Source of the DNA: Hygrocybe punicea
Lineage: Eukaryota > Basidiomycota > Agaricomycetes > Agaricales > Hygrophoraceae
Reading direction: 5' to 3'
Length of the DNA stretch: 64,000 bases
Assembly (NCBI GenBank): GCA_963556145.1
Contig: OY744472.1
Span: forward strand, 4,650,001 to 4,714,000
Each line of letters starts with the position of its first letter. Position 1 is the first letter of the stretch. Under the pieces are notes generated by a model. The model was not told the DNA's origin. It did not search any database and worked only from the letters and a program-made list of their open reading frames with translations. Shown one piece after another: positions 1-64,000 of this stretch. Both the position numbers and the translations under genes were made by a program.

Positions 1-540
1 CCAGGTGGGCATTTCATTTTTTACTCAGCATGTTTTGTTGACTGATTGGGATTCTCCAGTCCATCTGGCAGTCATCCTCAAATGCCTCACAGTTGAGATT
101 CTGGAACTTTCTGGTAATACTGTGATGAGACAATGGGTGTGGGAGAGCTACCCAGGTAACTTTTTCCTTTTGGTTTTTTATGTCTTGTGGGCAACCCTGC
201 CCCAAATGAAGGCAAACACAAACTGACAGCCCAGCCAACCTACAACCGGACATATGATCATGCCAGACATGGACAATGAGGATACAGAAATGGGGCTGCA
301 TCAGGCAGCCAGGTCAAATGAGGATGACAAAAACAGCAATGACAAGGATGGCCAGGACACCCAGGACAGCAACAACCAGGACAGCCAGGGCATTGAAGGC
401 CCATGATGCAACAATGGAGAATGGGGAGATGACAGCAACCTGAGGTGTATTGGGCATGGGTAGGTTCACCCATGCCAAACTGGTGTGTTTTTTCTGTTCA
501 TTCATACAGTATTTTATTGTTACACTACCAATCCCTAGCC
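1..540. other. flanking sequence, no gene recognised
   Basis: This stretch holds short open frames on both strands but none with a recognisable domain. Positions 310-400 contain an irregular short repeat around the words CAGGACA and AACCAGGACAG. The sequence continues, on the far side of the hAT insertion, at 2744. The two flanks are therefore one ancestral stretch. Confidence 0.5.
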
Positions 541-1120
541 ACTGCCACTAGTGTTGCCATGGCTCGGTCTGGCTCGGCTCAGCTACGGCTAACAACGGCT
601 AACCCATATATGGGTTGTTAGCCGGACCAGACCATTGTGGAACAGCTAAACCGCGGTTAGCCATCCAAAAAAGAAAATTAATAGTGGACAACCACCAAGG
701 TCACCAATCTCACCACACAAACATGCGGAGCACACCAGTGACACCACGCCAACAGCCACAGCCACACCAGCTCACGACAATGCAGGCCAACCCAAAACAA
801 AGGCCAATGGCGACCAGCAGAGGGGCGAGGAATGAAGCAGCAACGTGCCCACTCCCACTATGTCATTTCTTGAATCTTTGTTTTTTTTTTACTACCAACT
901 TATTTCTGATTACAGCACAAATTATCTCGAGGCAACAGCCGCCTGGACAGCAGCAGCAATGACCAATGACCACGGCGATGGCAAACAGCAGCAGTGGCAA
1001 CGATGGCAACAGCACTACATCAAATGAGGTGACTGTCATTTTGTTGTGATTTACTTCCCCAGTTCATCGGGCAGCCTCCGTTGTCCTTACCTGTCGCTTT
1101 CAACTGCCCACTGCATGCCA

Positions 1121-2010
1121 CACCTCGTTTGGACTGATAACTTCTGGCCGGGGCTGCCCAATCGCACATCCCTTCACTTTGCACCCCCCCACCTCCTCCA
1201 AGCTTTGTTCGGCGGTTCCTGCTGCTGCCTCCCACTGATATTGAGCACACACGGCATCTTTGAACCCCCCACACCTCGTTTCACATCAAAATGATAGGCC
1301 GGTGCCAGCCAATCGCGCGTGCCATCACTTTGCCCCCCCCACCTCCTCCAAGTTTTTTTGGGTGGTTCCTGCTGCTTCCCCCCAGCGATTTCGACTATCC
1401 ATAGCACCTCTTAATTCCCTGCACCTCGTTTGGCTCGAAAATGACAGGCTGGGGCTGCCCAATCGCCCACGCCATCACATTGTCCCCCCCAGCACCCCCA
1501 AGTTGTTTTCGGCGGTTCCTGCACCTTCCACCCACCGATTTCTACCACCCACGAGATGGCACAACGCCCCGCACCTCGTTTGGCCGGAAATCGACAGGCT
1601 GGGGCTTCCAAATCGTGTGCACCATCAATTTGTCCCCCACCCCCTTGCTAAGTTTTTTCAGCAGTTCCACCTGCCGATTTCGACCAGCCACGGCATGGTA
1701 CAATCACCCGCACCTCATATGGCCTGAAAACGACAGGCTGGGGCTTCCCAATCGCATGCACCATCAATTTGTCCCCCACCCCCCTGCTAAGTTTTTTCAG
1801 CAGTTCCTGCACCTTCCACCCGCCGATTTTGACCACCCATGGCATGGTACAACCCTGCGCACCTCGTTTAGCCCACAAACAACAGGCTGGCGCTTCCAAA
1901 TGGCCCGCACCATTAATTTGTCCCCCACCCCCCCCTCAAGTTTTTTCGGTGGTTCCTGCACCTTCCAGCCGCTGATTTCGACCACCCATGACATGATCCA
2001 AACCCCCGCA
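1121..2010. repeat. 150-bp tandem repeat inside hAT-1, about six copies
   Basis: The anchor word CACCTCGTTT, or a close variant, occurs at 1121, 1272, 1422, 1572, 1711 and 1860, with a degenerate copy near 2009. The spacings are 151, 150, 150, 139, 149 and 149 bp. Each unit also carries GGGGCTGCCCAATCGC-like and GGCGGTTCCTGC-like words. Long open frames here are a by-product of the repeat and are not taken as genes. Confidence 0.85.
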
Positions 2011-2137
2011 CTTTGTATGATGACACCGACACCGACAACTGCTGTCATGACAACAATGACCATGACAACAACGACCATGACGACGATCGTTCTGCAAATT
2101 TACTACCATGTCTCGCCTCCCTCAATGGCGGCTTCTC

Positions 2138-2409
2138 TCTCCTTTGCTCATCTCGGAGGCGAGGACTTTTACAACTGCGTTATCGACCATCTTGTCAAGG
2201 CGTACAAGAAGAAGACAGGTACTGATGTGTCGCTGAACTTGAGCGCAATGGGCAAGCTCAAGCGCGAGGTCGAGAAGGCTAAGCAGATGTTGTCAGCAGT
2301 CAACGAGGATCGAAATCAAGTCGTTCAAGGATGGCAATGACTTTTCGGAAATTCTTACATGGGCCAAGTTTGAGGCTTAATATGGATCTATTCAGGAAGA
2401 CAATGAAAT
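2138..2409 (+). pseudogene. KAR2: captured fragment of ER Hsp70 (BiP/Kar2)
   Basis: In frame from 2138 the sequence reads HLGGEDF, then VIDHLVKAYKKKTG, then GKLKREVEKAK. These are conserved in the Hsp70 nucleotide-binding domain, and the YKKKTG and KREVEKAK wording favours the ER form (BiP/Kar2) over cytosolic Hsp70. After a frameshift near 2308 the match continues with RIEIKSF, GNDFSE and AKFE, and after another shift with LNMDLFRKTM, ending near 2409. Only about 90 of roughly 670 residues are present, with two or more frameshifts, so it cannot be functional. It lies just inside the right half of hAT-1 and is best read as host gene capture by the transposon. Confidence 0.87.
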
Positions 2410-2743
2410 AGGCATTTTTCATTTTTTTCATATACATGTACATGTACATAGGTAGGCTATGTGGAGATACGCAAAAAGAAAAAGAAACAACTGAAAACCT
2501 TGTGAACTGTGGCTGTACATGTTCGTGAGGTATGGGAGGCAGCAGAGGGTTATCCAAGTGAAGTTGAAGCCAGCAAAAAGGCTGGAAACCTAAATTTCCT
2601 AATTTGGATATTTGGTAACGGCTAATAACAGCTAGCCGTGAGGTTTAACCATTAGCTGAGTGAACGGCTCGGCTCGGCTAATTATCGGTCCGGCTCCAAC
2701 AGCTAACGGTTCCGGACCGAGCCGTGGCAACACTAACTGCCAC

Positions 2744-3160
2744 AGTGTCACCCTCATGTGACAGTGTGGGCATGATGGCAGGACCATGGCAGCAGTGGCA
2801 CTGTGGCAGCAACTACAACAGCAATAGGAGCAGCAGCCCTAGGAGTGGCATGACAAAGAAGCTCGACTTTGATAGTGAGGACAGGGACAAGGATCAGGAC
2901 TATAACAATCACATAGATAGGGATGAGGTCAGTGAGAAGATAATGTGGACACAGATGGCAACAATGAGAATGATGAGACAACAGGGACAAGAGCAAGAAC
3001 ATAAGACAATGGGTGACAGGGAAGACAGGGACAGGAAAAACCAGGACAACAGGGAAGGGGACTGGAAAAAAATAACAGGTATGTCAATGGGAATGTGGAT
3101 AAACACAATGTATGTACATACAGACATTCCCCCTGCTTGCCCCTGCTCCCCCTCATTCAA
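2744..3160. other. purine-rich low-complexity sequence, no gene accepted
   Basis: An open frame on the plus strand encodes mostly D, R, N, K and Q runs from GACAGGGA-like repeats (2870-3060). It has no recognisable domain. It is the continuation of the 1-540 flank after removal of hAT-1. Confidence 0.4.
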
Positions 3161-3748
3161 AGCATTGAATGGATTTTGTTGTGTGAGCACAGTCATACAG
3201 ATACAATGGTTTCAATGAGATGACAGTCAAACCATTGAATCCATTTGATTGAGTGAACACAGACATACAGATTAAATGGTTTCAATGTGATGAGATTAAA
3301 ACCATGGAATCCATTTCATTGATTGAACACAGTCATACAGATTCAATGGTTTCAATGAGATGACATTCAATCCATTCAATCCATTTGATTGGTTGAACAT
3401 AAAGATTCAATGGGTTCAATGAGGTGGCATTCAAAGTATTCAAACCATTTGATTGGTTGAACACAGTCATACAGATTCAATGGTTTCCATGAGTGCACAT
3501 TCAAAGCATTCAATCCATGGCATTGGTTTCATCACAGTCATACAGATTCAACAATTTCAATGGATGACATTCAAAGTATTGAATCCCTTGCATTAGTTTG
3601 ATCACAGTCATACAGATTCAATTTTCAATGAGGTGACATTCAAAGCATTGAAACCATTTTATTGGGTTGAAAACCATACAACCTCAATCCTTTGAATGAC
3701 ATAACAATCAAATTGTTGAATCCCCTCTATTGGTTTCAACACATTCAT
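3160..3748. repeat. minisatellite, about 70-bp unit, about eight copies
   Basis: Each unit contains a CATTCAA..CCATTTGATTG segment followed by GAACACAGTCATACAG and ATTCAATGGTTTCAATGAG. Units begin near 3164, 3234, 3304, 3374 and 3438 and run to about 3745. The unit is AT-rich and diverged. The array resumes as a partial unit at about 4499-4550, after the foldback element, so the foldback element inserted into the array. Confidence 0.8.
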
Positions 3749-4498
3749 ATTATTGCGACTTTCAGAAAAGCTGTCGCGGCTTGAAATGTGCACCAAATTC
3801 AGCAAAATCACCATTTTTTTAATAACTCATGGAATACTGTATGGATTGTTAAGGTGTAACAGGGAACAATCATCTATTATACAAGGGCTAGAGGCAGCCC
3901 CCAGGCTTAGGTTTTGAATATTACATGTATTACAAAATATCCAAACAATTCACCTGTTTTCAGTTCCCCTTCTGTGGGAGACAAATAAGTCAGCAACAAG
4001 ACCTCAGATTGGCATATATGTAGAGGCAAAATTTGTCTGTGGTTCTGGGGCTAGGCAGCCCCATGATTAATGTTACACACTTTTAATTTTACATGAAGTT
4101 ATAAACACCCTAAATAATGCAAATTATATGAGCTAATAGGTCTTGTATAGATTGTTCACATGTTCATGAAATCTTGAATAATAGGTGGGGCTGCCTAGCC
4201 CCAGAACCATAGACAAATTTTGCCTCTACATATATGCCAATCTGAGGTCTTGTTGCTGACTTATTTGTCTCCCACAGAAGGGGAACTGAAAACAGGTGAA
4301 TTGTTTGGATATTTTGTAATACATGTAATATTCAAAACCTAAGCCTGGGGGCTGCCTAGCCCTTGTATAATAGATGATTGTTCCCTGTTACACCTTAACA
4401 ATCCATACAGTATTCCATGAGTTATTAAAAAAATGGTGATTTTGCTGAATTTGGTGCACATTTCAAGCCGCGACAGCTTGTCTGAAAGTCGCAATAAT
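3749..4498. repeat. foldback element 1: long inverted repeat, arms about 314 bp
   Basis: The left arm (3749-4062) and right arm (4186-4498) are near-perfect reverse complements with a 123-bp spacer. The outer ends are ATTATTGCGACTTTCAG and CTGAAAGTCGCAATAAT. It has no coding capacity. An RNA or single strand from here would fold into a very long hairpin. I could not define a target duplication because the flank is itself repetitive. It resembles a foldback or long-TIR MITE, and shares words with the second foldback element at 14085. Confidence 0.85.
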
Positions 4499-4550
4499 TC
4501 CATAGTTTGAATGAGATAATATTCAACAGGTTGACTGTTCCATTGTTTCA

Positions 4551-5808
4551 ATACCAGTACCAGTACTCATGGCTATTTCTGCCAAGTCAGTCTTCACCTC
4601 TACATACAGGTTTTTTCAATCATCTCCATCACTCCTGGTTCTTGGGGTCCCACCTGACATTCAAATGTGATGTGACCATCACCACAGTCACGGCCAAGGT
4701 CAAATTTTTTGATGAAATGCGCATCCCCACCTTTCTTTACAGCCAACATTCTCTCCCTACCATTGTTCCATCATGGCTCTCTTGCTTATCTCACTGTTGT
4801 CACTTCAAGTTTACTCTTTTGATCACCCTGTCAGCTTGTCATGCTTTCTTTTTCTATGGGTTTTCTCTTCCACCACTCCATTTTTTCCTGCCGTGTTCTT
4901 TCACTATTCTCACTTCAACCACTACTACTTACCCTGGAGGGCATCAAATATATTGTGTGGACATTTTTATAACAATAAAGTGAACCAGTTTTAAAAACCT
5001 AGAACCAATTGAAAAAGGATATCAACTTTTCTGTGTACTTTCAGCACCTTTTTCAAGAAAGTGACCCAGCTTGGAAAAGGTCTTTGTCTTGGAAAATGGG
5101 GTGAAAAGATGGTGAAAGGGGTGAAAAGGATATTACTTTTTTGCCTCTTTTCCCAAGGTAAACCACCTTTTTCAAGAAAGTGGACCCAGCTTGGAAAAGG
5201 TCCATGGCCTTGAGAGAAGAGATGAAAAAAGAGGCAGAAAAGCTACCTCCTTTTTACCTCTTTTACCAAGAGATTGACCTTTTCTAAGCCAGGTCCACTT
5301 TCTTGGAAAAGGTGCAACCTCTTGGAAAAGGTGGACTCCTTGAGACCTTTTGCACCTTTTGCCCCTTGTAAAAGGTGCATGAGGTGCAAAAAGGGCTTGT
5401 AATTTTCCTGATGTGGGGTTGCAATGTCCAATGCTGGAGCCAGCACTGAGCCCAGGAAGGCATTTAGGGATTATGTTGAGTGTCAAAATTCCATATCTAA
5501 TTTTTTTTTCCACAAAAAGTATACACATGTACCATATAGGGGGTGACTGGCAATTAAAATATAATGTACATTGGAAATTCCTTGTTCTGGGCCATCCATG
5601 GAATTCCACAATTGTTTGTACCCCCAACAAAGTATAGCAAATGCTCACTTCCCTCCTGTCCTTGACACCACTACATTTTGTACACTTAGCAATGCATTTG
5701 CTGTAATCATTCATTTGACTGCAGCAAAAAAAACCCACATCTCACTCATGCATATCAATAAGGAGTGATGAGGGGCAAGGCGAACGTGAAACAATGAGAG
5801 CCTGAGTA
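4551..5808. other. no gene; inverted CTTGGAAAAGG repeats at 5040-5400
   Basis: The block at 5040-5400 repeats AGCTTGGAAAAGGTC and CCTTTTTCAAGAAAGTGG in both orientations. For example, 5166-5205 is mirrored by about 5275-5315. This gives a potential hairpin cluster. The rest, 4551-5040 and 5400-5808, shows no supported gene. It lies just downstream of the CRN pseudogene, which ends at 5809. Confidence 0.5.
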
Positions 5809-7147
5809 TTATATCGTATACAAGAGTGGAAATTGTTCTACTTGTGTCCTCTTATTGTCGAGAACAGTTACACTGTTCCAGTCACCCTCCAAGACAACAT
5901 AATAAAGCTTCTTGACCTCTGACAGGAAAATCAACTGGAGGCACTCAAGGATACTTCACAAATACTTACCTTCATGCTGACCACGGGATAAACTCGTGCG
6001 AAAGTCGAGGATCATGTAATCGTCGATCCACTTGTTAGCGATCCAATGGCTATATTCCCCTTGCGTGAATCTCTGGGAGTGAGATTCTATGCGAGTGCCA
6101 TTGCGCAGAAGCTCAATCCCCCACTTCTTCAATAATATGTAAAAGTTGATTCTACCATTCTTGTTTCCAAACTTGGGGAAAGACAAAGCAAGGTCATTCG
6201 TATGTGCAAGGGAGGCACGATAAAATTCAGATTGAAATTGAGCTTCAGGGGTTGGCTGAGTTATAGCCCCGAGTTTGTGTTTCGCTCGCACATGAAGCAG
6301 TGAGAACCATCTGATGACTGCTATGGCAAAGGCAATAACAGTGTCCTCCTCGATATGGCCCTGAACAGGGCCTAGAATCTTCGCTTCAACGAATCAACGG
6401 TGGATGGGAGATGCAAAGACGTATTCCCCACGTGTCACACAATGGAGCCAGCTTGCTTTGTAACACTTTCGGATGGCCCACGTTTTAGGTGACGGCTCGT
6501 CATTATCTTCATCTTCGCACGTGATATAACCATCATCGACAATCTGAAGAAGGACAGCATGCAAGTTGGACAACCGAAGGTGGGCATCATCTGGAAGTCC
6601 CCTGGAAGACACGCCGTTTTCAATCCAAGAGATGATCTGGGACATGGAAATTTCATTCATGAAGGTCTTGAGAGTGTAAAGCGCATGACACTGTTCTTTA
6701 ACTGCAGTGTAAAACTAATATGATTCAGTGGTGCTCCGTGACTTTTCCGATGAAGACAGACTTACTGAATGCCCCGACAGTCCGCGCAGGAGGTCCTTGC
6801 AAGCACTGACATGGCCACTTGTCAGGTCAAACATGGACTCGAGCAAAGACTGGTCAAAGTGATGGTCCAAAAACATGACCTTGACAAAGTCGTCAAATTC
6901 CTCCCTGGTGAGGCGGAGTCCGATTTTGATGTTGTCGCTAGTGTTGGGAAAGTTTGGTTTGGTCCGGTTTGTTTGCCCAAACCGGAAACTGAATGGTCCG
7001 GTTTTCCACCCAAAATCCCCAAACCAGACCGAAACCGATGCAAACCATTTGCATTGGTTTGGTTTTGGTCCAAACGCGGTCTGAACCGTGGACCATTGGT
7101 GGTCCCCTGCGCCATTCTGACCTCGCAATGGTGCCGCACACGTCAAT

Positions 7148-7790
7148 TAGGGCAGGTCAAGGGTATGCAATACCCCCAGGGGTTAAGAGTACGGGTACCA
7201 CGGGTTAAGGGTACGAGTCCAGCCTCAGAATACCCGCAGTACCCACACGGGTATGGGCTGTATTTCTTTTGGGAGAAGAAACATCAAAAACTCAATTTTT
7301 AGGGTATTTTCGCTATTTTTGAGGGATATAATGAGAATCATTGCTTGTAAAAATATGTAAAAATGCTCTCAACACTCCCCACAGTATTCTAAACATTGTG
7401 TTCCTTTACACTAAAGGGATCCGACTAGTATTCCATCCACAATAACCATCACAACCACCAAAAACAGGTAAAAATGGGGTATTTTGCATGTTTTTGAGGG
7501 ATATAATGAGAATCATTGCTTGTAAAAATATGTAAAAATGCTCTCAACACTCTCCACACTATTCTGAACATTGTGTACCTTTACACTCAAGGGATCCGGC
7601 CAGTATTCCGTTCACAATAACCATAAAAACCACCAAAAACAGGTAAAAATGGGGTATTTTGCATGTTTCTTCATGTACCCCTGCAAAACTCGTGCCAAAC
7701 CCGTACTTTTGGCCTCGGGTACGTACCCGTGACGGGTATGGGTCCGAGTACAGCCCCAGAGCACTGCGGGTGTACCCCTGACCGGCCCTA
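7148..7790. mobile_element. hAT-3: 643-bp hAT MITE nested in hAT-2
   Basis: The ends are TAGGGCAGGTCAAGGGTA and the inverted TACCCCTGACCGGCCCTA. The 8-bp duplication ACGTCAAT is perfect (7140-7147 and 7791-7798). Subterminal arrays of GGGTACGGGT/ACCCGTACCC words occupy both ends. It also holds an internal direct repeat of about 180 bp (near 7318-7480 and 7495-7660, both starting GGGATATAATGAGAATC). It has no coding capacity. Confidence 0.9.
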
Positions 7791-7929
7791 ACGTCAATTG
7801 ACGTGGCCAGCTCGTTTGCGAGGTGGGATTGGGGTGCTGGGGTGCTCCGCCTTGTACACGCGACGGCGGGTGTGTTAAACCTGGTGGCCGGATTAAACCT
7901 GATGGGTGGGTTAACCCCGTGTTGGCTGC

Positions 7930-8640
7930 ATTTGCGTTTTGCGGTGGTGGTGGTGGTGGTGGTGGTATGGCGCCACATTCGGGTGGGCCACCCACCTCGG
8001 TTGTATCCAGGTGGTGGTGGTGTCCCGACACATCATATGCGTTGTGCATGCGACGACGGGCGGGTTGAACCCACATTGGTTGTTTTTGGCAGATGCGTGG
8101 TGGTGGTGGCATATGAGCCTCTCCGTGTGGGTGTCCCGACGTGTCATGCGTGTTGTACACGTGCAACGGATGGGTTGACCCCGCATTGGCCACATTGGTG
8201 TTGCATGGTGGTGGTGGTGGTGGTAGTGTAGTGCCACGTTCCGTTATATACGAATAAAATCAATAAAACAACAATAAAAACCACATACCACGAAGGAGCA
8301 GGGTGGATGCACCACCCCACGCTGCTCATTCCATCTCGTTGACTGCCACTCCGCCCCATTCACATTTGTTTGCGTGCACGCGCGTCTCGGACGCATTGTT
8401 GTTGGCGTCGGATGTGGCCGTCCTGGTGTTGTTCGCATGCCAGTGCGCGTGTTGTGGGCACGTTTGATGCCAGATGGGGGTCCATCGTATTATTGATGCC
8501 ATCGTTGCCGTTGGTCATCATGGTTGTGGTTGTGGTTGTGGTTGTGGTTGTGGTTGTGGTCATCATGGTCGTGGTCGTGTTGGCGTTGGTTGTGGTTGTG
8601 TTAGTGGTGGTGTTGCCTGTCGTATTTGTAGTTAGAATCC
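7930..8640. repeat. GGT/GTT-type microsatellite blocks in hAT-2
   Basis: Runs of GGT (7940-7965, 8095-8110, 8205-8225) and GTTGTG hexamers (8520-8560) are scattered through the hAT-2 interior. They create open frames of V or W on one strand and T or H on the other, which are not genes. Confidence 0.8.
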
Positions 8641-9971
8641 AATATAAATAATATAAATAACACTTACCTGGGTGGCTGGGTACTCCCAGCCGCCATTTCC
8701 TGGTGGTCGATCCTTGTTCGAGGCCTGTTCGAGGCGTTGTGGATGGGCGATGAGCGAGTGTTGAGTTGCCGGCTGACGTTTATCGGTTCGGTTCAAACTC
8801 AGTTTGAACTGGGTTTGAACCGCGGCCAAATCTCCCAAACCGAGACCGAACCATTCGGTCTCCGCTAGAAATTCCCAAACCGAAACTGAAACCGGCGGTT
8901 TCGGTTCGGTCTAAACCAGGTTTGGATCGGTCTGAGACCAAACTTCCCCAACACTAGTTGTTGCCACGGTCAGTCATATCAAGGGTGATGGTGTGAATTT
9001 TGGGAATCATGGGAATTAGCTGCCCGGTGGAGCCTTGATCATTTCCGAAACTCGCAAAGGTTATTATGCGAAAAGCCAACTCAGGTCTGATGGCTTTAAT
9101 CATGTTCCAAAAGACGACATCCCAATACGATGCTTGAGCTTTGTCGATAACGAGAACTGATCCGGACTTGTGATCCCATTTATGCACATCGTTCAGCCAT
9201 ATGATACCTGTTTTATAAAAAATTCCCTTTGTCCACCCAGCGACCTCAAAAATACAAGTACTTGGCTCCAGCCATTGTATATGGCTCATGAGAAGACTTG
9301 CAAGTGTGGTCTTTCCAGAGGCCGGGGTACCTCGAACATAATTGAATTTAGAGGCAGATGCTGCAGCTTGGTATGAATAGTACCTGAATGTATTTAAGCT
9401 TATTGAGTTTATTGTAGATGTTGGATACTGTTTGCTCTCAGGGAGTGAACCTTCGATTGGCAGCGATGTCATGTGCTTGAGGAAAATAGGTCTGCGGATC
9501 AAAGTGACAATGAATACAAGAACTCACATAGTTTCCTACATGCAGAACTTGCTTCTGCTGATGACGACCGAGAACATTTCAGCGGCACTAGAGGTATGAA
9601 CAAGTAGCATGACAGGTAAATGGATAATGGAAATACAGGATCAACACCACTCACCAGGAGGATGCTGCACGATGATGTGGACATGTTGGGGTGTCGGTGG
9701 ATCCAAAAATACTGGGTGCAGTAACGGCAGCTTGATGCTACCTTCAATAATTTCTGGACAGCGAATTTGTTCTAGTTTCGTATCCAAGTCTTCATCGGCA
9801 ATGGACACCTTCCAGAGCTGGAGCAAGCGGCCATCAATGCCTCATAACGTGTGCTCATTCCTGTTCTTTATAGCACCCTTGAGATCATCAGCCGTTGTGG
9901 TCTTGGGGACCTACCTTTGGTTCATCGGTGAAGCAACACCAGAGGTGGTAAGAGGTCGGGTCATCATGCAT

Positions 9972-10337
9972 GGTACCGGTGGTTGCGACTAGGTGGATTG
10001 GACTTTGGTGCCGGACAATGGCCAGTGGATTTGACGAGTCCAAACGTGGTAACTTTAGAAGTTAGAACATTACGTAAGGGACAAAAGGACATTCATCTGG
10101 AGTGTTTGGCGGGAAACGATGGGACCGTTGAGGAAGCTAGGCTAGTGACTGCCCTTCGTTCTCTGGAGCAAGCTCGTCCTCGTATGATTCCCAGTCATCC
10201 TATACATGTCTCCGGGCTGCCTCGACCCTTGGGGCAGTCGTTCGTGACTATTATAAAACGGAGCATCTACAAATGTCCTCTATACACAAAACAACGACAA
10301 CAAACCAAAAAACAAAGTCACAATAGTAACCGCAAGT
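9972..10337. other. intergenic between the CRN and CYS3-like genes
   Basis: No supported gene. An AT-rich TATTATAAAA word lies at about 10249-10258, but there is no gene downstream of it on the plus strand that it would obviously serve. Confidence 0.4.
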
Positions 10338-11881
10338 TCACGCGTCGCCAACCGCGACCTCGAGAGCATTCTCAACATCCTTAATCAGGTCATCTACGTC
10401 TTCGATCCCGACCGACAACCGCACCAGATTGTCACCAATACCCAACACCGACCGTTCAGCCTCGGGTATCGATCCATGTGTCATCTTTCCTGGGTGCTCT
10501 GCCAGGCTCTCAACGCCACCTAGCGACTCTGCCAACGTGAACAGCCGCGTTGACGTTAAAAACTTCTCCGCCTCGGCCATACCACCACGGATACGGAACG
10601 AGACCATGCCGCCGAATGGGAACCCGCCATCGGCGACCACGTCTTGCGGGAGGCCGGAGACGAACCGCCGCGCGTGCGGCGACAGCGATGCGTACGCGAT
10701 TTGGTTGCGTGGGTGTGAAGCTAATCCGGGGTACATCACCTCCTCGATGTATGGTGATCGTTCTAGAGCACGCGCCACTGCCAACGCGTTCAGCCCGTGC
10801 GCCTGCATGCGCAGATGAAGCGTCTTGGCGCCACGCTGAGCGAGCCAGCAGTCATAGGCGCTCGGGACTGCGCCGATGGCGTTTTGCAGGAAGCGCAGCT
10901 GCGTTGCGAGAGCGGTGTGGTGGGCGGGGAGAATGAGAGCCCCCATCACGACGTCAGAGTGGCCATTGATATATTTGGTGAGGCTGTGGACGACGACGTC
11001 AGCTCCAAGGAGGAGCGGCGCGGCGTAGAAGGGTGAGAGGAAGGTATTGTCTACAAGGACGAGTGGGTGCGAGGGGTGTGCGTGTGCAAGGGAAGCTACT
11101 CGTGCGATGTCGATAAATCTGAGGGTTGGGTTGGTCGGGGATTCTATCCAGACCAGCTGTACATGGTATAAATAAAGTTCTCTGGGTGTGAGAATGATAG
11201 CACGACGAACTTTGGTATTTTCCCGGAACGCGGCGATTATGGTGTCGTCATCTGCAGACTCTAGATCCAAGAATGTGGTCTCCAAACCTTGGTTCTTCGC
11301 CGCCACTTCACGCATGTACCTGACAGTGCCGCCATACACCTCGTTTACACTGACGATGTGGGCGCCTGAACCGAGGGACTGCAGGACAGTAGCCGTGGTG
11401 GCAGATCCAGAGGAGAAGGCAAGGGCGTCAGCGCCTCCGGACTCGAGTGATGCGAGGGTGGCCTCAAGGGCATTGCGGTTTGGGTTCGCTGTTCGCGAGT
11501 ATTCGAAACCCTGCAGGGGAACAGAAGGTATCAGTTTCCTGATCAAGATAACATGTTTTAAGAAGAACCAAATCAGCAACAGCGCCACAAAGCCAATACT
11601 ACAACAAGTATTTAGATAAGACGACAGACCTTGTGCACTCCGACACTGCTCTGCTTGTACGTGGTGCTGAGAGAGATGGGGGGGATGACCGCTCCGGTTT
11701 CTACGTTAGGGTCGGAACCAACATGGACTGCTCGGGTTCCGAAGCCATCTATACGGGGTTTCTTCAAGTGCACACCGTTCCTGTGCAATGAAGCACCGTT
11801 CGTCATCGGTGACTGTTTGCTCAGAGTCGGGACAAACGGGGACATGGTTGGTGGGAAGGGGCGGGGACGGTGGAAAGTCAA
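10338..11881 (-). CDS. CYS3: cystathionine gamma-lyase, PLP-dependent
   Basis: This enzyme cleaves cystathionine to cysteine, 2-oxobutanoate and ammonia in the cytosol, the last step of transsulfuration. There are three exons: 11881-11630, 11510-11211 and 11156-10338 (456 residues). Conserved words are GTRAVHVGSDP near the N-terminus, FEYSRTANPNRN, SSGSATTATVLQ, NEVYGGTVRYM, LVWIESPTNPT, VDNTFLSPF, and SLTKYINGHSDVVMG with the PLP lysine. The first intron (119 bp) uses GTCTGT..CTGCAG. The second (54 bp, GTTCGT..TACAG) is a multiple of three with no stop, so a retained form would add 18 residues. The start at 11881 is the first ATG; an ATG at 11845 is an alternative, as the N-terminus is longer than in yeast Cys3. 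Cystathionine gamma-synthase is a less likely alternative, given the close match to lyase wording. Confidence 0.92.
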
Positions 11882-12034
11882 GGCCTTGAGGCAACCTTTA
11901 AAGGTGATCTGGGATTGCGTTTGGTGGTGTCATTTAAACAAGCCTGACTTCGGCATCGGAGATCCGTAATACTTATATTATAAATTGTTTTACTAATATT
12001 TATTATTATTAATAATTATTAATCACTGAGGGGA

Positions 12035-13285
12035 ATGTACTCCGTCTTTCGATGGCAATTGATGGAGAAGAATCTGGAAGGCTGGCCTTCTTGGATTTCG
12101 GGACACGCTGGTAGGGACTCGGACTTGAAAGGTATGTTTCTCATCCCCATCTCGAGTCGACGCTCACTCGTTGTTAACAAAAAACAAGTTTATAACCGCA
12201 ACATGAGCTCAGGAAGGTTAGTTCTTGGGTGTCTTCGTATCCCTCTTGTTCAGCCTCCTTTGTATCTCGAGTGGAATGTTCATCTCCACCCACATTGAAC
12301 CTGTGGAACGAATCCTCCTCCTTCCATCTTCAGTCACCAATTCCACCAATAGACCCCCCCCCAGATTTGTCAAGGGACTGTTTGTGGTTCTACCAAGCGA
12401 CTCAGGCTCTTCTTACAAACGGGAACTACTCAGTCTGGCACTCAACGTGGTCGTTACGTTGTGCACCGAAGCCATTGGATACGTCCATGCGGCTGCTCTC
12501 AAGTCTGCTCTGGCAGCGGAATCCCGCTTGAGGTTCAATACAAACTTGCGCCTTCTCACCAGTACTCGCCCTCGCCATGGGCGTTTTATTAACCCCAACG
12601 GAACCTTGTGTAATGTCATGGTGACAGTCCTTCTCGTCATGTCTTACGTCTCCGGCTCGCTCGTTCTCCTCCCATTCCAACCTTCTCCTGGCTATGAACC
12701 CTCGGGTTTTTTTGTAGATCCTGGCCAGAATTCTTGGATCTTAGGAACACCTGTTATGGTGCTGGGATTGGCAATACTGTTGCAACAAGCCATTATTGCT
12801 TTGTATGGCGCATATATGACCAAGATACTTACGTGGAGCTCGTCACCTTTCGACACCACCATCGCTCTACTTGACCATGCGATGATCCAGGTCGATGTAC
12901 GTGCAGTTTGCTCGATTCAGATTCGGATGGTGGATCTCGACGGCGATCTAAGCGACAACCTTCGGTTTGGCAGGCCCATCGAAGTATCAAGAAGATTATT
13001 ATTGTTTTGTGGTGTCTGATACCCATGTGTTTGCTTTGGGGCGGGATCGCGTCCTTGGTTGCGGTGAACATGGGTGTACTGAAGGACACACAGCAGCAGC
13101 CCCCAACACACCTGGGGTCATGGTCTTTGTTGCCCAATTTGCAGACTCACCCAGTTGGTGTTCACGATTGGGGACGACAGTCATTCTTCTCATGGTTTGG
13201 GATCCTGGCAGTGATTGGAGTTATTCAGGGTACTCTTACAGCTGGCCTGCATTGTTCAGAGTTGATTGTGAAGGTGAGGAGATAA
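12035..13285 (+). pseudogene. multi-pass membrane protein, family not recognised, broken
   Basis: Coding-like pieces run through all three plus frames: 12035-12133; about 12229-12531 (LWFYQATQALL, WHSTWSLRC); about 12535-12880 (a long hydrophobic segment around VTVLLVMSYVSGSLVLL and VLGLAILLQQAIIALYG); and 12908-13285 (KKIIIVLWCLIPMCLLWGG, GVIQGTLTAGLHCSELIV). Two frame changes (about 12530 and 12885-12905) are not explained by introns, because no GT-AG pair fits. The coding then ends at a possible donor (GTGAGG) with no following exon seen. I read it as a decayed gene for a polytopic membrane protein of unknown function. A sequencing or assembly error could also cause the shifts. Confidence 0.5.
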
Positions 13286-14084
13286 CATACAGTATTTTTC
13301 ATACTACAAAAATAAGTGGAGAAACAAGGCAGTGCATAGGAAAAAGGAATGACCAAAGGAATCAGAAAAGGAAAAAGAAAAGATGAGTATGTATTGGGTA
13401 AGAAATCATAATAATAAGCTGCCAAGGTAAGCTTAAAGTATGTGTGATGTGTCATATTATCATTGTTTTTAAAGGATTACAGCTCCAACATTGAAGTTGA
13501 CAAACCTAATTCACTTGTTATTTTAACCTTCAGTGATACAAAAGTGCAGTAATGCAAGCAATTTTATCTAATAAAGCCATCTATATTTAATAATAAAAAA
13601 GTAATCCAGCACTATGATACATTTACTGGTTCAGTTCAAGGTTCAGCCTATTGACTGAATTGAACCTGTCAATCACTAGTTGGGATCCGGAAAACTCAGC
13701 ATTTTTTCACAGGGAAACCAACAACCCTATATTGCTGCTGTACATTGTTACACTGTGACCAAGAAAGAAGGGATCACTACTAGTATGACCAAGCCAAATA
13801 CATATGACCTTTGGAACCCTGGGGGTGGACAATGAAGCTCCTCACTACCAGATCAACTTTGTTGGTCTTGTTGCATAGAATCCTCACTGAACCCATCCAG
13901 GTTGTTCAAAGAATGATTGATGGCTCAAGGGATTCTCTCTTTATTCACCATCCTTGGAAATATGGGCTGCAATTGCTGAGGCAGATGCTGCCAGTCCAGA
14001 CAGGAGATCTGGATGCAACAGCATGGTATTGATTGGGAAAGAAGTGGAAGTTTTCCAGAGGGAAGGGGAAGTAAAATTTACAGC
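13286..14084. other. AT-rich intergenic, no gene seen
   Basis: No supported frame. A short imperfect inverted repeat (GGTTCAGTTCAAGG against ATTGAACCTG) lies at about 13630-13672. Confidence 0.4.
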
Positions 14085-14857
14085 CATTTTCCTAATTCTT
14101 GACACTAACTGGGTTTTTTTGAATCAACTGAGAAATGTGGACTTGGTAGAATTTTGAGCGCTGTGTTTTATATCTCATAAAATACTGTGTGGATTATGAT
14201 GGTTATAGAGGGAAAGTTGTACTATTTCTTGAGGGCTATATACTTCTGTAATTACATTTGGACAATATTTGATGTATGGTGAGTTGTGGATGAAATACCT
14301 GGTAAACCAGTACTTCTCAACACCCAAAATGATATTGTCAAATTATGGCATCAAATGAGCTCTTATGAAGAAAATTGTAGGGAGAAAATTGTCCATTTTC
14401 TCAAGGACTAGAAGCACATATATGATTTTTTCTTTATTTTTGTCCTTTGAGCCAATATTACATCAGTACTATGTTGGTCTGCAAAAGGATCAAAATACAA
14501 CAAGAATCATAAATATTGACTCAAAGGACAAAAATAAAATAAAACATGGTACATGTACTTCTAGCCCTTGAAAAATGAACAATTTTCTCCCTACAATCTT
14601 CTTCATAAGAGCTCATTTGATGCCATAATTTGACAATATCATTTTGGGTGTTGAGAAGTACTGGTTTACCAGGTATTTTCATCCACAACCCACCATACCT
14701 TAAATATTGTCCAAATGTAATTACAGGAGTATATAGCCTGTAAGAAATAGTTCAACTTTGCCTATAGTCCATGCAGTATTTCATGAGATACAAAACACAG
14801 CACTCAAAATTCTGCCAAGTCCACATTTCTCAGTTATTGTCAAGAATTAGGAAAATG
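14085..14857. repeat. foldback element 2: long inverted repeat, arms about 350-375 bp
   Basis: The left arm (14085-14459) and right arm (14512-14857) are reverse complements with a 52-bp loop. The outer ends are CATTTTCCTAATTCTTGACA and the inverse TGTCAAGAATTAGGAAAATG. The left arm has about 20 extra bases (ACTGGGTTTTTTTGAATCA, near 14107-14125). There is no coding capacity. The subterminal words CTCATAAAATACTGTGTGGATT parallel the sequence of foldback element 1, so the two probably belong to one superfamily. Confidence 0.83.
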
Positions 14858-14901
14858 ATGTTCATGATACATTATACAATTGTAGGGGGTTGTGTGAAGT
14901 T

Positions 14902-15132
14902 TATTGGAATATATGGTGCAGTGGTTGTTGACCACTAAGATATTTTATGTGGAATTGCCTCTCTCTGAAAGGGTTTTTATACAACTTGCTAGATCTACTA
15001 GAAGTTTCTTGTGTTAAGTAGAATAACTGCTGCACACCAGCATTATTCATTGGACAGGCATGTTTGAGTTCTGGGGTCACATGATATGGATTATCAATCC
15101 TTTCTGCAGCTATTTGGCCACTATTCCCAACA
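14902..15132 (-). repeat. Copia-1 3' LTR (231 bp)
   Basis: Paired with 17480-17720. Many shared blocks, for example TTGCTAGATCTACTAGAAGT. Confidence 0.9.
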
Positions 15133-15159
15133 CTCCCTCTTGGTTGAATACTCTTCGAC

Positions 15160-16838
15160 TCATTCCAGATCACAGTAAACATTGTCCATGTATTCCATTA
15201 TGTGTTCCACTCTTTCTGGTTCCTCTCCAGTCAATAGACCAAGTTTGGTCATGAACTTTGCATGAAGTGGATGAGGTAATCCTTTCACAAATATGTCTGC
15301 TAGATTTTCTTTGGAAGGAATATACATGACTTTAAGGATACCAGACGTGACATGATCTTGTAGGAAATGTAGATTGATATCTATATATGTTTCATCCATG
15401 CTTGGAATTCCAGGTTGTGCAATATAGCAATCGTGGCCTGATTATTGGATCATAGAATTGATGTCTAGTCTGACTGTAGATCCAATTCCTTCAATAAGTT
15501 TCTATGCCAGAGCAACTGCTTTGTGGCATGAGTAGCAGTGACATATTCTGCTTCAGCTGTTGACAACACAATCATGCTCTGCTTCTTCGAGCTCCAAGCC
15601 ATGGATCCCCCTGCGATCATGAACACATATCTGCTGATGGATTTCTGGCATGGGTTGGATCCCCAATTGGTATCAATGTAATGAATGGTTTTCATTGTAA
15701 TCCATTGGTCCTTTCCACCATAGGTTAATTCATAGTACATCATTCCTTTTAGGTAGTGGAATATCCTTTTAAGTGCTTTCCAGTGTTCCAGACCCAGGTT
15801 CTGTGTGAATTGCACAACTGTCACAGTTGCGTACATGATATTGGGTCTTGTTGTGTGTGCAGCATACAAGAGCTCTCTGACTCATGTTGCATACTCGATC
15901 AAGGTGCGTTTTTGCTGGCTCTTGTCAGTTTCAGTTTCATTTATTCATAGGACCATGTTCTGATCCATCAGGGTTGATACCAGTTTCACATCCTTCATTC
16001 TGGCCATTGTGAGTATCTTCCAGATATAACAGCTTTGCGACAGGGTGACTTTCCATTGTTGGCAGTCTCATTTGATATCGATTCTGAGCAGTAACATTGG
16101 CTTTCCAATGACTGTTACTGTGTACTTTTCTTTCATCTGGTTGATTATCTGCTGATTCATCGCTTGGTTGTTTGCATAAGCTGTGAGGTTGTTGACCCAT
16201 ACGAGTACAATGGAGAAGTCTTCACCCTCCCAATAGTAGTACATGCAGTAGTTGGTCCATAATCTCATATAACAAAATTCCTTCATCGTGTTATTGAACT
16301 CCATGTTCCATACATTTCCAGCTTGTCTGAGACCATATATAGGGCGTATGAGGCAGCAAACCCGTTCAGTTCCATCCTCAAATTCCACTGGCTGTTTCAT
16401 GTACAGCTCCTCCTTCACCCATCCATTAAGGTATGTGCCTTTGATATCCATCTGCTGAATATCCAAATCCTTGACTGTGGAATATGCAAGCAACATCTGT
16501 AACATCTCGAATCGCATCACAGGAGCAAATGTTCCGGTTTTGCTGAAATCAACTCTGGGCTTCTGTGAAAACCCCTGGGCTACTAATCAGGCCTTGTGCC
16601 TAGTGATTGCACCCATCTCATTGCATTTCCGGTGGAAAACCCATTTGCTTCTGATGGCTTCCCACCCCTCCAGTAAGTCTATGTGTTTCCAAATGCCCAT
16701 TTCTTGTAGCTGATCAAATTCTTCTTTCATCGCTACCTTCCAGTTCTCCCAATCCACAGCTTCCTTTAAATCTAATGGGTCCTTGTTGGTGTCTTCCTCT
16801 AATAGGATCGCAACTAGTTTGTGTGACGTCAGTGACAT
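15160..16838 (-). pseudogene. Copia-1 reverse transcriptase and RNase H, decayed
   Basis: Pieces in several frames read through Copia pol. RT start: KEEFDQLQEMGIWK and SKWVFHRKCN (16838-16587). RT core: LDIQQMDIKGTYLNGWVKEELYMKQP and LIRPIYGLRQAGNVW (16520-16200). The catalytic YVDD-type site reads VWVNN, so both aspartates are lost. RNase H follows with YIDTNW, RYVFMIAGG, AWSSKKQ and LSTAEAEYV (15869-15465), and the C-terminus ADIFVKGLP (15399-15160). Stops and frameshifts separate the pieces. Confidence 0.88.
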
Positions 16839-16871
16839 TCTGTCCTTCTTCGAGCCTAAGTATGCTGATGT

Positions 16872-17396
16872 CTACAAGTCCCAACTTTCTGGTAAGGAGG
16901 ATACAAGTATCATCACTAAATCTTTGTTGGAAATGAGGCTTCCCATCAAGTGGAGTTCCTCCTGCAGTTTCTGGAGTTTTGATATGTGCTTGATTAGGTC
17001 AAATCCTTCTTTGGCAATCAACTGGTACAATGCGTGTTGCGTCATTAATATTCCAAGCTTCCCTCTGGATTCCTTTACCAAGGTTAGCTGTTTCCACATC
17101 TCACTCACTGTGTGCATGCCAATGATATGTATCATTTCCACATCGCCAATTGCGAGCTCAATCTGTGTCCTCATCTTGGCGTCTCCATCGCACCATTTCT
17201 TCATTGCCTTGGATTCCACTGGTGTTGGACAGGAAGTGTCCCCTGGGATAGGGGCTTTCAATTCCACATCGATGTATGTCTCCAACCCTAGATCCTGAAG
17301 CATGGCTAACATCCATCTCTTCCATGGCATCCAATTGTTCCCCTTTAATAACTTGATCCAGTAGGATCCTGATGTGTGTGTGACTTTGTTTGTCAT
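16872..17396 (-). pseudogene. Copia-1 gag
   Basis: The 174-residue frame starts shortly after the primer site. It shows the Copia gag words WIKLLKGNNWMPWKRWM, a long helical middle part, and LHLMGSLISNKDLVMILVSSLPESW near the end. The nucleocapsid zinc knuckle is absent because the frame runs into the internal deletion. Confidence 0.82.
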
Positions 17397-17465
17397 AGTC
17401 GGCTAGTATACGAGGTGGTAATGTGATGTTTGGAGGTGTGTGATCATGTTTCCATTACAGCTGTT

Positions 17466-17479
17466 CAGGGCTCATAACC
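17466..17479 (-). promoter_or_regulatory. Copia-1 primer-binding site for half of initiator tRNA-Met
   Basis: The minus strand reads GGTTATGAGCCCTG immediately after the 5' LTR. This is complementary to the anticodon-arm sequence CAGGGCUCAUAACC of eukaryotic initiator tRNA-Met. Copia of Drosophila is known to prime from a tRNA-iMet half cut in the anticodon loop; the same is inferred here. Confidence 0.8.
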
Positions 17480-17720
17480 TATTGGAATATATGATGCAGT
17501 GGTTGTTGACTGGTAAGATGTTTTATGTGGAATTAATTATAATTGCCTGTCTCTGAGAGGGTTTTTATACTACTTGCTAGATCTACTAGAAGTTTCTTGT
17601 GTTAAGTAGAATAACTGCTGCACACCAGCATTATTCATTGGACAGGCCTGTTTGAGTCCTGGGGTCACGTGATACAGATTATCAATCCTTTCCATGACTA
17701 TTTGGCCACTTTTCCCAACA
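17480..17720 (-). repeat. Copia-1 5' LTR (241 bp)
   Basis: Reads TGTTGGGAAAAGTGG...CCAATA on the minus strand. It differs from the 3' copy by several substitutions and about 10 extra bases around 17536-17546. Confidence 0.9.
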
Positions 17721-17773
17721 AAGTTGGATATATAGCAACTCACCAGGCTTCTACCAATCTGTAGCTTCAGAGG

Positions 17774-17825
17774 TAGTGTTGCCTCAACTTGGCTGGTCAG
17801 GAAAAGCTGAGTTGCAGCAACACTA
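17774..17825. mobile_element. hAT-7: 52-bp miniature hAT, essentially two TIRs
   Basis: It begins TAGTGTTGCCTCAACTTGGC and ends AGCTGAGTTGCAGCAACACTA inverted. The left duplication is TTCAGAGG (17766-17773). The right one, TCCAGAGG, is interrupted by the Copia-2 insertion: TCCAG at 17826-17830 and AGG after the far TCCAG at 35005-35007. Seven of eight bases agree. Only about 10 bp separate the two TIRs. Confidence 0.72.
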
Positions 17826-17830
17826 TCCAG

Positions 17831-18143
17831 TGTTGAATGACAAACCAGCTACATCAATGATGATTAGATAACTGTTATATGAGATTAGATTAGATTTCCC
17901 TTTTTTGCTCCCTTTCTTTGATGGAGCCACTTTATCCTTTGTTAATATATATAAGATAGATTTCATAGTGTAGAGACCTCAGCTGCATATCGTTCTTGCA
18001 CTGAGGTCAGCCACTTGTCCTTTTACTTTTTCCACCTTTTATTGACTTCACATAGATAGTATTGTGTCTATCTAGGTAACATTGAATATATAGCTGTGTA
18101 TCATTCTCACACTGAGATAATATTGTGTCTATCTAGTTCTACA
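17831..18143 (+). repeat. Copia-2 5' LTR (313 bp)
   Basis: It starts TGTTGAATGACAAAC and ends GTTCTACA. A TATA-like tract (AATATATATAAGATAG, about 17944-17959) sits before the shared CATAGTGTAGAGACCTCAGC segment. It differs from the 3' LTR at many positions, so the insertion is fairly old. Confidence 0.92.
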
Positions 18144-18367
18144 GGTTATTGTGCCCTGCATATCCACTGCATACCCCTTTGTGTCCACTTCATCATCATG
18201 TCCACCGCTAGCACCCTTCAGGCCATTTCCAACTCCCTCCCTTCTGACATTCCCAAGCTTGCCTCCAACAGTCTCAATTAGGTGATCTTTGAGCTACGCT
18301 TCTCAGCTGCCATCAAAGCCAAGGGACGCTGGGGCCACTTTCAAGGGAAGGACTCCAAGCCTTCACC

Positions 18368-19222
18368 TAGGGAATGGCATGGGTTCAGGTAAACCTGCGG
18401 ATTTCGGGCTGCAGGTTGCTCGGGTACGGATACGGTGTCCTGATCTGGCAACCCATGCACTACCGCACACCCATACCTGTGGTATATGGGTATCCAGGGG
18501 TAAGCACAGAGGGGCCCCAAAGGTAAGATTTTATTCTTATTTGGTCTACTTACTAACTACTAATTTTCACAGCCGTGAACACCACAACAAAAACAACGCA
18601 ACAGAAGGAAAATGGCCAGGAGGGTGGTGTGCCTGCCTACCAGCCCAGGTACATGCCCCATATCTAACCCATCGCATCCACTAACTTTGCCATCCCCTTG
18701 CAAACGTGAAAGCCCCAACGACGAAAATGGGAACGGTGGGTGTAGCCCACGTTCCCAATTCCTCCTTGCCACAGCCATCACAATTCGTGAACGAGCACTG
18801 ACACATCGACTGACGCGTAGATGTCGTTCGCGAAGTATCCGGCACCAATGACGATGATGGGAACGTGGGTGTAGCCCGTGTTCCCTTTTCCTTTCACCAC
18901 AGGCCATCACACCTTGCAAACACGGCCTGACGTGTCGTTCGTGAGGTATCTGGCACCAAGGACACCAGAAACAGCACCCGGCTCATCCAAGTCCCCACTC
19001 CATACCTCGCTAGGGTGACAGATGCATCAATTGATGCATGTCTGGCCCGAGCAAGGTGTTGGGACCTCGGCTTGCCGCTGACGCGCCCACGGGTCCATGG
19101 TACCCACGCAGTGACATGGGTAACCACTATACCCATGTCCAATGGCGGGTAATGCAGACCCGTACCCATCACAGGTATGGTGTTGGGTTTGGGGACCCGC
19201 GGGTCACCTGTGCTACACCCTA
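18368..19222. mobile_element. hAT-4: 855-bp hAT MITE in Copia-2 gag
   Basis: The ends are TAGGGAATGGCATGGGTTC and, inverted, TAGGGTGTAGCACAGGTGA. The perfect 8-bp duplication is CCTTCACC (18360-18367 and 19223-19230). Subterminal DNA holds GGGTACGGATACGG/ACCCATAC words like those of hAT-3 and hAT-5. Confidence 0.88.
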
Positions 19223-19526
19223 CCTTCACCTCCTTGTGCCCTGGATGAGGGGACGCCAGCTCCAGACCCTACTGGAGAAAAGTGGGAAAAGGATGAAGCC
19301 ACGGCAAAGAATACGCTCTTACAGAAGATGGGTCTGGCTATCTACTACATCCGGGAGGTCAATTATCTACTGAACCATGGGACTCTGGTCACATGATGAT
19401 CCAGGCACAACTACTACTCTGCCCACATCAAAGAATGTGATGGAGCCTTTGGCGTGAGTGTTGCCTCAGATTTGGGGGACAACTCAGATGCTAGCTCTGT
19501 GTGCGCCTACTCCGATTCATCATGGG

Positions 19527-20344
19527 TAATGAACGGCACAGGTCTACCGTGGGTTTTTTTCCACAACCCATACCTGTACCCATCAATACCCGTACCCATT
19601 GCCACGGGTATGGGTTTGTGGGGGTTAATCCACAGGTCCTCAGCCATGACCAGGTGGTGTTGGGCACACCACCATCCTCCCGGTTACCTCGCAGTTGCAG
19701 CACCAACCTCAATTGACGTCGCAGTGCGCATCTGCGAGGTATGTTGGTGGTGGGATGGCAGTGGCCTTTGTTGTGGTCACAGTTGTGGTTGTGGTTGTGG
19801 TTGTGTTCGTGGTCATGGTCGTGCTAGTGGTCGTGGTCATGGTCACTGTGGTGGTTGTGGTGGTGGTTGTCGATGTTGTCATTGTTGTCGTTGTTGTATT
19901 TGGAGGGCCATGGGTTGTCATTGTCGTAGTGATGGTGGTGGCCGCCGTTGTCACCCTTGTCCTCGCCGCCTGTTGTCCTCGTCGGGTGTGTGGCGTTTGT
20001 GTTGTTGGTACTGTTCTCATCATCATTTGTGTAATTAGTAGCTAAGAAAAAAACTTACCTACTGCAATGGGGGGTGGGTGCACCACCCTCCTGCTGCCCT
20101 TCTCCCCATGTCCCATCATTGTCCATTGTTGTTGTTGTTGCCATTCTTGTTTTTGTCGCCGTTGCTGTTGCTGGTTGAGAGCAAACCGGATGTCACGCGG
20201 TCGTGACACTACTCGCGATAAACCCTCATGACCTGTGCCACAGGTATGGGTTTGGGCCAGGTCCAGATTTGGCTACCCATACCCATACCCATGGCAACCC
20301 GTGACTAAAAACCCGCAGGGTCGCTGTACCCCTGCAGTTCACTA
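19527..20344. mobile_element. hAT-5: 818-bp hAT MITE in Copia-2 gag
   Basis: The ends are TAATGAACGG and, inverted, TAGTGAACTG. The perfect 8-bp duplication is ATCATGGG (19519-19526 and 20345-20352). Subterminal arrays of ACCCATACCC/GGGTATGGG are on both sides. The interior carries GTTGTG-type microsatellite at about 19755-19920, and a segment (CACCACCCTCCTGCTGCCC, near 20080) resembling the hAT-2 interior near 8305. Confidence 0.88.
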
Positions 20345-20929
20345 ATCATGGGACAAACAAGAACAGTCCTTCACATCCCCCTGTAACATGAGTCCTGATG
20401 ACAACAGCCTGCTGGACCTTATAAGTGTCAGCAACTCCAGTAATAGTGGTGACAATGGCAACCTACCGGACCTGCACTCCATTAGCAATTCAGACACAAG
20501 CAATGACCCGACTGACCCTCTAGAAAACCTTTGGGTCAACGACCTTTTCGTTGATACCAATAACAATGTGCCTGACACTAATGCGGCTGAGGATGTAGAT
20601 TGGAGCCAAGTGAGAGCCTTCTTGAATGCGAGGCCACTGAGCGAGATTACCACCGCTGTTGATGATGGAGGTACACATGAGCCAAGAATCAGCCTGTTAG
20701 ACTCTGGCTGCACAAAACACATCTCACCATATCGAGACGCTCTTGCAAACCTAACAACAATCCCTCCCAAGACTTTCCAAGCTGCCAACAAGCAGAAGTT
20801 CAGTGCGGCCGAAGTGGGTGAACTTACAATTCCCCTGCCAAACGGAGCCAACCCATCAAAACTTGAACTGAGGTCCTATACTCGCCTGAGGTTTGGTATA
20901 CTCTTGTATCAATTGGCAAACTTGATGAC

Positions 20930-23170
20930 TTGGGTTTCAACATGCATTTTGCAAATGGTGCCTGTACCATCAGAGCGCCGGATGGAAATGTTGTAGGCCA
21001 CATTCTGAAGGATGCTAGTGGCCTTTATCACATCATCAGTGAGGATGTAGCAGCAAATGCACTGGAGACCATCACCCTCAATCAACTCCACTGTCGCATG
21101 GGACACATTGCCCCTGATACTGCCAGATGCATGGTCAGCAAGGGCTTCATCACTGGCGTGCAGCTTGATGAATCCGCTGATTCCCCCACTTTCTGCGAGT
21201 CTTGCATTTACACAAAAGCCACACAAAAACCGGTTCCCAAGCTGAGGGAAGGCAATAGAGCAAGCAAGCTAGGCAGGGAAGTGCACAGTGATATATGGGG
21301 ACCAGCCCCCATCGCTACACTGTGACGGCGAGTGTGGTTGTAGATCCGAATGGGAATCTACTGTGAAGGGTGATCAGCTAGTAGAAGTGATCAAAGGAGT
21401 GGCAAGTAGATAATCTGAGGTCACGTAAGTGGGAACCGGAGAGGATTGGACCTTTCCAATTGGTCGGGTTGGTTTCCGATTGATCGGGTTGGTGTCCGAT
21501 TGGTCGGGTTGGTCGGGTTGGTTTCTGGATTGATTTGGGTGTCGGATCTGGTTGGGTCGTGGAGTTGACAAAGAGTATTTAGGGATAGTAAGGGTGGGTT
21601 TGTTATGGGATAACGGAAAGTGGTGAGAGACTTAGTACGAAGGGGTTCTGTGCGTTTTGGGGTGAAGAGTCAACTTGTATTATTGGTACAACTATCTCTA
21701 CATTTTATAGTACTTAAACAAGGCGGTGCTCTGCACAGGCCAGTTAGGAGAAGAGGCAGTAAACATCAAATCTACTGAAACATATCAACCCGATCAGTGT
21801 CTCTACGAAACGTGATAGGAACTGTAGTATAGGAGTGAACCGGTGTTGATGATCGTCGTGATGAGAACATATACAATCGGGTTGAGCACCACCCTGTGTT
21901 ACGGATCGGATCCGGATCCGGGTTTGGTGGATTTTGGAACGTATTTCGATCGGGTTCGTTATAGGTCTTTGTGCGGATTCAGGTTGTGTCGTATATGTCG
22001 GGTTTTCGTGTATAGAGGGACCCTGCCCTCTACAACACTCCATGGCTGGCGGTACTATGTCAGCTTCATAGACGACAAAATGCGACTCACCAGCATAATG
22101 CTAATGAGGAACAAGAGTGAAACCCTCCAGGCCTACAAGAAATTTGAGGCCCATCTCCTCATGCAATTTGGGAAAGGTGTCATAGTTTTCAACTCCAATC
22201 AAGGAGGGGAGTACACTAGCAAAGCATTCACTGTCCACCTGCAAAAAAATGGTACTCACCAGAAACTGAATGTCCATGATACCCCACAGCATGCCAGGGT
22301 CTCCGAGCATTTCAATCACACTCTCATCAAATGCATCTGCACCATGCTCCATGCAAGTGGACTGCCGAGGTCATTGTGGGGACAAGCAGCCCATCATGCC
22401 ATTTGGCTGATGAACTGGACCCCGACCAGGGCCCTGAATGACATGACACCTTTCAAAGCCACCACCGGTAGTAAGCCGAACGTTGCTGGAATTTGCAAAT
22501 GGGGAGAAAAGGTGTGGATTCAAGTCGAAAAGGGCAACAAACTTGGAGGCTGCATCCACCCTTGGCGATGGGTGGGCTTTGATGACAACAGCAAAGGTGC
22601 TAGGATCTATTGGCCAGACTCCAAAACGGTGTCTGTTGAATGTAACATCTACATGAGAAATGACCAAGAACCGATGGAGCATCTTGAGGGTGAGGACTGG
22701 ACCTTTGAGTGGGAAGAAGTACCCGAGAAAAATGTACCGGCATCTGAAGACGACCCTCAACCTCAGGTCCCACCAGTCAAAGCTGAGCAAGATGCTACCT
22801 CCACTGACGCTCAGCCTATTATGGCCCCCAGAATGCCTGCAACCCAGCCTGCCATTCCTCAAAAGACAACAAAGCAACAAAGTTGATCCTGACAACATCC
22901 TACCTGAAGGCTCCAGGCATGTCAAGAAACCTAGTCAGCGAGTCACCAACCTCACTACTGGCAAGGGACAGACATCTAACAAACCAGCCAACCCTCTGAT
23001 AACCACCGGTGTGCAACTACCAAACTTAAGTCCAGAGCTAGGAGTCGATGAAGGTAACACAGATTATGAATGGACGCTGATGGCCATGGACGAATGCCCT
23101 GAGGAGTATTCACTGGTATTGGAAATTGGCGACACTGAGGCAATTTAACCATGCACCTTGAGCGAGGCTA
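20930..23170 (+). pseudogene. Copia-2 integrase and linker, interrupted by a solo LTR
   Basis: The HHCC zinc region (LHCRMGH and FCESCIYTKA) lies at about 21085-21225. The first catalytic aspartate follows in HSDIWGPAP near 21290. The frame is then cut by a solo LTR at 21321-22034. It resumes with YYVSFIDDKMRLT (second aspartate region) and NSNQGGEYTS, where the usual SDNGGEY reads SNQGGEY. Then come RSLWGQAAHHAIWLMN and the C-terminal WVGFDDNSKGARIYWP. A frameshift near 22880 and stops TAA and TGA at 23146-23178 end the stretch before the TRIM insertion. Confidence 0.9.
21321..22034 (-). mobile_element. solo LTR (714 bp), related to the Gypsy element at 29-34 kb
   Basis: It reads TGTGACGGCGAGTGTGG at the left and CCCTCTACA at the right, with a 4-bp duplication ACAC (21317-21320 and 22035-22038). 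The first 80 bases match the reverse complement of the Gypsy LTR end closely. The middle diverges and it is about 100 bp longer than the 613-bp LTR, so it is a sister family in inverse orientation. No internal region remains, as expected after LTR-LTR recombination. Confidence 0.82.
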
Positions 23171-23182
23171 AATGCTGACCGG

Positions 23183-23339
23183 TGTAGTAGTGGTGCCTGG
23201 GCTGTCACGAGACCCAGGTCCCACAGTTGGGTTCCCTTAGGTAGTGATTCCTGTCTTAGTCGATCCATCTATCCCATCCACCTCAGCCATTCCATGTGAT
23301 TCCATCCCCGATCCCGAGAGGTCCCTCGGGACCACTCCA
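23183..23339 (+). repeat. TRIM-1 5' LTR
   Basis: 157 bp. Three bases after it comes TGGTGATGAGAGC, a candidate primer site, followed by GATTCGAGCC, which resembles the complement of a tRNA T-loop region. Confidence 0.88.
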
Positions 23340-23981
23340 TCGTGGTGATGAGAGCGCGATTCGAGCCACACCACCAGAGACCACACCATTCCACTTGCAC
23401 AGACCCTTTTTGAGTACAGCAACAGAGATTTTCGAGCACAGAGAACACCCCCGAGAGCCCACCCGCATGATTCCACGCAGCACCCCAATGCAAAACCATA
23501 TAAAAAACAGTCTCCGAAGGCCCAAGCGTTACGTCCGAATCGTTCTACATGCCCCACGACCATCTTCACAAATTTTTGCCCATCCTCACCAATCCGCACA
23601 GCCACCTCGCACAGCCACATCACCAACTGCATCCACCAAGAATCCGCCCACCCACGCGCACCCACAGCACCCCACCCTCGTTAAAACACCCCCAAGAGGT
23701 TGCCGAGCCGGACGATGTATCCAACAATGCCGTCGCACAGCCAGGCGCGCCCTCGATATCACCGTCCCCGTGTTCGACTCACCATTTTTCATTCAGACGC
23801 CCACAGGTTCACTACTGGATACACAGACGCTTGAAACCCCCCCGCGTCCGTACGGCAGCTCTACCCACCCCGTATTCACCTGCGCCATCCTCACCAACAC
23901 CGTTGTCACGCCCACACATCCCCTGCCGCTTCGTCCAACCATCACGCCGCCGCATCAACTCGCAATCCTCGCCCACGCCGG

Positions 23982-24128
23982 TGTAGTAGTGGTGCCTGTC
24001 ATGTCACGTGACCTGGACCTTAGTCAGTAGCCAGTTCTGGATGTAGTAGAGAGTTCTCCATCCCATCCACCTTGACCTTTCCGTGCGATTCCATCCTTGA
24101 TCCCGAGAGGTCCCTTGGGACCACTCCA
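23982..24128 (+). repeat. TRIM-2 5' LTR
   Basis: 147 bp, followed by the same TGGTGATGAGAGC candidate primer site as in TRIM-1. Confidence 0.86.
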
Positions 24129-24415
24129 TCGTGGTGATGAGAGCGCGATTCGAGCCATGCCACCGGAGACCACAACATTCCACTTGCACAGACCCTTTTT
24201 GACTACAGCAACAGAGATTTTCGAGCACAGAGTACCCCCCCGAGAGCCCACCCGCGCGATTCCATGCAGCACACCCATGCAAAACACTACAAAAGATAAT
24301 CTCCGATGGCCCCAGCAATACGTCCGCATCATTCTACATGCCCCGCGACCATCTTCACGACTTTTTGTCCATCCTCACCATTCCGCACAGCCACCTCGCG
24401 CAGCCACGTCACCAG

Positions 24416-25039
24416 TAGTGTTGTTGGCAAAACTGCGCCATTTTGCCGCGCCTGGCGTGGCGCTTGGCGATCGCCACAGTGGCGCAATATTGGTGGTTGG
24501 CAATACTTGGCGCAACTCATGCTAATTTGAATTTTCTGGGGGCAAAATCAATGCAAAGCCCCTTTTTTATATTACTTTTCACTCCATGTCGTCTTCAAAA
24601 AAGCCTCCTGGTGGTCGTGCTGCTGATAGCTTTATTGAAGAACACTTCGCAAAGCAAGGCCACAAGCATCCCACCACGAAACGATGGCAGATGAAGTGTA
24701 ACTACTGCCAGACATCAGAGAGGGGGATGGATTAGGTCCGGAGGTCGATATAGCTGAAGTGTACGACCTAGCAGAGTTGGATGGCATTAAAAAGGGTGTT
24801 GTACCTCTCAGCCAAGAGGAGGAGAGTTCAGTTCACGGAGACAAAGGACCTGGTGGAGAGGAATGGGATTCAAAATCTCTGTTACTATCCCTTGGCTTGT
24901 AGCTACAGATGTCCTAGAAAATGAAAAACGGCTGTCGCCAGTTGCGCCAGTGTCGCCAGCATTCGCCAACCCCTCCCCAACTATGTTTTGCCGCGCCGGC
25001 GCTTGGCGCTTGCTTGTTCGAGTTTTGCCCACAACACTA
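24416..25039 (+). mobile_element. hAT-6: 624-bp deletion derivative of an autonomous hAT
   Basis: The ends are TAGTGTTGTTGGCAAAACT and the inverted AGTTTTGCCCACAACACTA, with a perfect 8-bp duplication GTCACCAG (24408-24415 and 25040-25047). Unlike the other hAT elements here it keeps coding remnants of the transposase ends. Subterminal GGCGC/GCGCCA words are frequent. Confidence 0.92.
24586..24902 (+). pseudogene. hAT transposase remnant with BED-type zinc finger start
   Basis: The frame from ATG 24586 has 49 codons. It contains ADSFIEEHF, GHKHPTTKRWQMKC and a CxxC pair (KCNYCQ), as in the start of a BED zinc finger, the N-terminal DNA-binding domain of hAT transposases. It stops at 24733. 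In another frame, an acidic C-terminal tail (LAELDGIKKGVVPLSQEEE) runs to a stop at 24900. The central catalytic RNase H-like region and dimerisation domain are deleted. Confidence 0.68.
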
Positions 25040-26196
25040 GTCACCAGCTTCGCCCACCAAAAACCCGACCAACCACGCCCAACCACGGCACCCCACACTC
25101 CTTAGAAGACCCCCACGAGGTTGCCGAGCCGGACAACGTATCCAACAACGCCGTCGCGCAGCCAGGCGCGCCCTCGATATCACAGTCCCCGTGTTCGACT
25201 TACCCTTTTTCATTAGGACACCCACAGGCGCGCTAATCAACACACAGACGCTCACAGTACCCCCGCGTTTGCACGAAAGCCCCACCTACCCCGTCCTAAC
25301 CTGCGCTGTCCTCACCAAACCCCGTTCCCACCCCCAACCATCCTTTGCCGCGTCGTCCGCCCGCCACGTCATCACATCAGCTAACGCTCCTCGCCCGCGC
25401 CGGCACCTTCTTCCTCGATCCCATGGGCCCAACACAACACGTCCGCGCAAGCTCACTCGCGTCTGCCATCCTCGCGCTACCCCAAAAACCCATGTGCACG
25501 CTAACGACGCGTACCACCCTGTCCAATGGCATGCGACGATGCTCCACATATGCACGTAGCCGCGAGCCCCACATCAACTCGTTTTACGGGCCCACACGCC
25601 CATTCCCGGCGCAATCGACTGCCTCCATGCCAGTACCAAGCGGCAAAACTGGCCCAGCGCGAACGGTACACCCTGCCCCTCCATACCCCATTTATACACA
25701 CATGGCCCCACGTTCCACACCCTCACGAGTCCACGCACCACCACAACGGCCCATCCCCGCGATACGACGACCCCCAACCGCGTACTCAACGACGCGAATC
25801 CATCCGCCCCGCCCCCATGGCCACGGCCCCACCCACGCGACGTACCACGACGGCCATACCCCAAACGGACGCGTTCGCGGCCCCGCCTACGCATTGTACA
25901 GTGGCCCCACGTCCCCCTGCGTCCACCCGTGCCCAACAACCCACCCGCTGAACCCGCGCCGCGCCGTGCCGCTTCTATTTTCACATTCCACCACTTTTTC
26001 CCCACCTTTTTTTGTTCACCACGACCCACCTTTGTTAGATCCATATGGAGTAGACTAGTTTACACCCTTGCTTTTCTTTGTGTGCTCTGCATTCCCTTTT
26101 TTGTTTTCTGCTTTTCTTTCAGTCCTTCCAGTTGGTTTCTGGGCTTTTCTTTCTTTCACTAGCAACAAGGGCGTCGCTACAGAGAGAGGGGGCACT

Positions 26197-26343
26197 TGTA
26201 GTAGTGGTGCCTGTCATGTCACGTGACCTGGACCTTAGTCAGTAGCCAGTTCTGGATGTAGTAGAGAGTTCTCCATCCCATCCACCTTGACCTTTCCGTG
26301 CGATTCCGTCCCTGATCCCGAGAGGTCCCTCGGGACCACTCCA
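26197..26343 (+). repeat. TRIM-2 3' LTR
   Basis: 147 bp, preceded by the purine tract GAGAGAGGGGGCACT. Confidence 0.86.
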
Positions 26344-27142
26344 CCAGGACCCACTGTCTTGACCCCATGGGCATGGCACAACATGCCCGCGTCAGATCCC
26401 TCGCGCCTGAAGTACCAACATGGCCCCAACAGCCCATACCCACGCGAACGACGCGTCCAAACCCACCCAACGAAACGCAACAACGGGCTACCTGCGCGAG
26501 AACCCGTGAGCCCCACGCTGGCTTGTTTCACAGCCCCATACGCCCATTCCCAATGCAATCAAACACCCCCACGCAGGAACTGGGCAGTAAAGTCGCCCCA
26601 ACATGAGCGGCACACCCTGCCCCACCATACCCCGTCCACACACGCGCGGCCCCACGTCCCACACCCCTACATGTTCACGCACCACCACAACGGCCCATCC
26701 CCGCGATACAACAACCCCAAACAACGTATCCGACGACACAAGTCCATCCGCACCAAGCCCATGGCCATATCCCCCACAGCCCCATGCACGGAACGTACCA
26801 TGATGGCCGTGCCCTGAATGGACGCCCCACCCACGTATCATATGGTGACCCCACGTCCCCCCCACGTCGACCCGTGCCCAACGACCCACCCGTTGACCCT
26901 GCGCCGCGCCGTGCTGATTCTGCATTCTACTACCCTTTCTTCATCTTTTTTTCACAATGACCCACCCTTGTTAGATCCATCTGGAGTAGACTAGTCTACT
27001 CTTTATCCTTTTCTCATGCTCTCCCCATTCTGCTTTCTGCTTTTCCTTAGTTCCTGCTGTTTCCTTTTTGTTCTTTTTGTTCCTTTTGTTCCTTTTGTCT
27101 TTTGCTAGCGACGAGGGCATCGCTATGAGAGAGGGGGGCACT

Positions 27143-27299
27143 TGTAGTAGTGGTGCCTGGGCTGTCACGTGACCCAGGTCCCACGGTTGGGTTCCCTTAG
27201 GTAGTGATTCCTGTCTTAGTCGATCCATCTATCCCATCCACCTCAGCCATTCCATGTGATTCCATCCCCAATCCCAAGAGGTCCCTCAGGACCACTCCA
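27143..27299 (+). repeat. TRIM-1 3' LTR
   Basis: 157 bp, paired with 23183-23339. Confidence 0.88.
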
Positions 27300-28035
27300 C
27301 CGGATTGGTTGCTCTGGGAAAAGGGGATCCATGAGGAGCTTGAGATGCTTTGGTAAGTGGGAACCTGGGATTTAGTGGACAAACCTGAAGGAGCAAACAT
27401 TGTTGGGTCAAAGTGGGTTTTTCGTGCAAAGAAGGATGCTGCCAGTGTTATAGTTAGACACAAAGCCCGCTTAGTCGCTCAAGGTTTTTCGCAAGTTCCC
27501 AGGGTGGATTATTTCAATACTTATGTGCCTGTCACCAAGCTCACCTCTGTTCATATGATACTAACCATAGGTGCCCAGTTAGACCTGGAAATGCATCAGA
27601 TCAACATCAAAGGAGTGTATCTCAATGGAGAGCTCAGCAATGATGAAATCATATATATGAAACAACCACCAGGCTACCATGCACTCAATTCCGTTGGAAA
27701 AGTCTGTCGCCTAAACAAAATGTTGTATGGACTGAAGCAGAGCAGCCATCATTGGTACCAAAAGCTTGTTTGTATCCTAGTTGATAACCTTGGATTCAAA
27801 CACTGTGAAGTCGATCAAGCCGTGTTCATACTCAGAGTTGACAATGAATTCACGATAATAGCCATCCATGTGGATGATTGCACCATTGTGGGAAACTCCA
27901 TTCAACTCATCAACAATGCAAAAGCTGGTATACGCAGATTCATTGAAATTTCTGATTTGGGCAAGTTACATTGGCTCCTGGGGATCAAAATCCATCAAGA
28001 CAGGGACACGAGGACCATTCACCTCTCACAATGAT
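27300..28035 (+). pseudogene. Copia-2 reverse transcriptase
   Basis: After the TRIM insertion the frame reads PDWLLWEKGIHEELEML, a stop (TAA near 27354), then VGTWDLVDKPEG and SKWVFRAKKD, and RHKARLVAQGFSQ. The first catalytic region reads QINIKGVYLNG where QMDVKGAYLNG is usual, so a catalytic Asp is Asn. MLYGLKQSSHHWY follows. The second site reads IHVDDCTIVG, intact. It continues to GKLHWLLGIKIHQD and stops at 28032. Confidence 0.93.
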
Positions 28036-28097
28036 TGTACATCAATTCAATAATATGATGATTCAATCTTGAAGACTGTAAGCCAACATCCACACCA

Positions 28098-28690
28098 ATG
28101 GACACTCAGGTACATCTCACCTCATCCCAGTCACCCTCAACCACACATGAGTTTGCTATCATGCATGATGTCCTGTACCTTGAGGCCATCGGATCCTTGA
28201 TGTGGGCATGTCTCAGTACACACCCAGACATTGCTTTCACCGTGACGACACTATCCAAATTCTCCAAGAACCCCAGTCCAGTGCATTGGGAGGCTGCCAA
28301 GCATGTTCTCTGGTATCTCGCCAGAACCACTCACCTTTGGTTGTCCTACAGTAACACCAAGAATGGTCTGATATGCTATGCTGATGCTGATGAAAGCATG
28401 GCAGAAGATCGGTGTGCCATCAATGGCTATGCGTTCATCTTAAATGGGGGAGCCATATCCTGGAGTTGTAAGAAACAAGATATAGTCTTGTTGTCATCGA
28501 CAGAAAGCGAATACATAGCAGCTATGCACGTGGCCAAGGAAGTGCTTTGGCTGTCACTCATATCCCAAGTTTTCAGACCCATTACTTGCCCAACGACACT
28601 CTTCTCCAACAATCAATCCACGATCGCCCTATCGAAGAAACATCAGTACCATGCACACACCAAACACATAGACGTTGATATGCACTCACC
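28098..28690 (+). pseudogene. Copia-2 RNase H, 5' part
   Basis: It shows GSLMWACLSTHPDIAF, HWEAAKHVLWYLART, CYADADESMAEDR (first acidic site), SWSCKKQDIVLLSSTESEY and NNQSTIALSKKHQYHAHTKHIDV. It is cut at about 28690, just before the usual RYHFIR. The remainder lies at 34521-34680. Confidence 0.92.
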
Positions 28691-29178
28691 CACGCTGACC
28701 ACTGAATCAACAAATTGAACAGGTTCCAGCTATCCTTAAAAATGAGCCTGAGATGTTGCGACTTCGCGATGGCTCGCGACCGCTCGTGCGACCTCTCGAT
28801 CATATCGCAGACATCTCTGACAAAGTTGCGGACCAAGAAAGAAAACCTTCAAATCGGATCGAGCCCCGGACTCTCGCATAATCATTCGCCTTTCATATCG
28901 CAGTGCCCCATTTCAGCTTAGATAGACTAACCCGTTTAGAACACTTATTCCATTTCTTCCACCAGACTCCTTTGTCCATCCTTTGTTACAAGATCACCTT
29001 CATCCTCCTTTCAGCACTATTTTTGGCTACGTTTTCATGTGATTCATACATATTCCTTTCTTTCAACCCCTATTAGAGTAAAGTTTCTTTCTCTCCACGC
29101 CTTTCTACTTCGCCTCCAATCTCCGACCATTGACATATAAAATAGCTATGTAGAATACACTTAATAACAAGAGAGCGC

Positions 29179-29791
29179 TGTAGAGGCTCCGGGCCCTCTG
29201 GACCCGAATCCTCTTCATATCCCACTTCGTCCTCGTCCATTCCCATTCACGTATCATCGATTCCGCCCGTTTACGGTCTTTTCCGTCGATTCCGCTCCGG
29301 ATTCCGCCTCCGGAATCGTTCATACTCAAGATGCGATGTCTCTAACGACCCGGAATCAGTACGTATATAGTTACATATGATATATCTTCGTTTCCTGTTA
29401 CTTAGTACATAGCACCATTCCCCCTATACTCCGCTCCACCTCTCTACCATCAGTTACAGCCTTCGCTTGTAGTACATAGTTACTACAGCACAGGATCTCT
29501 CCCAGTAGTATAAAAGATGTACCCTTATACTACAACCTATATATTATCATATCCCACCATATCATATTACATCCTATCGTATTGCATCCCTTCAGTTCTA
29601 CTTCTTAGTCCTCGCTTCGTATCATCTCATTAGTCTTCGTACTCCGCTCCCTTCACTTCCCCTCTGATCCAGAACCCTGGATTCGGGTTGGATTGACTAG
29701 ACTATAGAAAATAAACTCCTCTGATCACTTCTTAGCTGATCACCCTTTCCGTAGATTCCCATTCGGGTCTACAACCACACTCGCCGTCACA
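29179..29791 (+). repeat. Gypsy-like 5' LTR (613 bp)
   Basis: Contains TATAAAAG at 29509-29516 as likely promoter, and an unusual run of ATCATATCCCACCATATCAT at about 29547-29566. Confidence 0.92.
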
Positions 29792-29793
29792 AC

Positions 29794-29810
29794 TGGAGCC
29801 CACCGCGAGG
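29794..29810 (+). promoter_or_regulatory. candidate primer-binding site of the Gypsy-like element
   Basis: TGGAGCCCACCGCGAGG begins two bases after the LTR, as expected for pairing with a tRNA 3' CCA end. The donor tRNA was not identified. Confidence 0.55.
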
Positions 29811-29985
29811 AGTTTATTTCTTTTGTCTTTTCATACCCTCCCCACCGTCGGGTTGGACTTTCATGACGTTTCCCTCTTCTACCCGACTCTAGTTAGTTAG
29901 TTTCGCTTACGACTTCGACCTCGACCTCGAACCTCCTTGACCCGACCCGCTTTCCGACCCGCATCCCGATTTAGACATTCCCGAT

Positions 29986-32568
29986 ATGACGACCGGATTC
30001 ATGCCTCTCCGAGGTGATCCCTCAGCCCCGACATTCGACGGAAACGAACTCGACCTTCCCCGCTTCTTTGACGAAATTGACATGCTCGGCTCCGACTGTG
30101 GACTCACGGACGCTATGAAGATTCGCTACACGCTACGGTACCTCAACAACGACGATTACGAACTCTGGTCGACACTTCCCGCCGCTTCCGCTAAAGACTT
30201 CATCGCTTTCCGACGTGCCGTCTTCGACTTTTATCCCGGTGCTACGAATTCCATCCGGTATACGATCTCGGATCTCGATCAACTTACGCGACGACAATCG
30301 GCTTATGGTATAGAGAACAAAGCGGACTTAGGACAATATTTCCGGGATTTCATACGCATTTCCGGTGTCTTGTTTGACAACGGCCGTCTAACGGATAAGC
30401 AACGGAACACATACTTCGCCAATGGATTCGACTCAGACCTTCGTCTACGTATTGAAGAACGCCTCCATTACCTTCTTCCCGACCATTACCACGACGATCC
30501 GTACCCGCTCGATGTTTTCCACGATGCCGCCTTATTCCTACTTTCCGGTTATCGCTCCGTTCCGAAATCCCCTTCCCTTGCCGTTACCATCTCTAGTCCC
30601 GATTCCGGTCCCAGTCCCCCACCCGTCATAGCTTTGTCATCTCCGGTCCCGATTCTGACCTTGATCCCGCCCACCGTTGTTCGTTCCGTCGCCCACGTTC
30701 ATTCCGGTCCTTCGTATACTCCGTCCCCGTCATCGTGTTCCCCGTCCCCGTCCATTCCGGTGCCCGTCGAGACCGTTATTTGTTTACAGGTTTTGACGTC
30801 CAGTCCCGTGCCGTCCCCGTCCGATCCCATTCCCGATTTATCGATGCCGGTCACCGATTTATCCAATTCGTTTCCTTTTTCATCCCCGTCGTCTTCGGAT
30901 TCGTCCCCTCCGGTTTCCGTCCACGAACTCGTACCGGACCCGCTCCCATTGTCATCGGATTCTCCAGAAATAGACATTCCGCCCCCGATATTGTCGCCAT
31001 ATTGTCCTCCGTCACCGTCTATTGGGATTCCGTCGACTTTGGTTGAGTATTCCGTACCCGTTCCCATTCCAGACCCCATTCCTCCCCTTTTATCTGATTT
31101 CGATTCCGGTCCCGGTTCCGTTATGTCGACCCCTTCGTTCCCGGTTCCCCTCGTCGTTCCCGCTCCCGTATCGTCTCCGGTTCCCTCCTCGCCCACTTGG
31201 GGCACTTTGTCGTTTCCGCCCGCTTGGGGCACCCCGTCGTCTTTAGACCCGTTACGCGGCACACCCATTATATGGGATCGTGTTGGTGTCGGCACTCCGG
31301 TTCTCAATTTTATTTTATTCCTCGTTTCCGTCTTCATTCTACTTTGTGATCGCATTCTGGACCTCCGCCCCCTCGACACCTCGCTCGAATATTTGCAAGA
31401 AGTTCTCCGCCTCCTCTCGTCGTTCCGCCTCCAACCTTCTTTCAGAAACTCTTGTGGGGATGTAGACCCGTTTCCGTCTCCTATTTTTGCGTTTTCGTCT
31501 TCCGTTCCGCTTTCCGTTCACGCTCCCGGCCTCCACTTATTTATATTTTCGTTTCCGTTTATAGTTTTCCTTGTTTCCCGTTTGTTTCGATCCCATTCCG
31601 TGTCCGTTGTATTCCGGTCCCGCCCTCCACCTCGACCTCCAGATTCTGGCTTATGTAGTTACCCGTTTCTCCCTTTCCGTTATAGATTTTATTATGTACT
31701 CATTTTATTTTTATGTACATTGTCCCGCGGTTCGGTTCCCCTCCTTTTCCGTCCATTTCCCTTCTACTCCCTTCTCCTTTCGTCGAGTTTTGTGTCGATC
31801 ATGTCGAGTTGGCCAAAGATATGGGCCTGGTTCGCGCGTAGTCGATTTAGCTCCTGCGTCCAACGGGTTAGCTTGGTGTGGACCTCCGCGACGTATTCAG
31901 AGAGGCCGTCCGCAATCGTCGATATCTCCCTTTGCGTTTCCGTCGCCATCTTGCGTACTGCCCGGACGTGGTCGTTGATTCCGGCTCCGATCCGCGGGTG
32001 CTTGAACGGATTTCCTCGTCTCCCTTCGTCCCGCTCCGATTCCGTATCCGGTTCGACGTCGGTCAACGTCCGCTTACTCGTCGACGCCTCTCCGGTCCGC
32101 AACCTAGGCTTCCTCACGGGCTTTGGTATCTTCTTCGCGATGACCTTTCTCTTCGGACTACCCGCCTTCGCCTTCCCTTTCCTTTCCGCTTTTCCGGATC
32201 CGGTGGCCGGTCCCTTCATCAACAATCCGCAACGTCGTTTAAGTCTTTTGCACCGATCGCACGCGTATCCCTCGATTCCGCGACAAACCGCGTTGGCGGT
32301 CACGCACGCATCGCATTGCCGGATACGGAACAACTGCATGTACTACGGATTAGTTAGGCACCACGGATATACGAGTCCGCGAGATATCACTTACCCCCGG
32401 AATCTTTCCCTTCGGTTCCGCGTCCTCGTTCCCGCTCGCATTCGAGAAATCGTTGCCGCTGTTGTAGTCCCCGTGAATGGTCTCGTCGTCCCGGTTGACC
32501 CTCTTATCCCGGTTGAGCTTTTTGTGTTTGATCGCGTTGAGTGCTTGAAGCCGCTCGTATTTTCGTAG
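29986..32568 (+). CDS. gag-like protein of the LTR element
   Basis: The first 195 residues look like a fungal LTR-element gag: PTFDGNELDLPRFFDEID, MKIRYTLRYL, YELWSTLP, RRAVFDFYPGA, LGQYFRDF, and DLRLRIEERLHYLLPDHY with DDPYPLDVFHDAALFLLSG. It would form the virus-like particle coat. After residue about 200 the frame is a Ser/Pro/Val-rich stretch, and from about 31764 it lies opposite the antisense gene, where its openness may be only a shadow of that gene's codon use. The true C-terminus is therefore unsure. No CCHC zinc knuckle, protease or polymerase domain follows. Confidence 0.62.
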   Translation: MTTGFMPLRGDPSAPTFDGNELDLPRFFDEIDMLGSDCGLTDAMKIRYTLRYLNNDDYELWSTLPAASAKDFIAFRRAVFDFYPGATNSIRYTISDLDQLTRRQSAYGIENKADLGQYFRDFIRISGVLFDNGRLTDKQRNTYFANGFDSDLRLRIEERLHYLLPDHYHDDPYPLDVFHDAALFLLSGYRSVPKSPSLAVTISSPDSGPSPPPVIALSSPVPILTLIPPTVVRSVAHVHSGPSYTPSPSSCSPSPSIPVPVETVICLQVLTSSPVPSPSDPIPDLSMPVTDLSNSFPFSSPSSSDSSPPVSVHELVPDPLPLSSDSPEIDIPPPILSPYCPPSPSIGIPSTLVEYSVPVPIPDPIPPLLSDFDSGPGSVMSTPSFPVPLVVPAPVSSPVPSSPTWGTLSFPPAWGTPSSLDPLRGTPIIWDRVGVGTPVLNFILFLVSVFILLCDRILDLRPLDTSLEYLQEVLRLLSSFRLQPSFRNSCGDVDPFPSPIFAFSSSVPLSVHAPGLHLFIFSFPFIVFLVSRLFRSHSVSVVFRSRPPPRPPDSGLCSYPFLPFRYRFYYVLILFLCTLSRGSVPLLFRPFPFYSLLLSSSFVSIMSSWPKIWAWFARSRFSSCVQRVSLVWTSATYSERPSAIVDISLCVSVAILRTARTWSLIPAPIRGCLNGFPRLPSSRSDSVSGSTSVNVRLLVDASPVRNLGFLTGFGIFFAMTFLFGLPAFAFPFLSAFPDPVAGPFINNPQRRLSLLHRSHAYPSIPRQTALAVTHASHCRIRNNCMYYGLVRHHGYTSPRDITYPRNLSLRFRVLVPARIREIVAAVVVPVNGLVVPVDPLIPVELFVFDRVECLKPLVFS

Positions 32569-33322
32569 TTGTTGGTTGGACCAGGTGTCCTCCTCATCCT
32601 CGCTTCCGTGATCGCTGGTTTGTGCAGTCTCCTCCTGGTCCCTTTCCGCGGCTGCATTATCCCTTTTTGCTGCCTCTGCCGCCTTCGCCCTTTCCGCCTC
32701 CTCGATCCGCTTCTCCGCCTCCGCCCTCCTATTCATCTCCTCTTCATATTGGCGCGATTCCTCCGCCCGTTGCCGCTCGATCCTTTCCGCCTCCTTGATC
32801 CGCTTCTCCGCCTCCGCCCTCCTATTCATCTCCTCTTCGTATTGGCGCGATTCCTCTGCCCGTTGCCGCTCGATCCTTTCCGCCTCCTCAACCCGTTGCC
32901 TCCTCGCTTCCTCCTCCTTTTCCTCCTGCAACCGTACAGCTTCCCGACGCCTCGCCTCTTTCCGTTCCCGTTCGTAGTCCTCCCAGCTCCGCAACCACTC
33001 CTCGACCTCCACCACCATCTCTCCGCCCATCGAGAAATCCTTCAGTTCCGTCACGTCGATTCCGTTGTCCTGGATTTCCGCCAAGATTCCTCTGTAGTTC
33101 CGCTGCCGGGTATCGTTAGTCCGTGCCGTTTACGGGAACGGGAACTCTTACCATGGCCCGTCGTCGTCTCACCACCCATTGCCGTGCTTCGTTCTCGAAT
33201 CCGTCGCGTACGATATCGATTCCGGCCGCGTCGACTTCTAGTAACTCAGCTACGGCGCTCTCAAAATCTTGCCGCGTTTCCGCATCGAGAGTAGTGAGGA
33301 ATTTGTTGTATTCCGTCGACAT
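31764..33322 (-). CDS. antisense passenger gene: coiled coil plus Zn2Cys6-like cysteine cluster
   Basis: Three exons join without stops: 33322-33152, 33102-32395 and 32342-31764 (485 residues). The introns are 49 bp (GTAAGA..GGCAG) and 52 bp (GTAAGT..CGTAG), both phase 0. Exon 1 encodes a small acidic helical start (MSTEYNKFLTTLDAETRQDF). Exon 2 is dominated by a long charged coiled coil with a repeated 35-residue unit (RRAEAEKRI, EAERIERQRAEESRQYEEE, twice). Exon 3 opens with a cluster C-x2-C-x6-C-x7-C-x2-C-x6-C followed by KRLKRRC-type basic residues, exactly the spacing of fungal binuclear zinc clusters. A Lys/Arg-rich linker and a second helical segment follow. DNA binding in the nucleus is an inference from spacing only. 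It lies wholly inside the LTR element and opposite its gag. The start at 33322 is chosen as the ATG nearest the conserved-looking start; an upstream ATG at 33463 is in frame. Confidence 0.75.
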
Positions 33323-33653
33323 TTGGTGTTGGTGTTTGTTGGGTTTGTTGGGCTTGTTGAGGATGTTGTCGAGATTGTTGAAGTCGCGTTGAAAAGTTTT
33401 CTTGTTTGTATTTGTTGCCCCGTCACGTGACCGTTGTTCCTTTATCCAGCCGTTTCGCCCCACCCTCTTTTAGTAGCTCTGGACCACTGCTTCCCGACGC
33501 TTCGATACCCACCGGCTTCGACTCCGCTCACGTTGTACTCCCTTTTCCGTCCGTTTTCGACATCGCCTCCGCGCATTTATTCCCACGACCCCGGTATCTT
33601 TGTTATTTCGTATGGATCGACCAGGGATGGTCTCTATCTGAGTCCTGACCGGA

Positions 33654-34266
33654 TGTAGAGGCTCCGGGCCCTCTGGACCCGAATCCTCTTCATATCCCAC
33701 TTCGTCCTCGTCCATTCCCATTCACGTATCATCGATTCCGCCCGTTTACGGTCTTTTCCGTCGATTCCGCTCCGGATTCCGCCTCCGGAATCGTTCATAC
33801 TCAAGATGCGATGTCTCTAACGACCCGGAATCAGTACGTATATAGTTACATATGATATATCTTCGTTTCCTGTTACTTAGTACATAGCACCATTCCCCCT
33901 ATACTCCGCTCCACCTCTCTACCATCAGTTACAGCCTTCGCTTGTAGTACATAGTTACTACAGCACAGGATCTCTCCCAGTAGTATAAAAGATGTACCCT
34001 TATACTACAACCTATATATTATCATATCCCACCATATCATATTACATCCTATCGTATTGCATCCCTTCAGTTCTACTTCTTAGTCCTCGCTTCGTATCAT
34101 CTCATTAGTCTTCGTACTCCGCTCCCTTCACTTCCCCTCTGATCCAGAACCCTGGATTCGGGTTGGATTGACTAGACTATAGAAAATAAACTCCTCTGAT
34201 CACTTCTTAGCTGATCACCCTTTCCGTAGATTCCCATTCGGGTCTACAACCACACTTGCCGTCACA
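33654..34266 (+). repeat. Gypsy-like 3' LTR (613 bp)
   Basis: Paired with the 5' LTR, same length, one visible difference; TATAAAAG at 33984-33991. Confidence 0.92.
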
Positions 34267-34520
34267 GCGCACCATTCCCCCCTTCCCACTTCATTATATC
34301 TCCCTCGAAAATCATCACGACATTACTTTCTTCGAGCTCAACCATCGCCGACTTTAGTTCAATACCTTGACCTTCTATCGTTGTCGCGACTTTAATCACT
34401 AAGTCGCACCATCAATCGCAATCGTCGCGATACTTGTAGAGGCTAAATACTTCACTTACTCGTAATTGCACCAGTTGAAGAGTGTTGTTTTGTAGTGCAC
34501 AGCACCTCGACTAGCGTATC

Positions 34521-34680
34521 AACGTACGTTTGCACTTCATCTGATGGGTGATTGAGGAAGGCAAACTACGCCTTGTGTATTGCCCGACTGACAACATGGT
34601 GGTGGACACACTCACCAAAGCACTGCCGTCAGCCAAAGTAAAGCATTTCACATCAGAACTTGGACTTTGCGTGGTTTGAG
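34521..34680 (+). pseudogene. Copia-2 RNase H, 3' part
   Basis: It resumes with LHFI, a stop (TGA where CGA for Arg is expected), then WVIEEGKLRLVYCPTDN, TLTKALPSAK and SELGLCVV and the natural stop just before the purine tract of the 3' LTR. Confidence 0.9.
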
Positions 34681-34686
34681 GGGGAG

Positions 34687-34999
34687 TGTTGAATGACAAA
34701 CTGGCTACAAGTACCAAATCAACGACAATTAGATAACCGCTATATGAGATTAGATTAGATTTCCCTTTTTTGACTCCCTTTCTCACTTTATCCTTTGTCA
34801 AGATATATAAGATAGATTTCATAGCGTAGAGACCTCAGCTGCATATTGTTCTCGCACTGAGGTCAGCCACCTGTCCTTTTACTTTCTCCACCTTTTATTG
34901 ACTTCACATAGATAGTATTGTGTCTATCTAGGTAACATTGAATATATAGCTGCGTATCGTTCTCGCACTGAGATAGTATTGTGTCTATCTAGTTCTACA
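34687..34999 (+). repeat. Copia-2 3' LTR (313 bp)
   Basis: Same ends as the 5' copy. Preceded by the purine tract and the end of the RNase H frame (TLTKALPSAKVKHF, SELGLCVV, stop). Confidence 0.92.
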
Positions 35000-35004
35000 T
35001 CCAG

Positions 35005-35500
35005 AGGGACTGATCCTAGTGTAGTAGGGTGTGGCATAATCCCAAGATCCACATGAATTTATTTTGAAAGTATTTCCCTTGACCCTCTTGCATACATTGT
35101 AAAGAGGGTCAAGAGGAATCAGAGGACAGACTTCCAATTACTTTGGTGCAAAACAAGTTATTTCATAAAGAGCTTCAGCCCAGCTTTGTCCATTTTTGGC
35201 AAGCACTCTGTCCTGGTGTCCAAGTGCTTCAGGCATCATTGTTTTTTCGACAAACTTCGAATTCTGTACTATTGACAATTAGACACCAAAAGAGAGGAGG
35301 TAAAGAGGGGTAAGTATAAATGAGTGGTCCATGATTGAGTGAACGGTATATGGGTATGTATGAGTAGTCCTTCCTAAAATCTTCAACTCTTCGTGTGCGA
35401 GTAAATCCTCAATCAACATTGCCGGCAGCACCATCACCAGATCGCCTTCCGGGGGTGGGGGGGTTGGGTATCATTGGGAAATGGTATAATGGGTTTCCGT
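35005..35500. other. intergenic, with a 12-bp perfect hairpin
   Basis: No gene seen. CTTGACCCTCTT (35078-35089) and its exact complement AAGAGGGTCAAG (35102-35113) form a hairpin with a 12-base loop. The role is unknown. Confidence 0.5.
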
Positions 35501-37763
35501 TCAGCGCGAGAGAGATTTCTCTTTAATACAAATGGCAGCAACCACAGCACAGCCCGCAATGGCGACCGTGAACCACATGGTAATGTGGGCTGCCTCGTCG
35601 TAGGAACGTACAACGATCGTTTTCGTCGTGAAGTCGAGTTCATTGATGTAGCTGATCGATTCCCGTACTCGGCGGATGACCTTGAATTGGGGAGAGGGGG
35701 TGTTTGAATGTTTGAGTATGCAAAGAAGTGATGAAGGTCTCAAACAAACAGATAAATACCTCGTCGACATCTTGGCCTAACAGTCTTGACCGAAGATATC
35801 TGCCGAGGGTGTCTTGCAATATAGCACTCCCAACTGAGACCCCAACCACCATGCCAAGAGAACGGAAAAGATAAGATACTTTTATAATACAAGACAAAGT
35901 GAGGCTTGAAATTGAAACCAAAAGAAGGGGATACACATACCTGCGGTAGCAATTGCCCTGTCTTCTGGCCTCGCATTGGCGATCAGAGCGACCAGCGATG
36001 ACGTACCACCACTGCCTATGAGCGAAACCTGTTTGAGAGCAAAACTAGATGATAATAGAGAGCATATCGTACCGCACCCCAAGTGAGCCACCAACAGACC
36101 TAATAGTCCAGATGAACATAAACAAATGACAAATTGCGGCACATGATAGCAATGACGAGACGTACCAAATGCCATGCCAATGAATGACCTTATCACAACA
36201 CCAGTCGTAAGTGTAATGACCATGATTCCAACAAGGAAGGTGATATATCCCGAAATCGTTAAAAGATAATATTTCCCAGTCTTCTGCAACAGTAAGCCTC
36301 CACCAAGAGACCCGGTGACGCCACCAATGATGCATGGCAACAGCCACAAGCCAGCCTGGGAAGGACTCTTCCCTTCGACGGCTTGCAGAAACAGGGAAAG
36401 GTGAAAGAGCATAGAAATGGACGAAGCCATTCCAAAGAAATTGACAAGATACCCTGCAAATAATGAGCGATTGAGGAGGATGCGCTTTGGGGCAAAAGGT
36501 TCGGTTGCAAAATTGAACTCGATGGCAGCGAAAGCGAGGAATAGGACGAAGGATGCCGCCAGGGAATAAACGGTGAGAGGGTCATTCCAGGAAGTATTTC
36601 CGCCTCGATCTAGGCCCAAGAGGAGTAAGGTAGTAGCCAGGATAAGGCTTATCGCTCCTTTGAAATCAACACGCTTGAGGCCGGCCTTGACATCCAAGAC
36701 TGGTGCTTTCGGCAAGTGTAGGGCGATGGCGACGGCTAAGATGGCGATAATTGTAGCCGGAAATTGGAACAGGAATACCCTATTCTTGCTGTCAGTGACT
36801 ATGGGGAATGGAAAGGACAGTAGAAAAACCATCGCCAGCCGATTCTATCTGTAAGGAAACCGCCTAATGGGGCGCCTGCTGCAGTCCCGACCGCCGACAA
36901 AATGTTCAGAAGACCTGGTTGTGGCGCGTGGTTAGTTCAGTGAACCAAAAATGACATAGATTGAACGTTCACCTTGCCACGTCCCTCTTGAGCGTAATGG
37001 CACAATGTCTGACAAGATGATGGAGACCATGCTGATCATCTCCATTAAGACTCCATGTGAGAAACCATATCGGGAGACTCACGTCGACATACCCCCACCG
37101 CCGATACCAGCAAAAGCACGAGCAACTATCAGTTCGTTCATATTGCGAGCCAGCCCGCAAAACAAGCATCCCAGAGCAAAGGCCGAGTAGGCGAAAAGCA
37201 AGCAGGCCTTGCGACCAAAAATGTCGCTCATTTTCCCATATAAAGGTCTTGCGGAACCAACGGATTTGAGTACATATTTACGCAGCCAGAGGGATGACTA
37301 CACTGACTGGAAACATGTCAACGTCAACATATAACCAGTAGAGATCCAGCTGGTGTTCCGGAGTTGATTGAGTTCGCTACCAATCGTAGCAAACGTAGCC
37401 AAGACAATGCTACCGTCCATAGCGACGAGGAATATGCCAATAGACATTGGGATGATCTGTATGTAAACAACAAGTCAACAGCCTATATCATCGGACGAAG
37501 AAGAGTGGTTTGTTCAAGACGAGATCGGGGGATTACAATTATCAACAACAGGAATATTCATCCCTCCTGAGTTCAAAGGATTTGGTACGCACCACTGATG
37601 CCAATGCGATGCTCGGTGTTGTGGATGATTTTTCGACGTCGACTTGTGGGGGATTACCGTGATCGGGATCACCTTTCGATGAGGTGTACAGTTGGGGTAC
37701 CGCATCGAGTTTCCCGACTTGACGAGGGATCTTGGGCACCAAGGGAGTGTTTTCGTCGGCCAT
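35501..37763 (-). CDS. MFS transporter, DHA2-like drug/amino-acid type
   Basis: The spliced gene has about nine or ten exons, starting at ATG 37763 (MADENTPLVPKIPRQ) and ending with the stop at 35501 (IKEKSLSR). Membrane segments are clear: SIGIFLVAMDGSIVLATFATIGSELN with the usual TM1 pattern; the MFS motif A as PLYGKMSDIFGRKACLLF; GLARNMNELIVARAFAGIGGGGMS; LNILSAVGTAAGAPLGGFLTDRIGWRW; then FPATIIAILAVAIAL, ISLILATTLLLLGLDRGG and LLPCIIGGVTGSLGGGLLL; and GMVVGVSVGSAIL near the end. Length and motifs fit the 14-TM DHA2 group, which includes fungal drug efflux pumps and vacuolar basic amino-acid carriers. Substrate is not deducible. Exon borders in the middle (36050-36200 and 35640-35960) were placed only roughly. 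Confidence 0.83.
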
Positions 37764-38636
37764 CCTGAATAAACAGGGTCAAAGTCCAATATTTGACAAG
37801 ACATGCTAGTTCCAATTTTAAGGGATTTCAATTTCAAGTGGCCAACCACACGTGATGTGTGACAGTAGGCGATGTGACTGATCCTTGCCCTGCTCCGCCT
37901 GCGGCCCTCCCGGTTATTGGACGTACGCTGATCCTAGACTTGTTATAGTCTTATTATCGGGGTTACCTGTCCCGTTCGAGAGTTTGCGCTGTCCCACCGG
38001 GTACAGGTTTTTTTGTATTCAACATCATCCACGGGGTTTGAAGGCTTCGCGAACAATTGATGGTATTGTCTTTGGCGACCTCAGGTTATCGTGTCTGACA
38101 GGCTGTCCAGGTAACTGATCCCGAGCCCGAGGTTGGCGGCCGCTCCATAGGGTCTGCAGAATCAAGTCGCAGCAGGACAAAAAAACCTGTGGGGCTTTCC
38201 CTAGAGCCTGTTAGAATCACAGACACTGGCACGGGTGATTGTTCCAGTTACCATCACGCTGAGGCTAGTCACGTGGTGCATAGCTAGATGGCAAAATGCA
38301 ACCATTATTAAAATACGAAGAGATAATTTTCGAAGCAACCAGTGAAAAAATGATTGCACTGAATGTTCACAGAATGGCTTCAGAGACCTGTCCATTCAAA
38401 TTTCAGATGGTGGAGGATATAGCTCGGAGCTGTGACATTTTGGTAACACTCAGCCAAATTAGTACCTCCTTCTGATGGAAATTTACAAACTTGAACAGAC
38501 AGATTTCTCTGAAGCTATTCTGTAAAAACTTTATGGAATTACTTTTTTCGTTGGTTGCTTTCGAAAATTATCTGGTATTCCACTGCAAATCCACGTGATC
38601 TAAGGGTTTTTAGCACACAAAAAGTGATATATGTCA
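37764..38636. other. intergenic, no gene seen
   Basis: This holds the likely upstream region of the MFS gene and the region beyond the end of the next minus-strand gene. No RNA gene or domain-bearing frame is recognised. Confidence 0.4.
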
Positions 38637-39683
38637 CTATGTCTGAGATATATGCCCGCTCCTCTTCCTCCACACACGCAACCACTCAAGCTCCTGGTTC
38701 CGACTCTCGAGCGCCTTTTCAATCTTGGCGAGGGTGCGCATTAACCATATCCTAGGTTTGTCCAGGGCGCGTGCTCTCGGAATGGGGGAGATCGGCTGAG
38801 GCTGGGTATCCCGTAACATGGTCTGTAGATGTGGAACGAGCGTGTTGGCAATGTGGATGGAATCCTTGGTGTTATGTTTGAAGCACGTGGAAACGAGCAT
38901 GGAGCACGAGATGAGGTCGGCGCTGACGTCGGGCAAGTTGTGGACGCTGAAGAGTGCGGCGGCGGTCACTGTGTCCTGCAGTGGGTGTTTTACGTGCAGA
39001 GAATGTAGGAGATGACGTGCAGCCGGGAGTGATAGTGAAATTCCATATTTCGAATGGTCGCCGAATACTTTGAGGGCGAGGGAAGCACAGTTGAGTTCCT
39101 CGCAACGCCCTGATTGATGTAAAATATATGGACAAGAAAAGAAAAAATTGGACTCACGAACAAACATCTCAGCATGGTGAGCATCAAATACTCGTCGAGA
39201 ATCCCTCCATCGCGGGAATAGCTCGGCGACCTTTTCGAGCTGTTCAGCAGTTGTCGCGAGTCCAAAGAGATGGATCCAAGCGCTTTGTCGGATCTGAGGG
39301 GTTTTTATTGCTGGACGATATCCCAGCCTTTCAGAAACAAAGTTGAAGAGTTCGTCGAAGCGTGCAAGCCGTTTTTCTGGAGTCAGCTTCATGCGTCGGC
39401 GGTGACCTTTGGACTCGGATTTAGGACGTGCGTCAGCAATAAGAGTCGTGGCGGTTACACCGAGAGGGTGTAGATCTTCGACCTTGTCGTTTATTGACTC
39501 GAACAGATGACTACTTGTGCTCGGTATAGTATTCTTTTCGTGAACTGAAAATGCCAATTCAGTTGGGAGTTGTGGTATATGACAGAAACGGTTTACCCAT
39601 TGTGGTAAAATGCGGATATCTGCTGGCAATGGCAGGGTGCATGATTCTGAAGGCCGTGGGCTGGCGGCATGCTCTTCTAACAA
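38637..39683 (-). CDS. helical-repeat-like protein, possibly mitochondrial
   Basis: Two exons, 39683-39158 and 39109-38637, with a 48-bp GTGAGT..TCAG intron, give 332 residues. The N-terminal 60 residues are poor in acidic residues. A basic patch (KGHRRRMKLTPEKRLARF) follows, then helical segments of about 35 residues each (QSAWIHLFGLATTAEQLEKVAELFPRW; CEELNCASLALKVFGDH; PAARHLLHSLHVKHPLQDTVTAAALFSVH). The pattern recalls PPR/TPR-type proteins of fungal mitochondria, but I see no definite motif. The terminal part is helical and charged (LAKIEKALESRNQELEW). The function is not recognised. Confidence 0.6.
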   Translation of the reverse strand: MLEEHAASPRPSESCTLPLPADIRILPQWVNRFCHIPQLPTELAFSVHEKNTIPSTSSHLFESINDKVEDLHPLGVTATTLIADARPKSESKGHRRRMKLTPEKRLARFDELFNFVSERLGYRPAIKTPQIRQSAWIHLFGLATTAEQLEKVAELFPRWRDSRRVFDAHHAEMFVRESNFFFSCPYILHQSGRCEELNCASLALKVFGDHSKYGISLSLPAARHLLHSLHVKHPLQDTVTAAALFSVHNLPDVSADLISCSMLVSTCFKHNTKDSIHIANTLVPHLQTMLRDTQPQPISPIPRARALDKPRIWLMRTLAKIEKALESRNQELEWLRVWRKRSGHISQT

Positions 39684-40814
39684 AAAAACTGATCATTTTC
39701 TGCAATCCAACCGTGTGGTCAGTGAGACCCGGATGTACTCTTTGTCACTATTTGGAACGGAGGCTCTTGGCAAACAACACCAAACAAACTTTATTTCTTC
39801 GGTCAATCATCAAAGGGCCCAGTGTCAAAGTGTCAAACTTCTGATCGGCCGATGCCAGCACCGTATAAATTCCGTGGGCGCAGCAGGGATGCCGCTGTTC
39901 CACATGCTGTGAATGATGGTGATGGTGTTTTTTTGTGGTTCACTTTAGGTGTTTTGGCAAACGTCTCGGATAATCGTCATGGCTTACTATCTTCACCGAC
40001 CCTCGAGGCGCAGGGCCGGACTGCTCGTGTGACGACTTTTGCGATAGTCGCTTTTCTGGCTTTCCTTTCGAATTTGGACATGGTATCTCGCAGGGCAGCC
40101 TGGAAGGGCTTCACGAATTGGCCCGGAGAAACCTGCAATCGCACAGCCTGAGGGGCGGCACACGGCCTTGGCGAACGTAAAAGCCATCCATCATAAAAAA
40201 TTGTTTTGTCTCACTGAAAAATGCGTGATTTCCCCCTCGTATCAGGACGGAGTCGGCGATATATTCACATGTTTGTTACCTTGTAAAACTGTTGGGCAAT
40301 GTGTTGAATGTCCTCCATGGCCGAGCTTAAACATCCCTACGGTGCAGCAAGCCGAGTAAAAATGAACGCTGTATCGATAGCGTTGAACACCACAGGAACG
40401 ACTGTCCCGAAGCCTAGAGCCACAATCTGCCATTCTCGCGGGAGCATTCACCCATCTCCTGATGGACCTCGAGTGCGCTCCTGACTCCGAGGAAGATAGT
40501 AACCGTATATAGATGGAGCAGCGCATGGTGCACTAAGGGCAAACCAGGCCTTTCATGAAATTCATGTCCTCATCTACCTGATAATCTGAGATTTGGGAGA
40601 TCAATGTGAGATAGCGCTAGCCCTGGTCAATATCTTGTGTGCCTGATATCCTGTGAAGATAAGGCCGATACGGGTTTGACGTAGTAACCAATCTTCCGCC
40701 ACCAAACCGGCACAACCCGGCCCAACGGTTCCTCTGCCCAGTTTGGAAGTTGCCTATGTATATGAGTCCCGCATTCCCGCAAAATCTTCCTTTTTCCCCC
40801 ACAGGACTCCCACC
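39684..40814. other. intergenic, no gene accepted
   Basis: Several 60-110-codon frames on both strands lack domains or splice support. The last 150 bases probably hold the ammonium transporter promoter and 5' leader; CTTTTTCCCCCACAGG lies just before the start codon and could also be a leader-intron acceptor. Confidence 0.4.
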
Positions 40815-42728
40815 ATGGTCAACATCACTTACGATGAATGTAGGTTCTCCGCTTCCTTTACATTCCTTCTTTTGCTTATCGTTTCCGCAGCTGGTGACCT
40901 CGTTTATTTCGATGCCGACTTGACCAAAACTTTCGTTTACAATGCTGGTGACATCGCCTGGGTGTTGGCATCCACCGCCCTGGTCTGGATCATGATTCCC
41001 GGTGTCGGTTTCTTTTATTCGGGTCTCCTCCGAAGGAAAAATGCTCTCTCTATGATCTGGCTTAGCATGATGACCGTCGCGGTCGTCTCCTTCCAAGTAC
41101 GTATCCTCTGACTGACTCATCCCGCTTAGGTTTGATCCCCCCCTGCAGTGGTTTTTCTGGGGGTTCTCGCTGGCATTCAGCGAAACTGGAAATCGTTTTA
41201 TTGGCGACCTGAGTATGTTTTTACATTCTATAGAAAGGTAAATCCATCGGTGAACAACGCCTCTCCTTCGCAGGATACTTCGCACTTAAGGGAGTCCTTG
41301 CCCAGCCTTCCAACGCAAGCACTCGAATTCCAGAAATTGTTTTCTGCGTATACCAGCTCATGTTCGCGGCGATCACGTGTGTTATAAGTTTTCGTTTCCC
41401 CCCCTCTCACTCACACGACCTCTCCCCTCCAGCCCCATTCTCGCTATCGGTGCCGTTGCTGAGCGCAGCCGACTCGGCCCATTGATGGTCTTTGTCTTCA
41501 TTTGGTCTACGATTGTCTATGACCCTATTGCCAACTGGACTTGGAACTCCAACGGCTGGGTGTTCGTACTTGGCGGCCTCGACTTTGCTGGTGGAACGCC
41601 CGTCCATATCTCCTCCGGTACCGCTGGTCTCGCCATCTCCATCTATCTCGGCAAGCGAAGGGGTTACGGAACTGACCGTCTTGCCTACAAGCCCCACAAC
41701 ACCACTTATGTCGTGCTCGGCACTGTCTTCCTCTGGTTCGGATGGTTCGGCTTCAATGGAGGCAGTGCCTTATCTGCAAATCTGAGGGCCGCTAATGCTT
41801 GCATCATTACCAATCTGGCAGCCAGCGTCGGCGGCCTTACTTGGATGCTCTGGGTTAGTATTATTAATAGAGCCTTTATTTCGACACCGTGCGAAGTCTG
41901 ACTGTGACTTGGAATATCAGGATTGGCGCCTTGAAAAGAAATGGTCGGCTGTTGGCTTCTGCTCAGGCGCCATTGCTGGTCTTGTGGCCATTACACCCGC
42001 ATCCGGTTTCGTTGGTTCCCGTAAGTACTCCCCTCCCCCATTCCCTTTGCATGGGTCAGACGCTGAGAAGCCACTTCTTCCAGCCGCCGCGGTCCTGTTT
42101 GGTGTTGCTGCCGGCACCCTCTGTAATTTTGCCACTCAGCTGAAATTCATCGCCGGCTACGATGACGCTCTCGATGTGAGTGTTACTGCCCGTCCATTCC
42201 ATCCCAATCACCGGGCTAATCATCCCGTTGCTTCTTAGGTCTTCGCCGGCCACGGTATTGGTGGTATCGTTGGTAACCTTCTCACAGGATTGTTTGCTCA
42301 AAAGAGCATTGCCGGATCCGATGGCAGTGCCCCCATTCTCGGTGGATGGCTCGACCACAACTACAGACAACTGGGCATCCAGGCCGCTGACTCTGTTTCC
42401 GGCGTCGCCTATTCATTCGTTGTGACGGTGGGTTTTTCTTAATGAAATTTATTTTTTTAGGCGACGAACGGTACTTATGGGTTGCGTGTCGCAGACAATC
42501 ATTCTTTGGGTCATGCACTATATCCCAGGCCTCCGCATCCGCTGCTCGGAGGAGGCGGAGATTATCGGTATTGATGATGCAGAGATGGGCGAATTTGCAT
42601 ACGACTACGTCGGCATCGAAAACGAAATTGGACACAACCCTCTTGAAGAACTGAACGCTCTTAGTGGTCCAGAGCCAGAAGCGACACAGGTCGACGAGGG
42701 TAGCCACGAGAAGGTGGCTACCAAGTAG
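40815..42728 (+). CDS. AMT: ammonium transporter, AMT/MEP/Rh family
   Basis: This is a plasma-membrane channel or transporter for ammonium. Nine exons: 40815-40839, 40891-41096, 41149-41212, 41274-41376, 41433-41853, 41921-42020, 42084-42175, 42239-42427 and 42495-42728, giving 477 residues. All introns are 45-70 bp and GT-AG. Family words are GDIAWVLASTALVWIMIPGVGFFYSGL, WFFWGFSLAFS, PILAIGAVAERSRL, and DFAGGTPVHISSGTAGL, with the first pore histidine. Then WFGWFGFNGGSAL and FAGHGIGGIVGN, with the second pore histidine, follow. Eleven membrane helices fit. The cytosolic tail is acidic (EEAEIIGIDDAEMGEF). Whether it is a sensor-type Mep2 or a plain carrier cannot be told. Confidence 0.95.
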
Positions 42729-44661
42729 GCCCAATAGACCTGAGGGTTTTTTGTTTCTTGCTTCATTTTCGTCTCGTATCGACGCGTCGCTTTGGAGAGC
42801 CTGGGGCCATTGGATTCACAGTCAACTTCCTCCCCCATACCTGACATCCGTAATACTCCTTATCCTAAACGCTACATGTCGCTCCTTTATTTTATTTTTT
42901 GATCGGGACTGAAAACCCGATACAAAGTGTTGTGCTATATAGGGATGGGGATGTTATAGGTTTAGATCGATAGCAGTCAGGGACTTTGGACGCCAAGCCG
43001 CCAAGCCATCAAATTCATCAAATCCGGCTGCCGTGGTCAATGTCAGATCTATCACGATAACGTCACGTTTTTAGACCGTTGACTCAAAGCGAACCGAATT
43101 AACTTGTCGGTTTGGATCAGATCGAGAGTCCCTTTTCGGGGTTTATTCGGCATTGCTTATGCTTGTCGGGAAATGCTTGTCAGATTCTGGCAGGACAACG
43201 ACATACTCTGGCAGGACAACGACAACGACATACTGTATTAATCAGCCCTGTACAACAGCACCCCGTGGGATTTGCCTGGTCCGCAAAAGCCGCTCGGAGA
43301 AAATCGGATTAAGAATTGGAAAAGCATACCGGTAGTATGGGGGGTATGGGATGGATTGGATAGTCAGTGGCAAGTGATACAATCTCTTGGTGGTCACACC
43401 TCGCTGTGGACAATAGGCAAGTACTGTAGTTCGAGTTTTCAGAAACGAAAAATGGGGCGATTTCGGGAGAGGTTCATTGACAACCGTGACCACGGGTATT
43501 TTGAATGGTCGCCGTTTTCTCGAAGGGTGTACGGCATACTGTACTGCATGTCTTGAACATTCTGAGGCAGCTGTCACCACAGGTCAATGTCACATGAGCT
43601 CTTGCCGGCACCATTACCAGAACCAGAACAAACTCATCGTTTTGAGTGTGATAACAAGCACCCAAGGGTTGAAGATTTCGACCTGAAGGAGAGGGCGAAC
43701 GCCCTTCGTAAACAGTCGAGGAGGAGCGAGGGCCGGCGGTGCGGTACGGTGATGTGCCTTGCCCATGGCCCCATGAGAGCCCGCCGGAAGCACAAAAGTA
43801 TCCGAACACCTTCTGTGTCAAAGGAGCATGAGGTGCAAGATTGATGGATGATTGTAGGGGATATGTGGCCGAAGAGCTGACCCGGTGGCCCGCATCACTC
43901 ATCCTCAGTGCCTTAGACTTTCCCCCTCGCATCTAGTTTGCGGGTGGGCTCGGACAAATCGAAAGCCGATGTAAGTTATCCCGTTTCTGCACGAACATCT
44001 TTGAGAAATCATCAACCGAAGAGCTCTCTAGCCAAACGATCCTGGTACATACCATCGTAGAGGATATATTTGCATGGCTGGATTTGCGCCGGGGATAAAC
44101 GTGTGGATCTGGGGAATGGGACATCAGATCTGCATCAGATCTCTTCACCACATTCTGAGTCCAATGGTCAAACATCACGCAACAAATATAGTCAGCATTG
44201 AAGGGACGATGAGCGAGTGGAGGGGAGACGCTGAATCATGGCCGTTCGTGAAGTGCAACTGGGCATTACCCTCAACTTACACTGACCAAGGTAAGCAGAA
44301 TGAATTAGAGGACAGAATCCGCTTTGAAATACATAGTTTCTAATCTGATTGCTGCAACTTTCCAGCAGTATGAAGACGTACACAATACGGCGGGCACTTT
44401 GCAGCTTGCTATAACAAGTACACGCGTATACAATTTCCGGCATAACGAGGTTACGGCCATCAGTGCTGGTGACGTGGATTCGATGCCGCTAATCAAATCC
44501 GACGCGGCGCTCAGCTCTACAGACACCGAGGGGATTATTTAAATAATTGCTCTTTGTCATGTCGACGTCGCTTGCTAGTCTCTCGTTGCATTCGTTGGCG
44601 ACCAAGGCTACTTTTTTTTTTTGCTCCAGCAATCCGTCTTTCTACATAACTGAATTCAACT
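42729..44661. other. intergenic, no gene accepted; short repeat at 43186-43240
   Basis: The unit GGCAGGACAACGACA is repeated at about 43189 and 43211, with an extra ACAACG. Frames at 43474-43932 and 44074-44540 lack domains. The stretch 44220-44520 looks mildly coding, with a possible donor near 44290, but cannot be assigned. Confidence 0.4.
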
Positions 44662-45513
44662 ATGAAACTGCTGCTGACTGGTGTGACAGGCGCAGGCAAG
44701 TCCAGGTTTTTTTTCTTTTTCATAGATTGTTTTACGATTGACTTTGCCTAGCTGGAAGCCAGATATTTCGAGACGCAGTTGCTGACCCGGCTATCTCATC
44801 CATCACGGTTCTCGTCCGACGTGCTCTCCCAGCTTGGTTGACAGAGACCATTCCAAACAACAATAAAACGTCTACCATCGTCCTCGACGACTTCTTGTGT
44901 TACCCCGCTGATCTATCTTCAAAGCTTGCCACACATGATGCCTGCATCTGGGCGTTGGGATGCTCCTCTATTGGGATGAGCGAAGAACAATACACGAAAG
45001 TTACGTATGATTATGTGGTGTCGATGGTTTCAGCTTTGCAATCAGGAGACGTTGCAACATCCCGTGGAGGAAACGGTCCATTTCGCTTCGTTTTTATCTC
45101 TGCAGATGGCGCCGACGCGAAAGGACAAACCTCTATGAGAATGTTCGGCCGCGTCAAGGCAAACTCCATTTCCCCTCCTGCCTGCTCCATGTCTGACTAA
45201 CGTACACTTCCAGGGCCGTACCGAACGCTTTCTGCTTGACCTCTCCGCTGACTCAAAGATGAAAGCTTCCATTCTACGGCCAGGCTATTTCTTTCCCAAA
45301 CAAAAAGAATATATTCGGAACACCCGCTCCTCGACGGAGCGTGTACTTTCTGTTGCACTGTTGCCAATCATGTCCACGTTCGTGCCCGCGAAGTATACTC
45401 CCATCGAGGATCTTAGTCGGTGCGCCATCAAGATGGCCAAAGGCAGTTGGGGGAATGAGACGATACTCAGTAATTTGCGGATGAGAGAATTGTTGAAGGA
45501 GGAGGCGAATTAA
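44662..45513 (+). CDS. NAD(P)-binding Rossmann-fold protein with two GC-AG introns
   Basis: Three exons, 44662-44695, 44752-45158 and 45214-45513, encode 246 residues. The spliced start gives a classic dinucleotide-binding loop, TGVTGAAGS, after a hydrophobic beta strand (MKLLL). Next come ITVLVRRALPAW, a middle part with IWALGCSSIGMSEEQY, FRFVFISADGAD, and SILRPGYFFP. This order matches small atypical short-chain dehydrogenase/epimerase-like proteins (NmrA or YbjT type) that bind NAD(P) and often lack the catalytic tyrosine motif. Both introns start with GC (AG|GCAAGT and AAG|GCAAAC) and end in AG. No GT donor gives an open frame. The biological role is unknown. Confidence 0.78.
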
Positions 45514-45841
45514 TGAAGTGGGATGGAAACCGCAATGAGATTTCGTGCTGAGTTCTTTACTCGTTTGTGTCTGGACGAAATCGCACGATTTGAAAGTTCC
45601 TTCCGGAGAGAGCCACGGCCTTCTTGGCGCTTTTCACAACAACAAGATCTCGAATCTAGGGATTCTACATGAATCCAGGATCAGAAGACGTGGCGGTCGC
45701 CAAGCGCCGTGCCAGGCGGGCACGGTGAGGCGGATACGGCCAGTTTGAGCGTCCAGGTCTCGGGCAGGTGGTACCGTTCAAGAATATGTACTGCAATAAA
45801 GCCCACACCTGGCACTCTCTGCGAAGACCGAAATCCCACCA
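45514..45841. other. intergenic between two plus-strand genes
   Basis: No gene seen. Probably the 3' end of the Rossmann-fold gene and the promoter of the cysteine-rich gene. Confidence 0.4.
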
Positions 45842-46938
45842 ATGCATTCCTCGACCTTGAATTCTTTCTTGTTCTACTTGGCCACGATCCTCGCCACCGT
45901 TCTATTAGTACACGCTGCTAGTACGGCTGTGTTTGACACCGCTCTTGATGTCAGGCATGACAGTGGCTGCTGGGGAGGTTGTCGTGGGTGACATCAAAAC
46001 TTGTAATATGCAATATGATTATGACGAATAGGATCAGCCCCGGAGACGAAATGCGTAAACGGGCAATGTATTTGCTGTGACGAGCTTTGTCGTAAGTACT
46101 CTACTTATCTATTGCCAATCTGCTTAGATCCTGACACAAGTAAATCAGCGTTCGGAACTAGGTGCCAGAATAATGTGTGCACTTGCCCATCAAGCAATTG
46201 TCCTCCCCCGGTTCCTTGTATCCAAGCCTGCGGTGAGCGTATTCGGTGAAATGCAATTCCCTTTGCTTAGATCTTGATTCCGTAAATCAGCGCACCAACA
46301 AATATGTGAGTAACATCTCTCCTCGTCCTCTCAAAGTTCACCAACCCTCCCACCTTCCCTACAGTCTGTAACGACAGCTTCGTACAACCAGGCGTCCCTT
46401 ACTGCTGTCGTGAGCTTTATATATATATTATTGACAGTTAGCCCCTAACATAAGTATGTTTGACATTCAACTCCGTAAAAAATAGCATTGGAAGCACCTA
46501 TTTGCAAGTTCGGTAATTGCTTTGCACTGGATGCCTGCGGAAATACATGCTGTGGGTCGGTTCCGAGTATCGATTTCGACATTCCGCTGATGTTTCGTTT
46601 CAGTCCCTCCACAACACTGCGATCAGATGACCCGGACATGCGTGGATTGAGACGGCTAACCACCGCCTTGCGATGGAGAAACTCAGTGTAAGGACATTGC
46701 TTATTTCTGGACTTGTTCATCTTTCCGAGTTACTTTTTGACAATTGCTACTTATTATGCATGTGTATTGTGGCCCTTGTTCAGGAAGCAACATTTCAACC
46801 GCACTGCCAATTAATTCTACGCCAGTGTGGACCTCTCCCCGTCATCATCAGTTCAACGATGTTTTCGTCAATCAGGAAGTGATATTGTCAACGGAATCAT
46901 TTTGTGAGGAACAGCCACCGGCCGTTCTCAACTACTGA
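45842..46938 (+). CDS. secreted cysteine-rich modular protein
   Basis: ATG 45842 begins a signal peptide (LFYLATILATVLLVHAAS). The coding is split into small exons that all appear to break after codon position one. These are 45842-45983; 46032-46091 (KCVNGQCICCDELC); one ending near 46212 (RCQNNVCTCPSSNCPPP); a very short one near 46290-46305; one near 46366-46410 (CNDSFVQPGVPYCC); and one near 46485-46555 (CKFGNCFALDACGNTCC). The last part, 46782-46938, has little cysteine and ends ESFCEEQPPAVLNY. Each module has a C-x(3-5)-C-x-C or CC pattern. The exact borders of the later exons are uncertain. It is a likely secreted or wall protein; the closest in layout is the gene at 52 kb. Confidence 0.6.
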
Positions 46939-47121
46939 GTCCTGAGGTGTTCATGAGTAACTAGGATGACAGGATGGTGGTGGTGATTTCTAAACAAGAC
47001 CTTCCGGTTGTTTGCACCAGATTTCAATCATTCGGGGTGTTTTCGTATCCAATGTACGCAAATCCTAATATACAGTACAAGAAGAAACAAGAGACTGGTA
47101 GTGAAAAAAGAACTCGTCGTT

Positions 47122-48830
47122 TCAGTGCCAGTGATTCTGGCTTCCGTTCTTCTTGCTCTTAGGTCGAGCATTCGGAACGAGATCGAGGCTCGTATTGATC
47201 GCGCCAAGGAGAATCTTGGTCATAGTGGCAACAGTGAAACGTCCACCATCCGGATTGAAGGGGGTGGTGTCGACCATGTCCTACGCGGAACACACGAAAT
47301 GAAATGGTGGTCGTAATGAGCAGAAGGAAAGAAAGCGTAAATCACATTAACAAAATAACTCACCCTGACGCCGTAGGCCTCAGCGATGTCGTCATCAAGC
47401 TCTTTCAACGCCTCAGTTGCGTCCTCGTCGTCGCCAATCTGGGCGAACTGGATGCCGAGCTGGTTGTTCGGAACTTGACTCTGCTCAAGCCGACGAGCAG
47501 CATCGACGATCACTTGTTTCGGATCGTCCGCTATTAATCGAGATGGGGAGCAGCAAAGTCAGCGGTATGTAACGTTCAGGACAAGAATTCTCCATGCACG
47601 AACTGGGTACACCATCAGTTATGACGACGATGGTGATAGGTTTGTGGGCGTGAGATGGATCTTCAAGACGGGGAATGTAGATATCCAGGATTTCCCGCAG
47701 CCTTTCCCCAGTAGGCGTTTGACCTGGAGTTTACCCATTATCAAGGGGAGAATGCCTGGACCCTGCGGTACGAAATGCCTACCATCTGGGTTAACAGAAT
47801 CAAAGAGCTCTCTCACTTCCTGACCATCCTGAATACGTGCCAGAAGATGGTCAGTTCTACACCACCCAAAAAAAGAAGCAACAAATATATACCTTCAATT
47901 CTAACTCGTAGCGATCATTGTTCAAGAAATATACGTCGACTCCATCGGCACCGTGTTTAGAGGCCAGGTCAGCGACACCAGCCAGTGCCTTCAAAAATTA
48001 GAAAGTCAGTGAGAAAAAAGAATATATAAGTACTAGACCTCTCGAGCATCCGCCCATAAGTCTCCTGCCATCTATGAAAGTCAAGCAAAGTCAACTTGAA
48101 CCAACCAGGAACACGAGAACAACACGAACAGACATGGAGTCATCGACGAGTATGACGGTCTTGATTTCGCTATCAACATACATATGAGAAGAGGCGGGGT
48201 GATCACAACTGTGATAGCACAATACTTCAGACGTTGAAGGTTATCATTACCACTGCTGGTTTGCGGTATTCCAGAAACAGTGTAGCGAAGAGGCTTCAAA
48301 GCTGTTACGAGAACTTCGTACATTGACACCTATTTAGGTCGCATGATGTCAGACAACACACTTATGACCGACAATAACACATAAAGCGACCTCTATCTCA
48401 CGACCATTGTAGGGAATCGCAGCGCCTAGCTTCAAATGCGGTCCCGCTTTGCCAATATCTGCGAAAGGCAGACAACTCAGCCGACTAGTCAATTAGTGGA
48501 ATATGGCAACCGACGTATCCCGCCCTATAACATGCTCGGCTTTCAGATCATTGAACAACATAAAGAGGATGGACGCCTACCTCAAAGAAGGACCGTGCGA
48601 TGTAAAGAGGTTTACGACGATCCTCGCCGGCCACGATGGCATTTTCTGGGATATTCTTGCCTTCAACCAAAATCTACGGCCAAAAGGGTGGTCAGAATTG
48701 ACCAGGCGGCTGCATTTCAACATACCCAAGCGAAAGGCAAAGGAGAACCATTCTTCTGGAGTTCTGAGGTCGCTTCCCTCGCGGACGCCACCCACTGGTT
48801 GACAGTTCTGGGTTTCTTCACTTGGGACAT
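47122..48830 (-). CDS. DM9-like domain plus von Willebrand A domain protein
   Basis: From ATG 48830 (MSQVKKPRTVNQWVASAREA) the gene has at least six exons. Exon 2 (48673-48581) and the following piece read GKNIPENAIVAGEDRRKPLYIAR and IGKAGPHLKLGAAIPYNG, then MYEVLVTALKPLRY. This matches the DM9/DUF3421 repeat pattern (AGxDxxxPLYVAR..GK..IPYxGxE..YEVL). The C-terminal half is a vWA domain: KTVILVDDSMSV with a DxSxS metal site; AGDLWADARE; TPTGERLREILDIYI; ITIVVITDGVP; and IGDDEDATEALKELDDDI. It ends near 47122 after MTKILLGAIDTSLD. The exon after 48581 does not join in frame at the obvious acceptor, so a splice site is misread or the gene has a frameshift. No signal peptide is seen. It is probably cytosolic. 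Confidence 0.7.
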
Positions 48831-50167
48831 GTCTACTTCTGTCGATTGCCGTACGGAATTTAAGTGGGAAGGGGGTTTGGGTGTGCAATACAGAGACTTG
48901 AATGCTGCTCTTATATGTGATTAAAGATGGAAACTTCACCTAAGATCCGAAAGAGAAAGTGTGTACGAAAGTATCCGCAAAGTCACGAAGACAACGAGGA
49001 TGGCTAGTTAAGCAAGTGCCCGCTAATCGATGAACAGCTGTTGTTGGATCCAGCAATCTAGAAGAGCGAGGTTTTCATATCAAACGCCTGTACATACCAA
49101 CGTGGTTGTAGAGAATAGCTTCATACTCAGGTATCGTCCAATGAAATGATTTGTTCGTCCTGGCATCCTCTTTGCATGTACCGGGTAAGCCTATGATCAA
49201 TCTGGGTGTAGGGTAGGAGTTTGTCCCATCTTGCATCGTTACATCGATAGCGATCTGAGCTGATCATACCGTCCTTGTGATGTGAGAGTTTGTGAATCCG
49301 TTCCAGTGATCACCACGGGCACTCTGAGTCATGATTCCCATGAATATGGACGTAGTGACCCCAGCGACAGTGAATGTGCATTAATTGTACCAGCCGTGAG
49401 GGTTCAGATTGGAGTCCATTCATTATTTCGGCTCTGCGACACTCCCGAGTCCCGAACAGATTTCTTCCGTGAATCCACTCACCGCTGGGTTGGGAAAATC
49501 GGTTGGTGGTGAGGAAGTATCTCCACCAAGAGCTTTCATAGACACTCACACTACTAGCACTGGCAGGAGCAAGTAAGAAAAGTTACGGGCAAAGTAGTAC
49601 TAGTGCCTCCCGTTATTTTTCGATGGTAACACATCATTACGTACCTCTAGGCTCTCAGATCACAGATCTCAGTCCTCGATGTCGAAGGAAAACACTATTG
49701 AGCATGTACATAACTATAGGTATCGTACTACACTTCTTCGCCTCCTCACAGGAGGCATTAAACCTGCACAAAAACAGGCTATCGATCATCGTGGCCCCCC
49801 AGCTTGAGAATGCACCACAACCTGAGGCTTCGCACATCAGTACACCCCACAGAAACGCGAATTGTGAATGTGAATATGCACCCATCGATCATCGCGATTG
49901 GCTGCGGGGTTTTGTTCCATATTGGCCAAGACGCCGTCACTGTGGTCAGGCCAAGTCTTCCATGATCGACGCAATGATCGCCGGTGTGCGCGAGGTAAAG
50001 CATGCTTCATCCATGCTGGACCACGCTCCTACTATATGGCGATATCTCGTCTGCCAGTCTCTGTTACTTACGATTCTTCATGACCAAGTAAAAGTAAATT
50101 GTTAACAGATGAAAAAACTTGTATGGTTGCAAAGGACATCAAATCCAAAATAATTCGAAGTTCGTGT
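48831..50167. other. intergenic, no gene accepted
   Basis: Frames of 60-160 codons exist (for example 49623-50105) but show no domain or convincing introns. Confidence 0.4.
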
Positions 50168-51530
50168 TCAGAATCCAAATAACGAGTCGAGTGCCGCACC
50201 AATAGTGTTGAAGAACCCTCGATGAGGATGTGGCTGGTTGCGAAGGGCGTCCAACTGTTGCTGCATTGCGGCCTTTGCTGCAGCGGACATGTTGGCTGTT
50301 TGCTCGAGGCAGGCCTCCAGCCGTTGAATATCCTGTTGATGTGCTGCTGCTGCTCGTTCAAGCCGTTGATTGGCTGCTTCCTCCAAGTCCTTCACCTTTC
50401 GGTCGAATTTCACCTTGTCTTCACTATAGGACGACGCCAGCTTCTGCGACTCCGACTGCACCTTCCGCATCTCCTCCTTCAGCCGATTAGATTCCTCCTC
50501 TAGCTCCTTCCTCGTCTCTTCGTCCCTCTCTCTGATGGCCTCCTGCATTTCCTGTTGCAATTTCCGTAGTTCCTCACGGTGTTTCTTCTGCTGCTCCACG
50601 AGTTCTCGATTAAGCTCAGCACCTGCCGCGGTGTTAGCGATGTCCATGTGCTGGTCGACGATTTCCTTCTGGATGCGAAGCGCCAATGGGTGATTGCCGA
50701 TCATCTGAATCAGGATGGCTTGCGCAGATGCCAAGGTATTATCGTGGCGGAGCATCCGTGCATCCTTATCGAGCGCTGGCTTGAAGAAGATATCCTCTCT
50801 TGCCAGCTCTGCTTCCCGTGCTTCGCCAACGTCGTGACTGACCTCTCCCCACATGTTCGTTACGATTGCAACATTCTTCAAGGTGCTATCGCCACAAAGT
50901 TCCCGAAACATCTTGAAATTCCGCTTTGAAATGCCGCCCATCCTGAAGTCCGAAATACGATGCATGTAAATCACGCCAGCTAGTTTCCTCCCGTGCTCAT
51001 ATCTGCCAGTGTGATAAGCCGAAAGTATTCAAACAATGAAGGAGGGAACCCACGTAGAGGAAAGGAAAAGAGCAATCATTTTGAGGATGTCTGCGTCACT
51101 CTTGGTAGTGTCATCGAAACCGGGAGTGTCAATGAGCGTAACCTGTCGGCCGTGCAATTCAAAAGGCAATGAGGTCTGGACAACACTAGTGCAAGACCGA
51201 AGGCCATTTCCAATTCGGAGACTGGATCCGCTGACAAGGTTGATAAACTAGGAGGGTGACTCTATTCAGAAGTCCCTCGTTTGAGAGTGGGCGATATTTC
51301 TAACCGTTGTTTTTCCACTCCCCGTAGCACCCATGACACTGTTGGGGTAATAACAACATGGGCATTAAGCCAAACAATTCAGTTCGAAACACTTACGCGA
51401 TGGCCACTTCATTTGGATCGGGAATCTGCAAACGGCCTACATCAGTTTTTATTGCTGGATGCTCGGATGATTTGAGAGTTTGTTGCTGACAGTATTCCAG
51501 TCAAACCTAGGTTCATTGTTCGTGGCTCTG
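50168..51530 (-). CDS. P-loop GTPase (AIG1/septin-like) with C-terminal coiled coil
   Basis: Supported exons are 51397-51425, 51305-51338, 51054-51247 and 50168-51002; these join in frame to 363 residues. An upstream piece ending at 51491 (NNEPRFDWNT) is in phase, but the start codon was not found. The G1 loop is MGATGSGKTTFIN, split by an intron after TT. G3 is LIDTPGFDDTT. A G4-like TNMW is in VAIVTNMWGEV, so the canonical TKxD is changed. This resembles fungal AIG1/GIMAP-like G-domain proteins. Residues about 170-330 form a strongly charged coiled coil (EQQKKHREELRKLQQEMQEA onward). The C-terminus is short and hydrophobic (FFNTIGAALDSLFGF), possibly membrane-touching. It probably binds GTP and oligomerises. 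Confidence 0.83.
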
Positions 51531-52049
51531 GAAACAAAAACCATTCAGTCTCAAGGAGATGGAACATTTGAAGTGAACACGCAACACTAAATCAACACCT
51601 TTGGCTAGGTTTCCTTTGGCAAAGGGGGCAATGTGCCTCAGCTGGGGTGGCGAAGAATTCAAGAGTCCGACCATCGCAGCTGGGAGGACCTGGCAGAACC
51701 TTCCAAACTGCACTGCTCACTTATAAATAGTCCAGAATCATGACCTCCGTGAGGTATTGGTATTGCAGTACACGCCTGATGCATATGCATGCAGCAAGTC
51801 TATCGTCATTGTGAAGGCTGCCAATATATTCAAACTCAGCAAATCGTCACGGCACGGTCCGGCCAAAGCCGAATCTTGGCCTTCAAATTGGCAAAAACAT
51901 ACGGCCTGTGCCAAGTTTGTCTTCACATCGTAACATATCGACGAAATGACGAAAGCTCGACCTGAGAATCGACGTCTTATCGTTACCCTCTTAAGCTTTG
52001 ACCTTATCTTTGATGCTAATACCTCCGTTGGAAAATTCCCTTTTGGGAA
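51531..52049. other. divergent intergenic region
   Basis: It lies between the 5' end of the GTPase gene (minus) and the membrane-protein gene (plus), so it should hold both promoters. A candidate upstream exon of the GTPase lies at about 51596-51675 (starting MVGLLNSSPPQ) but does not join in phase. Confidence 0.4.
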
Positions 52050-53382
52050 ATGTCAGCAGTGATTGATCATGATGGACCAAGGTCTGGCGCTATTACTCTC
52101 ACAACCATGTCGTTTTATGTCCAGTGTAACATCGATCTGCAGGATTGCGACGCCCTTTGGCCAAGGTCTACCTCTGGAGTAGCTCCCTTCACTAATTCTA
52201 GCTGTGTGCGGGATCCGCGCCTGCCCGGCAACATCGGACGCTGTGGTTGGGCCGGAGCGCCATGTATTGTGAATGGCACACTCAGTAACTGTGCCTGGCG
52301 TGAGTGTTATCTGAACAGCTATCATGCATTTTACTTACCTCTGAAGCCCCCGTTTCCAGCCTTCGCCGAAGTTTGTCGCAATGGCGTTTGTGTTGGGTGA
52401 GTCGATCTATTGTCTTCTCTATCAGTTGAAGCCGTGTTCAAACAACCCTGTTGTAGTGGTGTTGGAGACCCATGCATTCCATTTGGTAGTGGATATACGT
52501 GCAATTGTGCTCTAGGTCACCTCTTCTTCCGTGCTTGAATAAACTGATATGCCCTTATCAGCTCCAGTAAACTGCAATACGAGTACTGTCGGTGCTAATG
52601 CAATTTGCGGAGGTGCAGGGGCCTCCGTAAATGTCCAGGATCAATCGAAGGGGTTAGATTTCGCACGAGACTATTGTTTAAGCGGTTAGTCTGTACGATA
52701 TCCTCGACCTATTTCATTGCAGTACTTATCTATTCGTTTCGGAGGTGTGGCAACTCAAATCGGAAACGATTTCTGGGCGTGCGCATCGGGGGACGATCAT
52801 ATATCCCCGTCACCGAGCCCACCCAACATTCCGTCGCCCAACAATCCAACTTCATCCAACGATCCGACTTCATCCACCGCAACACCGAAGTCGAGCAATT
52901 CGACCACAAAAGTCACCAGAAGGGTGTTGGTCGGACCCATCGTCGGGGCTGTGATTGGTGGCCTAGTCCTATTATCATTCATCTTGGCGTTCTGCTGGTG
53001 GTATCGCAGACACAAACGGAACCGCGGTCCTGTTGGTATCTGGAAAAGGTCCTCACGAGAGCCAGAATCCCTGCTACGCACACAAGGGTTATCTGAGCAG
53101 GGTCAAGCCACCACTAGTAATGCTGAGCCAACAATGACTTCCCGCCATAAATGGCCATTCTCGACCGGGCTACTGCACAGATTGCGTTTCGCAGGACTCG
53201 TACCACTAGTGTCAGCACCTCCTTCAGCACGAGAACCTGCCTTCGATCCCTTCCTTCTCCAAGTACCGGACAACTCTGCCCCTCGTTCACCGGTTTCCCC
53301 TTCGGTTTCTGCCACTGATGACCAAAGTTTGCTCAAACTCTGGGATCAGGCGCAGCGTGCACTTTCTCAGATGCATCCATAA
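52050..53382 (+). CDS. single-pass membrane protein with cysteine-rich ectodomain
   Basis: At least five exons. The ectodomain has cysteine-rich modules: CNIDLQDCDALW, GRCGWAGAPCIVNG, AEVCRNGVCVG, GDPCIPFGSGYTCNCAL, and a cysteine-poorer part with NCNTSTVGANAICGG. Several exon joins fall after codon position one, as in the gene at 45.8 kb. Then comes a Ser/Pro/Thr stalk (about 52800-52915), one membrane helix (VGPIVGAVIGGLVLLSFILAFCWWY), and a basic stop-transfer (RRHKRNR). A 130-residue Ser-rich cytosolic tail follows, ending LWDQAQRALSQMHP at 53382. The layout is that of fungal wall or surface sensors with a glycosylated stalk. The signal peptide exon was not identified; the first ATG used here (52050) may be internal or wrong. 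Confidence 0.65.
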
Positions 53383-56300
53383 CAAACTAGGAGCGGCGAA
53401 GATGAAGAAATGCCGGCTTGCGTATAACGATGAATTGGCACTATGAAATAATACCTACGTATGGATCTTCACTGTTTTTTTCATTTGACGAGAAGTTTCG
53501 GTTGTACGTTTTAGTAGGATGCTATTGCTGGTTGGTTGTGGCAGATCTCAGTTGATTTTGTACACCATATCTGACACTTTGATGTTTAACAATTGCAAGT
53601 GGTTACAAATGGTAATGACATCATAAACTTTGCCATATATGGAAGTTTTGATGTCCTTACCTGTAAAAATCAGTTACAATTTAAATATCAATACACTTGA
53701 AGCTACCTTGTTCATCACAAGGTCACTCACCAGTGGAAATTATCAACTCCAGTTTAACATAGTTACTGGACTCTGCAAAAATTCCACTTTCCCACCCCAC
53801 CAAATCCCTCCACTCCCTATTTTCCACAGGAACCAGCTGCTGCTAATCATCCATTTCTGACATCACCATACCCCAGATCTTACCAAACCATATTCTTCTT
53901 TGTCATACATATAAAGACATCCATAACTGTTTTTGTATCCATCTATTTTGATGTCTATACATCCTGAACCATTACTTCATCATGTGATCAAAATCCATCT
54001 TCATTACCACCTCACCCTTTGGTCCCTCAGGATGTTCAACCTGCTAACACTGATGTCCACCATCATGAAATCATTGTGGAAACACAGTGTTGTGGACTCG
54101 GAGTGCCTTATTTGCACCTCCTACTCTCTGTTGACCACCATCCATTCATCATGTGTTATCAATAGTGTACATTCATGATGTATCATTGCTTGTCTTATCT
54201 TCCACCATGCCTGCATCAATTGATCTAACCTATTCAACCAGTCATCTTCACCTCACAAATACTTGCTTGGATGTTGGGTACAGATTCTGTCATGAAAATC
54301 CTGTAACAAATGTATGTGTTCTCTTCCCCAACTTTGAGACAATGTAACATATGCCTTGAACAGCATTAATCATCCAGAGGGTGGGCATTCTATGTCAATA
54401 ATTACTGGAATGGTGGTTTGGCCTTGACCTTGATAGTCTGCATATGCATATCCTAACATTATGGGTATTTGCCAATCCTGTAAAGTGTATTTCCTGCCAC
54501 TGTTGTCAACAATATGTATGGTCAGCATAATTGATGTGTTGCCCTCTTATCATCCTTCAAAGGCTATTGCTTTGGTCTTCATGAGATGGAAGAGTACAAA
54601 TGGTCAGGCCCACAATTGCAGCCTCCCCAGACATCTCAGGCTCATGTTCATCTAACAGAATGTCCACAATTTCTCCTGCAACATCAAGGTCCATGTGAAC
54701 ATTGAATGTCACCATAGCCTTGATGTCAAAGAAAGTTCCACCACATCTGGCAGGCCTCCTTTTTCACAATAATTGTGCCCTGGAATTTTAGCAAGAGCAA
54801 TCTGAAACTTTTCATAAAGTATTAACATTTGGCCTTCCATGGAATCTTCTGCTTTACAAGGCAAATTTTGTGTACCAGCTACAAAACATTCACATCTTGC
54901 ACATGCTGAATTCCATTTCATCCAAACAGAATGATGAGGCATTATGAGAATAGTTGTGTCCCATGGCAGATTTTGGAAATGGTAGGAGGACATTTTGGAT
55001 TGGTTATGATCAGGCTCACTTGACAATTTCCATATAAAATGTGCTGAAGGACATCATGTCAAACTGGCCCAAACATGTTCATCAATCCACACTTGTTTCT
55101 TCAATTGCACAACAATCTTGAATTTTTCATAAATTCTCCATCTAACAACAGGAAATAACATGGGTATGTGTAAATTTGTGGTGTTCCATATACAGGTTAC
55201 ACAGGTATGGGTATGGTGTTCAGATTTTGAAACACCATACCTATACCCCCAGGTTTGCAGGTTTTCATGGTGTTGATGAAGGTCAGTGGGTCAGATGTAT
55301 TTTAGAACTGTTGCATCATGATGTTCAACAGTGTTGGAATGGTCAGAATAGTTTCAGGCTTCAGATACACACAAAAAGAAGCTAGGTTGAAGAGTTAAAT
55401 GACTAAAGCAGCTTTGGGTTATATATTGTAATGTCCTCAAGGTTCATAGATACACTTTGCCTACAGGTAGCCCAACCCTGATGATTGTGGCATAACATAA
55501 TGTCACCAATGGCTTTATCCCTTACTTTAAGCTGGTTTTACCAAGTCTACTTATTGTGTCCAATAGTGAATATTTGTTCAACTTCACTTGGAAATAATTC
55601 ACAGAGAATTCTATGTGGTATACCATGGGTTGTGCACTGTGCACACCATGGTGAATCATGTTGAAAGCTAAGAACAGCACAGTAGGATTGACACCATGGT
55701 AAATACCTGCATCTGTAGACACCATGATGCTGGACTGAAACCTATGGCCAATACTTGTACCTGTCTATGCCATACCAAACATTAATATATAAACTATAAG
55801 AGGAGTTATATATACAGTAAAAAATAAAGAGCAACACTGAGTGAAAACAGTGGTTGCTATGGTAGCAACTACAACTACAATTGTGTCATAATTGATGTTC
55901 TCATGGGGGTGCAAGCTTCTTTCAATTTGGTGGCACAGGCCTGTGCCATCCAACTCTCCACACAATGCAAGCATGACCTATTGGTCATATTGGGGACAGG
56001 CAGGGGAAAGTCTCTGGTTTTTATGGCTGCTGCTGTAAATGCAACTGAAGCAGCAGTGCCACAAGGAACACAATGACTTGTGTCTTGAGGGTGGCAATTT
56101 GTTCCTCAATGGTGGCAATTCACTCCTCTAGCTTTGAAATATGAGTGGCTACAGAAATCAGTAAAACATAGCATAAAATATTACAAGTAAGACTTACTAT
56201 TTTTCTCCCTTCATTCCCATTTGACTCTGGATACCAATTCACCAAAGACACTACAATACATATCTACACCAGTGTGCTGTGATCTTGGGTGGCCATTGGG

Positions 56301-59300
56301 GTAAATCAGCACTCCTCTGGGGAAGGGTTTTGTGGTGCCTGGCTGTGCAGGAAACAAGCTTCAACACCATCTTATAAGGTCTGTCATCCTCAGTACTCCT
56401 GCATCAAGATGGGTTTGCAGTTGAAGATAGACAATTAACTGATCATCTCTGAGATGATGAGTTGAGTAAGGATGAGGTTCTTTTACTTTGTGGGACATGC
56501 ATCTCTTACACAGGTGCATTTATACCAGCAACACTCCTACTTTACTGCATCTGATGAGTATCCTGTTAGGCAATGTTTTCTGAAACAAATACCCATGAGA
56601 TTGAATTGATGAAATGGGTATTCCTATCCACATTATTCAACACCAGACTTACTGAATTCTTTATTTAATCATGCAGAAGTTCATTTACGTTATGTTGTCA
56701 AATGTGTTTATCTGAAATTGGTTTATGATGCTATGATTATTCAAGAGACTGCTTGGACAATTCATGCAAATCTTGTAAAAGAACTTCAAGTTTGGACAGA
56801 GGAAGCTGATAAACTTGGTGTTATCAGGACTAACCTATATTATCAATACTGTGATGTTTATACAGCACCCATTCATGTGGATCATGATGAGGTTTGTGGA
56901 CTTTGTGCTCAGTATGAGTGGAATGCATTTCCTTGGGAACTCATGTGTACACAGGCTGCTTGATAATGCCTTGGACATGTCCTGCGACATTTGCATGTAG
57001 ACAGACTGTGTTGGCCAATGAGTTAAGCTGGACAGCCCCAACCATCTCCATAATTCATAGCCTAGAGGACAAATGGTGGACTAAAACCAAACATTCGAAA
57101 CCTGATACCTCTCAAATAACATGGTTTTTTATTTCTACAACACTGAAGGGTGATGATATATATGTAACAATTGACAAATGGTAGGCGTTTCTGCCATTGA
57201 ATATTTTAAAGATCAAAATATTAAATTGTCTGCAGAAATACAACAGCTCGAGGATGCTTGCGTCAAAATGCAGGCATTGGTGACCAATTTTGGCCACAGT
57301 TGACCTATGCCAGCTACATGCTTGGTCCATACATAAATGTAGTGGTTCTTTGGAAAAAACAAGCAAGAAGCTTGCAAGCTTCTACAACCATGCTCACATT
57401 CATGTAATCACAGGGGCAGAAACCCACCAGGGTGTTCACCTGGGAAATTGGATTTCGGAGGTAATTCACTGGTTGCTGGTTCAGTCAATCAGTAAACAGA
57501 CCCACCACCCAATATATCTACATCAAAATGAGGGTAAGCTCCTTGCACTATATAACAAAACAAAGCCATTTTCTTATGGCAAGTAAGAGGTACATTTGCA
57601 CATGTCCATTTTATATTTTATATTTTCCTGGTTGAGCAGGATCAAGAAGCCAGACAATTTGCCTTGGCTTTGAGAAACACTTCTACAACTTGACTCATAT
57701 TGTGATAAAAATTCTGCCCAAATCATGATAGACAGCATATAGGATGACTGCCTTGTCATGGGCATGAATTGTGGCATTCATTTAGTCAATTACTTGGGAA
57801 ATGAGGTGACTTTTGATAGGGCATTAGGTGCATTTTTTTTCAATGATAAGGTTTGCTTTGATGAAGTTCAGCAAGCTGAATTGCCAGGAGGAAGACACCA
57901 TACCGGATAACGAATTGGGTTCGATGTGCACAACAGAAAGGATTGTCTCGAATTGCTTGAATACAGCAGAAAAACCCTCCATAATGTGGATGTTCTTACC
58001 TGCATGCACAAGAAACTCATCAAAGTTGGTGTCACACTAGAATTGACTGATAGTTACACAGGCATCTTGTGTCTGATCAAAACTTTTAGGGGTAGATGGC
58101 TAAACATGGAATAGTTTAATTGTTAGAATAAGGTTGGATGATCAGAGGCCCTATTGAATAATGTGTCTGCTGCCTGGAGGCCTGTGGGATCTGTTGTAGG
58201 TCAATCTCTCCTTGTCAATCTCTCCTTGGTGTCATATCCATACAACTCTGATGAGTTCCAATGATCTCCACTCCAGACTTTTAAATATTTCAAGTTGAGG
58301 GATCTGCAGGGTTGGTTATTGTCACCAATTCCAAAAGTCATTCACTCAGGACATGGGACATGTCAATTAACCCTGTTATGACTAAACTTCAAATTTGCCT
58401 AGAAACTGTTAGAGGCATGCAAGTAACTCTGGATGGAATGGAGTTAGTTGGAGGACTGGAGGTGCGAACTCTTGAAGTAGTTTAGCTACTTCCTTAAGTT
58501 CTATTGAGTAGGCATGAAGCGGATGGAGTGGAGTTAGTCCAAAGGTTCGGACTAAAGATGGGGACTAATAGTGAGTTTAAGGCGAAGCCTTAAGTTTGAG
58601 AATGAGAGGTACTCAAGTTGATTTTCAGAACGGAGTTACAGGTCTGGAAAACGTTGGTCGTGAGGAGGTGAGGTGGTTTGGGTGGGGGGGGGTGATATGT
58701 TCCGCGACAAATTTGGGGAGTAATACTAGAGCACTCCATTCAGGAAATGCACACATCCTTCGGAGTGGTCCAGCGACTTTGATGGAGCAGACATGGGGCC
58801 AAGAGGGCGTGTTCAAGATGTGAGAAAGGCGGTGTGTGGCTAAAAAGAGAAGCCCATGAGCTCAGGCATTGGCCCTCAGCAAAGAATCTGCCTGCATATT
58901 AGCGTTTTCTGGTCCACTCGGCCCCAGGGTTGATTCCTGAGTGGCCCAGCGAGCAGTGAGGCGCCGGCAGGGAATGGAGGACTTACATGACACTAGTGGT
59001 AGGAAACGATGCGTGTCTGGGAAGCCAAGAACATGCCTAGATGGGGAGATGCCAGAGGTACGAAAGAATGAGAGTCTGGGAGCCTGAGAACACGCCTAGA
59101 CAGGGAGACCAAATGTAAAACTGAGCGCAGAGGAGGAAGTGCTGGGGTAGGAAATGCCATGTGTCTGGGAACCCAAGAACATGCCAGTTGCAGATATGAG
59201 AGAAAGGGAGAGAGCATGTGTCTGGGAGCCTAAGAACATGCTGGAGAAGACAAGGGAAACAATGGGACGAATAAGTGTATAAGTCACAAATAAATACAAA

Positions 59301-59813
59301 TAAATAAATACAAATAGATCCAAACAAGGTTGGACATCGCACGACTTCTAAGTTCATCAGCATCTTATGGGTTCCCTGAGATGCTGAGCTGGTACTCTCA
59401 ATTTCCCTCGTCTTTTGGGTTGCCCAGAGACGTTCATTGTCAGCCATGTGTTTTTGGGCTCCCATACACATCCCTGCTCTCACTTCTCTCATGCTCCTCT
59501 TCGCACTATTCTTGTCAAGTCCTCAAGATGTTAAATTTCACTGCTGTGCTGTGGTTTTCATTGGCTGTACGACTATTGGCCCCAGAATGGACTACACTTC
59601 CTCAATCTCCAGGAGTTCAAACTCCTTCTGTCATGAAAATACGTCACCCCCATACATTTTTCCTCAGATACCACTTATTTTCATGACGATCTTTGACAGA
59701 TTGTCAGACAAACCCTTACAACTCACACACCCTGCAGAGCGGGGGAGACATTACATTCACAAGCCCCTGGAAGGGGCACCAGACCAGATACAAGTACAGA
59801 CGATGCGATTACA
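53383..59813. other. long AT-rich decayed region, no gene recognised
   Basis: Over six kilobases hold only short frames. Pieces that look once-coding are at 56718-56963 (IHANLVKELQVWTEEADKLG), about 56918-57180 and 57290-57480. They are separated by stops and match no domain I know. A short inverted pair, ACAGGTATGGGTATGGTGT and ACACCATACCTATACCC (about 55198-55252), recalls the GGGTATGGG arrays of the hAT elements. At 58990-59240 the motif GTGTCTGGGAGCCTAAGAACATG recurs about four times. Most of it is probably eroded transposon. Confidence 0.5.
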
Positions 59814-60310
59814 CTATTCTACAGTAATCGCATCCAAGACCGACGACCCCGACTCTTGCAACTGGACGCGCATGTCATCCAGGAACCGCTCAACCTCCCT
59901 TTCCAAAAACCTTTCAATCGCTGCGCGACAAACAACCATAAACCTCGATGCTACCCCGAATGGCAGTGGGAAGCCAGACTCACGATAAGTCAAGTCCCCG
60001 ACTGACTCCGGGGGAGGATCCCTCAGATCCTCAGACGATGAGCCCCAGCTCACTGTGACTAGCGGCGGTATCTCGGGGGACGACTCCTCCGACCTCCACG
60101 CATCATCCAATTCTAGAATAAGACTCAATCAGAAGACCCCAGATGTTCCACCAACCAAAACACTCACGATACGGGTCGGCCAGTAACTGGCACAAAAGGA
60201 CCTTGTGTACCTTAACCAGCGGGCAACACTCTGTGCGATGCCTTGCCTTCCCGCAAGCGAAACACCGACCCAGAGCCCAATAGAGATCCCGATCAGAAGC
60301 TGAGAGTTGT
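59814..60310 (-). CDS. hypothetical protein with CCHC zinc knuckle, partial
   Basis: Two exons join in phase: about 60310-60168, and 60118-59814, with an intron GTGAGT..TCTAG. The first exon has a knuckle C-x2-C-x4-H-x4-C (CFACGKARHRTECC), typical of retroelement gag and RNA-binding proteins, preceded by an aromatic-rich stretch. The second is acidic and Pro-rich (SEESSPEIPPLVTVSWG), then helical (AAIERFLEREVERFLDDMRVQL). The 5' end is unclear. It could be a domesticated gag, a small host protein or a remnant. Confidence 0.45.
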
Positions 60311-60639
60311 ATGAGGTGGTGGAACGTATAAAAATTAACCTTGATAACTGGGGTTGGGGAGAAGAGCGAAGAAGCCTTGAAGAAAGTGACTTGGTGATAA
60401 GGGTGGAGACACATCGCATTTCTGCAGGACAAGCACGCAGAAACCACCAAGCTTTATACACAACCAAGGAGACCCTATCACCAAGAACGATCTACCAGCA
60501 GCCGCCAGCAAGGCCCGCACGTGACCAGACGTTCAAACTCCACTTTCCATCAGACGACACCATTCTTCCCATCATTCACACAAAGACAATAGACACCCCA
60601 CCCTCACCATCACCACCCACACCTGTCAAAGACCGAATC

Positions 60640-60888
60640 ATGACACCGTCAATCGCTGCCGCCGTTATCGCTATTGTTATCGTATACGTATTCCTCCTCG
60701 CGACAATAATCCGAGGAGTACGACGAATCCACGGGGTGATCGACCCCGAGATCCCCCTATCAACATTCGAGGCATTCCGACCCCCCACGATCCACAGCAG
60801 CGACACGTCACACAGCAACAACAACAACGAGTCAGACCGCCGAGATGACGTGTCCCCTTGCGGACCCACCCATGACACATCAAGCTGA
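60640..60888 (+). CDS. small membrane protein candidate, 82 residues
   Basis: From ATG 60640 the frame gives one strong hydrophobic helix (IAAAVIAIVIVYVFLLATII), a basic flank (RGVRRIHG), then a hydrophilic Ser/Asn/Asp-rich tail. The frame stays open upstream to 60307. There is no family match. It is weakly supported. Confidence 0.3.
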   Translation: MTPSIAAAVIAIVIVYVFLLATIIRGVRRIHGVIDPEIPLSTFEAFRPPTIHSSDTSHSNNNNESDRRDDVSPCGPTHDTSS

Positions 60889-61602
60889 TACCACGTAACT
60901 GCGGGACGCGCCAGCATCGCAGTTCCGGCAGTGACGAACGTAGGGCATCGCAGCAGGGCTGACGCGTCTACTCACAGGACGACTAAAAGTGAGTCGGTAC
61001 TCATACGACTCATAGAGGCTGCGGGGGGGAATGAAGGGTATAAAAGACGTCGAGCAAGAAGCACATAGATCCCTAACTTTGACCTCTTGTATTACTCCTA
61101 GCAGTTGTACTAAGACGTAACAAACTTCACCCAAACTACATCACTTGAACCTTATCCCTGAAAACCCTACCTCTATTACTGCCAACATCGTGCAACCGTT
61201 TGACCCGCCGATCCATCACACGACCACTAGTCGTGACACCTTCTTTGCTCAAAGTTCTTTCTTCTCTCGATTCATCAGCTCTGCACACCAGTCACAATTG
61301 TAGAAATTCAATGACAGGCCAGGTGGTGCCTCATGCCTGCTCTCCTTTCCCCCGTGAATGCTGTGATGGTGAGGAGGGTTCTCAGCCCAGGTGTTACCAT
61401 AACAATTTGTGATGTTGTAATTGTGATCAACTAACCTCAGGAATCTTGTGATGTCTTTGTTGCACCATGCCTTTTTTCTGATTGTGTAGATCCTCCTGCT
61501 ATCATCGTCATCGTCACTTTCATCCGAGCTCATACCCTCCACATTAAGTAAATCGATGACCTCAAACAGGCTATTCCAGGCTACATCAATTTCTCCAGTG
61601 GG
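60889..61602. other. non-coding, with a TATA box and possible LTR features
   Basis: The stretch starting TGATACCACGTAACTGCGGG just after the small ORF, with TATAAAAG at about 61039-61046, looks like an LTR or promoter. I found no partner copy in the window. A weak minus frame at 61249-61542 is not accepted. Confidence 0.35.
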
Positions 61603-62860
61603 TAGTGTTGCCGTAGTTCGGTTCCGAACCTAGCCGAACCCGGTTCAAACCCCGAACCGAACCCTAGGTTCAGTCCAAGTTCAGCCAAATGCTGAACCGG
61701 ACCGCAGGTTCGGTTCAGGGTTTCGAGGCCGGCCGGATTTCCTGAACGGCTCCAAACCGCGTCCAAACCGCGAACGCGGATATTTTTATGGTATTTATTT
61801 CATTTGTTTTTCGTATATCTTTACTTACTTTTTCGTCTTCAACGGGATCATGTGACCATTACAAGAATGTTTCTTCACCAACAACAACAACGCAAGGCCA
61901 ATGAACGTGACACAATGTCGCGTTCATGGACACAGGTAAGTCTCTTCAATTATTTTAACTTTACTAATGTTATCTGTTACAGGAAACTCGACCGCGACCA
62001 CATCGCGAGCACACCACTGCAGCACAAAATGGATCCCAACGCCAACGCAATGCCAATGGACGCGGGACAGCCGCAAAACCACCACCACCACCACCACCAC
62101 CAGCGGTGGCAACCAAGCAACGACGACGGCAACGGCCAGCGGCAGCGCCGGCAGCAACGGCAGCAGCAGCAGTGACAGCAGCAGCGGCAACAGCAACAGC
62201 AGCAGCAGCAACGCCGGTAGCAGCAACGCCGGCAGCAGCAACGCCGGCAACAGCAGCAGCTGCTGCTGCATCAAGCCATCCAACACCAATGGACGCGGGA
62301 CAGCTGCAACACCACCACCACCGGCGGCAACAACAATGGCAACGACAACCACGATGGCCAGCAGCAGCAGCAGCAGCAACAGCGGCAGCAGCAACGGCAA
62401 CAGCAGCAGCGACAGCAGCAACGGTGGCGGCAGCAGCAGCAGCAGCAGCAGCAGCAGCGGCAGTGGCAACGGCAACGGCCACAACAGCAGCAGCAGTGGC
62501 AGCAGCAACGGCCACGGCAGCAGCAGCAGCGCCGGCAGCGGCAGCAACAGCAGCAGTGGCAGCGGCAGCAGCAGCAGCAGCAGCAGCGCCGGATGGCTCC
62601 CCCGCAGCCCAACTACCTCGCGAAGTGTAGCGCCGTATCAATTGATACGCGCCTGCCATTCGCAAGGAGAACGGAGCTCATGGGGTGAGCCCACCTCGGT
62701 CCGGGGTTCAGACCACGTCTGAACCCAGACCGAACGCGGAGAGACGGTTCGATGCTGTCCGGGTCCAGGTTTGGCCATGCGCCAAACCGGACCCAAAGTT
62801 CAGTTCGCGGTTCCGCCAAAAAGGCTCGGAACCGGACCGAACTGAACTTCGGCAACACTA
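61603..62860. mobile_element. hAT-8: non-autonomous hAT element with GCA repeat core
   Basis: The ends are TAGTGTTGCCGTAGTTCGG and, inverted, TAGTGTTGCCGAAGTTCAG. The perfect 8-bp duplication is CCAGTGGG (61595-61602 and 62861-62868). Subterminal arrays of GGTTCGG/CCGAACC words cover about 130 bp at each side. There is no transposase. It belongs with hAT-1, sharing the first ten bases of the TIR. Confidence 0.92.
62080..62590. repeat. GCA/CAG trinucleotide-rich block
   Basis: About 500 bp of imperfect GCA repeat with ACC at the left edge. It gives long open frames of Ser, Ala, Gln or Leu in five of six frames, none taken as a gene. Confidence 0.88.
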
Positions 62861-62868
62861 CCAGTGGG

Positions 62869-64000
62869 AGCCGTCCTATTGCTCAGGGTGATTTCGAGCC
62901 GGGTGTCAAACAGCTGTGGTTGTGGTGGGGATGTAGGCCTAACCAACTGCTAGGGTTTGCTCACCTGCTTTCATCTTGCAGTAGACACACCTTGACCGAT
63001 GAAAATTACATCAAAATCCATGAGATGTTCTTTGGATGCTTGTATCACCTCAAATGAGAGATCCAGGCTGCTTCCCCCAAACCAGGTGAGAGAGGCTGCC
63101 AAACCAGGGAATGACTTTCCCAGGCCAAGAAGGCCGCATTAGAGCAGCAACGACCAAACAATAGCTGACTACGTAGCTGGCATTCTTGACATGTTTGGTG
63201 CTGGAGAAGGTGCATTGTAGCCTTTGTTTATTGATTTGTTGTCAAGTCGTTTTTCTAGCCAGGTTATGAGACATTGGTGTATACTTTTTTGCACTCCACT
63301 TTTCTTTTGTAACCCATGATTACGGTCATCCCACCTGTGAAAAGCTACAGAATCAAGGGGGCAGTAAACTGAGAAATAACTCCACACTCCATTGGGGGTT
63401 GGTGCTTCCAGATAAGCGACGAACAATTCATATAATCAGTAGTTCCATTCGCCATGGAGATTGCTCCAGTCAGGCGACATGGGGTATAAAGAGGGTCCTG
63501 GTCCCCCCCATTGTCTTCATACCAGTTGAAGTCGTCCTGTGGAGGAGGAGGGATGCATAATACATTCTTGTCATATTCAATGCCAAACAGTTTGTTCATG
63601 GTGGCTTGAACCTCTTTCTGCAAGGCCTGGTTTGGCATTTCGTCACTTGTAGCACATTTCAACTCACCAGTTTTCCAGTCCTTGAGGGGCTATGGTTCCT
63701 GATCAGTGCTAGCTTAAATTGGTGGGGTGGCAATCTTCAGGTTGTTCGAGGCCTTTGAGGGCCTGGCTGAGGCTGCCCAAACTTCAGTTCATCTAAGTTG
63801 GCAAGCAACAAGTCAACCTTGTCCTCCAATAATACTGGCTAGTGGCTTGTCTATCAGCAGTGATTAACATGAAGAGTTGGAGCCACCTGCCTGTTTTGAT
63901 GACGACACGTTTGGCTCAGGTGAAGCTGAAGGTTGCAAGGGTGGCTTCGGCTTGAATGTGGCCTTGAGGGTTGGTCCTGCTCCTGCCCATGGTCTTGAGA
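62869..64000. other. no gene accepted; possible old coding piece at 63345-63662
   Basis: A minus frame (ATSDEMPNQALQKEVQATMNKLF, then WYEDNGGDQDPLYTPCRLTGAIS) looks protein-like but is short and cut by stops. It may be a decayed transposon ORF. The remainder up to the window end shows nothing clear. Confidence 0.35.

Follow-up and report, generated by a model that had tools for sequence, protein, structure and literature searches.

An antisense gene with conserved predicted introns in three LTR retrotransposon families of Hygrocybe punicea

Organization of the LTR element and its antisense gene

The window analyzed here is a stretch of 64,000 nt from Hygrocybe punicea (GCA_963556145.1, contig OY744472.1, positions 4,650,001-4,714,000 of the forward strand), and all positions are those within this stretch unless another numbering is named. 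It contains an LTR element of 5,088 bp with a predicted gene on the minus strand. The features are as follows.

29175..29178 and 34267-34270, unstranded: target-site duplication GCGC, identical 4 bp on either side
29179..29791, plus: 5' LTR, 613 bp, TG...CA
29794..29812, plus: probable primer-binding site, starting TGGAGCCCACCGCGAGG (from sequence; no tRNA assigned)
29986..30561, plus: gag-like domain (sample of 192 codons), its frame continuing into a Pro/Ser-rich stretch
30562..31763, plus: spacer or gag tail with low constraint (in the gag frame, shared variants have an N/S at 0.89 of expectation)
31764..32342, minus: exon 3, with cysteine cluster, basic linker and C-terminal helix; stop at 31764-31766 (spliced frame; conservation)
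31770..31991, minus: one long helix predicted at the C terminus, probably forming a coiled coil (single-sequence AlphaFold2)
32229..32315, minus: cysteine cluster C-x2-C-x6-C-x7-C-x2-C-x6-C, the six Cys present in 24/24 copies and in three families
32343..32394, minus: intron 2, predicted, 52 nt, phase 0, GTAAG...TAG
32395..33102, minus: exon 2, charged, coil-like, repeat number variable (spliced frame; copies compared)
32689..32874, minus: tandem repeat of 93 nt (31 codons) in exon 2, two copies (from sequence)
33103..33151, minus: intron 1, predicted, 49 nt, phase 0, GTAAG...CAG
33152..33322, minus: exon 1, ATG at 33320-33322 (spliced frame; conservation)
33323..33413, minus: CAA-rich low-diversity stretch, likely the antisense 5' leader (18 copies compared)
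33424..33429, minus: E-box CACGTG, 107 nt upstream of the ATG; putative promoter element for the antisense gene (conserved in copies)
33654..34266, plus: 3' LTR, 613 bp

The two LTRs have one difference between them, in agreement with the earlier note on this DNA, which had taken them to be nearly identical. Target-site duplications of 4 bp could be identified in three of six full-length loci examined (GCGC, CCGC and GTGG; L003 and L006 included), where the reading covered one strand only and the three loci without a match were those in the opposite orientation. The primer-binding-site pattern occurred at 229 sites of the genome at up to three mismatches, versus 0 for a reversed control. The gag-like domain had no match in Pfam, and was 39% identical to a frame of L069, a pol-bearing element of the same genome (271 aligned positions, tblastn E 5e-62). 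When gag was compared with solved structures, one short candidate match to P22 (entry 8h2i, residues 109-147, E 3e-4) had no stretch that passed alone, and homology was not accepted; the structure model of gag had a mean pLDDT of 39.5. No pol could be found in the element: four further internal frames had no Pfam match at E ≤ 0.01, and a separate Pfam search of frames inside the element gave no pol match. The element is classified as non-autonomous, with LTRs, primer-binding site, gag and the antisense gene and without pol.

On the minus strand, three exons separated by two GT-AG introns form a frame of 485 codons plus a stop, with coordinates, introns and frame as the earlier note had described them; splicing is predicted from the sequence. 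The ATG is internal to the 3' LTR, 332 nt from its boundary.

Conservation of the antisense frame among copies

The spliced antisense frame was compared in 24 distinct copies, which were drawn from the best-scoring loci and thus form a sample biased to well-preserved copies. Fourteen were intact from ATG to stop, two had one premature stop, five were frameshifted, two lacked the 5' end and one had an insertion in exon 3. Among the copies with both ends, the ATG, each of the four splice dinucleotides and the stop were present in 22/22 (13 TAG and 9 TAA stops), and 40 of 93 interior intron sites varied in the same 22 copies, the chance that none of the eight splice bases would vary being 0.015. 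Among the matches listed for the window family, gag lay on the opposite strand, at most 3 kb away and in the expected arrangement, at 104 of 131 exon-3 places, exon 3 was present at 104 of 150 gag places, and 94 of the 131 exon-3 places were free of stops over the matched stretch. One locus considered as a pol-bearing partner (C8:6195560-6199760) turned out to be a copy of the window family, with other sequence interrupting its gag.

For variants occurring in at least 3 of the 24 copies, the antisense frame had 69 N to 83 S changes versus an expected 2.13:1, that is, 0.39 of expectation (p=9e-9). The value was 0.26 for exon 3 and 0.28 for exon 1, and exon 2 by itself was under weak constraint (0.64, p=0.08). 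This level of conservation is similar to that of other element proteins, both in shared-variant N/S (0.42 of expectation for gag, p=7e-4) and in identity to L069 (40% for exon 3, 39% for gag), and the spacer had 0.83-1.05 of expectation over six frames. Singleton variants in the antisense frame (0.72 of expectation) mostly reflect post-insertion decay. Natural selection seems to preserve the antisense gene. It had been proposed, with the refuting observations specified beforehand, that the gene travels with the element, and its frame, intron positions and purifying selection were indeed kept across copies.

The functional product might instead be a non-coding antisense RNA, the open frame then having no role of its own or mirroring the sense gag frame, whose third codon positions it shares. 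The gag-frame extension is open to 32568 in the window copy, and over the exons the sense frame was depleted to a comparable degree (0.47). However, changes silent in only one of the two frames favored the antisense frame, both for shared variants (11:5 versus 40% expected, p=0.02) and for singletons (17:7, p=0.003); the two frames are separated solely by these 16 discriminating shared sites and the comparison of families. Furthermore, among 36 projected rows, from 33 distinct copies, the sense frame first stops at 31810 in 10, earlier in 14 and nowhere in the stretch covered in 12, and the pol frame of L071 ends at 1584, before reaching the antisense stop at 1794 (L071 numbering). With the antisense ATG and splice dinucleotides also invariant, we regard a non-coding product as very unlikely.

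Homologous genes in two pol-bearing families

A homologous antisense gene was found between pol and the 3' LTR in two pol-bearing families, L069 and L071. In the numbering of each element, L069 has an integrase-like ORF at 3000-3509 (minus) and the antisense gene at 731-2216 (plus), and L071 has a pol frame up to 1584 (plus) and the antisense gene at 3181-1794 (minus). Identity to L069 and L071 was 42% and 32% for exon 1 and 40% and 30% for exon 3, respectively, with scores exceeding all 300 shuffles. GT-AG introns of 60 and 46 nt (L069) and of 55 and 52 nt (L071) could be placed at the two homologous phase-0 positions; these splice sites were placed by eye with homology as a guide, and L071 offered other AGs. 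In the L069 copy analyzed, exon 2 contains a stop.

In Pfam, the pol of L069 had RNase H above the cut-off and integrase core and protease below it, its RT core being unmatched, and L069 was not among the matches listed for RVT_1 across the genome, with 150 of 594 candidates scored. Its gag was recognized by similarity, and its LTR pair is 99% identical over 432 bp. The 3' part of L071 had Integrase_H2C2 (integrase zinc-binding domain) above the cut-off and integrase core below. Exon 3 lay downstream of RT, on the opposite strand and within 4 kb, at 11 of 13 L069-type RT places (18 of 19 exon-3 rows entered) and at 75 of 81 L071-type RT places (133 of 150 rows entered, one unpaired place matching a row not entered). 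The numbers of exon-3 places were at least 131 for the window family, 18 for the L069 type and 150 for the L071 type.

By its sequence, the antisense gene is an accessory gene common to at least three diverged families of this genome, two of them with pol. The minus frame belongs to the LTR elements, as the earlier note had supposed; the description of it as a passenger finds no support. A host gene captured recently and neutral to the element would fit the size of the introns, which resemble ordinary fungal introns, a short size class. Nevertheless, homologues with introns at the same positions occupy the corresponding place in three diverged families, and shared variants are under selection. 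We therefore rejected a host-gene origin in its strong form and consider a recent passenger extremely improbable. The argument that antisense introns survive in such elements fits all three families: the introns would not be removed at transposition because the sense genomic RNA carries them in reverse, and, unspliced there, they would be copied each time.

Cysteine cluster, predicted fold and upstream region

Zn(2)-Cys(6) domains have the spacing C-x2-C-x6-C-x5-12-C-x2-C-x6-9-C, with basic residues in the first half-motif. The spacing of the cluster agrees with this, and that part of the Zn2Cys6 label given in the earlier note stands. The rest of the label fits less well: KRLKRR, the basic run, falls in the later half of the cluster and not in the first, and the scores for Zn_clus (PF00172) were 15.7 bits for the window exon 3, 13.3 for the whole window protein and 14 for the L071 exon 3, versus a gathering score of 21. 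The match was restricted to the second half of the six-cysteine motif, and the L069 exon 3 had no Zn_clus match. Across the three spliced proteins, Pfam at E ≤ 1 gave this sub-threshold Zn_clus alone, bZIP being absent. In the single-sequence AlphaFold2 model of exon 3, residues 118-191 are helical (block pLDDT 86-98). No relatives could be found in the protein database at E ≤ 0.01 with the full protein, residues 288-485 or a three-sequence profile; a sequence search of the PDB produced four matches, all weak (E 0.19-0.81), to the CpxA sensor and a designed protein among others, and a fold search with the structure model gave nothing at E ≤ 0.001 (best E 8.4).

One possible role is that of a helper in integration or nuclear entry, the protein entering the nucleus with the integration complex and tethering this complex to chromatin. 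A basic linker adjoining the cysteine cluster and a predicted long C-terminal helix are consistent with such a role, as is the co-occurrence of the gene with gag in a pol-less family. However, Pfam and PDB sequence searches found no known tethering domain, and we consider this reading by itself unlikely.

Upstream of the gene, pairwise differences in the CAA-rich stretch were 0.014-0.027 per 30-nt block versus 0.043 over the 5' flank as a whole, in 18 copies. The motif GTCACGTGAC was kept in 17 of 22 copies, and CACGTG alone in one more. CACGTG, a motif picked after inspection and not beforehand, is also present 92 nt (L069) and 91 nt (L071) upstream of the homologous ATG. Inverted half-sites of the CGG type were weakly enriched in the LTRs of the window element (4 versus 1.2, reached by 22 of 500 shuffles) and of L069 (4 versus 1.0, reached by 9 of 500).

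The gene is convergent with gag/pol, tail-to-tail, and the antisense protein or its transcription might act as a brake that represses sense transcription and limits copy number, as the antisense products HBZ and APH of HTLV repress LTR activation, according to the available text of PMC3185765. On the other hand, the families bearing the gene are abundant, as the counts of exon-3 places show, and one might expect individual lineages to have lost a gene that limits its own spread. We thus consider a brake unlikely.

Proposed function and significance

The explanation that we prefer, and hold to be somewhat probable, is that of a resident accessory gene of a Ty3/gypsy-type LTR lineage, antisense to gag(-pol), which is expressed from its own promoter as a spliced mRNA and encodes a nuclear factor for its own element. 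This promoter would lie immediately internal to the 3' LTR, and the host would transcribe the gene and splice its RNA. The protein, composed of an N-terminal module, a charged coil, the cysteine cluster, a basic linker and a C-terminal helix, may act in the nucleus as a nucleic-acid-binding and probably dimeric factor, its most likely role being to set LTR transcription or to help the integration complex. The function we favor, though unproven, is nuclear regulation of transcription or integration of the element. The window element would be a pol-less member retaining gag and the antisense gene; because both are under selection in this family, a benefit to the element is favored over a mere passenger. 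The antisense gene has the appearance of one long established in the element, with a helper or control function, and not of a recent passenger.

More tentatively, it is possible that a Ty3/gypsy-type clade has retained, through divergence to 30-40% protein identity, an antisense gene with introns whose product is a nuclear factor with a cysteine cluster, that this factor is needed even without pol, and that it is an independent counterpart of HBZ/APH. If so, the antisense strand would be the one on which a gene with introns can persist in a retroelement, the case showing that introns can be carried without being lost, and the function of an antisense accessory gene would have a tractable test. 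Within one genome there are about 300 exon-3 places in three families, with selection acting on the antisense frame, and one of these families carries gag and the gene without pol. Since the introns are fixed, a spliced antisense mRNA would be unmistakable in RNA-seq, and together with the three families, the selection and the pol-less family this makes accessory-gene function directly testable.

Comparison with known systems

The earlier note had expected a new kind of cargo, but antisense accessory ORFs were already known in plant Ty3/gypsy elements and fungal Boty. In the available text of PMC7264820, such ORFs (aORF-3R) lie between pol and the 3' LTR in plant Grande, RIRE2 and Retand and in fungal Boty, their function is described in reviews as unknown, and the Grande gene23 product is nuclear; brtn is cited in the available part of PMC8365987 as an additional antisense gene of Boty-like elements in Botrytis cinerea. 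As far as PMC7264820 and PMC11963269 were available, the plant genes (Grande gene23, RIRE2, Retand ORF4/TRP28 and PvRetro13 ORF2) resemble the window gene in position and orientation, in occurring in most copies, in being conserved like other element genes and in a suspected nuclear or DNA-binding role; the Grande ORF has its own promoter, and some Retand elements are non-autonomous. The available parts of these two sources make no mention of introns. Unlike the plant genes, the window gene has a six-cysteine cluster and two conserved introns, belongs to a fungal host and lies between gag and the 3' LTR of an element without pol.

The brtn gene of Boty-like elements in Botrytis cinerea was reportedly described by Zhao et al. 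in 2011. It is alike as an antisense additional gene of a fungal LTR retrotransposon, a likeness drawn by description only, from partly available sources. Within the partly available literature searched, no intron-bearing antisense gene of a fungal LTR element was reported, although brtn and gene23 may have introns (Zhao et al. 2011; Gomez-Orte et al. 2013).

According to the available text of PMC3185765, HBZ and APH of HTLV are antisense, nuclear, made from spliced transcripts and repress Tax-mediated transcription. HTLV-1 HBZ/APH thus resemble the window gene as retroelement antisense genes with a nuclear product and a spliced transcript (predicted for the window gene); for HBZ, however, the start is in the 3' LTR and the product is of the bZIP type, whereas the window ATG and promoter-like block are internal and the protein has no bZIP match in Pfam. 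APH proteins, unlike HBZ, are without a bZIP domain. With PF00172, the window protein shares the six-cysteine spacing and a helix after the cluster, and it differs in the sub-threshold score, the half-motif match and the position of the basic residues.

Gag-only non-autonomous LTR elements are known as TR-GAG/LARD. They have LTRs, a primer-binding site and gag without pol, as in the window (for LARD, available text of PMC3411680, which makes no mention of antisense genes). The window element differs from them in having a selected antisense gene as well. The antisense accessory ORF is a kind of gene already known, and conserved introns, a cysteine cluster and a promoter-like block set this one apart as a distinct variant.

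The element and its antisense gene

The stretch corresponds to positions 4,650,001-4,714,000 of contig 40 in a genome of 92.2 Mb assembled in 42 contigs. Intron size and the types of element point to a fungal host, probably a basidiomycete. The stretch carries an LTR element and, on the opposite strand, a spliced gene, for which the exon and intron coordinates in the earlier note proved exact on re-reading:

29179-34266: LTR element, LTRs of 613 bp with one difference between them, flanked by GCGC on either side
from 29986, plus (sense) strand: gag-like frame
33322-33152, 33102-32395 and 32342-31764, minus strand: three exons of the antisense gene, 485 codons, with GT-AG introns of 49 and 52 nt

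A primer-binding site probably lies 3' of the 5' LTR, and a Pfam search of the internal frames found no pol domain. In this copy, the gag frame is open for 875 codons (29941-32568) and reaches into the antisense exons; among 36 projected rows (33 distinct copies), its first stop is at the position of 31810 in 10. Directly upstream of the element, 27357-28718 holds a Copia-type reverse transcriptase (RT) frame (27357-28034; Pfam RVT_2), then a second frame. Tandem repeats at 1121-2011, 3154-3671 and 62078-62587 consist of ∼150-bp and ∼70-bp units and a CAG-rich array.

Copies and linkage

Searches of the same genome gave at least 46 matches to the element DNA (25 of 842 candidates scored), at least 108 to the antisense protein (88 of 1,100) and at least 151 to gag (150 of 692). 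From the loci of the antisense protein search we took 24 distinct copies of the gene, a sample skewed to well-preserved ones. These copies keep the antisense frame and its intron sites, as the earlier note's idea of a gene travelling with the element would have it: the spliced frame is intact from ATG to stop in 14 of 24, and the 22 copies that have both ends agree in the ATG and in each of the eight splice bases. Every one of the 22 has a stop codon, while inside the introns 40 of 93 sites vary. Length differences in exon 2 among the intact copies are always a whole number of codons. The damaged ones comprise two with a single premature stop, one with an exon 3 insertion, five frameshifted and two lacking the 5' end.

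Among the 131 window-family exon 3 places listed, 104 had an opposite-strand gag place no more than 3 kb upstream, at a median gap of 1,216 bp, and at two a gag place within 4 kb shared the strand of exon 3; conversely, 104 of 150 listed gag places had a matching exon 3. The 27 unpaired exon 3 places include C8:6195030, whose gag is interrupted by other sequence. At C35:1851882-1871540, five gag and five exon 3 matches recur at a regular spacing of 4,334 bp, in what looks like a tandem array of elements. Another copy (C7:5064463-5071067) sits between two more distant LTRs, 75-76% identical and opposite in strand.

Selection on the antisense frame

Variants among present-day copies were divided into singletons and those shared by at least three copies (variants in exactly two were omitted), and nonsynonymous to synonymous ratios (N:S) were set against an expectation that included the observed CpG bias, with no ancestor reconstruction. 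Singletons mostly represent decay after insertion, whereas shared variants have been carried through transposition. Over all exons minus the repeat, shared variants gave 69:83, or 0.39 of expectation (p=9e-9), and singletons 143:93, or 0.72 (p=0.02), where p values take sites as independent and the mutation spectrum is estimated from the same data. By exon, the shared values were 0.28, 0.64 (p=0.08) and 0.26 for exons 1, 2 and 3, and one shared stop was found versus 5.1 expected. Gag was similarly constrained (33 copies, shared variants at 0.42, p=7e-4), and the spacer lay at 0.83-1.05 whichever of the six frames was read.

Over the antisense exons, the remaining frames were at 1.29 or more, with one exception: the sense frame whose third positions coincide with those of the antisense frame (0.47); gag produced a comparable mirror effect (0.46) on its opposite strand. 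Sites silent in just one of the two frames were mostly silent in the antisense frame (11 of 16 shared, p=0.02; 17 of 24 singletons, p=0.003; 40% expected), which decides between the two in favour of the antisense frame.

Related pol-bearing families

Sites sharing the primer-binding sequence but without a listed gag led to a pol-bearing element, L069 (C2:3371300-3380900), whose LTRs show 99% identity across the 432 bp read. Pfam placed RNase H above the cut-off and integrase core and protease below it, and gave no match to the RT core; the gag region is 39% identical to window gag. An antisense homologue, with one exon 2 stop in the copy read, lies on the opposite strand between integrase and the 3' LTR. 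A second pol-bearing family, sampled by its 3' part only (L071), has an RT region 76-78% identical to that of L069 over 81 places, many with open frames of 1,257 codons. L071 carries the antisense gene without a stop, and exon 3 of this family occurs at no fewer than 150 places, 131 of those listed being free of stops by eye count.

For exons 1, 2 and 3, the window protein is 42, 28 and 40% identical to that of L069 and 32, 37 and 30% to that of L071, and all exon alignment scores beat 300 shuffles. Phase-0 GT-AG introns can be fitted to one shared pair of codon boundaries in the window element (49 and 52 nt), L069 (60 and 46 nt) and L071 (55 and 52 nt). Because we positioned the L069 and L071 introns by eye, using the homology as a guide, the agreement counts as a strong fit and not as an independent prediction.

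No more than 4 kb downstream of RT, an opposite-strand exon 3 was present at 11 of 13 L069-type and 75 of 81 L071-type RT places, a pairing that took in 18 of 19 and 133 of 150 exon 3 rows, respectively; of the six L071-type places left unpaired, C7:5043983 matches an omitted row. Near a contig start, C39:5092-225248 oddly shows nine RT matches in frames of 1,089-23,230 codons reported as open. Where the 3' LTR starts, the three families have a similar block with GACCAGGGATGGTC-like sequence (window 33617-33675, L069 429-478, L071 3314-3374), perhaps the region of second-strand priming.

Putative promoter and LTR motifs

The antisense ATG is preceded by a CACGTG box at a distance of 107, 92 and 91 nt in the window family, L069 and L071; dinucleotide shuffles had it at 85-115 nt in 27, 32 and 14 of 3,000 cases, motif and range being picked post hoc. 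Its ten-base form is kept in 17 of 22 window-family copies, and the 91 nt 5' of the ATG are CAA-rich with little diversity (18 copies). In the LTRs, CGG...CCG half-sites were weakly over-represented (matched by 22 and 9 of 500 shuffles) and the TCCGGA count was reached by 11 and 72 of 500, which amounts to no more than a hint.

The antisense protein

All six cysteines of exon 3 are present in 24 of 24 copies, even those with frameshifts, and in all three families. Non-majority residues per codon were lowest in the cysteine cluster (0.58), followed by the linker (0.91) and C-terminal helix (1.37). Pfam Zn_clus scored 15.7 bits with exon 3 and 13.3 with the whole protein against a cut-off of 21, covering only the second half, and at E ≤ 1 the three spliced proteins had no match to any other Pfam family. 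Single-sequence AlphaFold2 predicted a 74-residue C-terminal helix in exon 3 with high confidence and gave no confident fold for the cluster.

Interpretation and precedent

On the best reading, the antisense gene is an accessory gene resident in the element lineage. Reverse transcription would copy sense genomic RNA carrying the antisense introns reversed, hence unspliceable, so that they would persist; the same intron positions in three families are consistent with such persistence. The pol-less family keeps both gag and the antisense gene under selection, which suggests that the antisense product serves its own element. From the cysteine cluster, basic linker, helix and analogues, we infer a nuclear nucleic-acid-binding role, be it activating, repressing or targeting.

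Among the papers listed by our literature searches, the primary ones on brtn (fungal Boty-like elements) and gene23 (plant Grande) aside, none was seen to describe conserved introns in a fungal antisense gene of this sort. Antisense accessory ORFs of LTR elements have precedent in PMC11963269, and brtn is named in PMC8365987 and PMC4227169. Thus, this kind of gene is already known, and the window gene is a variant thereof.
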